Part shown: piece after piece, positions 1 through 57,842 of the stretch
Numbering within the stretch: position 1 is the first letter of the stretch
How the letters are laid out: every line of letters begins with the position of its first letter
NCBI GenBank assembly: GCA_023250885.1
Contig: JAHEZV010000003.1
Location: 1-57,842 of the forward strand
Direction: 5' to 3'
Origin: Nitrososphaera sp.
Lineage (GTDB): Archaea; Thermoproteota; Nitrososphaeria; Nitrososphaerales; Nitrososphaeraceae
DNA: 57,842 nt
The notes under the pieces: generated by a model
What the model saw: the letters and a program-made list of their open reading frames with translations, nothing else
Told to the model about the DNA's origin: nothing
The model's database searches: none
Position numbers and translations under genes: made by a program

Positions 1-27
1 AAATCTAGGCAGCCACCAATAATCAGT

Positions 28-492
28 ATGAAGGCCACTTTTGGATCGGGCTGTTTCTGCTGCTCAGACGACGTTTTCATGAAGATAAAGGGAGTCACGT
101 CGACCGCCGTCGGCTGCATGGGAGGCAAGCTTGAAAACCCGACGTATGAGGATGTCTGCACCGACGGGACAAGCCACGCAGAAGTGGCTCAGGTCGAATA
201 CGACCCATCGGTCGTTTCATACGAAGAGCTGCTGACCGCATTCTGGGGCAGTCACGACCCGACTAGCATGAACAGACAGGGGCCGGACGTTGGCACGCAG
301 TACAGGTCTGTAGTATTCTTCCACAATGAAGAGCAGGAAAAGGCTGCCAAGGCGACTAAGGAAAAGCTACAGGACAGGTTTGGCGAGAAAAAGATAGTGA
401 CCGAGATCTCGCCGGCGCCGAAATTCTGGAAGGCAGAGGAATACCACCAAAAGTACTATGCAAAATGCGGCATGACCACAATGCATTTCTAA
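28..492 (+). CDS. msrA: Peptide-methionine (S)-S-oxide reductase MsrA
   Basis: ORF 154 aa; MsrA-like features FGSGCF, GGKLENPTYEDVCT, HAEVAQVEYDP, FWGSHDPTSMNRQGPDVGTQYRS. Confidence 0.93.
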   Translation: MKATFGSGCFCCSDDVFMKIKGVTSTAVGCMGGKLENPTYEDVCTDGTSHAEVAQVEYDPSVVSYEELLTAFWGSHDPTSMNRQGPDVGTQYRSVVFFHNEEQEKAAKATKEKLQDRFGEKKIVTEISPAPKFWKAEEYHQKYYAKCGMTTMHF

Positions 493-597
493 CTTGCACT
501 CATGTTCGAAGAAGTGAACGACAGTGATCCCGGCGATGTCAAATTCTATGCTCTGGACTTGAATTATCGAGGTTTGTTTTCAAAAAGAGAAAAGGAA

Positions 598-614
598 TTT
601 TATTCCTTGTCTAT
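598..614 (+). repeat. Left copy of direct repeat TTTTATTCCTTGTCTAT (candidate target-site duplication of aEF-2 3' end)
   Basis: Identical 17-mer at 3463-3479, which covers the aEF-2 IDKE-stop codons. Confidence 0.8.
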
Positions 615-666
615 AAAAATAGTTTCCCCCATTTCCGTGCGGGGCTCCGTACGCTTTTTTGTATAG
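615..666 (+). repeat. Left terminal inverted repeat (52 nt) of candidate inserted element
   Basis: AAAAATAGTTTCCCCCATTTCCGTGCGGGGCTCCGTACGCTTTTTTGTATAG; matches reverse complement of 3415-3466 at 37/52 positions without gaps, last 18 identical. Confidence 0.75.
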
Positions 667-668
667 AC

Positions 669-797
669 TAGTATATCAGAAAAGGCTGGCCTGACAAGAA
701 GGAATGGAGTGAAATCCACGACGCATTGAGAACGCAAGGATTCAACTAGCTACCCAATGGAAAAGACAGTTACTGGCTGAAAATTATCAATCACTAG
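669..797 (+). pseudogene. Decayed small gene with in-frame TAG: ...KGWPDKKEWSEIHDALRTQGFN*LPNGKDSYWLKIINH*
   Basis: Continuous coding-like frame on both sides of TAG at 747-749; no start codon; convergent overlap with AbrB at 787-957. Confidence 0.4.
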
Positions 798-957
798 CGG
801 AACGATCAGGTTGATAGACTATACGGTTCTTGTCTTTCCAAACACGAAGTCTAGTACCATCTGTTATGCCAAGCTGTTCACGCAGCTCCTTTGGTATGAC
901 CGCTACCACAGAGCCCATCTCTCTGATTTTATATGCGCGTACTGTTGTATAGAGCAC
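787..957 (-). CDS. AbrB/SpoVT-type (swapped-hairpin) DNA-binding protein, 56 aa, GTG start
   Basis: Manual translation: VLYTTVRAYKIREMGSVVAVIPKELREQLGITDGTRLRVWKDKNRIVYQPDRSASD; hallmark VIPKELREQLGITDGTRL. Below the ORF-track length cutoff. Confidence 0.75.
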   Translation of the reverse strand: MLYTTVRAYKIREMGSVVAVIPKELREQLGITDGTRLRVWKDKNRIVYQPDRSASD

Positions 958-964
958 CAATTGT

Positions 965-1041
965 TGTATCTACCGAATAAGGTATTTTTTATAAAGGTTT
1001 AATAGCTGTCGGTAGCTACCAAGAAATGTTTGGTAGATACC
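965..1041. promoter_or_regulatory. Three copies of GGTAGNTACC-type inverted repeat between divergent genes (965-974, 1011-1020, 1032-1041)
   Basis: tgtatctacc, GGTAGCTACC (perfect palindrome) and GGTAGATACC; last two spaced 21 bp. Confidence 0.55.
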
Positions 1042-1043
1042 TG

Positions 1044-1265
1044 ATGACTAAGAAGAAGAAAACCAATTGGGGTGGCATTGCAGCTTGGCTTGGTCTAGGA
1101 TTGACTTTTCTAGGCACAATTTACACTATTAAGGAATACTACAAAGATAAATGTCCTCAGTGTGGTCAAAAGATGGTTGTAGTGATAGTTAACAGCAATA
1201 ATTACTACCATTGCAGTAGCTGCGATCTGTTCTACGACAGAATTAGAAGTGAGCATTATCAATGA
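1044..1265 (+). CDS. Small membrane-anchored zinc-ribbon protein (one TM + CPQCG...CSSC)
   Basis: MTKKKKTNWGGIAAWLGLGLTFLGTIYTIKEYYKDKCPQCGQKM...YYHCSSCDLFYDR; in-frame upstream start at 1026 possible. Confidence 0.6.
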   Translation: MTKKKKTNWGGIAAWLGLGLTFLGTIYTIKEYYKDKCPQCGQKMVVVIVNSNNYYHCSSCDLFYDRIRSEHYQ

Positions 1266-1468
1266 GCAGCACTTTGCCATCGAATGAAGTTATTTGTGAG
1301 GAATGTGGAACGGTATTCAAACCTGCAATGAACGTGGATGCTATGCCGCTTTTTAATCAGGTAAGAAAGTACCAGTGGATTCGAGTGGAATGCCCCAGTT
1401 GTAATACTCTCCATCGCGCCGCTCGATTCAGCAAGAAAGGATTCAATATCCTTATGATAAGAGATTAG
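1262..1468 (+). CDS. Small zinc-ribbon protein
   Basis: ICEECGTVF...VECPSCNTLHRAA; 4-nt overlap with upstream ORF stop. Confidence 0.6.
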   Translation: MSSTLPSNEVICEECGTVFKPAMNVDAMPLFNQVRKYQWIRVECPSCNTLHRAARFSKKGFNILMIRD

Positions 1469-1617
1469 GCATCCTTCAGATGTTTTATCGCCTTGCCTGT
1501 AACAGCGATGACTCGCCCATCGCCCGAACGTAACAGTCTACAAAATCGGCCGAGTACGCGACTGAACTCGATTACTAGTTCTGCCGCATAAACGACGGAT
1601 TTTGAAGAGTGCTGCAA
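1465..1617 (-). CDS. Small protein (50 aa, TTG start) downstream of AbrB-like gene; candidate partner
   Basis: Manual translation: MQHSSKSVVYAAELVIEFSRVLGRFCRLLRSGDGRVIAVTGKAIKHLKDA; stop overlaps the convergent stop at 1468. Confidence 0.5.
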   Translation of the reverse strand: MQHSSKSVVYAAELVIEFSRVLGRFCRLLRSGDGRVIAVTGKAIKHLKDA

Positions 1618-1637
1618 ATCGACTGATGACCGAAAAA

Positions 1638-1796
1638 TTACATCTTGTCCTTGTGAATAGTCAGTCTACTATCTTCTAAACCGATGCGTAGAATGTCTCC
1701 TTCCTTCCACTGCAAATCTTGGACAATTTCACTTGGGATCGTAACTTTGAAGCTATTTCCTACTTTGCCAAGCTTGACCTTAGGTTCAAACGGCAC
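1638..1796 (-). CDS. AbrB/SpoVT-type DNA-binding protein, 52 aa, GTG start
   Basis: Manual translation: VPFEPKVKLGKVGNSFKVTIPSEIVQDLQWKEGDILRIGLEDSRLTIHKDKM; hallmark GNSFKVTIPSEIV...W.EGD.L. Confidence 0.8.
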   Translation of the reverse strand: MPFEPKVKLGKVGNSFKVTIPSEIVQDLQWKEGDILRIGLEDSRLTIHKDKM

Positions 1797-1799
1797 AGC

Positions 1800-1830
1800 A
1801 TTGTATATACAATGTATATATTTAAATATT
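1800..1830 (-). promoter_or_regulatory. TATA-box (TTTAAATATATA) plus 14-bp perfect palindrome ATTGTATATACAAT upstream of AbrB-like gene
   Basis: Palindrome 1800-1813; TATA centre about 26 nt from the GTG start. Confidence 0.55.
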
Positions 1831-2219
1831 GGCTTCGAGCGTTCAAAGAAGAATCAAAGGATAATTACACTGGCAATCGATCTATACTTCAAAGGAGTAT
1901 CGCAATCGGTGCGGTAGCCGCAGTTTCGCTGGGGCTTGTTATCGCTATTCTGAACGACCCTCTTTTGCCATTCAAATTCAAGACATTTCAGACACAAGCT
2001 CAGGAAACTGCTAATCCATGTAGTACCAAAGGAGTATTATCCGTACTCTACAAAGGCGAATGCTAAACGCGGGAAGAAGAACAAAAGCAGAAAATGCTTG
2101 ACCAAATGTGTCTGGATAATCCTGTGCAGTTGAACAAAGAGCACGAATCTGTTTGGTATAGCTACCGTGACAAGAATACAAATCAGGTCAAGTCGTATTG
2201 TGATTGGCGAGGCAGGTAA
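1812..2219 (+). pseudogene. TM/secreted protein gene interrupted by in-frame TAA (2064-2066)
   Basis: Frame continues after TAA as TREEEQKQKMLDQMCLDNPVQLNKEHESVWYSYRDKNTNQVKSYCDWRGR*; true start uncertain. Confidence 0.45.
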
Positions 2220-2472
2220 TTTTACGCCCTTTGGTCTTGCAGTTTCACCGGGATAATATCTTCGCGGGAATCACAGGGTGCGGCGACCGATTCGACTTCG
2301 TAACGATCAAAGTTTCAAGGATGAAAACATGAAGATGAAGTAAAGCTTTCTGCTTCTAAGGTTTTGAACACCACAACGCCGCATGACCTGACGCGACCTC
2401 CGTGTTGTATCTGTCTACAGAAGGTCTAAGGTTAATAGCAACCCTTAACTTGGTTAACTCGTCGAATGCTAT

Positions 2473-3294
2473 TTGACGAATGCTCGTTTGCTTCTTACAA
2501 TGAGTGCATTATTACTCATTAGCCTGCTAGTCATGGCTCCTAGCAGTCAATTGGCGAGTGCTCAGCATTTTACACCTGTCGTCGCTCGGGAGACCGCATA
2601 TCGAGATAGCTTCGGTTTTATTCATATCGTGGCAGAAATAATAAACCGAACGCAGAAGCCAATCACTAACATAAAAGTAAAAGCGACATTAAAGGACAAG
2701 GACGGCGCACTCGTAGGAATTCATGTATTTGATCCAAGCCCCGAATACCCGAAGCTGACGCTTCAATCTCAGTCGGCTGTAGGAGTTCACGGTATTGTAT
2801 TTGATGCGATAGAATCTCAGAAAGCTTCCACTTTTGATTTGAATTTGCAGTTTGACGAGGGGATCATTAAGGAGAGAACTCTAACCATAACACAAAGCAA
2901 CTTCTACAGTGGAGATTCTGGCGTTTGGAAAGTTGTAGGTGAGATAAGGAATTCAGGAGACATGACAGCACGCAGCACTTTCATCATAGTAACGCTATTT
3001 GAAGAATCAACGATTCATCCTGAAGGTATGACCGAGCCAGTGACTCTAAAGAAAGTCGTGGGCGTAGAAACTATTGCAGTAGGCGATATTGAATCTGAAG
3101 AATCCGTTCCATTCTCTTTGACAGCTCAAGTGCCGACCTCGCAGATTGTAGGAGCTGTTGACATCTACGCGGAATCAACCAATTCAGTAGTTGTTCCTGA
3201 GTTTCCACTATCAGCTACGGTTATTTTATTAGGCATTCTTGGCTCTATTGTATGTCTAAATAGATCGGGGTATTTCCATCGTGTTCTTCCATAA
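2473..3294 (+). CDS. Secreted surface protein with FxLYD-like repeats and C-terminal PEF(G)-CTERM-like sorting signal
   Basis: Signal peptide; TAYRDSFGFIHIVAEIINRTQKPITNIKVKATLKD and a second similar segment; tail VVPEFPLSATVILLGILGSIVCLNRS. Confidence 0.65.
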   Translation: MTNARLLLTMSALLLISLLVMAPSSQLASAQHFTPVVARETAYRDSFGFIHIVAEIINRTQKPITNIKVKATLKDKDGALVGIHVFDPSPEYPKLTLQSQSAVGVHGIVFDAIESQKASTFDLNLQFDEGIIKERTLTITQSNFYSGDSGVWKVVGEIRNSGDMTARSTFIIVTLFEESTIHPEGMTEPVTLKKVVGVETIAVGDIESEESVPFSLTAQVPTSQIVGAVDIYAESTNSVVVPEFPLSATVILLGILGSIVCLNRSGYFHRVLP

Positions 3295-3414
3295 CTCCGC
3301 ATACAATTGTTTCGCTGTGTGACCCTCCCCTCTTTGTGAAGAGTTTTAGGATACTTCATTCGCTAAACCACATCTACATTTCTGCAATCATTTCTTGTTT
3401 TCGTATTGACCGAT

Positions 3415-3466
3415 CTATACAAAAAAGCGTACAAACCTGAGCACAAATTGGTGGGGATCTCTTTTT
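3415..3466 (-). repeat. Right terminal inverted repeat (52 nt) of candidate inserted element
   Basis: Reverse complement AAAAAGAGATCCCCACCAATTTGTGCTCAGGTTTGTACGCTTTTTTGTATAG. Confidence 0.75.
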
Positions 3467-5666
3467 ATTCCTTGTCTATGAACTCGTCTGGCGATGGCGG
3501 GTCTGGGTTGAGTCCCTTCCTCTTCCTGACGTCGCCAACAAGTGTCCTGAATATCGAGTTTGGAACCGGCTGCCACGCCTTGAAGTAGGTGTTCCAGAGA
3601 GCCTTGCCTGCTGTTGCTCCTCTCATCTTCTCCGACAGGTCGAACGTTTCAGAAGCCGGCACTTCTCCCTGCATGATTGCGATGATGCCCTTCTGCTCTA
3701 CGTTCAAGAGCTTGCCGCGCTTGCTCGACAGAACGCTTGACACCTGGCCTATGAGATCCTGCGGGCACTTGACCTCTATGCCAAGTATGGGCTCCAGGAG
3801 CACCGGGTCTGCGATCAGCATCGAGCCCAGCATCGCCCTCCTCGTCGCCGGCATCAGCTGCGCGAGGCCCCTGTGCGCCGGGTCTTCGTGCGGGACAAAG
3901 TGGTGGAGGACGAATTTCACTCCCCTCACGGCTTCGTGCGCTATCGGCCCGTTACGGATTACGTCGTCAAAGCCTGACCGTATCGAGTCCATCGACTCCT
4001 GGAGGTACTGGACGCCTTTCGTCTCGTCTATCAGCATGTTTCCGCTGATGTCAATCGCGGCGACGCTCCTTGCTTCGTCCGAACTCCATCCCTTGTCTCT
4101 AAGTATCTTGGCCATCTCTTTCTGATCCATGTCTTCCTTTATCTTGCCAGTCCTTATCAGGTCAAGTATGTCGTCTGGCAGAGCCTCGACGCGCATGAAT
4201 ATCTTGTTGTGCTTGTTTGGAGACTTGCTCATTATGGGCCCGGCCTTTGCGCGGATGGTTTCGCGATAGTTGATGAGTGGCTCCGTTGTCACGATTTCAA
4301 GCCCCTTTTCCTGCAACAGGGAAGTTGCAATTTCTAGGTGCAGCACGCCCATGCCTGCCATCAGCGTCTCGCCGGTTTCTTCATTTATCTTCACTACGAG
4401 GGTCGGATCTTCGACTGTTATGGTGCGCAGTCCCTCGACCAGCTTGGGGAGGTCCTTGGGGTGCTTTGGCTCGACTGCGATCGTGACCACTGGCTCTGAC
4501 ACGTATTTGATCGACTCAAACGCCTGCGCGCCCTTGACAGTCGATATCGTTTCGCCTGCAATGGCATAGTCAAGCCCGAGCAGCGCCGGGATGTTGCCAG
4601 CCGGCATCACGTTTACGATTTCCCTTGTGTTGCCCATGTAGATGTTGACCGACTGCACCCTGCCCGGCCTCTTTGCGTCGATAAGGAAGACATCGTCGCC
4701 GTCCTTTATCGTGCCGGAGAACAGCCTGCCTGTGGCTACCCTGCCGGCCTGCGGGTCGACGTTTATCGTCGTTACCATCATGAGCGCCGGGCCCTTTTCG
4801 TCGCACGCAACCAGCGCTTTTCCAATGTCGGAATTGAGGTCGCCGGGCCAGATTTTCGGAATCCTGTATTTCTGCGCGACATGGGGCGGCGGGTGGTGCT
4901 GGACCACCATTCCGAGCACCGCGTCATGTAATGGTGATTTCTCGGACAGTGTTCTTATCGCATTCGGATCGTTGCTGGTATAAGCTTCATAAACTTGCTT
5001 GAAGCCAATTCCAGTCTTCTTGTACATGTTAAAGTTGAAGCCCCACCTGTCCTTGGCAGAGCCAAAGGCCACGGTGTTGCTTTCTATGCTGACTTTCCAT
5101 TTTTCCTTGATCTCGGGCTCGGCGTAAATGTCAATCAGCTGGTTAAAGTGGGAGATGATGTTGGCGAGCCAATTCTGCATGGCTGTTGCGTCCAGCTTTA
5201 GCTCCTTTACGAGTCTGTCTATCTTGTTGATGTAAAGCACCGGCCTTACGCGCTCTTCCAGCGCCTGCCTCGTCACGGTCTCTGTCTGGGTCATGATGCC
5301 CTCCACAGAGTCTGACACCACTACCGCACCGTCAATTGCCCTGAGGGCGCGGGTCACCCTGCCGGTAAAGTCGATGTGGCCGGGCGTGTCAATCATGTTG
5401 ATAACGTATTCCTTGCCTTCTGTTTCATAAAACAGCGTGACGTTTGCCCCCCTGATAGTCATCTGGCGGTTCTGCTCGAGCTTCATGGAGTCAAGCGCCA
5501 GCGCCTGACCTGCTACCGACGGGGAAATGATGCCCGACGCGGCAAGCAGGCTGTCACTCATGGTCGTCTTGCCGTGGTCCACGTGGGCAATGACGCCAAA
5601 GTTGCGTATCTGATCCTTGTTACCAATTATCCTGATTATATCTTGAGTTGACTTGAACTTCGGCAT
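3465..5666 (-). CDS. fusA: Translation elongation factor aEF-2
   Basis: GVIAHVDHGKTTMSDSLL, DTPGHIDF, NKIDR; full-length 733 aa. Confidence 0.98.
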   Translation of the reverse strand: MPKFKSTQDIIRIIGNKDQIRNFGVIAHVDHGKTTMSDSLLAASGIISPSVAGQALALDSMKLEQNRQMTIRGANVTLFYETEGKEYVINMIDTPGHIDFTGRVTRALRAIDGAVVVSDSVEGIMTQTETVTRQALEERVRPVLYINKIDRLVKELKLDATAMQNWLANIISHFNQLIDIYAEPEIKEKWKVSIESNTVAFGSAKDRWGFNFNMYKKTGIGFKQVYEAYTSNDPNAIRTLSEKSPLHDAVLGMVVQHHPPPHVAQKYRIPKIWPGDLNSDIGKALVACDEKGPALMMVTTINVDPQAGRVATGRLFSGTIKDGDDVFLIDAKRPGRVQSVNIYMGNTREIVNVMPAGNIPALLGLDYAIAGETISTVKGAQAFESIKYVSEPVVTIAVEPKHPKDLPKLVEGLRTITVEDPTLVVKINEETGETLMAGMGVLHLEIATSLLQEKGLEIVTTEPLINYRETIRAKAGPIMSKSPNKHNKIFMRVEALPDDILDLIRTGKIKEDMDQKEMAKILRDKGWSSDEARSVAAIDISGNMLIDETKGVQYLQESMDSIRSGFDDVIRNGPIAHEAVRGVKFVLHHFVPHEDPAHRGLAQLMPATRRAMLGSMLIADPVLLEPILGIEVKCPQDLIGQVSSVLSSKRGKLLNVEQKGIIAIMQGEVPASETFDLSEKMRGATAGKALWNTYFKAWQPVPNSIFRTLVGDVRKRKGLNPDPPSPDEFIDKE

Positions 5667-5747
5667 GCTTCAATCGAAAAAAAGTTTTGCGCAGGACTAT
5701 TAAATGTTCCCAAGAGTTAATAATGGCAGAGGGAAATCCCGTAGCCG

Positions 5748-6578
5748 ATGGAGATAACGCTGGGCCACACGCCGGACGCGGACGACGCGTTCATGTTCTA
5801 TGGTATCGTGTCTGGCAAAGTCAGGTCCGGATTTGCAGTAAAGCACGTCATACAGGACATTGAAACGCTCAACTGCCGGGCGCTCAAGCACGAGCTGGAT
5901 GTGACTGCGGTGTCGGCCCACGCCTACGCCTACCTGAAGGACTATGTCATGTTGAAGAGCGGCGGGAGTTTTGGGCTGAACTACGGCCCAATAGTTATTG
6001 TTAAAAATGGCAGCAGGATGACGCCGGAGCAGCTGCAAAAATGTACGATAGCGATCCCGGGCAAAATGACCTCTGCCAACCTCCTGCTAAAGCTAGCAAT
6101 AGGCGAGTTCAAAGAGAAAGAGATGTCGTTTGAGGCGATAACGGACGCGGTCGCGGCAGGCAAGGTCGACGCCGGGCTCGTAATCCACGAGGCGCAGATA
6201 ACGTACGACAAGGCGAAATTTGCCAGTGTGCTTGACCTTGGCACCTGGTGGTCCGACACCATGGCTGGTCTGCCCGTGCCCCTTGGCATCAACGTGGCAA
6301 GCACCCTGACAATGAGCAGAAAGCAGATAGGGGAATTCAGCGACGTCTTTACAAGGTCGGTAAAGTACGGCCTTGACAACGCCGACGCCGCAGTGGGCTA
6401 TGCTATGCAGTACGGGCGCGGCCAGCCAAAAGCAATAATTACAAAATTCGTTAAAATGTACGTCAACGAGCTGACGCTTGACATGGGCCGCGACGGTAAG
6501 CGGGCGATTCAAAAGATGTTTGAAATGGCTAAAGAAAAGAAAATAATTGATGCAGACGTAGCGGTGGAAGTAATCTAG
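5748..6578 (+). CDS. mqnD: 1,4-dihydroxy-6-naphthoate synthase (futalosine menaquinone pathway)
   Basis: LGHTPDADDAFMFYGIVSGKV..., MqnA/MqnD-type periplasmic-binding-like fold; neighbours mqnE/mqnC. Confidence 0.85.
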   Translation: MEITLGHTPDADDAFMFYGIVSGKVRSGFAVKHVIQDIETLNCRALKHELDVTAVSAHAYAYLKDYVMLKSGGSFGLNYGPIVIVKNGSRMTPEQLQKCTIAIPGKMTSANLLLKLAIGEFKEKEMSFEAITDAVAAGKVDAGLVIHEAQITYDKAKFASVLDLGTWWSDTMAGLPVPLGINVASTLTMSRKQIGEFSDVFTRSVKYGLDNADAAVGYAMQYGRGQPKAIITKFVKMYVNELTLDMGRDGKRAIQKMFEMAKEKKIIDADVAVEVI

Positions 6579-7876
6579 CTCGTCTGCATTACAGGAAGCG
6601 GCCTTGCCTGCAGCGTCGCGTTAAGGTCCTGCGAATGCCCGTCCCTGTACACCGTAATCGTCATTTTGTCTCCCACCGAAGTATGTTCCTCGATGTAAAA
6701 GATGATGTCTTCTATCCTCTTGACTGCCTGCCCGTCGATCGCAGTTATGACGTCTCCTGCAGGCACGTCATTCCGGGTTGCGCCTGCTATGCCTGCCTTG
6801 CCAGCCGGCCCGCCGGGCGTCACCGTGGCTATGGCCACGCCCCTGAAGTCTCTCGGTAGCCCCAGCTTCTCTGCAAGATCCGGCGTCAGGCTTGCGCCTG
6901 CGATGCCAAGCCACGGGTGGTCGTACTTGCCCTCCTGTATCAGATGCGGCACTATGCGCGTTAACGCGTTTGAGGGGATTGCAAACCCGATGCCAGAGAA
7001 TTCGCCGGTATTGGATTTGATGGCGGTGTTGACACCCACCACGTAACCCTGTATGTCAAGCAGAGGTCCTCCAGAGTTGCCTGGGTTGATCGCAGCGTCT
7101 GTCTGGATGGCGTTTGGTATTGAGAATCCCATTTCATGGTTTGGAAGGAGCCTGCCGATCTGGCTTACGATCCCCGTAGTCATCGTGTCGCTTAGGCCAA
7201 ACGGATTTCCAATCGCGATCATCTGCTGACCTACCTGCAGCTGGGAAGAGTCGCCGAGTGAGAGAGGGCTTAGATACTCGCCTGAAAAATCATCGATTAT
7301 CTGCAGTACCGCGATATCGCTAAAGGCATCTGTTCCCACGACCTTGGCAGAGTATGTGTTCGCGTCGACGAACGTAACATCGACCGTCTTGGAGCCGTCG
7401 ACAACGTGGTTGTTCGTTATGATCCTGCCTTCTGTGTCGTAGACAAATCCCGAGCCCAGCCGGGTCGACTGGCTCTCAAGCGGGTTGCCGTTGATTATTA
7501 TGTTCGGGATGACTGTCTTGACACTGCTCGTTATCTGAACCACGGAGCCGCTGGCCTTCTTGAACACCTGGTTCAGTGCCGCGCTTTCCGTGTCAATGAT
7601 TGCTGACGGATTGCTGCCGGAAGCTGCCGTATGTGTGTCTGCTGTTCCGCTGCTGCTATCTTCCTGTCCAGCATTTGTGCTGGGCACCTGCTGCGTCGCT
7701 GGGCTGACGAGTTGCCCTAGGGCCAATCCGCCATCACGCGCCACCTGGACTGCGAGCAAAGAAGCCAGCAGCACGGAAATTATGGTAAGAATTGCTACTT
7801 CTTTCTGCACCATCTTCACCAGCGTGTTTATCGCAGAAATACAAATAACGTCTTGCTGAACTATGTTAATTGACAT
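6575..7876 (-). CDS. HtrA/DegP-like trypsin protease with PDZ domain, membrane-anchored
   Basis: ITNNHVVDGS, DAFSDIAVLQI, INPGNSGGPLLD triad; PDZ at C-term; start may be the internal Met MVQKEVAILT. Confidence 0.93.
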   Translation of the reverse strand: MSINIVQQDVICISAINTLVKMVQKEVAILTIISVLLASLLAVQVARDGGLALGQLVSPATQQVPSTNAGQEDSSSGTADTHTAASGSNPSAIIDTESAALNQVFKKASGSVVQITSSVKTVIPNIIINGNPLESQSTRLGSGFVYDTEGRIITNNHVVDGSKTVDVTFVDANTYSAKVVGTDAFSDIAVLQIIDDFSGEYLSPLSLGDSSQLQVGQQMIAIGNPFGLSDTMTTGIVSQIGRLLPNHEMGFSIPNAIQTDAAINPGNSGGPLLDIQGYVVGVNTAIKSNTGEFSGIGFAIPSNALTRIVPHLIQEGKYDHPWLGIAGASLTPDLAEKLGLPRDFRGVAIATVTPGGPAGKAGIAGATRNDVPAGDVITAIDGQAVKRIEDIIFYIEEHTSVGDKMTITVYRDGHSQDLNATLQARPLPVMQTS

Positions 7877-7899
7877 TATTAATTTACGGTATAATCCTT

Positions 7900-9006
7900 C
7901 TAGAGGCTTCGGATGTGATTAAAAAACGTGTCGCGCTCCGCCGGCACGCGCTTGATCTCCCTGATCAGGCTTGCCAGCTCTTGGGTCGACGTGCCTGTCT
8001 CCTTGCCTGCCGCCCTGAATATCTCCTCGGAAAACGCGGTCCCAACCATGTCGTTCCCTCCGTACGAGAGCGCCACCTGCGCGACTTTCTTGCCAAGCGC
8101 CACCCAGTAAACAGAGATGTTGTTAAGCACGTTTGCCAAGAGCAATCGCGATACTGCTATCACGCGAAGATCATAGGTCGACGGGCTTTCAGCGGTGACG
8201 AGCCCTTTTTGCTCGAGCTCGGTGTTCTCAAGGCTGAATTTCAATGGGACAAAAGTAGTAAAGCCCTTCGTCTTTTTGTGTAGTTCCCTTATCTTTATCA
8301 CGTGGTCGACGATGTGCTCTGGCTTTTCCACGTGGCCAAAGAGCATCGTGCAGTTGCTCTTTAACCCAAGCTCGTGCGCCTGGCGCGCGGTATCTAGCCA
8401 CTCCTCCCCAGAGCACTTGCCTATCACTATTTGCTTTCGGGTATCGGGGTGGAAGATCTCTGCTCCGCCACCCGGGAGTGAGTCGAGCCCTGTCACCTTG
8501 AGGCGGGACAAAACTTCCTTGACAGAGTTCTTTGTGAGCCTTGCGATGAAGAATATCTCTGCCGGCGTGAACGCCTTTATCGTTACCTTCGGGAATTCCG
8601 CTTTTATCGCCTGAATCATCTTTTCGTAATAGTCAAGCCCCAGCTTTGGGTGGAATCCTCCAACAATGTGGAGCTCGGTGGCGCCCAGCTGCTCCACCGC
8701 TATTTTAGAGCGGGCGACTATCTGCTCCGTCGACAGCGTGTAGGCGTCACTTTGGTCGCTCTTGCGGTAGAACGCGCAAAGGGGGCACCTCGCAGCGCAT
8801 ACGTTGGTGTAATTGAGGTAGTATGACGCGACGAATGTCACAACATCGCCGCATAGCTTTTGGCGGACCTTGTCTGCGGCCGCCCCAAGGAGGAAAAGGT
8901 TCTCCTCGCTCATCAGCTGCACGCCGTCGCTGTAAGACAGCTCCTCGCCGGCCAGAACCTTCTCTAGAGCCGGAGTCCCGCCTGCGACGGTATCGCTCTT
9001 TTGCAA
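7900..9006 (-). CDS. mqnE: Radical SAM aminofutalosine synthase
   Basis: CAARCPLCAFYRK (CxxxCxxC), HIVGGFHPKLGLDYYEKM, GGGAEIFHPDTRKQI. Confidence 0.85.
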   Translation of the reverse strand: MQKSDTVAGGTPALEKVLAGEELSYSDGVQLMSEENLFLLGAAADKVRQKLCGDVVTFVASYYLNYTNVCAARCPLCAFYRKSDQSDAYTLSTEQIVARSKIAVEQLGATELHIVGGFHPKLGLDYYEKMIQAIKAEFPKVTIKAFTPAEIFFIARLTKNSVKEVLSRLKVTGLDSLPGGGAEIFHPDTRKQIVIGKCSGEEWLDTARQAHELGLKSNCTMLFGHVEKPEHIVDHVIKIRELHKKTKGFTTFVPLKFSLENTELEQKGLVTAESPSTYDLRVIAVSRLLLANVLNNISVYWVALGKKVAQVALSYGGNDMVGTAFSEEIFRAAGKETGTSTQELASLIREIKRVPAERDTFFNHIRSL

Positions 9007-9088
9007 CTATGACAGTCTGCACCAGAGTTGGTTATAAATTGTAGTCAAAGAATAAATATCAATCAAAGCCCGTAAGTCACGTTAACAC

Positions 9089-10213
9089 TTGCAAAACAGA
9101 CTACTCTCTGATTTTCTAAAGAAATCGGACATCAGCGACGTTCTTGACAACGCCCTTGCAGGGCGCAGGCTCGGCCTCAACGACTGCATACGGCTGGTGA
9201 AGTCAGACGACGTCAACTCGATGGGTCTTGTCGCAAACGCCCTGAGGCAGAGGCTTTACGGCAACACGATCACGTTCATCAACAACATCATCCTGAACTA
9301 CACCAACGTCTGCATCACCTACTGCAAGTTCTGCGCGTTCTACCGACCTCCGGGCCACGAAGAGTCGTACACCGTCCCGATAGAAGAGATTGTAAAGCGC
9401 GTGGCGACTTCGCGGGAAATGTTTGGAATAACGCAGGTCCTGATACAGGGCGGCCACAACCCTAACCTGAAACTGGAATACTATGAAGACGCGTTCAGGG
9501 CGATCAAGAAGAAATGTCCCGAGGTCGAGATAAACGGCCTTTCGCCTTCGGAAGTGGACATGATAGCCAATGTCGAGCGGAGCAGCACGAAAGAAGTGCT
9601 TGCCCGGCTGAAGGCGGCAGGCATGGACACTTTTGCCGGCGGCGGTGCGGAGATCCTTGAAGACCGCGTCAAGGAAGAGATTAGCCCGCTCAAGATAAAG
9701 AGCCACGAGTGGCTGCGCATAATGGAGGAGGCCCACCAGCTGGGCTTCAAGTCGGTGGCCACAATGATGTACGGCACCGTGGAGACTGAAGAAGACCGCG
9801 CAAGGCACATCATGAAGATAGCGCAGCTGCAGGAAAAGACCGGTGGCTTTCTGGTCTTTATCCCGTGGAGCTTTGAACCCAACAAGACTGAGATACAGGC
9901 CGAAGGAAAAATCAAGTATCCTGCCGGCGGGTTGTCGCTATTGAAAATGATTGCGATTGTAAGGATAATGTATTACGGCCTTATTCCACACTTGCAGTCG
10001 TCGTGGCTCACAAATGGCATAGGAATGGCGCAACTTGCCCTCAACCATGGGGCCGACGACTTTGGCGGCACACTCATTGGCGAAGAGGTGGTGAGCGCAA
10101 CTGGCGCGCGCTCGACAGAGCTAACGTCAGACAGGATAATTGCCGCAGTCAAACAGGCCGGATTCAGGGTTGCCGAGCGAGACAATTCCTACAAGATCAT
10201 AAAGTACCATTGA
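9089..10213 (+). CDS. mqnC: Radical SAM cyclic dehypoxanthinyl futalosine synthase
   Basis: NYTNVCITYCKFCAFYRPPG, LIQGGHNPNLKLEYYED, GGGAEILEDRV. Confidence 0.88.
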   Translation: MQNRLLSDFLKKSDISDVLDNALAGRRLGLNDCIRLVKSDDVNSMGLVANALRQRLYGNTITFINNIILNYTNVCITYCKFCAFYRPPGHEESYTVPIEEIVKRVATSREMFGITQVLIQGGHNPNLKLEYYEDAFRAIKKKCPEVEINGLSPSEVDMIANVERSSTKEVLARLKAAGMDTFAGGGAEILEDRVKEEISPLKIKSHEWLRIMEEAHQLGFKSVATMMYGTVETEEDRARHIMKIAQLQEKTGGFLVFIPWSFEPNKTEIQAEGKIKYPAGGLSLLKMIAIVRIMYYGLIPHLQSSWLTNGIGMAQLALNHGADDFGGTLIGEEVVSATGARSTELTSDRIIAAVKQAGFRVAERDNSYKIIKYH

Positions 10214-11651
10214 AGTATTCCCCCCACTTTTTGTCGACCATGGCTTTCGTCTCTTCGTCGACGACTACAAGCTGCTGAATTTCGCGCATGTAGCCTTCCT
10301 CCTTCCACTTTGTGGTACCGTCAATGCCAAGCTTTGAACCCAGGTTCACAAGCGGCGACGCTGGGTCAAGCGTGTCTGTAGGCGTGTTATTGATGATGAC
10401 AGTGTCGCGCGCCGGGTCTGTTCGAGTGGTCACAGCCCATATCACGTCGTTCATGTCGTGCACGTTGACTTCGCTGTCGACCACAATGAACATCTTTGTC
10501 AGCGCCAGCTGCCCCATGCCCCACAGCCCCATCATTACCTTTTTCGCCTGCCCCGGGTACTGCTTCTTTATCGATATTATCGCAAGGCCCTGGAACCAGC
10601 CGGCGGCAGGCATTGAAAAGTCAACCACCTCAGGGTGGAACATCTGGACAAGTGGCAGGAACGAGCGCTCGATCACCTTGCCAATGTAGGCATCTTCCAG
10701 TACCGGCTTACCCACCACCGTCGTTAGGTAAATGGGATTGTTGCGCCTCGTGATCCCTGTAAGCGTAAATGTCGGAAATGGCTCTGAAGGCGTATAGTAT
10801 CCGGTGTGGTCCCCAAACGGCCCTTCCATCCTCAGGTCGTTTGGATCGACGTACCCTTCAAGCACTATTTCGGAATTGGCAGGGACTTCAAGGTCAACTG
10901 TCTTGCATTTTACTAGTTTGACGCCCTTCTTTCTTGTGATGCCGGAGAACAGGTACTTGTCCATGCCTTCTGGCACAGGCGCGACTGCGCTAAAAACGGT
11001 TGCCGGGTCCGCGCCGATCACTATCGCGACTTCGATCTTTTTGTTCTGCTCCTTCAGCATCCTGTAGTGTTGAGCTCCACGCTTGTGTGTCTGCCAATGC
11101 ATTATTGCGTGCTTGTCGTCAATGATCTGAATCCTGTAAACGCCAAAATTCCGGATTTCAGTCTCCGGGTGCTTTGTAACAGTAAGGCCAAAAGTGATAA
11201 AGCGTCCGGCGTCGCCGGGGAACGATTTCAAGACAGGCATCGAGTTGAGCGACGCCCTGTCGGTTTCCACAACTTCGCTGACCGGCCCGCTGTCCACGTA
11301 CTTGGGCCCGTACTCGCTTATTTCTGACAGTTTCGGCAGCATCTTTAACTTGTTGAGCATGCCTGACGGGATCTTCATTTTAGCAAGCTCGGTGATGCGC
11401 CTACCAATTTCGGTAAAGTCCTCAGTTTCAAGCGCGATTTCCAGCCTCTTCATGCTGCCGAACGCGTTGCCCAGGACCTGCATTCTCGAGCCCTCGACGT
11501 TCTCAAACAGCACTGCCGGCCCGTCGGAATACATCAGCCGGCGCATGACCTCGGCTATCTCTAGATCCGGGCTGACTTTTGCCTTGACCCTCTTTAGCTG
11601 TCCTGCCCGTTCTAGGGCTTCAACGTATTCGCCGAGGCTTTCAGAGGGCAT
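10197..11651 (-). CDS. UbiD-family decarboxylase
   Basis: MPSESLGEYVEALERAGQLKRVKAKV...; RMEGPFGDHTGYY; N-terminal part of the 573-aa track ORF is probably not coding; 17-nt convergent overlap with mqnC. Confidence 0.9.
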   Translation of the reverse strand: MPSESLGEYVEALERAGQLKRVKAKVSPDLEIAEVMRRLMYSDGPAVLFENVEGSRMQVLGNAFGSMKRLEIALETEDFTEIGRRITELAKMKIPSGMLNKLKMLPKLSEISEYGPKYVDSGPVSEVVETDRASLNSMPVLKSFPGDAGRFITFGLTVTKHPETEIRNFGVYRIQIIDDKHAIMHWQTHKRGAQHYRMLKEQNKKIEVAIVIGADPATVFSAVAPVPEGMDKYLFSGITRKKGVKLVKCKTVDLEVPANSEIVLEGYVDPNDLRMEGPFGDHTGYYTPSEPFPTFTLTGITRRNNPIYLTTVVGKPVLEDAYIGKVIERSFLPLVQMFHPEVVDFSMPAAGWFQGLAIISIKKQYPGQAKKVMMGLWGMGQLALTKMFIVVDSEVNVHDMNDVIWAVTTRTDPARDTVIINNTPTDTLDPASPLVNLGSKLGIDGTTKWKEEGYMREIQQLVVVDEETKAMVDKKWGEYFNGTL

Positions 11652-11730
11652 AAGCCAGCTACCCTGGATATGAAAAATATACCTTTGCATTCTTTCATGA
11701 TTAGTAAATAGTCCTTGATGCCGCGGAAGC

Positions 11731-11962
11731 ATGTCAGAAGGAACAAAGGGATCGATGAGTCCTGATAAGATAAAACAGCATGAGCCAACGGCCGTCAAGC
11801 ACGACCCGTCTGACCAAAAAATAGTTGAGAGGGCTGAGGCAGGATGGGAACCCTGAAGAGGCCCGCGAAATAGCGAGAAAGAAGGGGATGGCCAAAGGGA
11901 CCGCCGGCGTGGCTCCAACTGGCGACGAGTACGAGCAGGGAGCTGCCGGGACTAACAAGTAG
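11731..11962 (+). pseudogene. Small hydrophilic protein, frameshifted near 11845 (MSEGTKGSMSPDKIKQHEPTAVKHDPSDQKIVERAEAG/GNPEEAREIARKKGMAKGTAGVAPTGDEYEQGAAGTNK)
   Basis: Two abutting frames form one coherent protein after removal of one nt in gcaggaTgggaacc. Confidence 0.5.
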
Positions 11963-11989
11963 GCATACTCTTTTTCTTATTTTTCTGCA

Positions 11990-12115
11990 ATGACCGACAA
12001 GAAATTCCCGGACGTGTCAAAGGAGGCTATAGTCAGGCCTGAAGACGTGCGGTTAAAGTCAGCTGACCCCGACATGGACAGCGACGACAACCCTGACATT
12101 GACCCGGAATTGTAA
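11990..12115 (+). CDS. Small acidic protein (41 aa)
   Basis: MTDKKFPDVSKEAIVRPEDVRLKSADPDMDSDDNPDIDPEL*. Confidence 0.5.
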   Translation: MTDKKFPDVSKEAIVRPEDVRLKSADPDMDSDDNPDIDPEL

Positions 12116-12119
12116 ACAG

Positions 12120-12527
12120 CTAGCGCTCTTTCAGGAACTTGCTCATGTTCTTGCGCACAAGCGGGATTATCTTTTTCATGATCACGCCGTGCACGTTTTC
12201 TGCGTCGACATCGAACGACAGCAGAAGCACGTAAGAGAGGCGGCTGTTTTCATCTGCTATCGGGATAGTCGCCCTTATCAGCTTGGCATAGTGGGACATC
12301 GCATAGTTGATCCTGCCGAGCAGGTACTCCCACCGTAGGCGGGTGTACTGGCGGGTCGCAGCCGTGATGGCATACTGCGCCCTCTCCTCGGGTGTCAGCA
12401 GGGCTTTGAGGCCCTTCCTCTCTGACGCGGCCATGAGCTTGCCGTCCTCGTCTGCAATCGCGGCAAACCTGATCGACTTGTCAAGCGTAATCACCTTGTC
12501 GCAAAACTCTTGGAAGAATGATTTCAT
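12120..12527 (-). CDS. Thaumarchaeal DUF6659-type conserved protein
   Basis: FFQEFCDKVITLDKSIRFAAIADEDGKLMAASERKGLKALLTPEE...; resembles ORF 42420-42824. Confidence 0.6.
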   Translation of the reverse strand: MKSFFQEFCDKVITLDKSIRFAAIADEDGKLMAASERKGLKALLTPEERAQYAITAATRQYTRLRWEYLLGRINYAMSHYAKLIRATIPIADENSRLSYVLLLSFDVDAENVHGVIMKKIIPLVRKNMSKFLKER

Positions 12528-12610
12528 TCAACCACTCTCCATTGATAGGGTATATTTGATTTTCGTACAAGCAAATACTTATATGAGTTACAGGAAGGAT
12601 TCTGTCTGAT

Positions 12611-13003
12611 TTGTCTGCTCAGGAAATCGTGACGCTGGAGGACCGCAAGAACTCGCTTTTGAACAGGCGGGAGGTAAAGGCGGTGTTCAAGGGAGCCGCC
12701 GGCAAGATCAAAAAGACCGAGGCGGTGGAAAAGATGGCCAGCCAGCTCAATGTCGATAAAAAGCAGGTCATTCCGGTGAACCTCATATGCCATACCGGCA
12801 TGACCGACGTTCACGCCGTATTCTATGTCTATGACGACGAAAAGGAAGCTGCGAAGCAGCTCCCGCGCTACAGGCTGCTAAGGACGTTACCAAAGGAAGC
12901 GAGGAAAAAGATACTTGACGAAGAAAAGGCCGCGAAGCTCAAGACCAAGCAAGAGGCCGCGGCTTCCAAGGGCGGTGCCACTGCCGGAGGTGCCAAGAAG
13001 TAA
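12611..13003 (+). CDS. rps24e: 30S ribosomal protein S24e
   Basis: [64 protein letters not shown]. Confidence 0.93.
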
Positions 13004-13212
13004 TGGCTGACAAAAAGGGTCCTGCCAAGGGCGAAGTAGCGGTATACAAGTTCTACAAGGTTTCAGGCGACAAGGTGACAAGGAGCAGGCGCGACTGCCC
13101 GCGCTGCGGCAAGGGGACATTCATGGCCGAGCACAAGGACAGGTTTACCTGCGGCAAGTGCGGCTTCACCGAGTTCAACCACAAGGAAACGGCCAAGAAG
13201 AGCAAAAAGTAA
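13003..13212 (+). CDS. rps27ae: 30S ribosomal protein S27ae
   Basis: [35 protein letters not shown]. Confidence 0.93.
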
Positions 13213-13216
13213 AGAC

Positions 13217-14830
13217 CTATTTTGCAATTTCTTTAATCTCTTTCTTGATCGCATGAGCTACCGATGGTGCCAGCACCGGGTAAAATGACTCGATGTAGCG
13301 CCGGCTTTTTGCAAGGCGAGCGACATTGCCAGAGCCTGCAACATCAACGTAGCCCTGCAGGAATTCCTTTGTTATCGCAGCTGCCACGCCGCCGTTGCTG
13401 GTGCCCTTTACCCCCCAGCTGATAAACTGCGCAAGGTCCCATGCAGGGTCGCCGGCCTGGAATACAAACTGCTCTACGTCGGTTAAATATAGATCACCGC
13501 CGCTGACAATTATGTTCTTGGGTTTGACGTTGCCAAGGCTGGAACCGGTGCCGTGTATTTTTGCGATTTGCGCGCCTCCTTCTCTGAGCATGCCGGCGTC
13601 GCCCCTGCCCATGATGCAATCCTTTATCACCCCGGCAAGCGTCTCGCCCTCGATAAACTGCGTCACGAGAATCTTCCTGTCAAGGACGACCGCCTCTATC
13701 GCCGGTGTGCGCAGGCCGAGGCTTCTGATGTACCTTATTGCCTTGTATTCAGAGCCAAGCCGGAAGAGCGGGTCAACCCTGAACCGTTTTACCGGTGCAG
13801 TCCACAGGCTCAGCGCGGCCCATTTCACCGCCTTTGACTTTGCAAACTCCTTTACTGCAATCTTGCGTTCGTCGTTTAGCACGTACAGCATTGTCCTGCT
13901 GTTGACGTTGCCAAGCCGCCTTTTTCTTGTTGCAGAATAGCCAAGGTCGTCCAGCCAGTCCCTGCTGTCCACCATCAGCCTGCCTTCAGGCAGCCTCCAG
14001 TATGCCCTCCTTGGGCAGGCCATGAAATCAGGCAATTCCATTGATTTGCTCCTGCGCTTTATCTTTGATTCGGCTTCGCTGACCATAAGGTACATGATTT
14101 TCCTTCCAGCATAGGTGTGTACAAAGTATGAGCTGAATTCCTGCAGCCTCTTTGTAAGCTTGAGGCGCGTCCTGCCACTTTCCACAAATACGCGCTTGTC
14201 AGATATCTGCAACAGGCTGTCCTGCCTTGCAGCAAGAAGTTTCCTATCTTCTGCAACAATGTCTGCAAGCGCCCTGCGGTAGCCTTCAAGCGCGAATTCT
14301 AGGTTGTGCTTGTCCACCGTGTAGGTACTGTAGTAGCTGTACGCCGCACCGGGGTACAGCGACATCCTTCGCCTTATCTTGGAGAATGCCACAAATTCAA
14401 GGGGGAAAATGATCTCGGTGCTCAGCACGCCCGTCGAGCCCACGATGTCCTGCACCTCTTCCAGAATGACGCGCCGCTTGTAGGCCCGCTCCACCGAGGC
14501 AAAAAACTCTGCGTTGGCAATAGGCTCGTAGACGTGCAGCAGGCGGCCGACGACAAACTCGCCGAGAAAAGCGCTTTTTGCGTCGCGCTCAAGCGCATTG
14601 CTGTCGACTGCAAGCGCGGACACCTTCATGCCGGATTCGCTGAAATACACGTACTTGACCACGTACGGATAGTTCTCAAGGACAACCAGCAGGTCGACGT
14701 CGCTGTCAGGCCGGGAGTAGCCGGCCACTCTGGAGCCGTAGAGGCACGCGGCTACCACCGCGCGGCCTTTTGCCACCCTGACGATGCATTTCTTGATAAC
14801 CTCAAGCTCTTGTGGGGAAACGCTAGACAT
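13217..14830 (-). CDS. Pol-beta-type nucleotidyltransferase fused to Bud32/RIO-like kinase domain
   Basis: N-term CLYGSRVAGYSRPDSDVDLLVVL; C-term IAVKEFAK, IAKIHGTGSSLGNVKPKNIIV, LYLTDVEQF. Confidence 0.75.
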   Translation of the reverse strand: MSSVSPQELEVIKKCIVRVAKGRAVVAACLYGSRVAGYSRPDSDVDLLVVLENYPYVVKYVYFSESGMKVSALAVDSNALERDAKSAFLGEFVVGRLLHVYEPIANAEFFASVERAYKRRVILEEVQDIVGSTGVLSTEIIFPLEFVAFSKIRRRMSLYPGAAYSYYSTYTVDKHNLEFALEGYRRALADIVAEDRKLLAARQDSLLQISDKRVFVESGRTRLKLTKRLQEFSSYFVHTYAGRKIMYLMVSEAESKIKRRSKSMELPDFMACPRRAYWRLPEGRLMVDSRDWLDDLGYSATRKRRLGNVNSRTMLYVLNDERKIAVKEFAKSKAVKWAALSLWTAPVKRFRVDPLFRLGSEYKAIRYIRSLGLRTPAIEAVVLDRKILVTQFIEGETLAGVIKDCIMGRGDAGMLREGGAQIAKIHGTGSSLGNVKPKNIIVSGGDLYLTDVEQFVFQAGDPAWDLAQFISWGVKGTSNGGVAAAITKEFLQGYVDVAGSGNVARLAKSRRYIESFYPVLAPSVAHAIKKEIKEIAK

Positions 14831-15545
14831 AGTCGGTTTTTTTCTTTCTCAGCTTCACGCTTTCGAACTCGGCTATCTTGTCCTTCACCGCCTGCTCCAC
14901 CTGCAGGTTTGCCATCGCTTCAATAGGGATTTTTATCACGTTTGCATCAATAGGCACCTTTGTTGTCGGCAGGCCCCTGTCCATCCACATCTTGATCACC
15001 TTGTCTTCCAGCTTCAGGTCCCTGAAGCCCTCGGGAAAGCGGGTGGTGATGTGCTTTATCAGCGTGGGGTCTGACTTGAACACGGCGCGCTCTTCAAGCA
15101 GCTTCCCGGCGTCGGCATACGTCCCTTCAAAGAGGGTGCCGGACACCTCATCCGATATCACCTTCATCTTGATTATCCTGCCTACAAGTTCAAGGTAGTG
15201 CATGAACTCGTGCGCCAGAATCGCGTGTATTGTGCCCTTGAGGCCGTAGGCGATTAGGGGCGCGGTTATCTGCACGACGACCCGAAGCAGGTTGTCGTCG
15301 CCGACCACCGGTATCGTCCTTGCAAAGAGTATTCCCATCTGGGTAAACTCGACTGCCGACGTCGAAACTACGAGGCGCGGCTCGACGTAGTAGTAAGGAT
15401 ATTTCAAACCCGACGCTTCTTCGACTCTCTTGATGCCCTCTGTTACAAGCGGAAACCGTTTGATCGCTAGGTCGTAGACCTTTTGCGGGATCTGGCCAGC
15501 TTTGTACGCGTCATGGATCTTGTAGAGCGGGTCAAAGCTGCTCAT
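14823..15545 (-). CDS. Conserved protein with HExxH motif (putative metalloprotease-like)
   Basis: GTIHAILAHEFMHYLELVGRI. Confidence 0.55.
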   Translation of the reverse strand: MSSFDPLYKIHDAYKAGQIPQKVYDLAIKRFPLVTEGIKRVEEASGLKYPYYYVEPRLVVSTSAVEFTQMGILFARTIPVVGDDNLLRVVVQITAPLIAYGLKGTIHAILAHEFMHYLELVGRIIKMKVISDEVSGTLFEGTYADAGKLLEERAVFKSDPTLIKHITTRFPEGFRDLKLEDKVIKMWMDRGLPTTKVPIDANVIKIPIEAMANLQVEQAVKDKIAEFESVKLRKKKTDYV

Positions 15546-15584
15546 CTTTTGCTGTTGAGAGATTGCCTCGCTGAAACAAAAACG

Positions 15585-16685
15585 TTACTGAAGCTCGACG
15601 CCCAGTATGTCAAACATGACGCATTCGCACTTGCTGCCAAGGATTTCTGAAACGTTCGGCTTCATGTATTCTTCGCCGCCTACGAACTGCTTTATCATCA
15701 AGCCGCCGTCTGCAACCATGGTGAGCGCAAACTGGATGCCGTGGAGCCGGCGGGCCCGGGCGGAATGGATCTTTTTTGAAGCCGTTTTATTCCTGTTCTC
15801 AAATCTCACCTCTGCTCCGGCAAGCGAATTGAGCTTTTTCATGTCCTCCCTTGCCAGCGCCCTTTCGCATTTTGCGTGAATTTTTGTCTTGACCTTGAAT
15901 CGCGGCTGGAGATCCGGCTCGTCTTCGATCACCGACAGCGTCGCTGTAACGCCATTGCCACTGATCCTGCTCTTTTTCAGCTTCCTTTTCCTAGGGTTAA
16001 AGACGCGGGCGTAAAATGGTCGGCCCCTTCCAAGCACCAAACTGCTTTGGTCCTCGCTTCCAATCCACGAAAATTTCGGCACCTGCCCTCCAGTCATTTC
16101 TACAAGCCCTTTTGCAACAACGCCTTCGACGCTGCCGTAGCCTGACAGGCCCGAATAATTGCAGGAATCGCAGCCCCTTCCTTCGCAACTTGGGCACCTG
16201 TCCTGTTTTTGTGGTACGCCCCTTGACTTTTTGACGTACCGGCCAAACAGCGCGAGCGGCCTTGACCTGACTGCCACATCCACGTTGTTTTCCTTGTCTA
16301 TGGCAAGGCTTACCGTGATGTCAGGCTTTGTGTATTCGACTTTTTTCCTTGCCAGCCGGGCAAGCCGCGTTCCAAGCTCTCTTGTCAGCTGGCTCTTGAC
16401 GCTCTCCCTGCCGCGGATTTTAAGGCGGGCCCTCATGGTGTCTTCCCGCTCATAAATCTGGGTCGGCAGAGTGGCGCCGATAAGGAACGTTTCAAACTCG
16501 TATCCCCTGACAGCATCAATTATTTTGTCCGCTGTCGAGTCAAGGTTGCCCATCAGGCCGCGGCAGATGTAGCATTGCCCGTCCTGCCTTGCCCGGCCGC
16601 CAGCATGCCTTTCAAAACATCGCTTGCAGAGTTTGTATTGCTTTAACAAAATAGCCCGGGCATCAGCCAAGATTGCCGCCGCCAA
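15585..16685 (-). CDS. pus10: tRNA pseudouridine(54/55) synthase Pus10
   Basis: N-term CxxC pairs CKRCFERHAGG/CYICRGLM; DITVSLAIDKENNVDVAVRSRPLALFGRYVK; C-term AGAEVRFENRNKTASKKIHSARARRLHGIQF. Confidence 0.9.
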   Translation of the reverse strand: MAAAILADARAILLKQYKLCKRCFERHAGGRARQDGQCYICRGLMGNLDSTADKIIDAVRGYEFETFLIGATLPTQIYEREDTMRARLKIRGRESVKSQLTRELGTRLARLARKKVEYTKPDITVSLAIDKENNVDVAVRSRPLALFGRYVKKSRGVPQKQDRCPSCEGRGCDSCNYSGLSGYGSVEGVVAKGLVEMTGGQVPKFSWIGSEDQSSLVLGRGRPFYARVFNPRKRKLKKSRISGNGVTATLSVIEDEPDLQPRFKVKTKIHAKCERALAREDMKKLNSLAGAEVRFENRNKTASKKIHSARARRLHGIQFALTMVADGGLMIKQFVGGEEYMKPNVSEILGSKCECVMFDILGVELQ

Positions 16686-18045
16686 ATCTTCTGAACAAGT
16701 CGCCCAGTCCTCCTCTTCCCTTGTTGTGTTTAATGATATCCTTAGAGGTGTTGTACTGCTTTATCATCTCCTTGATGTCGCTTTCTACCAAGCCGCAGCC
16801 CCTTGCGATGCGCTTTCTTCTGGACTCGTTGATGACGTCCGGGTCCTTCTTTTCTTCCTTTGTCATCGACTGGATGATAAACCGCCACCTCTCCATCTTT
16901 ACCTGCATCTCCTCGACCTTTTCTTCTTTCACCATCCCGGACATTCCGAGGTTCTCTATGATGTTTCTAAATCCCATCTTGCTTGCCGAATCCATCTGGG
17001 AGTAAAAGTCCTCGATAGTCATCTTGCCCTTTGTTATGCGTTTTACCTGGTCCTCGTCTGCCTGGAGCTCGAGCCCCTTTGCCATCTCCAGCAGCGCCTT
17101 GATGTCGCCCATTCCAAGCAGCCTGCCGACAAAGCGGGTTGGCGAGAACTGCTCCAGGTCGTCGATGCGCTCGCCGGTGCCGATAAACATCACCTTTGCG
17201 CCTGTTGCAGCCGACGCAGCAAGCGCGCCGCCACCCTTTGCAGTGCCGTCGAGCTTTGTAAGGACGATGCCTCCCACGGGGGCCGCCTTGTGGAAGGCCT
17301 CTGCCTGCTTGAAAGCCCCCTGCCCTATCGTCCCGTCGATTACAAGGAGCACAAGATTCGGGGTCGCCACCTTGTACATTTCTGTCATTTCCTGCAGAAG
17401 GCCCTCTTCCTCCTTGTGCCTTCCTGCGGTGTCTATGATTATGGCGTCAAGGCTCTCATTCTTGAAATGCGCAAGGCCGATTCTGACTATTGCTACAGCG
17501 TCCTTGTTTTCCTCCTCGCCATAGACTTCAACACTTATCTTGCTACAGTTCATTTTCAACTGCGTCAGCGCGCCGGGGCGCCACGTGTCTGCGCCTACTA
17601 CTCCAACCCTGTAGCCGTGCTTAGTGAGCCATCTTGCCAGCTTTGCAGTGACGGTGGTCTTGCCGCTGCCTTGGATGCCAAGCATGAGAACGACGTTCTG
17701 CTTCCCCGGGTTGAAGAACGAGGTCGCAAGCGCCCGTTCGTCCTCTTGCGCCTTGTCGATGGTTTTGATGACCTCGCCAGAGTAGCCGAGCATCTTTGCG
17801 AGTTCGCCGTACAAAATCGTGACAATGTGATCCTTCCTTGAGAGCCCCTTTGGAGGCTGCTCCTTGAGAGCTCTCTCCTTGAGGTTCTGCGTGATGGAGA
17901 GCACCAGCTTAACGTTTACATCTGACTGCAATAGAGCGCGCTGGACGTCATTGCACAGCGAGTCGATGAGCTCTTCGTTGATGTCGGACGCCCCTACTAT
18001 TTTCTTCAGGGCTCCACGGAGGCCTTCGCGCAGGTTGTCAAACAT
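16663..18045 (-). CDS. srp54: Signal recognition particle 54 kDa protein
   Basis: GIQGSGKTTVTAKLARWL, DTAGRHKEEEGLL, TKLDGTAKGGGALAA; M-domain. Confidence 0.97.
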   Translation of the reverse strand: MFDNLREGLRGALKKIVGASDINEELIDSLCNDVQRALLQSDVNVKLVLSITQNLKERALKEQPPKGLSRKDHIVTILYGELAKMLGYSGEVIKTIDKAQEDERALATSFFNPGKQNVVLMLGIQGSGKTTVTAKLARWLTKHGYRVGVVGADTWRPGALTQLKMNCSKISVEVYGEEENKDAVAIVRIGLAHFKNESLDAIIIDTAGRHKEEEGLLQEMTEMYKVATPNLVLLVIDGTIGQGAFKQAEAFHKAAPVGGIVLTKLDGTAKGGGALAASAATGAKVMFIGTGERIDDLEQFSPTRFVGRLLGMGDIKALLEMAKGLELQADEDQVKRITKGKMTIEDFYSQMDSASKMGFRNIIENLGMSGMVKEEKVEEMQVKMERWRFIIQSMTKEEKKDPDVINESRRKRIARGCGLVESDIKEMIKQYNTSKDIIKHNKGRGGLGDLFRRFGGGNLG

Positions 18046-18756
18046 TTACTTCTCTACTAATGACACATCCCGTATTTCAAATATTCCCCGCTGGCCGTCC
18101 CAGTGCGTGGTGGCCGCGTTTATCCGGAGTTTCTTGCGGAATAGCGGGCAGTTGGTGACGAGCGTCTCTGCCTCGCCGCCCTCAAATGTCAGGTTAAAGC
18201 CGTACTTTTTGGCGAGCGCCGCCAGCCTGCCCAGCGCGTTCCTGTCGATCTGCCTGCCAAGCCAATCCTTGTCAAGACCCATCGCCGACACGCCAACGAT
18301 AATTATTGAAAAGCCTCGCTCGACAAGCTCGCTCATGTATTTTTGCGGCTCTGCGTTCCATAGCGGCGCAATCGCTTCGATCTTTAGCTGCGCGCAAATT
18401 TCTTCAAACGCCTGCTTCTGGTAGTTGCTTGAGATACCGCCGTAGACAACGCCTTCGATTCCATAAAGTGACTTTGCCTGCACAATCGCTCCTTCTAGCG
18501 CCTTCAATTCATCTTCTTTTGCCCTGCCGCTCACCGAAAACCCGATGAGTGGGATCTGCATCGTGTCTGCAAGGTATTCGGTGACCCAGCTGTTTGGGTA
18601 ATGGAAAAGCGAGCTGTCGTCAGCGACTGGGTGCATTGTGATAAGGCACACCACCTGATGCTCCATTTCCCTTGCGCAGTAGATCGCATAGGTGCTGTCC
18701 TTGCCGCCAGAATAAAGCGCCGCCAGCTTCACGTTGCATTGCCGGGGTGCGCTCAA
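18046..18756 (-). CDS. Diphthine--ammonia ligase-type PP-loop ATPase (Dph6-like)
   Basis: AALYSGGKDSTYAIYCA; GVVYGGISSNYQK; FEGGEAETLVTNCP. Confidence 0.85.
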   Translation of the reverse strand: MSAPRQCNVKLAALYSGGKDSTYAIYCAREMEHQVVCLITMHPVADDSSLFHYPNSWVTEYLADTMQIPLIGFSVSGRAKEDELKALEGAIVQAKSLYGIEGVVYGGISSNYQKQAFEEICAQLKIEAIAPLWNAEPQKYMSELVERGFSIIIVGVSAMGLDKDWLGRQIDRNALGRLAALAKKYGFNLTFEGGEAETLVTNCPLFRKKLRINAATTHWDGQRGIFEIRDVSLVEK

Positions 18757-18818
18757 TATTAACTTCGTGCGAATTGTGACTAATTGTTTATATCACCAGG
18801 CCGCCAACCTGCAACTAC

Positions 18819-19634
18819 TTGGATATTCTGCTCGAGGTGAGGAACCTAAGAAAATATTTTCCCATCAAGAAAAGTTTTCGTCACCTTTTGCAGCGGTCGA
18901 GAGAAGTAGATTTTCTAAAGGCAGTCGACGATGTGAGCTTTATACTAGAATCGGGTAGGGTGCTCGTGATAGCGGGCGAATCTGGCTCGGGCAAGACTAC
19001 CGTGGCGAGGCTGGTCATGAGGGCGACAAACCCTGACAAAGGCTCAATAATATTTGAAGGGAGGGATGTGACAAATTATACCGGCAGCCAGCTAAAAGAT
19101 TTTCGTACTGCGGTGCACATGGTCTATCAAGACCCTTATGCTTCGCTCAATCCGCGCATGAAGATAATGGATATCGTAATGGAACCGCTAAACATCCACG
19201 ATAGAGCAAGCTCAAAAAGTGAGAAAGTGGAAAAGGTTATCAGAGCATTAAAGGACGTTCGGCTTGAGCCAGCCGAAGAAATTACTAACCGACTTCCGCA
19301 AATGTTGTCAGGGGGCCAGCGGCAGAGAGTTGCCCTTGCAAGAGCTCTAGTCTTAAGTCCTCGACTAATCGTTGCCGATGAGCCGGTATCGATGCTTGAC
19401 GTGTCTGTTAGGGGGGAGATACTAGATCTTATGCAGAATCTGAAGGAGAAATTCAATATTTCTTATATTTATATCACTCACGACCTGTCCACAGCCCGCT
19501 ATGTCGGCGATGAGCTGGCAGTAATGAAAGATGGTAAGATAGTAGAAATCGGGCCCATCAATCGAGTCCTTTCTGACCCGTATCACGAGTACACCAAGAA
19601 CTTGATAAATGCCATCCCTGAGCCCGACATTTGA
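18819..19634 (+). CDS. Peptide-type ABC transporter ATPase (DppF/OppF-like)
   Basis: GESGSGKTTVARL, LSGGQRQRVALARAL, VADEPVSMLDVSVR. Confidence 0.92.
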   Translation: MDILLEVRNLRKYFPIKKSFRHLLQRSREVDFLKAVDDVSFILESGRVLVIAGESGSGKTTVARLVMRATNPDKGSIIFEGRDVTNYTGSQLKDFRTAVHMVYQDPYASLNPRMKIMDIVMEPLNIHDRASSKSEKVEKVIRALKDVRLEPAEEITNRLPQMLSGGQRQRVALARALVLSPRLIVADEPVSMLDVSVRGEILDLMQNLKEKFNISYIYITHDLSTARYVGDELAVMKDGKIVEIGPINRVLSDPYHEYTKNLINAIPEPDI

Positions 19635-22113
19635 TGCAGCTATGAAAAATATATTACCAGCGAATCGCACTCTATTACTAGTGAGGAATGTACCTATACT
19701 ATTTGCTGTTGGTGCTCTATTCATGCTACTTTCAACATTGCTCACTTCTCTTCCAATAGCTGCACAGAATGAGAAAGGGTCGTACGTGGATACAGTCAGA
19801 TTTATCCACAGTGAGGATGAAAACCTTGCTCTGCAGGAAGTCAAGTCTGGAGTCCTCGATCTATATTATTTTAGAATTCCCCTTGAAGCCGTAAACGATG
19901 CAGCCAACGATCCTCGGATCAAAGTCTACAACAGAATCGCCGGCTCTATGGGACTTCTCATAAATCCCGCACCTGCTAATGCTGATGATGGCAAGATCAA
20001 CCCATTCCAGATCAAGGAAGTCCGATTTGCATTGAACTATCTTTTGGATCGTGACTTCATGGTCAATGAGGTCCTGAAAGGCTATGGCAGTCCTCTCGTT
20101 GACCCATTCGGGATCTATTCTCCAGAATATCCGAACGTCATTGACACCGTTGAATCGTTCGGGTTTCGATATAACCCGGGGCTTGCAGAAAGAATAATTT
20201 CTGAAGCGCTAAGTAGTCATGGAGCCTCTAAAGCTGACGACGGCAAATGGATGTACAAAGACAGCCCAATAAAGGTGAAGATACTAATAAGACAGGACGA
20301 CGCACCAAGAAAATCTATGGGAGAAGAGGTGGCATCCAAACTTGAAAATGTCGGCTTTACTGTCGAAAAAGAGTATGGCGATTTGAACAAGGCCAATACG
20401 GTCGTATACGGATCCGATCCACAGGATCTCCAATGGAACATTTACACTGAAGGATTTGCAGGCACTTCTGTATTTGTAAGATACAATCCCGTAGTGCCAG
20501 CCCAGATGTTCGCGCCATGGTTTGGCAGGATGCCTGGCGGTCAGAATCCAGAATTCTGGAACTACCAGAACGACACATTGGATCAGCTGACTCAAAGCAT
20601 AATGTTCTTTAACTTCACCTCAGAAGATGAAAGAAACAAGCTGGTTAGGAACGCTGTAAGAGCTGGAATACAAGAATCAGTTAGAATTTTCGTTGCGCAA
20701 AAAACGGACCCCTTTGTTGCTTCTTCTGATATAGACGGTCTGGTTAATGACTTTGGAGCAGGCATAACCAGTAAGTACTCCATGCTGAATGCTAGGTCAA
20801 TTCGAGGAAACAATACATTGGAAATCGGGGTAAAGCAAATTCATCAAGGTTCGTGGAATGGTATAGCAGGACTGCAGGACGCGTACAGCAGGGACATCTA
20901 CACGCTAATAGCCGACACGGCGACGTTTAGAAATCCTTACACTGGCGAGATTATCCCGATGAGGACAGAATGGACAAACGTATCAACCAAAGGACCCTCC
21001 GACAAACTAGACGTGCCTGCAGATGTCATAATATGGAATGCGACGTTACAACAATGGAAACAGGTAGCTTCGGGCTCAAACGCGACTAGCAAGGTAACTT
21101 TCAAGCCGCTTTATTCGAACTGGCACAACGGAATTCCAATGGACAAGTCTGACCTCCTTTATGTTCAGTATTTCTTGAATGAGTGGGGGACTTGTGAAGA
21201 TGAAAATGACAAGACTTGCGATCCAGAATACACGTCACAGGCTGAGGTTGCTGTTCCACTCAACAAAGGATTTAGATTTTCCATGCCAGATGAAATCGAA
21301 TCCTATATTGACATATGGCACTATGACGAAAAAGAGATCGCCGATTCTGGTGTCTTCTGGCCAAATGAGCCTTGGGAATTAACGGCAGCAAGTGAAAGGC
21401 TCGTTACCGCGGGTAAGATGGCATATTCCAGAAGTCAAGCGTCAACCATGAATACTCAATGGTACGATCCTATAGTACCTGATCATGCGCAGATGATAAA
21501 GGAAGAACTACAAAAAATGAAGAGTGAAAACTTTGTGCCTGCCGCATTAAGAGGTATAGTGACGGTCGAGGATGCCAAATTGCGTTACGATGCGAGTAGT
21601 CAGTGGATTAGCGACCACAATAATGCCATAATCAGCAATGGCGCCTTCTATCTTGACAATTACAATATAGCTGGGAGGATCATCACAATAAAAGCATTCA
21701 GAGATAATTCCTATCCCTTTGAGGTTGGTTATTGGGCAAAATACGAAAAACCCAAGCTTGCAGACATTGTCTCTGTTGCCATACCCCCGTCCATTACGAT
21801 CGGTGATAAGCATATTCCACGGTCAGTGTCAATAGGCCTACCAATAACAATAAGGCTCAATGTTCAAGTTGATGGACAGCCGAGCAACGAAGCAACATTA
21901 GACTTTTTTGTTTTGGATAAAGACGGTAGAGTAATCATCACCGGCAAAGCCAATCATACGCCAGACCATCCCGGACAGTTCAAGATCGAGCTTTCCTCAG
22001 AAGAAACGTCCAAACTTTCACTCGGTCCAAATCAGATAAGGATTTTTGCGAACAGCATTTACGCGTTTCGTCCAGATGTTTCAGAAAAGACAATCATTGC
22101 AATGCCTGCATAG
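19609..22113 (+). CDS. ABC transporter substrate-binding protein, family 5 (peptide/nickel-type)
   Basis: N-terminal hydrophobic signal; KEVRFALNYLLDRDFMVNEVLKGYGSPLVDPFGI. Confidence 0.85.
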   Translation: MPSLSPTFDAAMKNILPANRTLLLVRNVPILFAVGALFMLLSTLLTSLPIAAQNEKGSYVDTVRFIHSEDENLALQEVKSGVLDLYYFRIPLEAVNDAANDPRIKVYNRIAGSMGLLINPAPANADDGKINPFQIKEVRFALNYLLDRDFMVNEVLKGYGSPLVDPFGIYSPEYPNVIDTVESFGFRYNPGLAERIISEALSSHGASKADDGKWMYKDSPIKVKILIRQDDAPRKSMGEEVASKLENVGFTVEKEYGDLNKANTVVYGSDPQDLQWNIYTEGFAGTSVFVRYNPVVPAQMFAPWFGRMPGGQNPEFWNYQNDTLDQLTQSIMFFNFTSEDERNKLVRNAVRAGIQESVRIFVAQKTDPFVASSDIDGLVNDFGAGITSKYSMLNARSIRGNNTLEIGVKQIHQGSWNGIAGLQDAYSRDIYTLIADTATFRNPYTGEIIPMRTEWTNVSTKGPSDKLDVPADVIIWNATLQQWKQVASGSNATSKVTFKPLYSNWHNGIPMDKSDLLYVQYFLNEWGTCEDENDKTCDPEYTSQAEVAVPLNKGFRFSMPDEIESYIDIWHYDEKEIADSGVFWPNEPWELTAASERLVTAGKMAYSRSQASTMNTQWYDPIVPDHAQMIKEELQKMKSENFVPAALRGIVTVEDAKLRYDASSQWISDHNNAIISNGAFYLDNYNIAGRIITIKAFRDNSYPFEVGYWAKYEKPKLADIVSVAIPPSITIGDKHIPRSVSIGLPITIRLNVQVDGQPSNEATLDFFVLDKDGRVIITGKANHTPDHPGQFKIELSSEETSKLSLGPNQIRIFANSIYAFRPDVSEKTIIAMPA

Positions 22114-22184
22114 AATACCACAGTTAGGAGTGACGGAGCTCTGGGCTTTGGAGAAAAGATATCGCGGAAATATATGAGGCTCTT

Positions 22185-22523
22185 GTAGTCGTTATTTATC
22201 CTCTCAATTCCTTATCCGCAAAAGCATCTTTTATTCCAGGCATCGCGCTTAACTCTGCATTTTCGACAGGGGTCACGTTTGACGCCTTCGCTCATGTGGC
22301 GCCAGCTCTTGCTGGGATATCGCCTCTTTCCGTCCTAGTAACACCCTTTGGGCTGGCAGAACTTTTCGCATATGGCTTAGGAATATCAAGAAGCGGCATA
22401 TTGGCGCGTGACTTGATAAAAAGACGACCCTGGAGGGAATATCTCGCAGTCATCTTGACAGAAATAACTATAGCGGTAGTAAGATTATTGATTGCGGCGT
22501 TTGTTGAAGAGCACATGATCTAG
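22185..22523 (+). pseudogene. Truncated SpoIIM/DUF95-like membrane protein remnant
   Basis: Open frame without ATG before GTG 22296: IYEALVVVIYPLNSLSAKASFIPGIALNSAFSTGVTFDAFAHVAPALAGISPLSVLVTPFGLAELFAYGLG... Confidence 0.4.
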
Positions 22524-22679
22524 ATCGTTGAAAGAGCCTGCAATGAAAGAATGACCATAGGGATGCTCAAGTGACTGGAGACGTACCATTTCATTTTTGC
22601 AGTTTTGATATAGTTAGCCTTCGCTCTACCCACACGTCAGACAACCGATGCCCTTCTCTACGATTAGGACCTTGGCTTA

Positions 22680-23777
22680 TTGCATAGGAGGATTTTAATA
22701 GAATACAGTTTTTATCGTATCCTGATATCATTGGGTGGCTATGGCCGCTTCATCGCAAAACGTAGCATAAATATGATAATAGTGCTTTTTGCGACACTCG
22801 TACTGACCGTTTCTCTATTGGGTCCAACGATGGACAAGATATTGACTGATGCCATAAAGTTCAATGTCGTAGAGGAGATAACGCAGAAGGAACTTCAATT
22901 TTCGACACTTGAAGAGCGCCAGACCTTCATTGATAATCGGGTCAAAGATCAGATAACGACGTTCGGCCTCGATGAGCCATGGTATGCCCCTAAACGCTTT
23001 ACAAATACGGTGCTAAAAGTCATGGTTCTTGATCTCGGCAAGTCAAATTATCTAACAAGTGACTCTGGCTCGTCAAATGTCCGCGACATAATTCTAGAAA
23101 AGCTGCCCAAAACGGTGCTACTGTTTACTACTGCTACAGTGATAGTCACAATGATTGGGCTTTACCTAGGGGCTTTTGTTGCTAACAGGGCCGGTTCAAT
23201 ATGGGACAGACTCAATTCTTCATTTGCGGTTTTTAGCGGAAGTTTTCCAATATGGTGGGTTGGCATGCTCATGATTTTTGGATTTGCTTTCACTTACCAG
23301 ATTTTCCCGCCACATTCTACACCGCAGACTTCACCTTCAGATCCCATGTACGTTTTTGACCTGCTCTATCACATGACTTTACCACTTATTACAATGACCC
23401 TTGTTGGCTTTGGGTCTTGGGCATTCATGGTCCGGTATTTCGTCGTGGGCGTCCTGAGTGAGGACTATATTTCGGCCAAGCGGACGATAGGCATACCAGA
23501 GAAGAGAATTGTCTATTCACATGCCCTGAAAAACGCTGCGCCCCCAATCATAACAGTAATTGCACTTAGCCTTGCTTCTTCGTTTGGCGGTGCTATAACC
23601 GTTGAGGCAGTTTTCGGCTGGCCTGGTCTTGGTAGACTATTTTATGACGCAATAGGGTTTCTGGATATTCCAATTATAATTGGGCTCACCTATGTATCAA
23701 CGGTCGTTTTCATCATTACGGTGTTCGTCACAGACTTAATGTATGCATACTTTGATCCGAGGGTAAAGGTAGCGTGA
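22680..23777 (+). CDS. ABC transporter permease, DppB-like
   Basis: AFMVRYFVVGVLSEDYISAKRTIGIPEKRIVYSHALKNAAPPIITV; ITVEAVFGWPGLGRLFYDAI. Confidence 0.92.
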   Translation: MHRRILIEYSFYRILISLGGYGRFIAKRSINMIIVLFATLVLTVSLLGPTMDKILTDAIKFNVVEEITQKELQFSTLEERQTFIDNRVKDQITTFGLDEPWYAPKRFTNTVLKVMVLDLGKSNYLTSDSGSSNVRDIILEKLPKTVLLFTTATVIVTMIGLYLGAFVANRAGSIWDRLNSSFAVFSGSFPIWWVGMLMIFGFAFTYQIFPPHSTPQTSPSDPMYVFDLLYHMTLPLITMTLVGFGSWAFMVRYFVVGVLSEDYISAKRTIGIPEKRIVYSHALKNAAPPIITVIALSLASSFGGAITVEAVFGWPGLGRLFYDAIGFLDIPIIIGLTYVSTVVFIITVFVTDLMYAYFDPRVKVA

Positions 23778-25171
23778 CAGCAACAAACGCCAAAGTCCTA
23801 TCCAGGTATGAAATCGCTAGACACTTTAGGCGCTCCAAGAGCGGTTTGGCAGGAGTCGCAATAATACTCGGCCTTATCGGGATGTCAATATATTCCACCG
23901 TAGCAATCCCGTTAGAGTCCTATAGACATTGGAATAGCCCTAATTTCTGGATTGATTATCCCAGATCAGCAGCCCCATCATGGGTTAACATCGGATTAGG
24001 ACCAAAGATACCAGAGCATACAATACTCCACATGAAGGATGCAACAATATCAAGTATCGAGGAGGGCCAATTACGAGCTGTAGTGCATTCGTATGCTTTG
24101 AATTTCAATTATGACTATTATCCTAGTGACTTTATGCTACTCTACTCTGCTAGATACGGCAGCACGCAGCCAGTGCTGCAAGTAAATGTTGTCAGACCTG
24201 ATGGACAAGATTTCATGATTTACTTTGCTTCTCTTCCCTCATCACAACAGGAACGAAATGAATTTTCCGCGCGAGTATTTTCAACCGATAGGGCAATAGC
24301 TGAGAATTTGCGAGATTATGAAGGTATCTTTTCATACAAACAAGATTCCTCAAGACCCGAAATCATGATATTTGCTGAGGCGCAAGAAAACAAAATTTTG
24401 AAAGGCCAGTATGTGATACGAGAGACATTCTACCTTTTCGACAGTCAAGACTCTATTGAAGACTCTGGAATCATACTAGGCGGCAAGGTTTACGGGCTCA
24501 TGGGCACAGATGAATTGCGCCGCGACTTGGCGGTTGGCATATTATGGGGTGCTCCTATAGCGCTGTTCATAGGCTTCACAGTCTCAATTGCTGCTGTTCT
24601 TATCGGTCTGATATACGGTGTTTTTGCAGGTTACAAAGGGAAACATACCGATGAAGGCTTGATGCGTGTAAGCGATGTTTTCTATTCCTTGCCTGCACTT
24701 CCCATATTGATTATATTATCAGTTACAATAGGGCGTAGTATTTTTCTAATCACGGGCTTTCTAGTCATTTTCGGATGGGTGAGCATGGCCAAGGTGAGTA
24801 GGAGCCTTGCATTGCAACTGAAAAACATGCAATATGTCGAAGCAGCAAAACTAATGGGTCAATCGGATACAAAAATAATTTTTCGGCACATCATCCCACA
24901 GCTGCTTCCACTTACCTTTGCAACTATTGCCATCGCGGTTCCAGGAGCTATTTTGGGTGAAGCCTCACTCTCTTTTCTTGGACTCGGTGACCCATCGATC
25001 CCTACGTGGGGTCAGATACTGCACGACGCCAACTCTTCAAGCGCGGCTTCAAGGGGCCTCTGGTGGTGGATAGCGCCGCCGGGAATAATGATTGCCATTA
25101 CTGGTCTTGCGTTCGTGCTGATCGGCAACGCTCTTGACTCCATACTTAACCCGCGGTCAAGAAAGATTTGA
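23774..25171 (+). CDS. ABC transporter permease, DppC-like, with large extracytoplasmic insert
   Basis: EAAKLMGQSDTKIIFRHIIPQLLPLTFATIAIAVPGAILGEASLSFLGLGDPSIPTWGQIL. Confidence 0.92.
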   Translation: MTATNAKVLSRYEIARHFRRSKSGLAGVAIILGLIGMSIYSTVAIPLESYRHWNSPNFWIDYPRSAAPSWVNIGLGPKIPEHTILHMKDATISSIEEGQLRAVVHSYALNFNYDYYPSDFMLLYSARYGSTQPVLQVNVVRPDGQDFMIYFASLPSSQQERNEFSARVFSTDRAIAENLRDYEGIFSYKQDSSRPEIMIFAEAQENKILKGQYVIRETFYLFDSQDSIEDSGIILGGKVYGLMGTDELRRDLAVGILWGAPIALFIGFTVSIAAVLIGLIYGVFAGYKGKHTDEGLMRVSDVFYSLPALPILIILSVTIGRSIFLITGFLVIFGWVSMAKVSRSLALQLKNMQYVEAAKLMGQSDTKIIFRHIIPQLLPLTFATIAIAVPGAILGEASLSFLGLGDPSIPTWGQILHDANSSSAASRGLWWWIAPPGIMIAITGLAFVLIGNALDSILNPRSRKI

Positions 25172-25274
25172 TGGATGCTTCGGCACTCATAATCTTCATC
25201 AGATGATATCAGCCGGCTCTTCCTTCACCTCATCAGCATCCAGAAAACCTTCTGCCGTTCTATTGTATGAACTT

Positions 25275-25679
25275 TTATCCCTTGACCCTGACTATCTTGA
25301 TTCTCTCAAGGACCTTCCAGTACTCGACCTCGCGGCCCTGAATTTCGCCCTGCGCGAGCTTGTCCTTTATCTCGTCTTCCACTGAAGAGGTTTCAAAGGT
25401 CTCAAACGTCTCGAGGTCCATTATCTGTAGGGTGTCGCCCTGCTTTGAAATGATCTGGCCGCTGCGCTTGTCAATCAGCGGCACTTCGACCTTAGCCGAC
25501 ACCGGGCCCACGAATGGGTGCGGCCTGCCGTCAAAGACTCCAACTGCTGTGATCCTTGCTTTGGCAGATCCATGCTTGCCCGGCTTGCTGTGGTCGTAAG
25601 AAACAATCCTACACGGCTCGCCGTCAACGACAATGTATGAACCAACTTTGAGTGCGCCAAGATCCATCGGCTTGCTCAT
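25275..25679 (-). CDS. eif5a: Translation initiation factor aIF5A
   Basis: ALKVGSYIVVDGEPCRIVSYDHSKPGKHGSAKARITAVGVFDGRPH. Confidence 0.97.
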   Translation of the reverse strand: MSKPMDLGALKVGSYIVVDGEPCRIVSYDHSKPGKHGSAKARITAVGVFDGRPHPFVGPVSAKVEVPLIDKRSGQIISKQGDTLQIMDLETFETFETSSVEDEIKDKLAQGEIQGREVEYWKVLERIKIVRVKG

Positions 25680-25722
25680 AAATCAAAGGCTAGAGAAAAA
25701 GGTGCATATTTAACGTTTCTGA

Positions 25723-26328
25723 TTACTTTAGCTTTTCAAGGATAGAAAAACTGACAAGGTTGTTGAGCGCGATGCCCTTCCTTGCTACGTCGCGCCGTGT
25801 GCGCTCGCAGTATTTCTGGTCTGTCTGGTGCGTCGCCTCGCCCTCGACCTCGAGTATCACCAGGTTCTTGGAGTACGGGAAGGCGAACTTTGGCTGCTCG
25901 GCCGCCAGGAGCTGCATCTGAGCTAGGCTTGCCTTCTTTACTTTTTCGCGCCGGGCAATCGCGTTTGCAAGGTCGCCTATTGCAGAATCGCCGTTTGTGT
26001 ATTTCGTAAAGTACAGAGAAACATAGTTGAGCTTGTCGCCGCTGCGCTCAAAGAGCGGGCTTGAAAAGCTGAACATGAAAGACAGCCTGTCCATGTTGTA
26101 TTTCTTGATGTCGTCAAGGATGCCTGTCATGTCGTTGAAAGATACGAGCGTGTAATGGTTGGCCTTGTTTGGGAAGTACGCGACGCTTTCGTCGGAAAAT
26201 GTCGCAGTAACAAAGTAAATGTCGATGACATTGTCGCTTTTCTTCCAGTTCTCAATCAGAGAGCTCGACTGCTTGTGGTGGGGAGTACATACGTAGCCCT
26301 GTATGCCCCCTCCGCCTGTCACCGCCAA
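25723..26328 (-). CDS. Conserved hypothetical protein
   Basis: 201-aa ORF in gene order with good codon structure; no recognised domain. Confidence 0.6.
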   Translation of the reverse strand: MAVTGGGGIQGYVCTPHHKQSSSLIENWKKSDNVIDIYFVTATFSDESVAYFPNKANHYTLVSFNDMTGILDDIKKYNMDRLSFMFSFSSPLFERSGDKLNYVSLYFTKYTNGDSAIGDLANAIARREKVKKASLAQMQLLAAEQPKFAFPYSKNLVILEVEGEATHQTDQKYCERTRRDVARKGIALNNLVSFSILEKLK

Positions 26329-26396
26329 TCCTAAAAAAGGGTGATGCGTCGAGTATTTATCCTCTTAGGTAAACGTCGATTGTAGGATAACGGCTG

Positions 26397-27359
26397 CTAC
26401 ATCGAAGGTCCCATCCAGCCGAGCCTTCTAAAGTAGAATACCATAAGAAGGGCAGAAATGGATGATATTACTATAACAAATATAACGGTTGTATAGGGTC
26501 CGAGCTGCTCCCAAGGGCCCGTCTGGATTCCTCCTGGGATGTTGACGTTCATGCCGTAAAATCCGGCAACGACCGTAGCCGGGATTGACAGAGTGAATAG
26601 AATGGTAAGCACTGCCAGTATCTTGTTTGTCTTTTCTTGGCTGAGCATATAGTCTGTGTCCTTGTAAATTTCAACTGTCTCTTTTGCTTCTTCCAGAGCT
26701 TCGTACACTTTTTCGATGTGATCCAGCACGTCTTTAAAGTAAAGCGACATATCTTCCTTGGAAAAGCGCTGGACATCCTTTGACAGGTCGACCACAGTCC
26801 TGCGGAGCGGGGTCACAATCCTGCGCAGGGTAGTTATCTCCCGCCGCAAAAGCGAGATCTGGCGCGGGATCGATATCCGCTCATCAAAAACGCTGTCCTC
26901 TATATCGTCGATGTTGCCCACCACCTTCATCAGGACGTGGAGCAGGTCGTCTACCATGGTGTCGATTATCTTATGAAGCAGGTACCCTGACGACTTGCCC
27001 ATAATCGCCTGCCGCATCTTTTCGTCATTCTTGCAGATGTTGAACAGCTCGTCAAGGTGCTTGAGCTCGCCCTGGTGTATGGTCACAAGGTAATCTGCGC
27101 CCATAAAGACTGCAAGCTGGCTGAAGAGGAAACCTTTCTCCTTGTCCGGCGTGGGAAAGTGCAGAATAATAAACATATGATCCGCGTGCCGGTCAATCTT
27201 GGGGATTTGGATCTTTGACAGTGAATCCTCGAGGTTGAGCCTCTGGAATGGGTATTTCTGGGCGAGGCTGTTCATGTCCGCAAAGCTTGGCTTTTGCGCG
27301 TTCAGCCATACCACTCCGTCGTTGCTTATTGTCTCAAATCGCCTTTCTGCGCCTGACAT
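26397..27359 (-). CDS. corA: CorA-type divalent cation transporter
   Basis: TM1 followed by YGMNVNIPGG; C-terminal two-TM architecture. Confidence 0.95.
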   Translation of the reverse strand: MSGAERRFETISNDGVVWLNAQKPSFADMNSLAQKYPFQRLNLEDSLSKIQIPKIDRHADHMFIILHFPTPDKEKGFLFSQLAVFMGADYLVTIHQGELKHLDELFNICKNDEKMRQAIMGKSSGYLLHKIIDTMVDDLLHVLMKVVGNIDDIEDSVFDERISIPRQISLLRREITTLRRIVTPLRRTVVDLSKDVQRFSKEDMSLYFKDVLDHIEKVYEALEEAKETVEIYKDTDYMLSQEKTNKILAVLTILFTLSIPATVVAGFYGMNVNIPGGIQTGPWEQLGPYTTVIFVIVISSISALLMVFYFRRLGWMGPSM

Positions 27360-27409
27360 GACCCTGCCTGCTTCGTTACAGAAGATGCGGTTATAAAAAA
27401 GTGTGTCAG

Positions 27410-28366
27410 TCAGAATCTGGCCTTTAACTGCGCGTAGTCTATTGCCTTTGAGCTGTCAGCGGTATGCCATTTTGCCGAGTCGATATGCTCAAGCCTTGAC
27501 GTGTAGTACGGCACCAGGGAGTACCCTATCACGGTTGAGATTGCGCCAAGTGGGTCCCTAGCCGCATTTTTCAGCGCCTGCGCAATCGCCTCATGGGACG
27601 GTACGCCAATACCGAGCGTGGACACACTGTCCTTTATCTGGCTGTGGCCATTGACCGCCCGCACCACCTGCGACGCCAGGTCCTGCATGCTACCCGCGGG
27701 CTTGAAGTAAACCACCGCGTCGTCGTTGTAGGCGACACCAAGTCCCATTTCAAGGATCCTGCACTGCAGATAAAGATCGATTGCGATCGTGTCTGATGGT
27801 ATCTGAATTTTACTGGCGGCTGCCGCGTCGACGGCAAGTGCTCTGCCCATCACGGTGTACTGCGACAGCCCTGACTGCCTGACCGACCTGAGCCAGTTTG
27901 AAATGAACACCGATGCCCTGCCGGCAATGCCGGCGGCCTGGACGGGCCGCGAATTTGACGCGCACAGGGCTGTGTTTTCAAAAATGTTCGACGCAAGCTG
28001 CCATGTGCATGACGGATGTGGTATGGTATCTGCGTCATAAAGCACCACGACATCGCCGGTTGCCTTGTGGAGAATTTCATTCCAAGCCGCGGCTGCGCCC
28101 CTCCTTGTTTCGTGATGGAAAATGGTGATGTCAAGCGACGACCTCCGGGCAAAGTCGCGCACAAGGGCAGAGGTCCTGTCAGAAGAGTCGTCAGAGACAA
28201 TCACTTCAGAGATCAGCGGGCACTGCCCCTCAAGCGACTGCAGGAAGTTGACTATGTTCCGCTCTTCGTTGTAGGCCGGGACGCCGACAGTTACCCTGCG
28301 CATACCAGTTACGGCTTTAGGATATTTTATGAATTTTGTGGTTGATTTTTCGCGCATTGAAAACAT
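27410..28366 (-). CDS. Family 2 glycosyltransferase
   Basis: RVTVGVPAYNEERNIVNFLQSL, EVIVSDDSSDRTSALV, VVVLYDADT; likely starts at internal MRRVTV. Confidence 0.88.
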   Translation of the reverse strand: MFSMREKSTTKFIKYPKAVTGMRRVTVGVPAYNEERNIVNFLQSLEGQCPLISEVIVSDDSSDRTSALVRDFARRSSLDITIFHHETRRGAAAAWNEILHKATGDVVVLYDADTIPHPSCTWQLASNIFENTALCASNSRPVQAAGIAGRASVFISNWLRSVRQSGLSQYTVMGRALAVDAAAASKIQIPSDTIAIDLYLQCRILEMGLGVAYNDDAVVYFKPAGSMQDLASQVVRAVNGHSQIKDSVSTLGIGVPSHEAIAQALKNAARDPLGAISTVIGYSLVPYYTSRLEHIDSAKWHTADSSKAIDYAQLKARF

Positions 28367-28401
28367 ATATTCATATGCTGCTCGCCAAGCAGTAATAGCC
28401 T

Positions 28402-29346
28402 TTGCAGCAGCTTGAGCGTGACGATGAGGAAAGATACAGGGACATATTCGCCGCCGCGGGACTGCGCAAGAGCCACCTCATATTCCCGGTGTTTGTTTCA
28501 GACAAGCCCGGCAAGATAGAGTCGATGCCCGGCATGACCGTGACGCCAGTTGAAAAAATAACTGAACACGTACAGACAATAATTGGCAGCGGCATCCCCT
28601 CTCTCATTGTCTTTGGCATACCAAAAAGCAGGGACCGAAGCGGCTCCTCTGCTTCCAACAGGAAAGGGGTGGTGCAGCGAGCGGTCAGGGCGATAAAATC
28701 TAGCTATGGCAGCTCGGTAAATGTGTTGACGGATGTTTGCGTCTGCCAATACAATCCGTCGGGGCACTGCGGCATCGTCTCCAGCAACAGAGTCGACAAC
28801 GACGCCACGCTGCGCGTGTTGGCAGAGATTGCTGCAAGCCACGCGGAGGCCGGCGCCGACGTAGTCGCGCCGTCGTCGATGATGGACGGGCAGGTTCGCG
28901 CAATCAAGGGCGCGCTAGGCGGATTTACGAAAACAATGATATTTTCCTACTCTGCCAAGCACGCCTCGTCGCTTTACGCCCCTTTTCGTTCAGTGGCATT
29001 TGCAAAAAAGAGATCGCGCTTTGACAAGTCGTCTTACCAGGTGCCGTACGCAAACCCCCGGCAGGTGCTGTTGGAAATAGAGACTGACATCAACGAGGGC
29101 GCCGACATGGTAATGATAAAGCCTGCACTTGCATACCTAGACCTTGTCAGGATGGTAAAGGACAAGTTCAGCTACCCGGTCGCAGTCCAAAACGTCAGCG
29201 GCGAGTACGCCATGATAAAGGCGGCAGCGATGCGCGGGCTGGTTGACGAAGAGGAATGGAAGGTCTGCTCCATCGCATCGATAAAAAGGGCCGGCGCCGA
29301 CAGGATCATCTCGTACTTTGCGCTTGATGTCTCAAAATACCTCTGA
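28402..29346 (+). CDS. hemB: Delta-aminolevulinic acid dehydratase (porphobilinogen synthase)
   Basis: LTDVCVCQYNPSGHCGIV, APSSMMDGQVRAIK, MIKPALAYLDLV, VSGEYAMIKAAA. Confidence 0.96.
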   Translation: MQQLERDDEERYRDIFAAAGLRKSHLIFPVFVSDKPGKIESMPGMTVTPVEKITEHVQTIIGSGIPSLIVFGIPKSRDRSGSSASNRKGVVQRAVRAIKSSYGSSVNVLTDVCVCQYNPSGHCGIVSSNRVDNDATLRVLAEIAASHAEAGADVVAPSSMMDGQVRAIKGALGGFTKTMIFSYSAKHASSLYAPFRSVAFAKKRSRFDKSSYQVPYANPRQVLLEIETDINEGADMVMIKPALAYLDLVRMVKDKFSYPVAVQNVSGEYAMIKAAAMRGLVDEEEWKVCSIASIKRAGADRIISYFALDVSKYL

Positions 29347-29386
29347 CGCCACAATTATATAGCATTCCAGCAACAAACGGCAATGT

Positions 29387-29548
29387 CCCGCGGTAGCTCA
29401 GCCTGGTAGAGCTTTCGGCTGTAGATGTCGGCTTCTCAGTAGCTGACCGCGTGAAGCAGCCTATCGGGCGCACAATGCAGTGACCGAAGAGTCGCAGGCT
29501 CAAACAAAATGGCCGCAAGCCGTTTTGGGGCAAATCCTGCCCGCGGGA
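29387..29548 (+). tRNA. tRNA-Tyr (GTA) with two introns: 29425-29482 (58 nt, position 37/38) and 29504-29533 (30 nt, T-loop position 58/59)
   Basis: Acceptor CCCGCGG/CCGCGGG, D-arm GCTC/GAGC, anticodon stem TTCGG/CCGAA, T-stem GCAGG/CCTGC; removing both introns gives a 74-nt cloverleaf with loops CTGTAGA and CTCAAAT; no encoded CCA. Confidence 0.9.
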
Positions 29549-29571
29549 CTTTTCTGATTTTGCTTATTAAT

Positions 29572-30984
29572 ATGGAAGTGCGTAATTCTCCCATGCCCAA
29601 GATCGAAACAATCAACCCTTCAACCGGGAAGGTCATTGCGGCCTACGATAATGAAAGCCCTGAACAGGTCAGTAGGAAGGTAAAGGCCGCAAGGGAGGCG
29701 TTTCCGAAATGGAAAAAACTGGATGTGGCTGAGCGAGCCGAATACATGCGCAGGCTTGGCCGCGTGATGAGGAAAAACCGGGAAGATTATGCAAGGCTGG
29801 TTACCGAGGAGATGGGCAAGCCCGTCAGGCAGTCCCTCGCCGAGGTCGAAAAATCCGCGTGGGTTTGCGACTATTACGCAGAGCGCGCAGAAGTGTTTTT
29901 GCGCGACGAAATAATCCCGACTGAATTTCGCAAGAGCTTTGTGTCTTTTGAGCCGCTTGGAGTGGTGGCGTCCATAATGCCGTGGAACTTTCCGTTCTGG
30001 CAGGTCATGAGGTTCGCAGTTCCGGCGCTGACAGCCGGCAACGTGGGCGTGCTAAAGCATTCCAGCGTCTGCCTTGGAAGCGCGCTGACACTCGAGCAGG
30101 CGTTCAGGGACGCCGGGTTTCCAGAAAATGTGTTCCAGTCAGTCATCGGCGACTACCGGGCCGGCGAAGCCCTCGTGCAGGCAAGCATCGACGCCGTATC
30201 GGTGACCGGGAGCGTCAACACCGGCAAGCGCGTCGCCGAGCTCGCTTCGCAAGGTCTCAAAAAGTTCGTGCTCGAGCTTGGCGGGAGTGACCCGTTCGTC
30301 GTGCTCGAAGACGCGGACCTTAACCAGACCGCATACATGGCCACGCAGTCGAGGCTCCTGAACACGGGCCAGAGCTGCATAGCGGCAAAGCGCTTTATCG
30401 TCGTAAAGGAAGTTGCGGAGAATTTCACGAAATTGTTTGTTGAAAACACGCGGGCTGAGGTTGTGGGGGACCCGCTTGACTCAAAGACTACGGTGGGGCC
30501 GCTTGTCAGGGACAGCCAGAGGGAGGCGCTTGCAAAGCAGGTTCAGGACGCAAGGGACAAGGGCGGCAGAATACTTACAGGCGGCCAGCCCATCAGGCGC
30601 GAGGGGTTCTTTTACGAGCCCACGATAATTTCAAACGTGAACCACGAAATGGAGGTGGTTAGGGAAGAGGTTTTTGGGCCGGCAGCCCCGGTAATTGTGG
30701 TGGACAACGAAGAGGAGGCGATAATGGAAGCCAACAACTCGGAGTTTGGCCTTGGCGCAAGCATATGGACGAACGACATCGAGCGTGGCATGAAATTGGC
30801 GCGCCAGATCGAAAGCGGCATAGTGTTTGTCAATGAAATGGTTAAGTCTGATCCAAGGCTCCCGTTTGGCGGCATCAAGAAATCCGGCATCGGCAGGGAA
30901 TTATCGGAATTCGGCATAAGAGAATTCGTAAACATCAAGTCTGTGGTAGTGAAGGACATCACCACCAAATTGCTGGTCGAATAA
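29572..30984 (+). CDS. NAD(P)-dependent aldehyde dehydrogenase, succinate-semialdehyde dehydrogenase-like
   Basis: MPWNFPFWQVMRFAVPAL, ELGGSDPFVVLEDADL, NTGQSCIAAKRFIV; track start at 29509 lies in the tRNA. Confidence 0.9.
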   Translation: MEVRNSPMPKIETINPSTGKVIAAYDNESPEQVSRKVKAAREAFPKWKKLDVAERAEYMRRLGRVMRKNREDYARLVTEEMGKPVRQSLAEVEKSAWVCDYYAERAEVFLRDEIIPTEFRKSFVSFEPLGVVASIMPWNFPFWQVMRFAVPALTAGNVGVLKHSSVCLGSALTLEQAFRDAGFPENVFQSVIGDYRAGEALVQASIDAVSVTGSVNTGKRVAELASQGLKKFVLELGGSDPFVVLEDADLNQTAYMATQSRLLNTGQSCIAAKRFIVVKEVAENFTKLFVENTRAEVVGDPLDSKTTVGPLVRDSQREALAKQVQDARDKGGRILTGGQPIRREGFFYEPTIISNVNHEMEVVREEVFGPAAPVIVVDNEEEAIMEANNSEFGLGASIWTNDIERGMKLARQIESGIVFVNEMVKSDPRLPFGGIKKSGIGRELSEFGIREFVNIKSVVVKDITTKLLVE

Positions 30985-31099
30985 ATAATGGGCTCTGGCC
31001 CTCTCAACCTTATAAGAAGTTGGGGCGCGTTCGTGCTAGAAGTATGTAGAATAAAAAACATAGGAGCATGTTAATAATAAAGCTGCATCAGTTGCCGGC

Positions 31100-31447
31100 A
31101 TGGACGCAGGGAGCGTCGAAGTCACCCTTGACACTTACAAGGCGACAAGGAGAAAGTTCATCGAGGCAGGGGATGCTGTGTTTGGCCCAGGCTTTCTTAG
31201 CATGGCCGAGTACTACTTCGTTAAAAAGAAGGGCCACAACCCGTTTGCGATGCTCTTCTCCGAGCCTCGGACAGTCTACGACGAATGGGTGTGGATGTTC
31301 AAGGGGGAAGAGCCGGTCAGGAAGCTCTTGGAAAAGACGGTCGGCCCCGGATACATTCCGCTCCTCGAATACATCAAGAGAAACGACGGCGTGAGGGTGT
31401 GGAACGCATTCTACAACATGACTGGCAGTACAGCGGTAGCCCTCTAG
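31100..31447 (+). CDS. Conserved hypothetical protein
   Basis: 115-aa ORF; convergent CTAG stop overlap with next gene. Confidence 0.6.
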   Translation: MDAGSVEVTLDTYKATRRKFIEAGDAVFGPGFLSMAEYYFVKKKGHNPFAMLFSEPRTVYDEWVWMFKGEEPVRKLLEKTVGPGYIPLLEYIKRNDGVRVWNAFYNMTGSTAVAL

Positions 31448-32514
31448 GGATTGATTACTGCCCTTCCAATTATCTTGCCTGACTTTAGTTCTTCAAGCGC
31501 GCCGTTTGCCTCATCCAGAGTGAACTTTCTCGACACCACCGACTGGATCTTGTTCATTCTTGCAAGGGCCACCAGCTCTACCAGGTCAGCGAACTTGCCG
31601 GTGTAGGCGCCTGTCAGTGTGAAAGCGCGAAGCGGCACAAGCGGGAGGTTAAGCTCGAGCGACCCGCCGAACAGCCCGACCATGACCAGCCTGCCCCTCT
31701 TCCTCAGCATGTTTATAGAATTTGGCGCGGTCTTGGCGTTGTTAACAAAGTCAATGACTGCCTCTGCTCCGAGGTTGCTCGTGATATCCTTGACCCCCTC
31801 GACGGAGTCGCCGGCTCCTGAGTTGATTGTCTCGTGGGCGCCAAGCCGCTTTGCCTCTACTAGCTTTTTGTCGTCTATGTCGACAATCGCGATCCTTGCG
31901 TTCGTGATCGCCTTGGCGATCTGCACCGCCATGAGCCCGAGGCCGCCGGCCCCGACAATGACAAGCGTGTCGCCTGCCTGAGCGCTCGCCTTCTTTACCG
32001 CCGTGTATGCTGTCAGGCCAGAGCACGCAAGCGACGCGGCAGAATTGGGGTCGAGCCCCTGCAGCTTTACAAGGTACTTGTGGCTTGGGACAAGGACCAT
32101 CTCTGAGTAGCCGCCGTCCTGGTACACGCCGAGGCTGCGCGGGGCGTCACAGATGTTCTCTTCGCCGACCCGGCAGGCAGGACACGTGCCCTCGCCAATC
32201 CACGGGTAGGCCAGAACCTTGTCGCCCTTGGAAAAGCCGGTGACCGACTCGCCCGCCTCTTCAATGATGCCGGCAATTTCGTGGCCTGGGGTGAGCGGGA
32301 ACTTTACTCCTCGATCCTCAACCTTCATAAACACGCCCTGCGGGCCGGCGTAACCGCCTTCCCACAGGTGCAGATCACTGTGACATACGCCTGCACTTTC
32401 AACCCTTACAAGGACCTGATCGTTCTTTGGCTTCGGAACGCCAACGTCCTTGATTTCAAGCGGCTCCCTTGTCTTTATTATCCGTGCAGCCTTCATACCG
32501 TGAGAGTATCTCAC
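31444..32514 (-). CDS. Zinc-dependent alcohol dehydrogenase (MDR family)
   Basis: AGVCHSDLHLWEG, GHEIAGIIEEAGE, VIVGAGGLGLMAVQIAK. Confidence 0.95.
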   Translation of the reverse strand: MRYSHGMKAARIIKTREPLEIKDVGVPKPKNDQVLVRVESAGVCHSDLHLWEGGYAGPQGVFMKVEDRGVKFPLTPGHEIAGIIEEAGESVTGFSKGDKVLAYPWIGEGTCPACRVGEENICDAPRSLGVYQDGGYSEMVLVPSHKYLVKLQGLDPNSAASLACSGLTAYTAVKKASAQAGDTLVIVGAGGLGLMAVQIAKAITNARIAIVDIDDKKLVEAKRLGAHETINSGAGDSVEGVKDITSNLGAEAVIDFVNNAKTAPNSINMLRKRGRLVMVGLFGGSLELNLPLVPLRAFTLTGAYTGKFADLVELVALARMNKIQSVVSRKFTLDEANGALEELKSGKIIGRAVINP

Positions 32515-32586
32515 GCTCGTTATTAATAGTTAGCAATGTTTAATTGAAATTGCGACAAAGAAAATGCCATGCTGTAGAGCCCAGTC

Positions 32587-32928
32587 GTGGCGGTGCTTGC
32601 AGCAATCAGCGTGGTAGGCGCGATCGCGATTTCATTTGGCGATCCGCAGTTCATTGACAGGGCGATAGCGCTCGAGCTGACGTTTATTGCGCTAACTGTT
32701 CTTATCTACAAGGGATTTCGGAAGGCGCTCTACGCCTGCATTCCGCCGGCCATCTTCGTGATGGTCGGAAATTCGCTTGCGCCGTCCCACGTCGAGATAA
32801 TGACCACCTTCTCAAAGCCGCTCAACGCGGTGGTGCTGATAATCGGCGGCTACGTCCTGCAGGCGGCGCTTATCTGGACAGCAATCAAGGAGGTACGGGC
32901 TCGTAGGATTGTGCAAAAGGCTAGCTAG
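32587..32928 (+). CDS. Small membrane protein
   Basis: 113 aa with several hydrophobic segments. Confidence 0.5.
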   Translation: MAVLAAISVVGAIAISFGDPQFIDRAIALELTFIALTVLIYKGFRKALYACIPPAIFVMVGNSLAPSHVEIMTTFSKPLNAVVLIIGGYVLQAALIWTAIKEVRARRIVQKAS

Positions 32929-34307
32929 CTGCCAAGGAGGTTCTTCTTTGAAAGCACCCTGTAGAGCTGCTCCTTTGTCATCAGCTTTTTGCTCAGCACC
33001 AGCTCGCGTATGCTCTTGTTCGTCTTGAGCGACTCTTTGTAAATTTCCGCCGCCTTCAGGTAGCCGATGTAGGGATTCAAGAGCGTGACCAGCGCCGGGC
33101 TTTTTTCAATGTACGACTCCAGCCTGTCCCTGTTTGCTTCAATCCCGTCCACCATGTTGGCTGCAAATATCGGCAGAAAATTCTTTAGCATGTCAGTCGA
33201 GTCGAGCATGCATTTCAGCATGCCCGGCAGCATCACATTCAGCTCGAACTGGCCTGCCTGCGCGGCCATCGCAACTGATACGTCGTTGCCGATGACGTTG
33301 AAACACACCATATTCAGGCACTCTGCAAGCGACGGGTTGACCTTGCCCGGCATTATCGATGAGCCGGCGTGGACGGCCGGTATCAGGATTTCTGCAAGGC
33401 CGGCGGTCGGGCCCGAAGCCATGAGACGGATGTCGTTTGCCATCTTGTTGAGTTCTACCGCAAGGTTGCGCAGCGCCGACGAGCAGCTGGCGATATCAAA
33501 CTTGCTCTGGAGCGAGTAAAACATGTTGTCAGACGGCTTCAGGCTCAGCCCGGAAACCTTGGACAAATTCTTTATTGCAAGCTGCCTGTAGCCTTTCAGG
33601 GCGTTGGCGCCAGTGCCAACAGCTGTGCCTCCAAGGCCGACGTATGCAAGTCCGTTCATTGACCGCACGAGCGTCGCCCTCGCCTGCTTTAGCGAATAGG
33701 CGTATTCCTCAAACTCTGCGCCAAGCGTGACAGGGATTGCGTCCATCAAGTGCGTCCGGCCAATCTTGACGATGCCGGAGAACTTTTTCGCTTTCTTTTG
33801 CAAGGACGCTATCAGCCTGTCAAGCGAGGCGACAGTCTCTTCCATGTTGAGCAGGATCGCGACGTGCATAGCAGTGGGGAAAGTGTCGTTGCTTGACTGC
33901 GACATGTTGACGTGGTCGTTAGGGCTGATTGTTTCATAGCTGCCTTTTTTCTTGCCAAGGTTCTCAAGCGCCCTGTTTGCCACGACTTCATTTGTGTTCA
34001 TGTTGAACGCGGTCCCAGCGCCGGAATTGATGGCTTCGACGACGAAATGGTCGAGTAGCTTGCCTGACAAAATTTCGTCGCACGCCCTCACTATCGCCCT
34101 GGTTTTCTTGGCATCAAGCGCCTTGAGCTCCCTGTTTGCCAGTGCTGCAGATCGCTTGATCATGATATATGCCATGACTAGATTGACGTGAGCCTTCTGA
34201 CCAGTCACCTTGTATTGGTTGATTGCGCGGGCAGTAAACGGGCCGTAATAAGCAGCGGATGGGACCTTGACCTTGCCAAGGGAATCCTTGTCAATTCTGA
34301 ACGACAT
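32925..34307 (-). CDS. fumC: Class II fumarate hydratase
   Basis: INSGAGTAFNMNTNEVVANRA, GRTHLMDAIPVTLG, GSSIMPGKVNPSLAE. Confidence 0.95.
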   Translation of the reverse strand: MSFRIDKDSLGKVKVPSAAYYGPFTARAINQYKVTGQKAHVNLVMAYIMIKRSAALANRELKALDAKKTRAIVRACDEILSGKLLDHFVVEAINSGAGTAFNMNTNEVVANRALENLGKKKGSYETISPNDHVNMSQSSNDTFPTAMHVAILLNMEETVASLDRLIASLQKKAKKFSGIVKIGRTHLMDAIPVTLGAEFEEYAYSLKQARATLVRSMNGLAYVGLGGTAVGTGANALKGYRQLAIKNLSKVSGLSLKPSDNMFYSLQSKFDIASCSSALRNLAVELNKMANDIRLMASGPTAGLAEILIPAVHAGSSIMPGKVNPSLAECLNMVCFNVIGNDVSVAMAAQAGQFELNVMLPGMLKCMLDSTDMLKNFLPIFAANMVDGIEANRDRLESYIEKSPALVTLLNPYIGYLKAAEIYKESLKTNKSIRELVLSKKLMTKEQLYRVLSKKNLLGS

Positions 34308-34355
34308 CGCCGGATGCCACTACTGTGGGGGCCGTAATAAATTAATCGACTACTC

Positions 34356-34784
34356 TCACGATATTATTCTGGCGGAGGCGAGCCCTTCTATCCGCAGCGC
34401 TTCAGAGCTGGATATGATTGCGCCATGGAGCATCAGCGGGTTCTGCCCTGCGGTGGGAGTGTCCTGCACGGGCACGGCATAAAGGAAGCGCGCCAGCTTT
34501 GCAAAGATGATCTTGCCGTACCAGTTGTTTTCAAGGCAGAGCCTCCTCTCCCGCTCTTCGAGATCGTCCAGCGCAACGACCCTGTCGATTGTGCCAGAGC
34601 CGGTGAACGCGTCCCTTCTGACAAAGAGCACCCGAGTCCCGCGCGACCAGTCGCGCCTTATGCCGACGTAGAATGTGTGCAGGCTGAACAGCTGCCTTTC
34701 AAGGTCGTCCTTCTGTATCCTCAGGATATAGCTTGGAGGCTCGTCTGACACCAAGGCTTCTGCTTTGAGGCATTTATAAAACAT
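34356..34784 (-). CDS. Conserved hypothetical protein (PUA/ASCH/EVE-like candidate)
   Basis: Start at internal MFYKCLKAEALV; YVGIRRDWSRGTRVLFVRRDAFTGSGTIDRVVAL. Confidence 0.5.
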   Translation of the reverse strand: MFYKCLKAEALVSDEPPSYILRIQKDDLERQLFSLHTFYVGIRRDWSRGTRVLFVRRDAFTGSGTIDRVVALDDLEERERRLCLENNWYGKIIFAKLARFLYAVPVQDTPTAGQNPLMLHGAIISSSEALRIEGLASARIIS

Positions 34785-34812
34785 TATATTACTACTGGAT
34801 TTTTCAAGCCCT

Positions 34813-35745
34813 ATGCAAGTCAGCGGCAAGGTGCTCGTCTGCGACTCAATCAACCAGGCAGGCATCGACAGCATGAAGCGCGCCGGGCTCGCTGTCGACT
34901 ACAAGCCGGAGATAAAGCCGGCCGAGCTCGCGTCATCTGTCAGGGATTACGACGTCATCATTGTTCGGAGCAGGACCAAGGTCACAAAGGAAGTCGTCGA
35001 CGCGGCCGCAAACGCCAAGATAATCGCCCGCGTTGGAGTGGGGCTTGAAAACGTCGACGTCAAGGCCGCGGAGGCGAAAAATATCATGGTGATCAACGCG
35101 CCCGAAGCAGCTTCCATCGCGGTGGCAGAGCTTGCAATCGGGCTGATGATATCGCTTGCAAGGAGCATACCAAGGGCAGACTCTGAGATCAAGCGCGGCA
35201 ACTGGATCAAGAAGGAGCTGATGGGAATGCAATTGTCCGGCAAGTACCTAGGAATTGTTGGCGTGGGCAGCATCGGGCGCAACATCGGCAGGATGGCAAA
35301 GGCGCTCCGCATGAGCCTAATAGGCTATGACCCGTACCCGATAAACCCAGAGTTCATCAAAGAGACCGGCATGATAATAACAGATCTCAACACGCTCCTT
35401 GAAAGCGCCGACTTTGTCACGTGCCACGTGCCGTCGATTCCGGAGACAAAACACATGTTCAACGCCGAGCGCCTTGCAAAAATGAAGCCGACCGCATACC
35501 TCGTCAACACGTCAAGGGGCGAGATAATAGACGAGAACGCACTGTATGAAGCATTGAAGAACGGCAAGATAGCCGGCGCAGCGCTTGACGTCTTTGAAGT
35601 CGAGCCGCCGACAAACAAGCAGCTGCTCGGGCTGCCAAACCTTGTGTGCACGCCTCACATTGGCGCGCAGACAAAGGAGGCGCAGGAACTGGCTTCGGTC
35701 GTAATTGCAGAAAAGGTAATCCAGATCCTGCGTGGCGTAATATAG
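34813..35745 (+). CDS. serA: D-3-phosphoglycerate dehydrogenase-like D-2-hydroxyacid dehydrogenase
   Basis: LGIVGVGSIGRNIGRMAKAL; NTSRGEIIDENALYEALK; lacks the C-terminal ACT domain. Confidence 0.92.
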   Translation: MQVSGKVLVCDSINQAGIDSMKRAGLAVDYKPEIKPAELASSVRDYDVIIVRSRTKVTKEVVDAAANAKIIARVGVGLENVDVKAAEAKNIMVINAPEAASIAVAELAIGLMISLARSIPRADSEIKRGNWIKKELMGMQLSGKYLGIVGVGSIGRNIGRMAKALRMSLIGYDPYPINPEFIKETGMIITDLNTLLESADFVTCHVPSIPETKHMFNAERLAKMKPTAYLVNTSRGEIIDENALYEALKNGKIAGAALDVFEVEPPTNKQLLGLPNLVCTPHIGAQTKEAQELASVVIAEKVIQILRGVI

Positions 35746-35779
35746 ATTATAAAAGGGTGCCAGACAGGAGAGTGGTATA

Positions 35780-36238
35780 ATGCGCAGGTACATGACCCAG
35801 ACCTGGCTTCGGATGTGGAAGGAAAATTCAGACGAGCTCAAGTCAAAGGCAATAGCCTGGAGGACAGAGCCGACCATCCACAGGATAGAGAGGCCAAGCA
35901 GGCTTGACAGGGCCCACAGGCTGGGCTACAAGGCAAAGCAGGGCATCGTGGTTGTCCGAGCGCGAGTGGGCAGGGGCGGCATGAGGAAGCAGCGCCCGGT
36001 ATCAGGCAGGAGGCCGAAACACCTCGGCGTGGTCCACATCAAGCAGGGCATCAACATGCGCAAGGTCGCAGAGCGAAGGGTGAACGAGAAATTCCCCAAC
36101 CTTGAAGTGCTCGGTTCTTACTACCTGCACAAGGACGGGATGAATATCTGGTACGAAGTCATACTTGCAGACCCTGGGCACCCCGCAATCTCGAAGGACA
36201 GGGAAATGCGCGGCAAGCTGAAGGCGTTTGCAAAATAA
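35780..36238 (+). CDS. rpl15e: 50S ribosomal protein L15e
   Basis: TWLRMWKENSDELKSKAIAWRTEPTIHRIERPSRLDRAHRLGYKAKQGIVVVRARVGRGGMRKQRP. Confidence 0.97.
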   Translation: MRRYMTQTWLRMWKENSDELKSKAIAWRTEPTIHRIERPSRLDRAHRLGYKAKQGIVVVRARVGRGGMRKQRPVSGRRPKHLGVVHIKQGINMRKVAERRVNEKFPNLEVLGSYYLHKDGMNIWYEVILADPGHPAISKDREMRGKLKAFAK

Positions 36239-36245
36239 TTTTCAG

Positions 36246-36728
36246 CTAGCTAGCGCAAGCATATGCTTGTTCCATCTCGTCAACAACGTAGTCTAGACCT
36301 TCAGGTGCCGTGGCAGATGTGGCAAAGTCATCAACCCACGACACACAATGGGTCATGCCGTTCATCGTGACAGTCAGCGAGTACGAGAAGTAGTCGGTCG
36401 GGCCAGTTTTCGCCTGGATGCTCTCCATCGCAAAAAACCCGCTGCCGGCTATCGCCTCCCTGATCTCTTGCACCTTTGCGCCGGACAGCTGCCGCTCTGT
36501 TGTGTTCGACGTGCCCAGATAGAACGTAATCACGTTAGTTTTGGAATCAAACGACGCCTTGGAGTCAAACGCGAGCTTCTCGTTGATGCCTGCTATGCCG
36601 CCTGACTTGACATACTCAAACTTCATGTCATGCGACCCTTGCAGGGCGAGTATCGCCATCGGCATAGCTTCTGCAATTGCTACGGCTACGGCAGCCAGAC
36701 CGGCGAGCATCAACGTCTTTTGGGGCAT
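36246..36728 (-). CDS. Secreted or membrane-anchored hypothetical protein
   Basis: N-terminal hydrophobic segment; 160 aa. Confidence 0.5.
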   Translation of the reverse strand: MPQKTLMLAGLAAVAVAIAEAMPMAILALQGSHDMKFEYVKSGGIAGINEKLAFDSKASFDSKTNVITFYLGTSNTTERQLSGAKVQEIREAIAGSGFFAMESIQAKTGPTDYFSYSLTVTMNGMTHCVSWVDDFATSATAPEGLDYVVDEMEQAYACAS

Positions 36729-36823
36729 GACGTGGACGGCAGGAAACTCCTAATAAATAGATAGTTGACAAATGGGTCATTTTTATCATGATGGCGCACT
36801 AGTGCATCCCAATAATATGCTTC

Positions 36824-36845
36824 CAACAAAACTAACGTTTTGTTG
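36824..36845. terminator. Perfect 9-bp hairpin CAACAAAAC-TAAC-GTTTTGTTG
   Basis: Inverted repeat in intergenic DNA; function unknown. Confidence 0.35.
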
Positions 36846-36926
36846 CCTTCCTATTCTCCTAGACGCAGCGCAAATCCGAGCCTGTAGCACGCAAGCATAT
36901 TAAGTCGAAAATCCTTTTCATTTGCA

Positions 36927-37283
36927 ATGCTTCTTCTATCAATAATAGTTCAAGCAATTGGGGGATGTATACCAGAGCTTGGGAATGGCTGCCAAGACAT
37001 GACTAATTCTTCAAGCACATACCTCAGCATACTGATAGGGGCGATTATCGGCGCTTTAGTCAGCTGGTGGATATACAATAGGCAGAAAAAGACATCAAAG
37101 TTGCAGGACGCGACGCTTGAAAGGATAAGGGAGTTGAATGAGCGACACGATGACATGCTGAAGAGGATTCAGCGGATCGAGCAACACAATCAAGCGACGC
37201 TGGACGCTATCTTTAAAGTGGAGAAAGGGATTGAGGACATAATCAAGAAAGACCAGGCAAATCAAAATCATGATTATACTTGA
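36927..37283 (+). CDS. Hypothetical protein with one TM and coiled coil
   Basis: TM YLSILIGAIIGALVSWWIY then charged helical region. Confidence 0.5.
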   Translation: MLLLSIIVQAIGGCIPELGNGCQDMTNSSSTYLSILIGAIIGALVSWWIYNRQKKTSKLQDATLERIRELNERHDDMLKRIQRIEQHNQATLDAIFKVEKGIEDIIKKDQANQNHDYT

Positions 37284-37293
37284 TTGGGTAATA

Positions 37294-37551
37294 TCAAACT
37301 GGCGAAGACAGATTCTTTACTATCATGAGCGTCGAGCTGGACCTTACCCAATTATTTGTCCTGATTTCCATTACCACCTTCTTCAGCTGCGCGTCCGTCT
37401 CTGAATTGACTTTCACAAAGAACTCGTATACGCCGGACACTCTGACAGCAAATTCTACATTAGGCATTTTCTTCAGCTCCGCTGCGAACAGGTCAGCTGA
37501 ATCACTTTCACAGCTGACCATAATAAAGGCGCTTGGCATTAGACATTTCAT
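37294..37551 (-). CDS. Stand-alone Lrp/AsnC ligand-binding (RAM) domain protein
   Basis: AFIMVSCESDSADLFAAELKKMPNVEFAVRVSGVYEFFVKVNSET; no HTH. Confidence 0.6.
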   Translation of the reverse strand: MKCLMPSAFIMVSCESDSADLFAAELKKMPNVEFAVRVSGVYEFFVKVNSETDAQLKKVVMEIRTNNWVRSSSTLMIVKNLSSPV

Positions 37552-37663
37552 TTGACGCTCGCCATTATTATGTTATTGCTGTAAACAGAAGGGAGAAGAG
37601 ACGGACTAACTCCAAGCTGGTTCAATCCGATGACCTTATTAGAGTCTTGTTTCGTATTCGGTT

Positions 37664-37939
37664 GTGGCAGCAACATTTCTCGTCTTTTTCAAATACAAAT
37701 CAATGAACAAGGAGGATGCACAGAGAGCAGCAGGGCAATGGCGCGAAATGAAGGGCACCTTGCCTACTGATGTTGAATTGATAGCAGAGTACGACCATGC
37801 ATGGGGCACAGAGTACAACGGCTTTCTTCTTTTCGAAGCAGAGAAAGCTGATTCCTTCCTGGATTGGTGGTCTACCTTCAAAGATAGCATTAGGTGGTAC
37901 GTTGAAAAGACATACACCATCACAGCCAGGAAGCGTTGA
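37664..37939 (+). CDS. DUF3303-like small protein
   Basis: MAATFLVFFKYKSMNKEDAQRAAGQWREMKGTLPTDVELIAEYDHAWGTEYNGFLLFEAEKADSFLDWW. Confidence 0.5.
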   Translation: MAATFLVFFKYKSMNKEDAQRAAGQWREMKGTLPTDVELIAEYDHAWGTEYNGFLLFEAEKADSFLDWWSTFKDSIRWYVEKTYTITARKR

Positions 37940-38111
37940 CAATCATGGGCTTCGGTACTAGGAAGATGCCATATTGATAAGGATGAAGGAACTCTAGAGC
38001 AAGAATCAGCTCACGCGTGATGTTTTGCAGTCCATTGGTAGCTTGGCGGTCAGCTAGCTAATCATCCTTTCAAAATGTTATATGGAAGTCCCCGCATATT
38101 TCTTCTAGTAG

Positions 38112-39635
38112 ATGGTTCCTGACGACTCTATCAATGAAGGGTCGGGGGATGAGCAGGACCCAGGCCCGATTATCAACCCCCTTTCAAGGCCCGTGCCATT
38201 ATGGTCAGAGCTGCTGAACCGTGTCAAGCTATTCGACTGGTGGGTGGAATACCACAAAGGAGGTACCTACGAATCGATACTTAAAAATAGGATAATTCAG
38301 CTTGGCATGGAAACGGGTTTCCCCAATCGATGGCTAAGAAAAATATTGCGCCATGCAATTTCAGAGTTTTCAAAGAAAGGTTTAGGACCCGACTATTATG
38401 GTTATCACAACATTGACCACGAACTTGAAGCTGCGCTATTCACTCTAATTGCAGCCAACAGCCAGCCTGCTAACTCTAGCTTCACACCCGAGGAACTAGC
38501 CTATCTTTTTGTTGCTGCGCTGTTTCATGACTATGATCCCCTGAAGAGGTTTGACAAGCCTCATGAGGATGCTGTCGAGCAAATCATAAGGACCGACACG
38601 AAGATCAGGCGATTTATTGACGAGGTCGGTCTAAATATCGACATTGTTATTGCTCTTATCCATCGAACAGCTTATCCCTTCCAAGGAGATAATGCGAAAC
38701 ACGCACAAAATCGTATGAAGGAACTTTTCACCGCTGCTGGAATCCCGGAGGATAATTATGCAACGAGAAAACGCTACACTAACCTGGGTTGGTTTCTGTC
38801 TGTCTCGGAACGCATCGCCGGTTATGCTTTGGGAGATTTTGAGCATTCCAAGGATCTGGCTAGAAGAAACGCGCATGCGCTGGGATGGCATCCTTCTGTC
38901 ATAAACGAACGGTCTGTTCATTATTTTGAGACGCTTGGGGAAGAAAGGGAGATGTTCGACCGAGTGATGTCCGGGGTTCCTGAAAGATACAGAGCAACAT
39001 TCTTCAATAATGTCGAGGGTTTCACAGAAGCTTGGAAGAAAGAGGTGGAGCTCCAACGGAGTGTCAGGAATGAAGTTATGATCCGGACCCTTGTCGAAAA
39101 CAATGTCGACGCAAAACTTCCTCGTGCGGTAGTCGACTCGGTAATGGAGGTATATAGCGAACAATCCTTCCCAATGAGTTCTGTACGTGAAGATTTCCTA
39201 ACATCGTTATGGGATCCGGAAAACATACTGGTTACACTAAGAGCCGAAAAGCAGGATGGCGCTATTGTGGGATATGCCAAAGGTAGTCCTCTTGAAAAAT
39301 GTAAGCTGAGAAGAGGTACGATAGACTACAATTTCGGAAAACATAACACCAGCTACTTGGAGGGCATAGGTATAAGAAGGGGATACTTGGGTGCAACGGG
39401 CGGTCACTTACTTCGGCTTAAATTCTTCGATGAAGCTGCGAATAGAGGCTACAAATTTGTGACTGGATACGCGCATCGTGATGTGATATTACAGCGCATC
39501 AAGAAAGGTGAGAAAATCGAGATGGTTCAAAGGTATGACCCTGACAAACTTGATTACTATAGAGCTAACCTTACAGATGAAATGTACCGAACGATCCTGT
39601 CTGATTCAAATGTGATTTACGTTGATCACGGATGA
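38112..39635 (+). CDS. HD-domain protein with C-terminal GNAT acetyltransferase-like domain
   Basis: HD-type GYHNIDHELEA...ALFHDYDPLKRFDKPHEDA...HRT; C-term YLEGIGIRRGYLGATGGHLLRLKFFDEAANRGYKFVTGYAHRD. Confidence 0.55.
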   Translation: MVPDDSINEGSGDEQDPGPIINPLSRPVPLWSELLNRVKLFDWWVEYHKGGTYESILKNRIIQLGMETGFPNRWLRKILRHAISEFSKKGLGPDYYGYHNIDHELEAALFTLIAANSQPANSSFTPEELAYLFVAALFHDYDPLKRFDKPHEDAVEQIIRTDTKIRRFIDEVGLNIDIVIALIHRTAYPFQGDNAKHAQNRMKELFTAAGIPEDNYATRKRYTNLGWFLSVSERIAGYALGDFEHSKDLARRNAHALGWHPSVINERSVHYFETLGEEREMFDRVMSGVPERYRATFFNNVEGFTEAWKKEVELQRSVRNEVMIRTLVENNVDAKLPRAVVDSVMEVYSEQSFPMSSVREDFLTSLWDPENILVTLRAEKQDGAIVGYAKGSPLEKCKLRRGTIDYNFGKHNTSYLEGIGIRRGYLGATGGHLLRLKFFDEAANRGYKFVTGYAHRDVILQRIKKGEKIEMVQRYDPDKLDYYRANLTDEMYRTILSDSNVIYVDHG

Positions 39636-39679
39636 GGACGTCGTTAAGTGGGTCCTTCAGGATTGTTATCGTTATTGCA

Positions 39680-39696
39680 GTCTTTCTAAGAAAGAC
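39680..39696. terminator. Hairpin GTCTTTC-TAA-GAAAGAC after the HD-GNAT gene
   Basis: Perfect 7-bp inverted repeat 45 nt after the stop codon. Confidence 0.35.
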
Positions 39697-39823
39697 GGTG
39701 TTATGGTTTGGGTGCATGTGTTTTCTTAAGAACGTAACGTAATAGTAATATAGCCTGAAATGGCATATTCGGCTGTTGCAGGCTCCAGCTCAAGAATGAT
39801 TGTTATGATGGAGCTAGCACTGT

Positions 39824-39970
39824 GTGGAGAGGAAAGGCAAAAATATTACCAATAAGAAAACAAGACTGTCTTTTATCCAGCTGAAGGCCACTCCAGGAGG
39901 CTATTGGGAAGGAACCTTAGCAATATATAATGGCCGTCACTCTGAATTACTATGCGAATATATTTCTTAA
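39824..39970 (+). CDS. Possible small protein (48 aa, GTG start)
   Basis: VERKGKNITNKKTRLSFIQLKATPGGYWEGTLAIYNGRHSELLCEYIS*. Confidence 0.25.
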   Translation: MERKGKNITNKKTRLSFIQLKATPGGYWEGTLAIYNGRHSELLCEYIS

Positions 39971-40326
39971 TAGAGTAATATACGAATTATGCGGTATTGA
40001 AGAACTGGGAATAATATCGTAAGAACTTGGTTTCATTCTCCGGATAGAATACGCGCCTCCAGGCGCCCTTGCTAGCTGGGTCTCCGTAGTTCCATACAGA
40101 GCATCCTATCAGCAGTTGCGCCATGACAGACAAATTACCAGTAGCCTAGATGTATCAACTGCCATTTGGCAGAGGAACGATAACCACAAATGCTATTCAA
40201 CTCTGGATTCAGTGATGCTTATCACTCTCATGTGGCCGAAAGAAGCATGATTTCATGATGAGAATGTCAGGATTGCTTGGCCGTCCAATGGCGTTTCAGC
40301 CTTTATTCAGCTTCAGTGGAGCTACG

Positions 40327-40464
40327 TCAATATTTTTGCCACGGCTTTGCGTGCTTTAGAAGGTGGCAGTTTTCAGAACAAAAGTAATCGTCGCACATGT
40401 AACAATAGATCGGATAGTCCTGGGTCTTTCTGCCACAGCCTCCGCATGTAGAGGATCCATCCAT
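40327..40464 (-). CDS. MYND/HIT-type zinc-finger microprotein (45 aa)
   Basis: Manual translation: MDGSSTCGGCGRKTQDYPIYCYMCDDYFCSENCHLLKHAKPWQKY. Confidence 0.55.
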   Translation of the reverse strand: MDGSSTCGGCGRKTQDYPIYCYMCDDYFCSENCHLLKHAKPWQKY

Positions 40465-40608
40465 AGTTATCTCACATGTCCGTCTCACTTAAGGTTTTGA
40501 GCAACCACCTTTTGGCCTCCCATCGGCTCGCCCCTCCTCGGCTAGCTACGTAACATTGTTCAGGTAGATAATACCAGTGTTGATAAATTTAGGTGTCTGT
40601 ACCCCGGT

Positions 40609-40803
40609 ATGATGGCTCGGGAGATCCTTCGGAGTGAGCACCATAAGCAATCCTACTTGATGAACGAGCTAGAATCCTTGGGATTAGCAAAGATCCGGCT
40701 GAACGAATTTAATGATGCCAAAGAATTGGGAGGCCTCGTGAAGACCATTAAGGAATCCCTTCTGAAAGAATATCATAATTCTTATCCAATCGCTACCGCC
40801 TGA
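40609..40803 (+). CDS. Small hypothetical protein
   Basis: MMAREILRSEHHKQSYLMNELESLGLAKIRLNEFNDAKELGGLVKTIKESLLKEYHNS. Confidence 0.35.
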   Translation: MMAREILRSEHHKQSYLMNELESLGLAKIRLNEFNDAKELGGLVKTIKESLLKEYHNSYPIATA

Positions 40804-40919
40804 GTCTCATCTTCTGCATGATCGCATACAATCAGCGGATCCTGACTTGAGCTGCAAGTCAATTAAAATTCGCCGAAAGTTGTATAGCTTACTTTCCGGA
40901 TAGGCTCGGCAGCCACTAG

Positions 40920-41111
40920 TTGACCCAACACCACTTGCATCAATGCATTGTTTGCGGTTGCTTGTATGACCATGTGAGCAGGCACGACCAGCTTTTTTAT
41001 GATGGCACATGCGAGCAATGTTCAAATTTTGTCCAAAAGGGGAAGGAACAGAAATTCGACGCGATTACTGTTTTACAGTTTGATGTGGCGTGGAAGAACA
41101 GGCAACGATAG
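40920..41111 (+). CDS. Small zinc-ribbon-like protein
   Basis: CIVCGCLYDHVSRHDQLFYDGTCEQCSNF (two CxxC). Confidence 0.4.
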   Translation: MTQHHLHQCIVCGCLYDHVSRHDQLFYDGTCEQCSNFVQKGKEQKFDAITVLQFDVAWKNRQR

Positions 41112-41210
41112 CGTCCATTCAGTGTTTGAATTCTGATGAGGTAATATACTAATGAAAAAAGAAAATGGCCGGGCTGCTGGTATCAAACACCAGCCCGATC
41201 CTGCAAGAAA

Positions 41211-41246
41211 TTACTTCTTCTTTGGCTTGGTTTTCTTTTTCGCCAT
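41211..41246 (-). CDS. Lys-rich micropeptide MAKKKTKPKKK followed by a hairpin
   Basis: ATG...TAA 11 codons; downstream inverted repeat CGGGCTGCTGGT/ACCAGCCCG; TATA-like element upstream. Confidence 0.25.
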   Translation of the reverse strand: MAKKKTKPKKK

Positions 41247-41461
41247 CCTTTGAATCGAAGAGTGACGGAAGTTATTATATTTGATCGATGTCTTGATGAA
41301 GTTTTAGGCGGAACCTTCTACAGTAGACTTCTATGCATGCTATCGATTTCGAAAGTTCAACACCACAAGACATTTTACATACATCGCCCTTGAGCTGACA
41401 GCTCGGGAGAACAGCGGGAGCCGTCATTCCGGCTGCCAGCCCATCAGGCAATTCTTAGAGA

Positions 41462-41503
41462 GAGGAAGGAGGGGGAGCTCGGGTAAAGCTTCTTCCTTCC
41501 CTC
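41462..41503. repeat. Long purine/pyrimidine inverted repeat (hairpin)
   Basis: GAGGAAGGAGGGGGAGCT...AGCTTCTTCCTTCCCTC. Confidence 0.35.
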
Positions 41504-42183
41504 ACCAAGCCCCATGATCAACTACGAGGAGCTATGTAAGGAACGTGGATAATTTGTTCAATTCGCAAAAAAGTGAATAGATAGTCCAGATTATTCCTGC
41601 AGACAGCTTTCAGAGTAGCACGCGAAATCAGGTGGAGTATTGTCCACACAATGCCATGCCGAAAGGCTTGACAAGCTTTACATCTGAAGACATTTTTCAA
41701 TTATTCCATCGGGACCCGCAATAATAAGCATTGAATAGCCCTTCAGGATTCCACCAGTTACCACACAGCTTTTCCCGCTTGTTCCTCTTTCCAGCGACAC
41801 ACCAGCAAACGCTGCATTTTACCCTTCGTCTGCGCCGTTCTTCCGTCAAGTTCAACCGGCTACGTGGTATGTCTGCCGCAAGCATCGCATGTTACAGACC
41901 AGAACGCCTGCATGCATCGGGGGGACTGGCCTTCTGTCACATAGTGGAAGAAAAGCATTCCACATCTGACACACTGATGTTCGCACCTCACGAAACCCTG
42001 CTGCACTTCATCTTTCACGTCCATTTGCCCTACACTCTATAGATATGTGGATGATAGACTGTGCCATAAAGTAAAGTCTGGGAGCCGGCCAGACATACAG
42101 CTTTGCATATGCGGGCCGACTATCCCCTCAATTGCCTTTGGCTCCAGAATAACCTTATCTCGCAGATTCTGTACCAAGTAGTC

Positions 42184-42318
42184 ATGGGTGAATACGGTAG
42201 CAGCTCCAGGTATGATTTCATGTGCGATGAATGCGGGATGGCCTTTTCGTCTCTCGATGACCATCTAACACATTGCAATCGATATTACCCTAAGGCGCTG
42301 GGAACTTCGGTCACATGA
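42184..42318 (+). CDS. C2H2-like zinc-finger small protein
   Basis: MGEYGSSSRYDFMCDECGMAFSSLDDHLTHCNRYYPKALGTSVT. Confidence 0.45.
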   Translation: MGEYGSSSRYDFMCDECGMAFSSLDDHLTHCNRYYPKALGTSVT

Positions 42319-42419
42319 AGAAGGAAAGGAGAGAGATATGCGACATTGAGAGCTTTGTCTACTTTAGAGTCAATCGTTTCCATAATGTTTGCATAAGCCA
42401 CAACACGAATTAACTCATT

Positions 42420-42824
42420 TCACGGCCTCACAACCTGGCTGATGTGAGGGAGTATCTTCCTTTCGATAATGCCTGCAGCATCGCAGCCCGTGTCAAATGA
42501 GAGGAGAAGGTAGAAACCATGATTACCCGAGGACATGGCTATAGTCGCACGAACCAGCTTGTCGTAAACTCCGATAGCATAGCGAAGCCCCCCTATCTTT
42601 GACTGGAACGTCTCCCGCATAAGTGCGCGCGTTACAGCTTCCAACGCGTACTGCTCCGTATCGCTATTTGTCATTAACGGAACAAGACCAGACCGGTACG
42701 ACGATGCTACCAAACGGCCAAGATGATTTGCAATTCCTGCAAACCTGATTGACGTATCCTTGCTCAGTATGTCTTGGCACAATTTCTGTAATTTTTGCTC
42801 TTCTGCCTTCAGGTTGTTTGCCAA
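42420..42824 (-). CDS. DUF6659-type conserved protein (resembles 12120-12527)
   Basis: CQDILSKDTSIRFAGIANHLGRLVASSYRSGLVPLMTNSDTEQYALEAVTRALMRETFQSKIGGLRYAIGVYDKLVRATI. Confidence 0.65.
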   Translation of the reverse strand: MANNLKAEEQKLQKLCQDILSKDTSIRFAGIANHLGRLVASSYRSGLVPLMTNSDTEQYALEAVTRALMRETFQSKIGGLRYAIGVYDKLVRATIAMSSGNHGFYLLLSFDTGCDAAGIIERKILPHISQVVRP

Positions 42825-43454
42825 CGCGACCCAGGTTATTCAAACAGCGTGCATATTTATTATTATTTTCTCCGTGCCTAGCCGCTATCTTGGCAACCCT
42901 ATTCCTGCCTTGTTCCTTCGAAGCTCCTTCACAAACTCCCGAATGCCTGTACAGAGCACTGGGAAATAGGGCACAACCCTTCCGATCAGATTTGTACTAT
43001 CTCACTCCGAGCTATGAGAAATTTAACTCTCCGGGCTAAGTAACAACGACGAACTAAAAAAGGAATTGGATCGTATTCGATAGCAACCTCCGTTGAAGAC
43101 CCTTTTGCTTGTCAAGAAGCTTGTTACCAATAGCAGATCCTCCATGAGAGCTTTTCGCTTCTTCAGGATATTATGCTTTAGTTGTCCCTTGTAAACCGGT
43201 ATGTACTTAGAAAGATTGCCCAGAAGCTTATCTCCTACTTACATTTGATCTGACTACAGACAAACCTCTTAAAATGATAATATCAATCGCATTAATAAGT
43301 GAAGGGGATCGACCCTTATGTAGCCTTGTTCAAGACAGAGGGCATCCCTTCTCACTTTCAATAGCGGTGTCTCCTTACAGTAACCCCGTAGTAACCCTCC
43401 CGAGAAAGAGGATCAAGACGAGCTTTCAATCGTTAAGATTTAATTCAATGAGAA

Positions 43455-43883
43455 ATGCCTTATGGAGAGAGCTTGAAAATTGAGGGTCCTCTAATAACAG
43501 GCTGGCTACCGTTTATCTACGTGAAATTTATTTGTGACCAGCTGGAGGTTAATAAAGATATTCTCATGGTCGTAGATACTGGAACCGCCGTTACCACGAT
43601 AAACGAATTTGATGCGCGTGGAATGAAAGTGGACTATTCCAAATTGACGAAAAACCAAGATTCTTTGGGTATTGGAGGGCAAGCCGAGTCATATCTGGCG
43701 GATTCATGCCACTTGTATTTTGGAGAAGGAATAGAATCTGTAGATGTCAAACCTGTAAAATTTCTGAAACAAAGCAGCGTTGAAATTGCTGAACAAGAAC
43801 GATATCCTAGCTTATTGGGCATGGATGTTCTAAGAAATTATAAAATAAGTTTTACAGAATCCAAGGTAATTCTGGAAAAATAG
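43455..43883 (+). CDS. Retropepsin-like aspartic protease family protein
   Basis: ILMVVDTGTAVTTI (DTG) ... YPSLLGMDVLRNYKISF. Confidence 0.65.
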   Translation: MPYGESLKIEGPLITGWLPFIYVKFICDQLEVNKDILMVVDTGTAVTTINEFDARGMKVDYSKLTKNQDSLGIGGQAESYLADSCHLYFGEGIESVDVKPVKFLKQSSVEIAEQERYPSLLGMDVLRNYKISFTESKVILEK

Positions 43884-44025
43884 TCTACAGACCAAATCAA
43901 TTTGTACGTAGGCTACTTAACCCATTCCCTTAAATTCAAATCCGACAGCTCCCAGTAGAAGCGCAAGAAAGGAAAATACAAAACTTGGGTTGGGCGCGAC
44001 CAAGGCTAGTACGTCCATGCAACCT

Positions 44026-45813
44026 CTAGATGTCCTTTTTATCCCACCCGAACTGCCTTCTTGCGATCTCCATGCAGTCACTGAAGGCAGTCTTGGTCTT
44101 GAGGAACGAATACTTGGCATCTCTCAGATAATCTCTATACTTCTTTTCGCCAAATGTATTTCCCAGGATGAACCGCAGTTTCAAAGATGCGATATTCTTG
44201 AGAAGAATGTTGAAATTGGCTTCGATAATTAGCGAGTTTCCAAATGTTTGGACGTAGGAATCGAATTTCTCATCATTTAGTATGCCCTGTATTGCCAAAC
44301 CCCATACCAGATTTCTCAGCTTCCCTAGATAATCGTATTTTTCATACCCCAAGAACTGAATCTGCTTGACAATTGCCGGTAATCTGTAATGAACCTTATA
44401 GAGCAAGACGAGTTTTCTTGGGTCCACTTCAAGATATTTAACCCTGAAAGTGCTTGCATACCACTTCTCACTTTCAAAAACTTGCTTCATCTGTGAAATT
44501 CTTTCTATCTCTCCATGAAGGGCCAGTAGAGTTTGGGCTAGATTTCGAAGCCTTATGGCCTTTCTATGGGCAATGTTCATCTCTTCCAAATCTTCGTCAG
44601 TAAGGTCTTCAAGAGAATTCTCTCTTCTTTCATAATATATGCCCAGTTTATCTTTGAATAGTTCCTCAAGATGCAACTGGATCAGGTCGTTTGCTCTCAG
44701 GTTCCATGGCATTATGGGGTTTTGCCTGTTATTGTTTATAGTAACTCGCTTGAGAAACTCTTCTTCTCCAGACCGGACGATCCTCATCATGACCCTGACT
44801 TTATCTAGCATTTCAAGTACTTTTCCTCGCTGTCTTTTGTTTTCATCGACGAATTTTTTGATGGTCTTGACTGTCTGGACGCCGTTTAGTAATCTGGGTT
44901 CTGTCATCGCCAGCACGTGATGCTTGCTGTTGTTGTTCTTGAGTTCGACTTGCTGTGCGGTCAGGGTAACGCCGTTGTGATAGAATGTGAAGTTCTCTGC
45001 TGGTTCTTCGCTTGCCAAGATCCGTTTGAGTGAGTTTTTGATTTCGTGTTTCGTCATTTTGCCATTACTGACTCCGCATCGGATATTCTTTTCAAAGAAT
45101 CTATCGCCTAAATCAGCATGCATTCCGTGCAAGGTGCCTAGTGGTACGAACGTTACGATGAGTTCGTTACCTTGAGTCGCAACCCTCATGGGAGTATCAG
45201 CACAGGGAATCGAATAGACTGGGCTTTGGCTTCGCAGGAAAGCATGGCCTACCGCTTTCTTACTCGAAATAACCTGAAAGATCATTTCTACCTCTCGCCC
45301 AAAGAAGCTGTCTATGTTGTACTTCTTTGACTCCAGATATTCTCTTACCATCTCGAGTACTCTACTTTTCTCAGCTCTCAACGGGTCTCCATTAAAGACA
45401 GGATGAACCGTGATCCTCTCGATACCACGTTTGTTATCAACAATGCATCTTCTCAATCTCGTTAGAAAATCACTTTCGCCTTCATATTCTCGAAACGAAG
45501 AGTCGGCAAAAACCCTTTGTATACCCACCAGAGCCAGTCTTTCTATAGATTCTTTGAACAACAGGTGATCGTCTGAGCACTTGAACTGAAACAAGAAGAG
45601 ATTTCGTGTTGCTTCCTCATAGTAGAACGAGTCTATTGCACATTCATTACCGCCAAAGCTTACGTGAGACGCTGCTTCCTCGATATGAATTTTGAATCTC
45701 TTCATTAGATAGAGCAGCGCAAAATAATCCTCTTTGCGTCCCCGGTACTGGCTACATAGCCCTCTATATGTCTCGTTGATCTCTCCATTTTCGATAAGTA
45801 CAGTTGCGGACAT
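44026..45813 (-). CDS. AIPR (abortive infection phage resistance) family protein
   Basis: N-term IDSFYYEEATRNLFLFQFK; DRFFEKNIRCGVSNGKMTKHEIKNSLKRIL...FTFYHNGVTLTAQ...EPRLLNGVQTVKTI. Confidence 0.8.
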   Translation of the reverse strand: MSATVLIENGEINETYRGLCSQYRGRKEDYFALLYLMKRFKIHIEEAASHVSFGGNECAIDSFYYEEATRNLFLFQFKCSDDHLLFKESIERLALVGIQRVFADSSFREYEGESDFLTRLRRCIVDNKRGIERITVHPVFNGDPLRAEKSRVLEMVREYLESKKYNIDSFFGREVEMIFQVISSKKAVGHAFLRSQSPVYSIPCADTPMRVATQGNELIVTFVPLGTLHGMHADLGDRFFEKNIRCGVSNGKMTKHEIKNSLKRILASEEPAENFTFYHNGVTLTAQQVELKNNNSKHHVLAMTEPRLLNGVQTVKTIKKFVDENKRQRGKVLEMLDKVRVMMRIVRSGEEEFLKRVTINNNRQNPIMPWNLRANDLIQLHLEELFKDKLGIYYERRENSLEDLTDEDLEEMNIAHRKAIRLRNLAQTLLALHGEIERISQMKQVFESEKWYASTFRVKYLEVDPRKLVLLYKVHYRLPAIVKQIQFLGYEKYDYLGKLRNLVWGLAIQGILNDEKFDSYVQTFGNSLIIEANFNILLKNIASLKLRFILGNTFGEKKYRDYLRDAKYSFLKTKTAFSDCMEIARRQFGWDKKDI

Positions 45814-46342
45814 TCATCTGCTGTCACTTTTGTCAGTACTGTACTTAAGGTGGTGTTATTGTAACTTTCAACGAAGGTGTCTAAGAAAATAGTCCGACCC
45901 GAACTGAATCGTCCATCGGATGATCTTAGATACTATCTCCGCTTTCTTGTACTTTACATTCATCACATGGTAATGCTATATGGTTGCCTTTCGGGACAAC
46001 CCAATCCGCGAATCAAGCCTCTATCGGTTCATGACCATTGGTATTCGGCCTTATTTAGGGGCGCACCTCCAAACCCGCAAAATTCTCTCCTTACCTTGTT
46101 AGAAGAAGGCCAATTGCGAGGACAGCGCATATCATGTTACAATCGTAGAGGTTATTTCCTCGTAAGACGAACCCAGCCATGCCGACCACTGGTTCAAATT
46201 CCCGGCTGCGAATACTTGTTAACCCTTAAATCTCCGTGGCTGGTAAATTTACAGGGAAAGGGGTTTCTTTTCAAGCTATGATTATTCATGCTGTTTTATA
46301 CGTAGCAAATATATTTATTGGACGTACAATGACTAGCAGCCG

Positions 46343-46498
46343 ATGGCAGGAGAAATTGCAAACTTTGACTCGTACGCGCTGGTCGCCGTCGGTCTGTTCA
46401 TCGCCGGCTTGTTTGCAGTAATGGTTTATGAAAGATCAAGCTCAAACCAAAAACACGAACAGCAGCGCCCCGGAACAGCTGCAGAGACTGGAAAGTAA
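46343..46498 (+). CDS. Small single-TM protein (51 aa) overlapping the helicase start
   Basis: MAGEIANFDSYALVAVGLFIAGLFAVMVYERSSSNQKHEQQRPGTAAETGK*. Confidence 0.6.
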   Translation: MAGEIANFDSYALVAVGLFIAGLFAVMVYERSSSNQKHEQQRPGTAAETGK

Positions 46499-49235
46499 CC
46501 ACGCAGAAGAGCAGCTTACAATCGAGAAATTCAGAAAAGAAGGCTTTTCATCCCTAACCACGATACAGCGCAAGGCTCTGCCAGTCATTGCAAGGAAGAT
46601 AAACTGCCTTCTGGTCGCGCCGACAGGCTCGGGCAAGACCGAGGCCGCAGTCATGCCTGTTTTCGCGATGCTTGCCCACCAGAAAGCCCCGGCCAAGATG
46701 ATAAGGACGATGTACATCACTCCATTGCGCGCCCTCAACAACGATGTCCTCAGACGAGTAGTGCACTACGCACAGTCTGAAGGCCTGCGGGTTGAAATAC
46801 GACACGGCGATACCACTGTTCTTGCAAGGAAAAAAATAGTCGAAGATCCGCCTGACGTTTTGATAACTACGCCAGAGTCACTTGCGGTGGTGCTGACAAG
46901 CGAAAAGATGCTGGCTGCGTTGAAGGGCCTCCAGTGGGTCATTGTCGACGAAGTGCACGAGCTTGTGGCAAATGAGCGCGGCGCCCACCTTTCGCTGAGC
47001 CTTGAGCGCCTGCAGGCCGCATCGTCGCAGCAAGTCGTAAGGATTGGGCTTTCTGCCACGGTGGGAAACCTGAAGCAGGCGGCGCAGTTTGTTTCAGGCA
47101 GCGGCAGGCGCCACGCGGTGCTCGTGGACGCGGCAAGCCGCGGCTATGATATCGACGTCAGGTTTGTCAAGGGCTCGCTCAACAACGTCGCGCATTTTGT
47201 AATCGATTATGTTAAGAAAGAAAAGGTCGAAGGCTCGATCCTACTTTTCACAAACACCCGGGACGAGGCCGAGTACCTTGGCACAATCCTGAAGAACCAG
47301 AGCGACATCAAGGTTGATGTCCACCACGGCTCGCTTTCAAAAGAAATGCGAGAAGAAACAGAACATACCCTGAGATCGGGCGAGGCCGGCATCGTGGTAT
47401 GCACGAGCTCGCTCGAGCTCGGCCTTGACATCGGCTCCGTTGATCTGGTCATCCACTATGGGTCTCCCCGGCAGGTGTCAAAATTGATGCAGAGGATCGG
47501 CAGGAGCAGGCACCGGCAGAGGAGCTTTGCTAAGGGACTGATTGTGACCAACAACGCAGACGACGAGATAGAGGCGCTTGCGATAATCCGGCGCATGAAA
47601 AAGGGCTATATCGAGGAGCAAAAGATGCACGAAGGCGCGCTAGATGTCATGGCTCATCATTTAGTTGGACTAGCGATGCAGACCCGCGACCATATCAAGG
47701 TAGACTATGCGTACGACCTGATGACTCGCGCGTACCCGTTCCGCAATGTCAGCATGTTTGATGTAGAAAGCTGCCTTGACATCCTGGCAGGCCACAACGT
47801 GATCAAGTACGACCGCGACAACCGCGCGTACGTGCGCAAGATAAAGGCGTACAAATATTATTTCGAAAACCTCTCCATGATACCTCATGTTTTGAAGTTC
47901 GAGGTCATTGACTCGATAAGTAAGCGCAGGATAGGAACGCTTGACCAGCAGTTCGTGGGCGACTATGGCGAAAAGGGCAATGTCTTTGTGCTCAAGGGAT
48001 CGCAGTGGCGCGTGCTGGCTGTAGACGAAGGCCGGCTTGTCGTCAACGTCGAGCCCCTACACGGCGCGGCCATCAACATCCCGTACTGGGTCGGCGAAAT
48101 GATTCCTGTAGACTTTAAGACAGCAGAAGAGGTTGGCGAAATACGCGGCCAGGCCGCACGCGACAGGATAAAGCTGTCGACCACTATAATGGACGACACG
48201 AAAAAGGCGCTAAAGATAATCCCGGATTCGAAGAACATTGTCGTTGAAAGTTACATCGCGCGCAACATGCTCGTCATTCATTCCGTATTTGGATCAAAGG
48301 TGAACAACACCATTGCTTCATTGCTGTCTACCATCCTGTCATCGCAACTCGGCTACATCGTGGAATCGAGGTCCGACGCATACAGGATAATGCTTACCTC
48401 AAGCGCAAGGATTGTGCAGGGCAAGCTCGAAGCTGTCCTGAGCGACGTCTACGACTTGGAGCCCGTGATAATCGTGGCCCTGACAGGCACGCATAACATC
48501 AACTGGAAGGTGTGGATGGTGGCAAAGAGGTTTGGCATGATAAGCCGCGAAGCAGTCTACGACAGGAAAGTGGCGCGCATGATCTATGACAGGTTTTCAA
48601 AGACGCCGGTCAGCGCCGAGTCAATACGCGAGCTAGTGCACGACAAGTACGACGTGCGGCAGACGCAGCAAGTGCTTGACGGCATCAAGCATAAAAAGAT
48701 CAAGATCCACTGGCGAGAGGTAACCGAGTTCTCGGACCTTGCAAAGACGATAATAGAGCATTCCGGCAAGATGGCCGGCGCGATGCCACTGAGCATCGAA
48801 AAGGGAGTGATCGAGCTCGTAAAGGAGCGGCTGGAAAAGACGAAACACAGGCTGGTGTGCATCCGTTGCGGCAAGTGGGAGCGCGTGATGGAGACAAAGG
48901 ACGTGCCAGAGGAACTATCTTGTCCATATTGCAAGTCGCGCCTCATTACCGCGACGTTCTGGTCTGACGACGAGATGTCAAGGGTGATCAGGACAAGGCT
49001 TGCAGGGGGCAAATTGACAGCGGAGCAGAACCACAAGTTCGAGCGGGCGTGGAAGGTGGCGTCGCTTGTCAACAACTTTGGCAAGAAAGCGGTAATAGTG
49101 CTGGCAGGCCACGGGGTCGGAGCCGACACCGCGGCAAGAATACTGCGTAACTACATCGACGAGGAGCAGGTGTACAAGAGCATATATGAAGCGGAAAGGC
49201 AGTATGTCATTACGCGCGGCTTCTGGGCAGACTAG
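46428..49235 (+). CDS. Lhr-like DEAD/DEAH-box helicase
   Basis: VAPTGSGKTEAAVMPVFA, VDEVHEL, GLSATVGN, SSLELGLDIGSVDLVIHYGSPRQVSKLMQRIGRSRHR; Lhr-type C-term with CIRCGKW/CPYCKS. Confidence 0.95.
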   Translation: MKDQAQTKNTNSSAPEQLQRLESNHAEEQLTIEKFRKEGFSSLTTIQRKALPVIARKINCLLVAPTGSGKTEAAVMPVFAMLAHQKAPAKMIRTMYITPLRALNNDVLRRVVHYAQSEGLRVEIRHGDTTVLARKKIVEDPPDVLITTPESLAVVLTSEKMLAALKGLQWVIVDEVHELVANERGAHLSLSLERLQAASSQQVVRIGLSATVGNLKQAAQFVSGSGRRHAVLVDAASRGYDIDVRFVKGSLNNVAHFVIDYVKKEKVEGSILLFTNTRDEAEYLGTILKNQSDIKVDVHHGSLSKEMREETEHTLRSGEAGIVVCTSSLELGLDIGSVDLVIHYGSPRQVSKLMQRIGRSRHRQRSFAKGLIVTNNADDEIEALAIIRRMKKGYIEEQKMHEGALDVMAHHLVGLAMQTRDHIKVDYAYDLMTRAYPFRNVSMFDVESCLDILAGHNVIKYDRDNRAYVRKIKAYKYYFENLSMIPHVLKFEVIDSISKRRIGTLDQQFVGDYGEKGNVFVLKGSQWRVLAVDEGRLVVNVEPLHGAAINIPYWVGEMIPVDFKTAEEVGEIRGQAARDRIKLSTTIMDDTKKALKIIPDSKNIVVESYIARNMLVIHSVFGSKVNNTIASLLSTILSSQLGYIVESRSDAYRIMLTSSARIVQGKLEAVLSDVYDLEPVIIVALTGTHNINWKVWMVAKRFGMISREAVYDRKVARMIYDRFSKTPVSAESIRELVHDKYDVRQTQQVLDGIKHKKIKIHWREVTEFSDLAKTIIEHSGKMAGAMPLSIEKGVIELVKERLEKTKHRLVCIRCGKWERVMETKDVPEELSCPYCKSRLITATFWSDDEMSRVIRTRLAGGKLTAEQNHKFERAWKVASLVNNFGKKAVIVLAGHGVGADTAARILRNYIDEEQVYKSIYEAERQYVITRGFWAD

Positions 49236-49260
49236 CCCGTACTGCCAAGCAGATTCTGCT

Positions 49261-49884
49261 TCATCGTCTCGAAGAATTCGGATCCTGGGCTTTCTTGGCA
49301 AAAACCATCCCCTTGGCAAGGTTTGTCCTTACCACGCCCGGCTCTACCAGAACCATCCTTATTCCGAACGGCTCAAGCTCATATGCAATCGAATCGCTCA
49401 GCTCCTCGATTGCATGCTTTGTACTCATGTAGACCGCGGCTCCCGGGTACCCGAGCCGCCCAGCTCCTGAGCTGATGTTGACAATGACGCCCGATCTCTG
49501 CTTCCTCATTGCAGGCAGGACAGCCAGGGTCATCCTCATCAGGCCAAAGACGTTGGTCTCGTACTCGGCCCTCTTCCTACATCGAAGCGTCTTCGAAAGC
49601 GCCGCCAAACCCGTAGCCCGCGTTGTTTACCAGCAAGTCGATCCTGCCTTTCTCCTTCAGCGCCTGTTCAACCGCGTGTCATACGGAATTGTCTTCGTTC
49701 ACGGCGAGCTTTACGACCGCAACCGGGAGACTCTTTTTGCCGCTTCTGTGACGGCTCCTGCCTATGCCGGGTTTCTGGCCGTTGCATATGTGAAAAATCC
49801 TTTTGTTGCAATCTCTAGTACCGTGGCAAGCCCGATGCCGCTCGAGCTTCCTATTACGACTGCTACATTTACGTTTGATGCCAT
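49261..49884 (-). pseudogene. Short-chain dehydrogenase pseudogene
   Basis: Fragments MASNVNVAVVIGSSSGIGLATVLEIATKGFFTYATARNP*, LAVNEDNSV*HAVEQALKEKGRIDLLVNNAGYGFGGAFEDASM*, then frameshift to EYETNVFGLMRMTLAVLPAMRKQRSGVIVNISSGAGRLGYPGAAVYMSTKHA. Confidence 0.85.
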
Positions 49885-49967
49885 AATATTTTTTACAGAA
49901 CCATCTCCATAAGTGGTCCTAAACATATCAGGCAAGCAATTGGCAGGCGCGGAAGATGATCATGAAG

Positions 49968-51416
49968 TCAATCCAGCGTTGTCACCGAAGAATAGGCCCT
50001 GAGGGTCAGCTCTGCTTTGCCTTCCCGCCCCGCGCTTGCCGTGACGCCGGCAAGCCTCACCCTGTCGCCGACATTGAGCTTATTTACGCCAGCGCTCTGG
50101 TTGCGCCACCCTACCAGCCTAATCTCGCCAGTGTCGTCGCCTAAGAGCGTGGAGGTCACCGGCACAGTCTCGCCGGTCTTTGTGTTGACGTTAGCAGTCT
50201 CTGGCGCCTGCAATACGATAGCTTCAATGATGCAGGGGTCCTGCGACACCTGGATGTCTTTTATCTTTTTTTCAAACTTTGCTAATTTGGGGAAAGACGC
50301 GTCGTCGTCAGTCGTCCTGATGTACGAGTCGTCCTTTGACAGCACGACCGAGTTGCCAAATATCCTCGAAGGCACGCACTCGATCATGGCGCCGGCATTC
50401 AATTGATCCGAGCTGACAAGCGAGATGTCGACTGTCAAGACAAGGACCCCGCCGGCCCTGTCTGCGGCAAGGCAGAGAAAGCTCCCCCTGCCCGTCTCCT
50501 CGCCTATTGAAACCACCCTGAGCGGCATGACCTCAACGTCCTCCTGAGAATCAGAAAACTGCAGTATCGTGCCTTCGTCGCCATGGATCTCAAAGTCGCC
50601 ATTTCCGTACTGCGGGTTGCCCTGTTTGATGCGAACTCCAATCATGCGCACCTTGGCGCCGGTCTTGAAGACCTTCGGCAACCTTGACTCGTCGACGTTC
50701 CAGATCACCGCGCGGAGCGTGCGGGTGCCGGCGTCGTTTGACACCTGCAGCTGAAGCGACTTGCTCGCCTCTCCCCTTGCGTTGACAAACTCGCTCACGC
50801 GTGGGTTGGTGTTTATCGTGCCGGTGATTACCGCGCTCTCCTGCAGCCCGCTTACTGCGTCGATGGCGGAGTTGAGCGAGTCGATGCTAGGGATCGCTGG
50901 GTCGTCCCGCACAGTTTCGATGGCGCCGTAGCTTCCAAGGTTTATCACCGGCTTGCCGTCAAGCCCGGCCCTCACGTACCCCTTGATTATCTTGATGATG
51001 TCGCCGGCCTGCAAGCCCATCTCGTCTGGGACGGCAACCTGCTTGTCCCACAGCTTTACCTTCACTCTTGCGTCCCTGTCATAGACCACGATCGTCCGGG
51101 TCGCGGCCTGTTCGTTGCTCTCCCTCTTTGTAAAGGTGTGGACGGGGTAGATGTTCATTATCCTGCCCGTGACTGTCACCTCCTTTGCTCCGACGTAAAT
51201 GTCCTTGAGGCCTGACTGGATCTTCGGTATGCTGTCAAACGAAACGCCAAGGTCTGCCGCAACCAGGAAAAGCGCGCCCTGGTCGGTAAGGTAGCCTGCG
51301 CCCACCTTGCGCTTTTTTTCGTCAATCATGTCCCTTATCTGCTCTGGGCTGAGCTCGGGCTTTTGCCTGAGCATGATTTCAAGCATCCCCTTAAAATCGT
51401 GCGATGACGATGACAA
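49968..51416 (-). CDS. Multi-OB-fold ssDNA-binding protein (RPA/replication factor A-like)
   Basis: N-term helical domain (SPEQIRDMIDEKKRKVGAGYLTDQGALFLVAADLG), repeated OB folds (VTVTGRIMNIYPVHTF; VLQAPETANVNTKTGETVPVTSTLLGDDTGEIRLVGW). Confidence 0.85.
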   Translation of the reverse strand: MSSSSHDFKGMLEIMLRQKPELSPEQIRDMIDEKKRKVGAGYLTDQGALFLVAADLGVSFDSIPKIQSGLKDIYVGAKEVTVTGRIMNIYPVHTFTKRESNEQAATRTIVVYDRDARVKVKLWDKQVAVPDEMGLQAGDIIKIIKGYVRAGLDGKPVINLGSYGAIETVRDDPAIPSIDSLNSAIDAVSGLQESAVITGTINTNPRVSEFVNARGEASKSLQLQVSNDAGTRTLRAVIWNVDESRLPKVFKTGAKVRMIGVRIKQGNPQYGNGDFEIHGDEGTILQFSDSQEDVEVMPLRVVSIGEETGRGSFLCLAADRAGGVLVLTVDISLVSSDQLNAGAMIECVPSRIFGNSVVLSKDDSYIRTTDDDASFPKLAKFEKKIKDIQVSQDPCIIEAIVLQAPETANVNTKTGETVPVTSTLLGDDTGEIRLVGWRNQSAGVNKLNVGDRVRLAGVTASAGREGKAELTLRAYSSVTTLD

Positions 51417-51518
51417 GCTTTGCCACTATACCTCCAGTTCTGAAAAAACCATTACCAATTACTTGCTAATATATCTTGAGAATGCCATGTTTATCTGAAT
51501 TGCCTTGGATATTGGGCT

Positions 51519-52873
51519 ATGCAGGAATTCGACCTTATAGTCATTGGAAGCGGCTCGGGCCTCGACGTTGCGGACGCGGCAGCCCAGTCCGGCCTCAGCG
51601 TTGCAGTAATTGAAAAGGGCAGGATGGGCGGTACGTGCCTTAACCGGGGCTGCATCCCTTCGAAGCTGCTGATACACAGCGCAGACGTCGCCGAAGCGAT
51701 CAAAAGCGCCGGCCAATTCGGGATCAACGTGGACGACATTACGGGAGACTTTCAAAAGATCGTCAGCAGGACAAACGGCATAGTGGACTCGGACTCTGAC
51801 GGGATCCGGCAGGCATTCTCTGAGATCGACAACCCAAAGCTATTCCCGCACGAGTGCAGGTTCGTTGGCGAAAGGATAATCTCTGCCGGCGGCCAGACGA
51901 TTAAAGCCGAGAAGATCCTGATAGCTTCCGGGACCCGCCCGGCAATCCCCAAGATAAATGGGCTTGAGGGGAGCGGCTTTATCACGAGCGACGAGGCGCT
52001 GAGGCTGAAAAAGCAGCCGGCGATGCTCACGATAATTGGCGGAGGATACATTGCGGCCGAGCTTGCGCACTTTTTCGGCGCGCTTGAGACAAAAATAAGC
52101 ATCATACAGCGCCGGGACGTGCTGGTGCCCGACGAAGACGAAGTCGCGAGAAAGTTCACCGATTTGTTTTCCAAGAAATACAGCGTCCACCTTGGCTACC
52201 ATACAGAATCTATCAGCAAGAGTAAAGGCATGTTCATTGTTGCTGCAAAGAACTCCACTGGCAAGAGGATCGAAGTGGAATCCGACCAGTTGTTGATAGC
52301 GACCGGCAGGACTTCAAACTCTGACACACTTGACCTTGCAAAGAGCGGGGTGAAAACAGACGGCGCGGGCTTTATCGCAGTAGACGAGCACCTTGAAACA
52401 AGCGCCAAGTGTGTATTTGCCCTAGGAGACGCTGTGGGGCGCTACCTATTCAAGCACGCCGCCAACCACGAAGCGCAGTATGCGTTTCACAACCTCACGC
52501 ATGAAAAAAAATCCCGGTGGACTACACCGCCATGCCGCACGCAATATTCAGTTCTCCACAGGTGGCCGGAGCCGGCTACACCGAGCAGGAACTAAAGAGC
52601 AAGGGCATCCAGTATACCAAGGCAGTCTACCCGTACATCAGGACGGCGATGGGCCAAGCGATTGAAGAGAGGGATGGGTTCGTGAAGCTGCTTGCGTCAA
52701 GGGAAGGCAAGGTACTTGGCTGCCACATCATCGGGAGCCAGGCATCGATCCTGATACATGAGGTGCTGGTGGCAATGAGGCTTGGAGCCGGCGTCGACAG
52801 CATCGCAAGGACGGTGCACATCCACCCCGCGCTTTCGGAGGTGGTTGCGCGGGCTGCCTACGCCTTTGGATAA
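51519..52873 (+). pseudogene. Dihydrolipoamide dehydrogenase/mercuric-reductase-like flavoprotein, frameshifted at A8 run 52504-52511
   Basis: GRMGGTCLNRGCIPSKLL; ORF 51519-52595 then VDYTAMPHAIFSSPQVAGAGYTEQEL...VHIHPALSEVVARAA in another frame; one extra A restores continuity. Confidence 0.85.
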
Positions 52874-52882
52874 ATACAGGAA

Positions 52883-52924
52883 TTAAACCCATCCATTGGT
52901 ACATTAAACCCATCCAGTGGTACA
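52883..52924. repeat. Two tandem copies of 21-bp repeat TTAAACCCATCCA(T/G)TGGTACA directly before the ABC ATPase start
   Basis: 52883-52903 and 52904-52924, one mismatch. Confidence 0.8.
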
Positions 52925-53868
52925 TGCCTATGGAGCCCTGCATCCACGTCTCCGGCCTGCGCAAGAGCTATGGGTCGGTGCAGGCGGTAGATGGCGTGTC
53001 CTTTGAAGTAGAGTATGGCAGGGTGTTTGGCTTTCTGGGCCCAAACGGGGCAGGCAAGACTACCACGATAAAGGTGCTCACAACGATCGTCCACCCAAGT
53101 TCGGGCACGGTCAGGATATTTGGCAAGGACATCGTCAAGCACCAGAGGGAGATAAAAAAACGGATAGGAGTAGTGCTGCAGGAGCCGAGCTTTGAGGCGA
53201 ACCTGACAGTCGAGCGGGCACTCGAGCTGTACGGCCTGATGTGGGGCATGCCGGGCGAAAAGAGGCACGACAGGGCGCGCGAGCTGATCGAAAAATTCGA
53301 CCTTGCGTCTTTCAAGGACATGAAAAACGACGAGCTCTCAATCGGCCAGAGGAGGCGAGTGCAAGTGGCAAGGGAGTTCATGCACGACATGGACCTGCTT
53401 TTCCTCGACGAGCCGACGATGGGCCTGGATCCTTCGGCGCGACGTATACTGCTTGACTATGTCAAAAGGCACGTGCAGGGCGGGCTGACCGTGTTTTTCA
53501 CGACGCACATCATGGAGGAGGCTGAATATCTCTGCGACGAGATAGCGATAATCAACAGGGGCAGGATAATAGCCACCGACACGCCGGCCGGCCTGAAGCA
53601 AAGGTATGGTGGCGTCAAGGCGGTGGAAATAAAGTTGAAGGACTCGAGCGCGCAGTCTGTCATGCACATCATCCGGCCGATAGCCGGCGGCTCGATGATC
53701 GAAACGCCGGCGGAAGGCACGATCAGGATAAGCTCGGCGGAGGCCCAGGAGATGCTAGTCAAGATAATCGAGTCGCTTTCAAGAAATTCTGTCCTGATAG
53801 AAAGCATCTCTGTCAACCCGCCCACGCTCGAGGAAGTCTTCCTGACAGTCATTGGCAAGGAAGCCTAG
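52924..53868 (+). CDS. ABC-2 type transporter ATPase (DrrA-like)
   Basis: GPNGAGKTTTIKVLTTIVHPSSGTVRIFG; SIGQRRRVQVAREFMHDMDLLFLDEPTMGLDPSARR. Confidence 0.93.
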   Translation: MPMEPCIHVSGLRKSYGSVQAVDGVSFEVEYGRVFGFLGPNGAGKTTTIKVLTTIVHPSSGTVRIFGKDIVKHQREIKKRIGVVLQEPSFEANLTVERALELYGLMWGMPGEKRHDRARELIEKFDLASFKDMKNDELSIGQRRRVQVAREFMHDMDLLFLDEPTMGLDPSARRILLDYVKRHVQGGLTVFFTTHIMEEAEYLCDEIAIINRGRIIATDTPAGLKQRYGGVKAVEIKLKDSSAQSVMHIIRPIAGGSMIETPAEGTIRISSAEAQEMLVKIIESLSRNSVLIESISVNPPTLEEVFLTVIGKEA

Positions 53869-54632
53869 ATCTTTATCCTTAGCATCGACAATGTGGCGAG
53901 AAAGAACGCGGCCGCAGTTATTGCGGCAATAACCCCGACTTCGATGTTTGTGAAAAAGTCGATCTGGTTGAAAATGCCTGCCCTGGTGATGTCAACGATG
54001 TACGTCAGCGGGTTGAAGTAAAATGCGGTGCTCAGGGCGCCGGGCACCCCCTGCGTGGGGTAGAACGCGGTGCTGACAAACGAAAAGAACAGAAACACGC
54101 TGTTGACGATGACGTTGAAGCCTTCGTTGCTTTTGAGCCTGGTCGATATTATCACAGCTATCGAGCCAAAGAATATCGCGCCCGTTATCAGGGCGTAGAG
54201 CACGTACATCGACCCGGCAGGCGTGGGCTCTGCACTACCGATGAGCGTGGGCGTTCCTGCCGCGAGGATGAGGCCGGCGCTCGCAAGGCCCATGAGCATG
54301 ATTGTGATGATGCTGCCGGCGATGTACTCCATCCTTGCAAAGGGCATGACCAGTATCTGCTGAAACATGCCGTTTCGCTTGTCGTTCCATATTATGCTGC
54401 CTGCAATCGTGCTGCTGTTCATCATGTTAAAGCCGATCATGCCGGCCGCCAAGTACGCCGGGTAGGCGACATTTGCAGTGCCAACCTTGACGCCCTCCCC
54501 GCCGATCAGCGCGGAATAAGAATAGCCCGCGATAAAGATGTAGATGATTGGAAAGACCACCTGCCACACGAGGAACACCTTGTCGATTGAAGCGACTAGG
54601 TTCCGGTACAGCAGTATAGCTACGGCGTTCAC
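53865..54632 (-). CDS. ABC-2 type transporter permease (DrrB-like)
   Basis: Six-TM pattern; NDKRNGMFQQILVMPFARMEYIAGSI. Confidence 0.88.
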   Translation of the reverse strand: MNAVAILLYRNLVASIDKVFLVWQVVFPIIYIFIAGYSYSALIGGEGVKVGTANVAYPAYLAAGMIGFNMMNSSTIAGSIIWNDKRNGMFQQILVMPFARMEYIAGSIITIMLMGLASAGLILAAGTPTLIGSAEPTPAGSMYVLYALITGAIFFGSIAVIISTRLKSNEGFNVIVNSVFLFFSFVSTAFYPTQGVPGALSTAFYFNPLTYIVDITRAGIFNQIDFFTNIEVGVIAAITAAAFFLATLSMLRIKI

Positions 54633-54874
54633 TGCCCAGCTTTTTGGCTCTTGCGTATATTAATCAATAAGCGAAGTGGATTCCTACTGGTGAATTTTGT
54701 CCTATTTCTAAAGTTGACAGGCTCGTTAACCAGTAAATAGTTTCATATCATATTTCTGTCAGCATGGGCGCGCCCGTCTATGGAGTGGTCGACAAGGTCA
54801 TGTTTACTAGCAATGGCGAAACGCATGTGATGGCGCGCCAATTTGACATGATTTAAATAACTTGCATCTGAACT

Positions 54875-55585
54875 ATGGAACATATCATGATGGCTGAAGA
54901 CATGGCGCAAAAAAAACTGCGCGGCTCAGGGGGTTACGCTATTGCAAGGATAACTGACGAGGAGCAGAAAAAGGGCAACCTCGGAGGCCCGGAATTGTTC
55001 CTTGCCGGCATTGGCAGGCTAGATGAGGACAGGTTCGTGAAATACCACTGCAACAAGTGCGAAAAAGAGTACGATGGCGCGCCGGTGGTCCACTACGAGA
55101 ACCCGAACGAAGAGCTGGGTGAGGGAGTCATGCTCATCGAAAAGGGCGAGTACAAGTGCAAGACGTGCAGCTCCACCATCGCGCAGTACCGTAAGTTTGA
55201 CGCGCCGGCTCAGCAGGAGACACAGGTGCAGGCGCCAAGGGTCCAGCAGGCAGCCCCAGACCTTGTCGTCGCTCCAACAGCTGCTGCTGCAAGCGACAGC
55301 TTTATCCCGGTACAGTCGCTGGTCGGCCTGTCTGCGTACGACAGCGAGGCGATGCTGATAGGCAAGGTAGAACAGATCGGCCTGAGCAGGGAAGCTGGCA
55401 GCGCCAAGATTACGCTCAAGATAGGCGACAGGCAGGTGTCGTGGGACGGCATTTCAAAAATAGGCGACATTGTGCTCCTAAAGACCGCGGACGCAAAGAC
55501 CACTTCGGGAGGCAGGTGTCACGCGTGCGGCTTCCAGAATGAGGCCGGCTCGGCATTCTGCGCAGAATGCGGAAGCAAGCTCTGA
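54875..55585 (+). CDS. Zinc-ribbon-containing conserved protein
   Basis: CNKCEKEYDGAPVVHYENPNEELGEGVMLIEKGEYKCKTCSS; C-term RCHACGFQNEAGSAFCAECGSKL. Confidence 0.7.
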   Translation: MEHIMMAEDMAQKKLRGSGGYAIARITDEEQKKGNLGGPELFLAGIGRLDEDRFVKYHCNKCEKEYDGAPVVHYENPNEELGEGVMLIEKGEYKCKTCSSTIAQYRKFDAPAQQETQVQAPRVQQAAPDLVVAPTAAAASDSFIPVQSLVGLSAYDSEAMLIGKVEQIGLSREAGSAKITLKIGDRQVSWDGISKIGDIVLLKTADAKTTSGGRCHACGFQNEAGSAFCAECGSKL

Positions 55586-57688
55586 TTACTTTAGTATTAT
55601 CCTTGCGTCAACCACACGCGCGCCCTTGCCCTCTTCGAGCACAAGGAGCGGGTTGATGTCGAATTCTTTTATCTCTGGAAAGTCGACTACCAGCTGCGAC
55701 AGCCGCTGGAGAGAATCCGCGATTGCCTTCAGGTCTGAAGGCTTTTCGCCCCTTACACCCTTGAGCAGCTTTATCGTCTTTATCGACTCGACCATGCCAG
55801 CCGCCTCGCGTTCGTCGATTGGTGCGACGCGGAAGACGACGTCCTTGAGCACCTCGACATAGATGCCGCCAAGGCCAAACATGATCACAGGACCGAATGT
55901 CGGGTCCTGGCTTGCGCCGAGGATTGTTTCTTTGGCTGCTTTAACCATTTCCTGTACTAGCACTCCCTTTATCTTGGCGTCGGCCTTGTACTTTTTCGCG
56001 CTTTCCATTATCAACCTGAACGCTTGGCGCAGCTCGTCGTCAGTTTTGACGCCAACCTTGACGCCGCCGGCGTCGGACTTGTGGATAATATCCGGCGACG
56101 CTATCTTCATGACAACAGGGTAGCCTATCTCCTTTGCAGCCCTGACGCATTCTTCTTCAGTCGCGCCAAGGCTGCTCTTTGGACTCGGAAATCCGTAGCC
56201 CCTTAGCACTTCATAGCCTTCCTCTTCAAGGAGGTTGGCCCTTCCCTGCTTGCGGACATTTTCAAAGATGGACTTGACCTTGTTCTTGTCCTTGGAAAAC
56301 TGCAGCGTTGACGCTTTAGTGGAAGCGGTGTGGACCCATTTCTTAAAGTCGTACATCGCCTTGAGCGTCCTTATCGCCGGCTCTGAATAGAGATAATATG
56401 GTACGCCGCCTTCGGACATTATCGCCCTGTTTTCTATTCCTTCGGCAAGACCCATCAGCGACGCAAGCATCGTCTTGTTCGGGGCCTTTTTTGACATCTT
56501 TACAAGAACCCTTGCAAGGTCGTCATAGTTCAGAGTAGCAGAAGGAGTACACATGGTGACGACAGAGCCGACGTTCGGGTGCGAGAGGACCAAGTTCAGC
56601 ACGTTTTCAAACCTGACATAGTCGGCGTCGCCCACAATGTCAACCGGATTTCTTGGCGACCCGTACGCCGGTATGACCTTGGCAATGTCCTCCCGGATGG
56701 ACGAGATGTCGGCCATCTTTAACCCGTACCGAGAGCACGAATCGGTCGAAATTATTGCAGGCCCACCCGCGTTTGAAACAATGACCACTCCGCCGTCTGG
56801 AAGCGGCTGCTTTGAAAACGCTGCGGCAAGGTCGAACAGCTCGCCCATCGTGTCGACGCGGATAACGCCGCACTGGGCAAACGCCGCCTCGTAGTTTGCG
56901 TCAGAACCGCCAAGCGCACCGGTGTGCGAAGCCGCCGCCTTGGCGCCCTCGGCCGTCCTGCCAGCCTTGAGAACGATTATGGGCTTTCTTTTTTCAGTGC
57001 TTATCCTCCTTGAGATGTCCATGAAGCGCCTTGCGTTGCGGATGTCCTCGAGGTACATCACGATGACCCGGGTATCCTGATCTTCCGCCAATAATTCAAG
57101 GATGTCGCTTTCGTCCATGTCCACCTTATTGCCCATGCTGATGACCTTGGAAAAGCCAATGTTCTGCGCCTCCGCGTCTTCTACCGTCGCGGCGCAGATC
57201 GCGCCGCTCTGCGACACAAGCGCGACGCTGCCGTGTTTTGGAGTGATTTTCAGAAAAGTGGAATTCATCATGTTGGTGGTCGACAGGCTCATGATGCCAA
57301 GGCAGTTCGGGCCGATGACCCTGATGCCGTACTTTTTCGCGATTTCGCCGACCTCTTTTTCCAGCTTTGCTCCGGCCTCGTCCACCTCCTTGAATCCCGC
57401 GGAAACAATTATCGCGCCCTTGATCCCCTTCTTGCCCACCTCTTCCATGACTGCCGGGGTGAACCTGCTTGGCGCAGCGACTACAGCAAGGTCAACCGAT
57501 TCTGGGACTTCAAGCACGCTCTTGTACGCCGTCAGCCCACCCACCGTCGGGTTTGACGGGGTGATCGGGTAGATCTTGCCCTTGAAGTGCTTTGCAATAT
57601 TGTTAAAGATAGTCTTGCCTACTCCGGGCTTTTCAGAGGCCCCGATGACGGCTATGGACTTGGGAACGAAGAAGATCGAGTTGGACAT
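55586..57688 (-). CDS. ADP-forming acyl-CoA synthetase (fused alpha-beta; 3HP/4HB-cycle type candidate)
   Basis: FFVPKSIAVIGASEKPGVGKTIFNNI, VIGPNCLGIMS, SHTGALGGSDANYEAAFAQCGVIRV, C-term ATP-grasp GYPVVMKIASPDIIHKSDAGGVKVG. Confidence 0.92.
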   Translation of the reverse strand: MSNSIFFVPKSIAVIGASEKPGVGKTIFNNIAKHFKGKIYPITPSNPTVGGLTAYKSVLEVPESVDLAVVAAPSRFTPAVMEEVGKKGIKGAIIVSAGFKEVDEAGAKLEKEVGEIAKKYGIRVIGPNCLGIMSLSTTNMMNSTFLKITPKHGSVALVSQSGAICAATVEDAEAQNIGFSKVISMGNKVDMDESDILELLAEDQDTRVIVMYLEDIRNARRFMDISRRISTEKRKPIIVLKAGRTAEGAKAAASHTGALGGSDANYEAAFAQCGVIRVDTMGELFDLAAAFSKQPLPDGGVVIVSNAGGPAIISTDSCSRYGLKMADISSIREDIAKVIPAYGSPRNPVDIVGDADYVRFENVLNLVLSHPNVGSVVTMCTPSATLNYDDLARVLVKMSKKAPNKTMLASLMGLAEGIENRAIMSEGGVPYYLYSEPAIRTLKAMYDFKKWVHTASTKASTLQFSKDKNKVKSIFENVRKQGRANLLEEEGYEVLRGYGFPSPKSSLGATEEECVRAAKEIGYPVVMKIASPDIIHKSDAGGVKVGVKTDDELRQAFRLIMESAKKYKADAKIKGVLVQEMVKAAKETILGASQDPTFGPVIMFGLGGIYVEVLKDVVFRVAPIDEREAAGMVESIKTIKLLKGVRGEKPSDLKAIADSLQRLSQLVVDFPEIKEFDINPLLVLEEGKGARVVDARIILK

Positions 57689-57766
57689 GAGGTGAAAAGC
57701 GCCGCAGGGTGGTTATAAATGCATCATCCGGAATTCCTTTATTACCGGAAGCTGCAATAATACCGC

Positions 57767-57842
57767 GTGGCAGGCGGCATGTGGCTGGTGCTGGTAATAC
57801 CGGCGATCATTGCGTTTGTCTTTGGCGCATGGGTATTTTACA
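57767..57842 (+). CDS. Partial membrane protein running off the window
   Basis: GTG/ATG start MWLVLVIPAIIAFVFGAWVFY... Confidence 0.35.
   Translation, partial: MAGGMWLVLVIPAIIAFVFGAWVFY

Follow-up and report, generated by a model that had tools for sequence, protein, structure and literature searches.

An intron in tRNA-Tyr is retained in eukaryotes and in many archaea. In tRNA-Tyr, aPus7 forms pseudouridine 35 (Psi35); Sulfolobus and Aeropyrum use an H/ACA guide for it instead (PMC6313347). The guided reaction in Sulfolobus takes place on pre-tRNA-Tyr (Muller et al., 2009, as cited in PMC7991803 and PMC6313347), and the distance from target to ACA in archaeal H/ACA RNAs is 14-16 nt (PMC7991803). 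A tRNA intron may also serve as a guide, as the tRNA-Trp intron is a box C/D guide in Haloferax and other Euryarchaeota (Clouet d'Orval, 2001; Singh, 2004, both as reported in PMC11408192). T-arm introns and multiple non-canonical introns are known in archaea, and 107 of the non-canonical kind have been documented from Thaumarchaeota genomes (PMC8450103, PMC12397907); the splicing endonuclease of Thaumarchaeota is of the alpha2beta2 type (PMC4090602).

The locus described here is a tRNA-Tyr gene within a stretch of 57,842 nucleotides from a Nitrososphaera-group archaeon. This whole stretch is referred to as the window, and all features of the gene lie on its forward (+) strand. The first of the two introns almost certainly carries a structure conserved over most of the phylum, a covarying fold predicted to pair with the D-loop and anticodon arm of its own tRNA. 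No paper describing this structure was found in open-licence literature. An earlier reading of the window, made from the sequence alone, had taken intron 1 for a routine 37/38 intron; the position is right, but an intron with a phylum-wide conserved structure is hardly routine.

Gene anatomy and splicing

The sequence-only reading had proposed that the gene is interrupted twice, with BHB logic at both introns. Removal of 29425-29482 and 29504-29533 joins exon 1 (29387-29424, positions 1-37), exon 2 (29483-29503, positions 38-58) and exon 3 (29534-29548, positions 59-73) into a 74-nt RNA that is called as tRNA-Tyr(gta) by ARAGORN, in agreement with that proposal. A TATA-like element, TTATATA, can be read directly in the sequence at 29355-29361, 26 nt upstream of the tRNA 5' end. 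With intron 2 alone removed, ARAGORN calls a tRNA-Tyr with a 58-nt intron, and with intron 2 left in, it makes no tRNA call at the locus. Because intron 2 blocks detection, the unspliced gene was missed in the raw window by both ARAGORN and Rfam, the latter giving no match at gathering score.

Intron 1 (58 nt, position 37/38) has a BHB with central helix CTGT/GCAG and bulges AG^A and TG^A (^, junction), the 3' strand GCAG with its bulge spanning 29477-29483. Intron 2 (30 nt, in the T-loop at 58/59) has a central helix of GCTC (29498-29501) with GGGC (29528-29531), bulges AA^A and AA^A, and a 9-bp inner stem (29505-29513/29519-29527). Both central helices are thus those that had been read earlier. 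Cuts at adjacent A's of intron 2 give an identical product in this gene, and the 58/59 reading is fixed by two family members, L050 and L062, in which the intron starts in T. Since G53 in the central helix leaves five unpaired nucleotides (AAATC) on the 3' side, the BHB of intron 2 is relaxed rather than perfect; a BHB at both junctions is kept in relatives.

A single match to the tRNA-Tyr exon pattern was found in the genome, which is about 95% complete, and no other tRNA hit in it reads as Tyr. A second intact tRNA-Tyr(GTA) gene, which the sequence-only reading had named as the finding that would speak against it, was looked for among these hits and none turned up. The endonuclease type, another check proposed there, was examined through the protein set: the genome encodes two separate PF01974 (tRNA_int_endo) proteins, the two-subunit type. 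As expected, these would fit an alpha2beta2 endonuclease that accepts non-canonical BHB motifs, and each of the two BHB introns in the transcript would be excised by it. The sequence evidence confirms the locus as the predicted sole functional tRNA-Tyr(GUA) gene of this archaeon, interrupted by two BHB introns.

The T-loop intron and position 54 among relatives

Comparison with orthologous genes, likewise proposed beforehand, showed that the 162-nt gene can be aligned over its entire length in every one of the 34 same-family genomes that gave a full-length match. The T-loop intron (58/59, 19-32 nt) is present in 31/31 measurable genes of the own family and, given the alignment of the whole gene in 34 genomes, is not a chance feature. 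Its central helix consists of GCTC with GRGY (GAGC in 15 genes, GAGT in 8, GGGC in 7 and GGGT in 1). It also occurs in 18/26 genes of family f10 and sporadically elsewhere. The sequence-only reading had seen the T-loop intron as the surprise of this locus, an emphasis that was abandoned, as T-arm introns and multiple non-canonical introns are already documented for archaea, Thaumarchaeota included. Being fixed in one family and sporadic elsewhere, the T-loop intron was rejected as the main novelty and is ordinary for its own group.

The earlier reading also pointed out C54 in the T-loop and a Pus10 gene; both are indeed there, the gene at 15585-16685 on the minus strand of the window. Every gene of family f1 and all f10 genes but one have C54, among them 8 in f10 that lack a T-loop intron, and outside these two families T-loop introns mostly accompany T54. 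The T-loop intron as the cause of C54 was therefore rejected as a strict rule. As C54 replaces the usual U54, Pus10 would be unable to make pseudouridine 54 in tRNA-Tyr of f1 and f10.

Further introns were observed in the same survey. Many tRNA-Tyr genes (L069-L075, L142-L147, L202-L225) also have an intron at about 30/31, and an additional D-arm intron in f10 leads to some tRNA-Tyr genes with three introns. A Nitrososphaeraceae-type tRNA-Tyr gene (L295) was found on JACMIO010000046.1 ('bacterium isolate ES-bin-123'), a contig that is probably archaeal or mislabelled.

A conserved core in intron 1

Loci for tRNA-Tyr were sought by exon patterns blind to intron content, and 215 distinct candidates were parsed, 213 of which are tRNA-Tyr. 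A core consisting of YAGYM (mostly CAGCC or CAGCA), an 8-nt P1 strand, a spacer of 0-2 nt and ACA is present in 199 of these 213 genes across the phylum. The core anchor was a CAGCC-like motif plus ACA at 14-15 nt, so that CAGCC and the ACA spacing are not independent of selection; complementarity to the D-loop was absent from the anchor, save for two purines required in the P1 strand. A hairpin, P2, showing strong covariation, stands 3-10 nt (rarely up to 18) ahead of the guide element in 198/199 core genes. In the gene described here, intron 1 (29425-29482) contains P2 at 29427-29447 (GTCGGCT ... AGCTGAC), the guide-like CAGCC at 29457-29461, the P1 strand TATCGGGC at 29462-29469 and the ACA at 29472-29474, which lies 15 nt from where CAGCC begins.

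Among the named genomes with the core are those of Nitrososphaera, Nitrosocosmicus, Nitrosotalea devanaterra, Nitrosopumilaceae, Bathyarchaeota, Brockarchaeota, Wolframiiraptor, Terraquivivens and Calditenuaceae. Three genes of the Sulfolobaceae-like family f42 have short introns of about 13-15 nt with the core absent. In one genus of family f32 (L260-L263), CAGCC has degenerated, the D-loop pairing strand and the ACA are kept, and TruD is present.

Pairing with the D-loop and the anticodon arm

The P1 strand faces D-loop G15-A21 of the same gene (GCCTGGTA, 29401-29408, the 5' strand of helix P1). Over 100 distinct rows, 795/800 cells form standard pairs, and when the D-loops were permuted, a mean of 773 and a maximum of 780 of the 800 cells were paired, with 795 reached in 0/2000 permutations. 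The D-loop variants C17/U17 and U20/C20/A20 are met by compensating changes in intron 1. Variant D-loops pair fully with their own introns (GCTTGGTA in 14/14 genes, GCCTGGAA in 4/4 and GCCTGGCA in 4/4), and the consensus D-loop would fully pair with the introns of 1/14, 0/4 and 4/4 of these genes, respectively. In L273 (GCTTGGCA/TGCCAAGC), two changes in the D-loop are accompanied by two matching changes in the intron.

A second set came from named genomes scanned with no constraint on the D-loop; its 50 new distinct genes are all fully paired (50/50), with C20-G and A20-U pairs among them. The unconstrained scan also returned nine hits without the expected D-arm directly upstream; of these, three belong to tRNA-Tyr genes that have a D-arm intron or an incomplete context, and the six without tRNA context are as expected of chance matches. 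For the whole structure over 47 distinct rows, 95.6% of cells are paired, and doubly changed cells number 142, against 46 in shuffled and at most 46 in slid alignments. No 8/8 match between D-loop and intron was found in the other elongated tRNAs tested in this genome. Chance complementarity to the D-loop was rejected on these three grounds: the covariation, the second gene set and the lack of a full match in other elongated tRNAs.

The CAGCC element pairs with G30-G34 (GGCTG, 29417-29421) in the gene comparison. As it faces the invariant anticodon loop, its conservation mostly goes without covariation support, apart from one compensated case: L166 (G128) has A31 in the anticodon stem, with matching changes both in the mature stem (U39 as partner) and in the intron guide (TAGTC).

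The ACA box

Even where P1 has gained a bulge, the spacer is shorter to match, and the ACA thereby stays 14-15 nt from the start of CAGCC. For most of the phylum, this ACA overlaps the BHB strand ACAG, and its conservation there could therefore stem from splicing. About 60 genes, among them those of the entire own family and of several other lineages, have their BHB site 1-18 nt further along and retain the ACA, so that its upkeep only as part of the BHB strand was rejected. Within the own family, where it stands apart from the BHB site, ACA is found in 34/34 genes, with two bases before and three after it varying.

A possible guide for Psi35 and its alternatives

A role as Psi35 guide is proposed because CAGCC pairs with G30-G34 up to U35 (29422) and the ACA lies at the H/ACA ruler distance. 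From this geometry, intron 1 would be a cis-acting, one-armed H/ACA-like guide for pseudouridine 35, a reading that we favour by a little. The wider proposition that the ancient tRNA-Tyr intron of Thermoproteota makes each pre-tRNA its own one-armed H/ACA-like Psi35 guide, with the D-loop as half of the lower stem, is given even chances. Before splicing, the 3' half of intron 1 would pair with D-loop G15-A21 (P1) and, through CAGCC, with G30-G34, beside hairpin P2. U35 and A36 would remain single-stranded where the guide-like duplex ends, at 14-15 nt from the ACA, and this spacing is the one that places a uridine in the Cbf5 active site in archaeal H/ACA ribonucleoproteins. The pre-tRNA may thus guide Psi35 formation on itself and then refold to the competing BHB/cloverleaf form for splicing. 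The anatomy of the gene, its conservation, the covarying pairings and the conserved ACA with its spacing are observed; Cbf5 recruitment, Psi35 formation, action in cis and the order of these events are what we infer. The Cbf5 gene is present in this genome, and no Psi35 measurement in these archaea was found in open-licence literature.

Several features of an H/ACA guide can be recognised in intron 1. The ACA stands 14-16 nt from the target site, the 3' guide strand is complementary to the 5' flank of the target (with one compensated variant, and with CAGCC being part of the search anchor), and a lower stem lies below the pocket, formed with the D-loop instead of within the guide. A 5' guide strand, as in a bipartite pocket, is absent, there being no complement to the 3' flank and P2 following directly after G37, so that the pocket is half of a canonical one. 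A kink-turn or K-loop in the upper stem is also absent (the P2 loop measures 3-4 nt in 126/198 genes), and the usual L7Ae site is therefore missing. Lacking both the kink-turn and the 5' guide arm, intron 1 is not filed as a canonical H/ACA RNA. A box C/D guide was rejected, as CUGA-like motifs are not conserved (CUAA in many genes).

Alternatively, the fold may be a folding or splicing switch, in which the intron ties up the D-loop and anticodon arm to delay tRNA folding or cleavage, with no role in modification. The D-stem/anticodon/BHB fold cannot form together with P1 and the guide pairing, which are the more stable by prediction (-55.5 kcal/mol for the P1 fold vs -38.1 kcal/mol for the cloverleaf/BHB form of the precursor lacking intron 2); the precursor would therefore need refolding before splicing. 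A switch of this kind leaves the fixed ACA, its distance of 14-15 nt and its retention where the BHB has moved unexplained, and is considered unlikely.

Another explanation is that the fold gives the precursor a shape recognised by a stand-alone enzyme; the simplest candidate is an archaeal Pus7/TruD that depends on the intron for the presentation of UGUAG, in the manner of eukaryotic Pus7. Intron-dependent Psi35 formation by Pus7 on pre-tRNA-Tyr is established in eukaryotes (PMC11408192). TruD/Pus7 is present in 226/250 of the phylum sample and in this genome, where it has the GxKD motif, so that Psi35 could be made here without a guide and the absence of TruD was rejected as a driver in this genome. 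Its loss touches whole families of Nitrososphaeria, among them f8 (9/9 genomes), f13 (7/7) and f17 (2/2), and the Brockarchaeota-like f29 (8/8); most relatives have TruD. The core is kept in 27/28 TruD-less genomes with a parsed tRNA-Tyr (the exception being G421/L249). This association is consistent with the guide but is no test of it, because most TruD-positive genomes also keep the core. Whole TruD-less families that retain the core, and an ACA at fixed distance for which TruD would have no need, make the substrate explanation quite unlikely.

The excised intron might instead act in trans as a guide on tRNA-Tyr or on other tRNAs, as the haloarchaeal tRNA-Trp intron works in trans (PMC11408192). 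Similar D-loop sequences occur in other tRNAs, and the covariation of intron 1 with the D-loop is compatible with cis and trans action alike and unable to separate them. The guide pairing, however, is specific to the anticodon arm of tRNA-Tyr, and the position of P2 directly after G37 in the precursor fits a fold in cis; action in trans is judged decidedly improbable. That the locus is no more than a tRNA-Tyr gene interrupted by two spacer introns is scarcely credible: the group often has non-canonical and multiple introns (PMC8450103), but the phylum-wide covariation between intron 1 and D-loop contradicts it, and a full D-loop/intron match was confined to tRNA-Tyr among the elongated tRNAs tested in the genome.

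Significance and comparison with known systems

The covarying structure of intron and D-loop, with its H/ACA ruler, offers a concrete and testable reason for the retention of the intron in archaea, and predicts two mutually exclusive folds of one tRNA-Tyr precursor. If the cis-guide reading is true, a guide RNA would be fused to its own target, a form that was not found described in open-licence literature, and a route to Psi35 in lineages without Pus7 would be shown. It would also explain both the retention of the tRNA-Tyr intron and the repeated loss of Pus7, as well as how Sulfolobales, with a trans-acting Psi35 guide, could do without the core.

The locus shares with the archaeal non-canonical introns cut by the (alpha beta)2 endonuclease the BHB (here at 37/38 and in the T-arm) and the two-subunit endonuclease; intron 2, fixed in one family, is not fundamentally different from them. 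The tRNA-Trp intron directs modification of the tRNA in whose gene it lies, as is proposed for intron 1. It differs in directing 2'-O-methylation through C/D boxes, in acting in trans and in belonging to another tRNA and another phylum. Atypical pseudouridine guides of Pyrobaculum were described in 2012 by Bernick et al., as cited in PMC7991803. Many of them reportedly have a single 3' guide and miss canonical features. They are like intron 1 in these respects and unlike it in being separate, trans-acting sRNAs with a kink-turn. A likeness extending to the target is that to the archaeal H/ACA guide (Cbf5-Nop10-Gar1-L7Ae), of which the Sulfolobus Psi35 guide has the same target base: both have a 3' guide strand that pairs directly 5' of the target U, a lower helix and an ACA at 14-15 nt. 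Unlike that guide, intron 1 uses the D-loop as the 5' strand of the lower helix and has neither a 5' guide arm nor a kink-turn, and guide and target are one molecule, the guide being encoded in the target's own intron.
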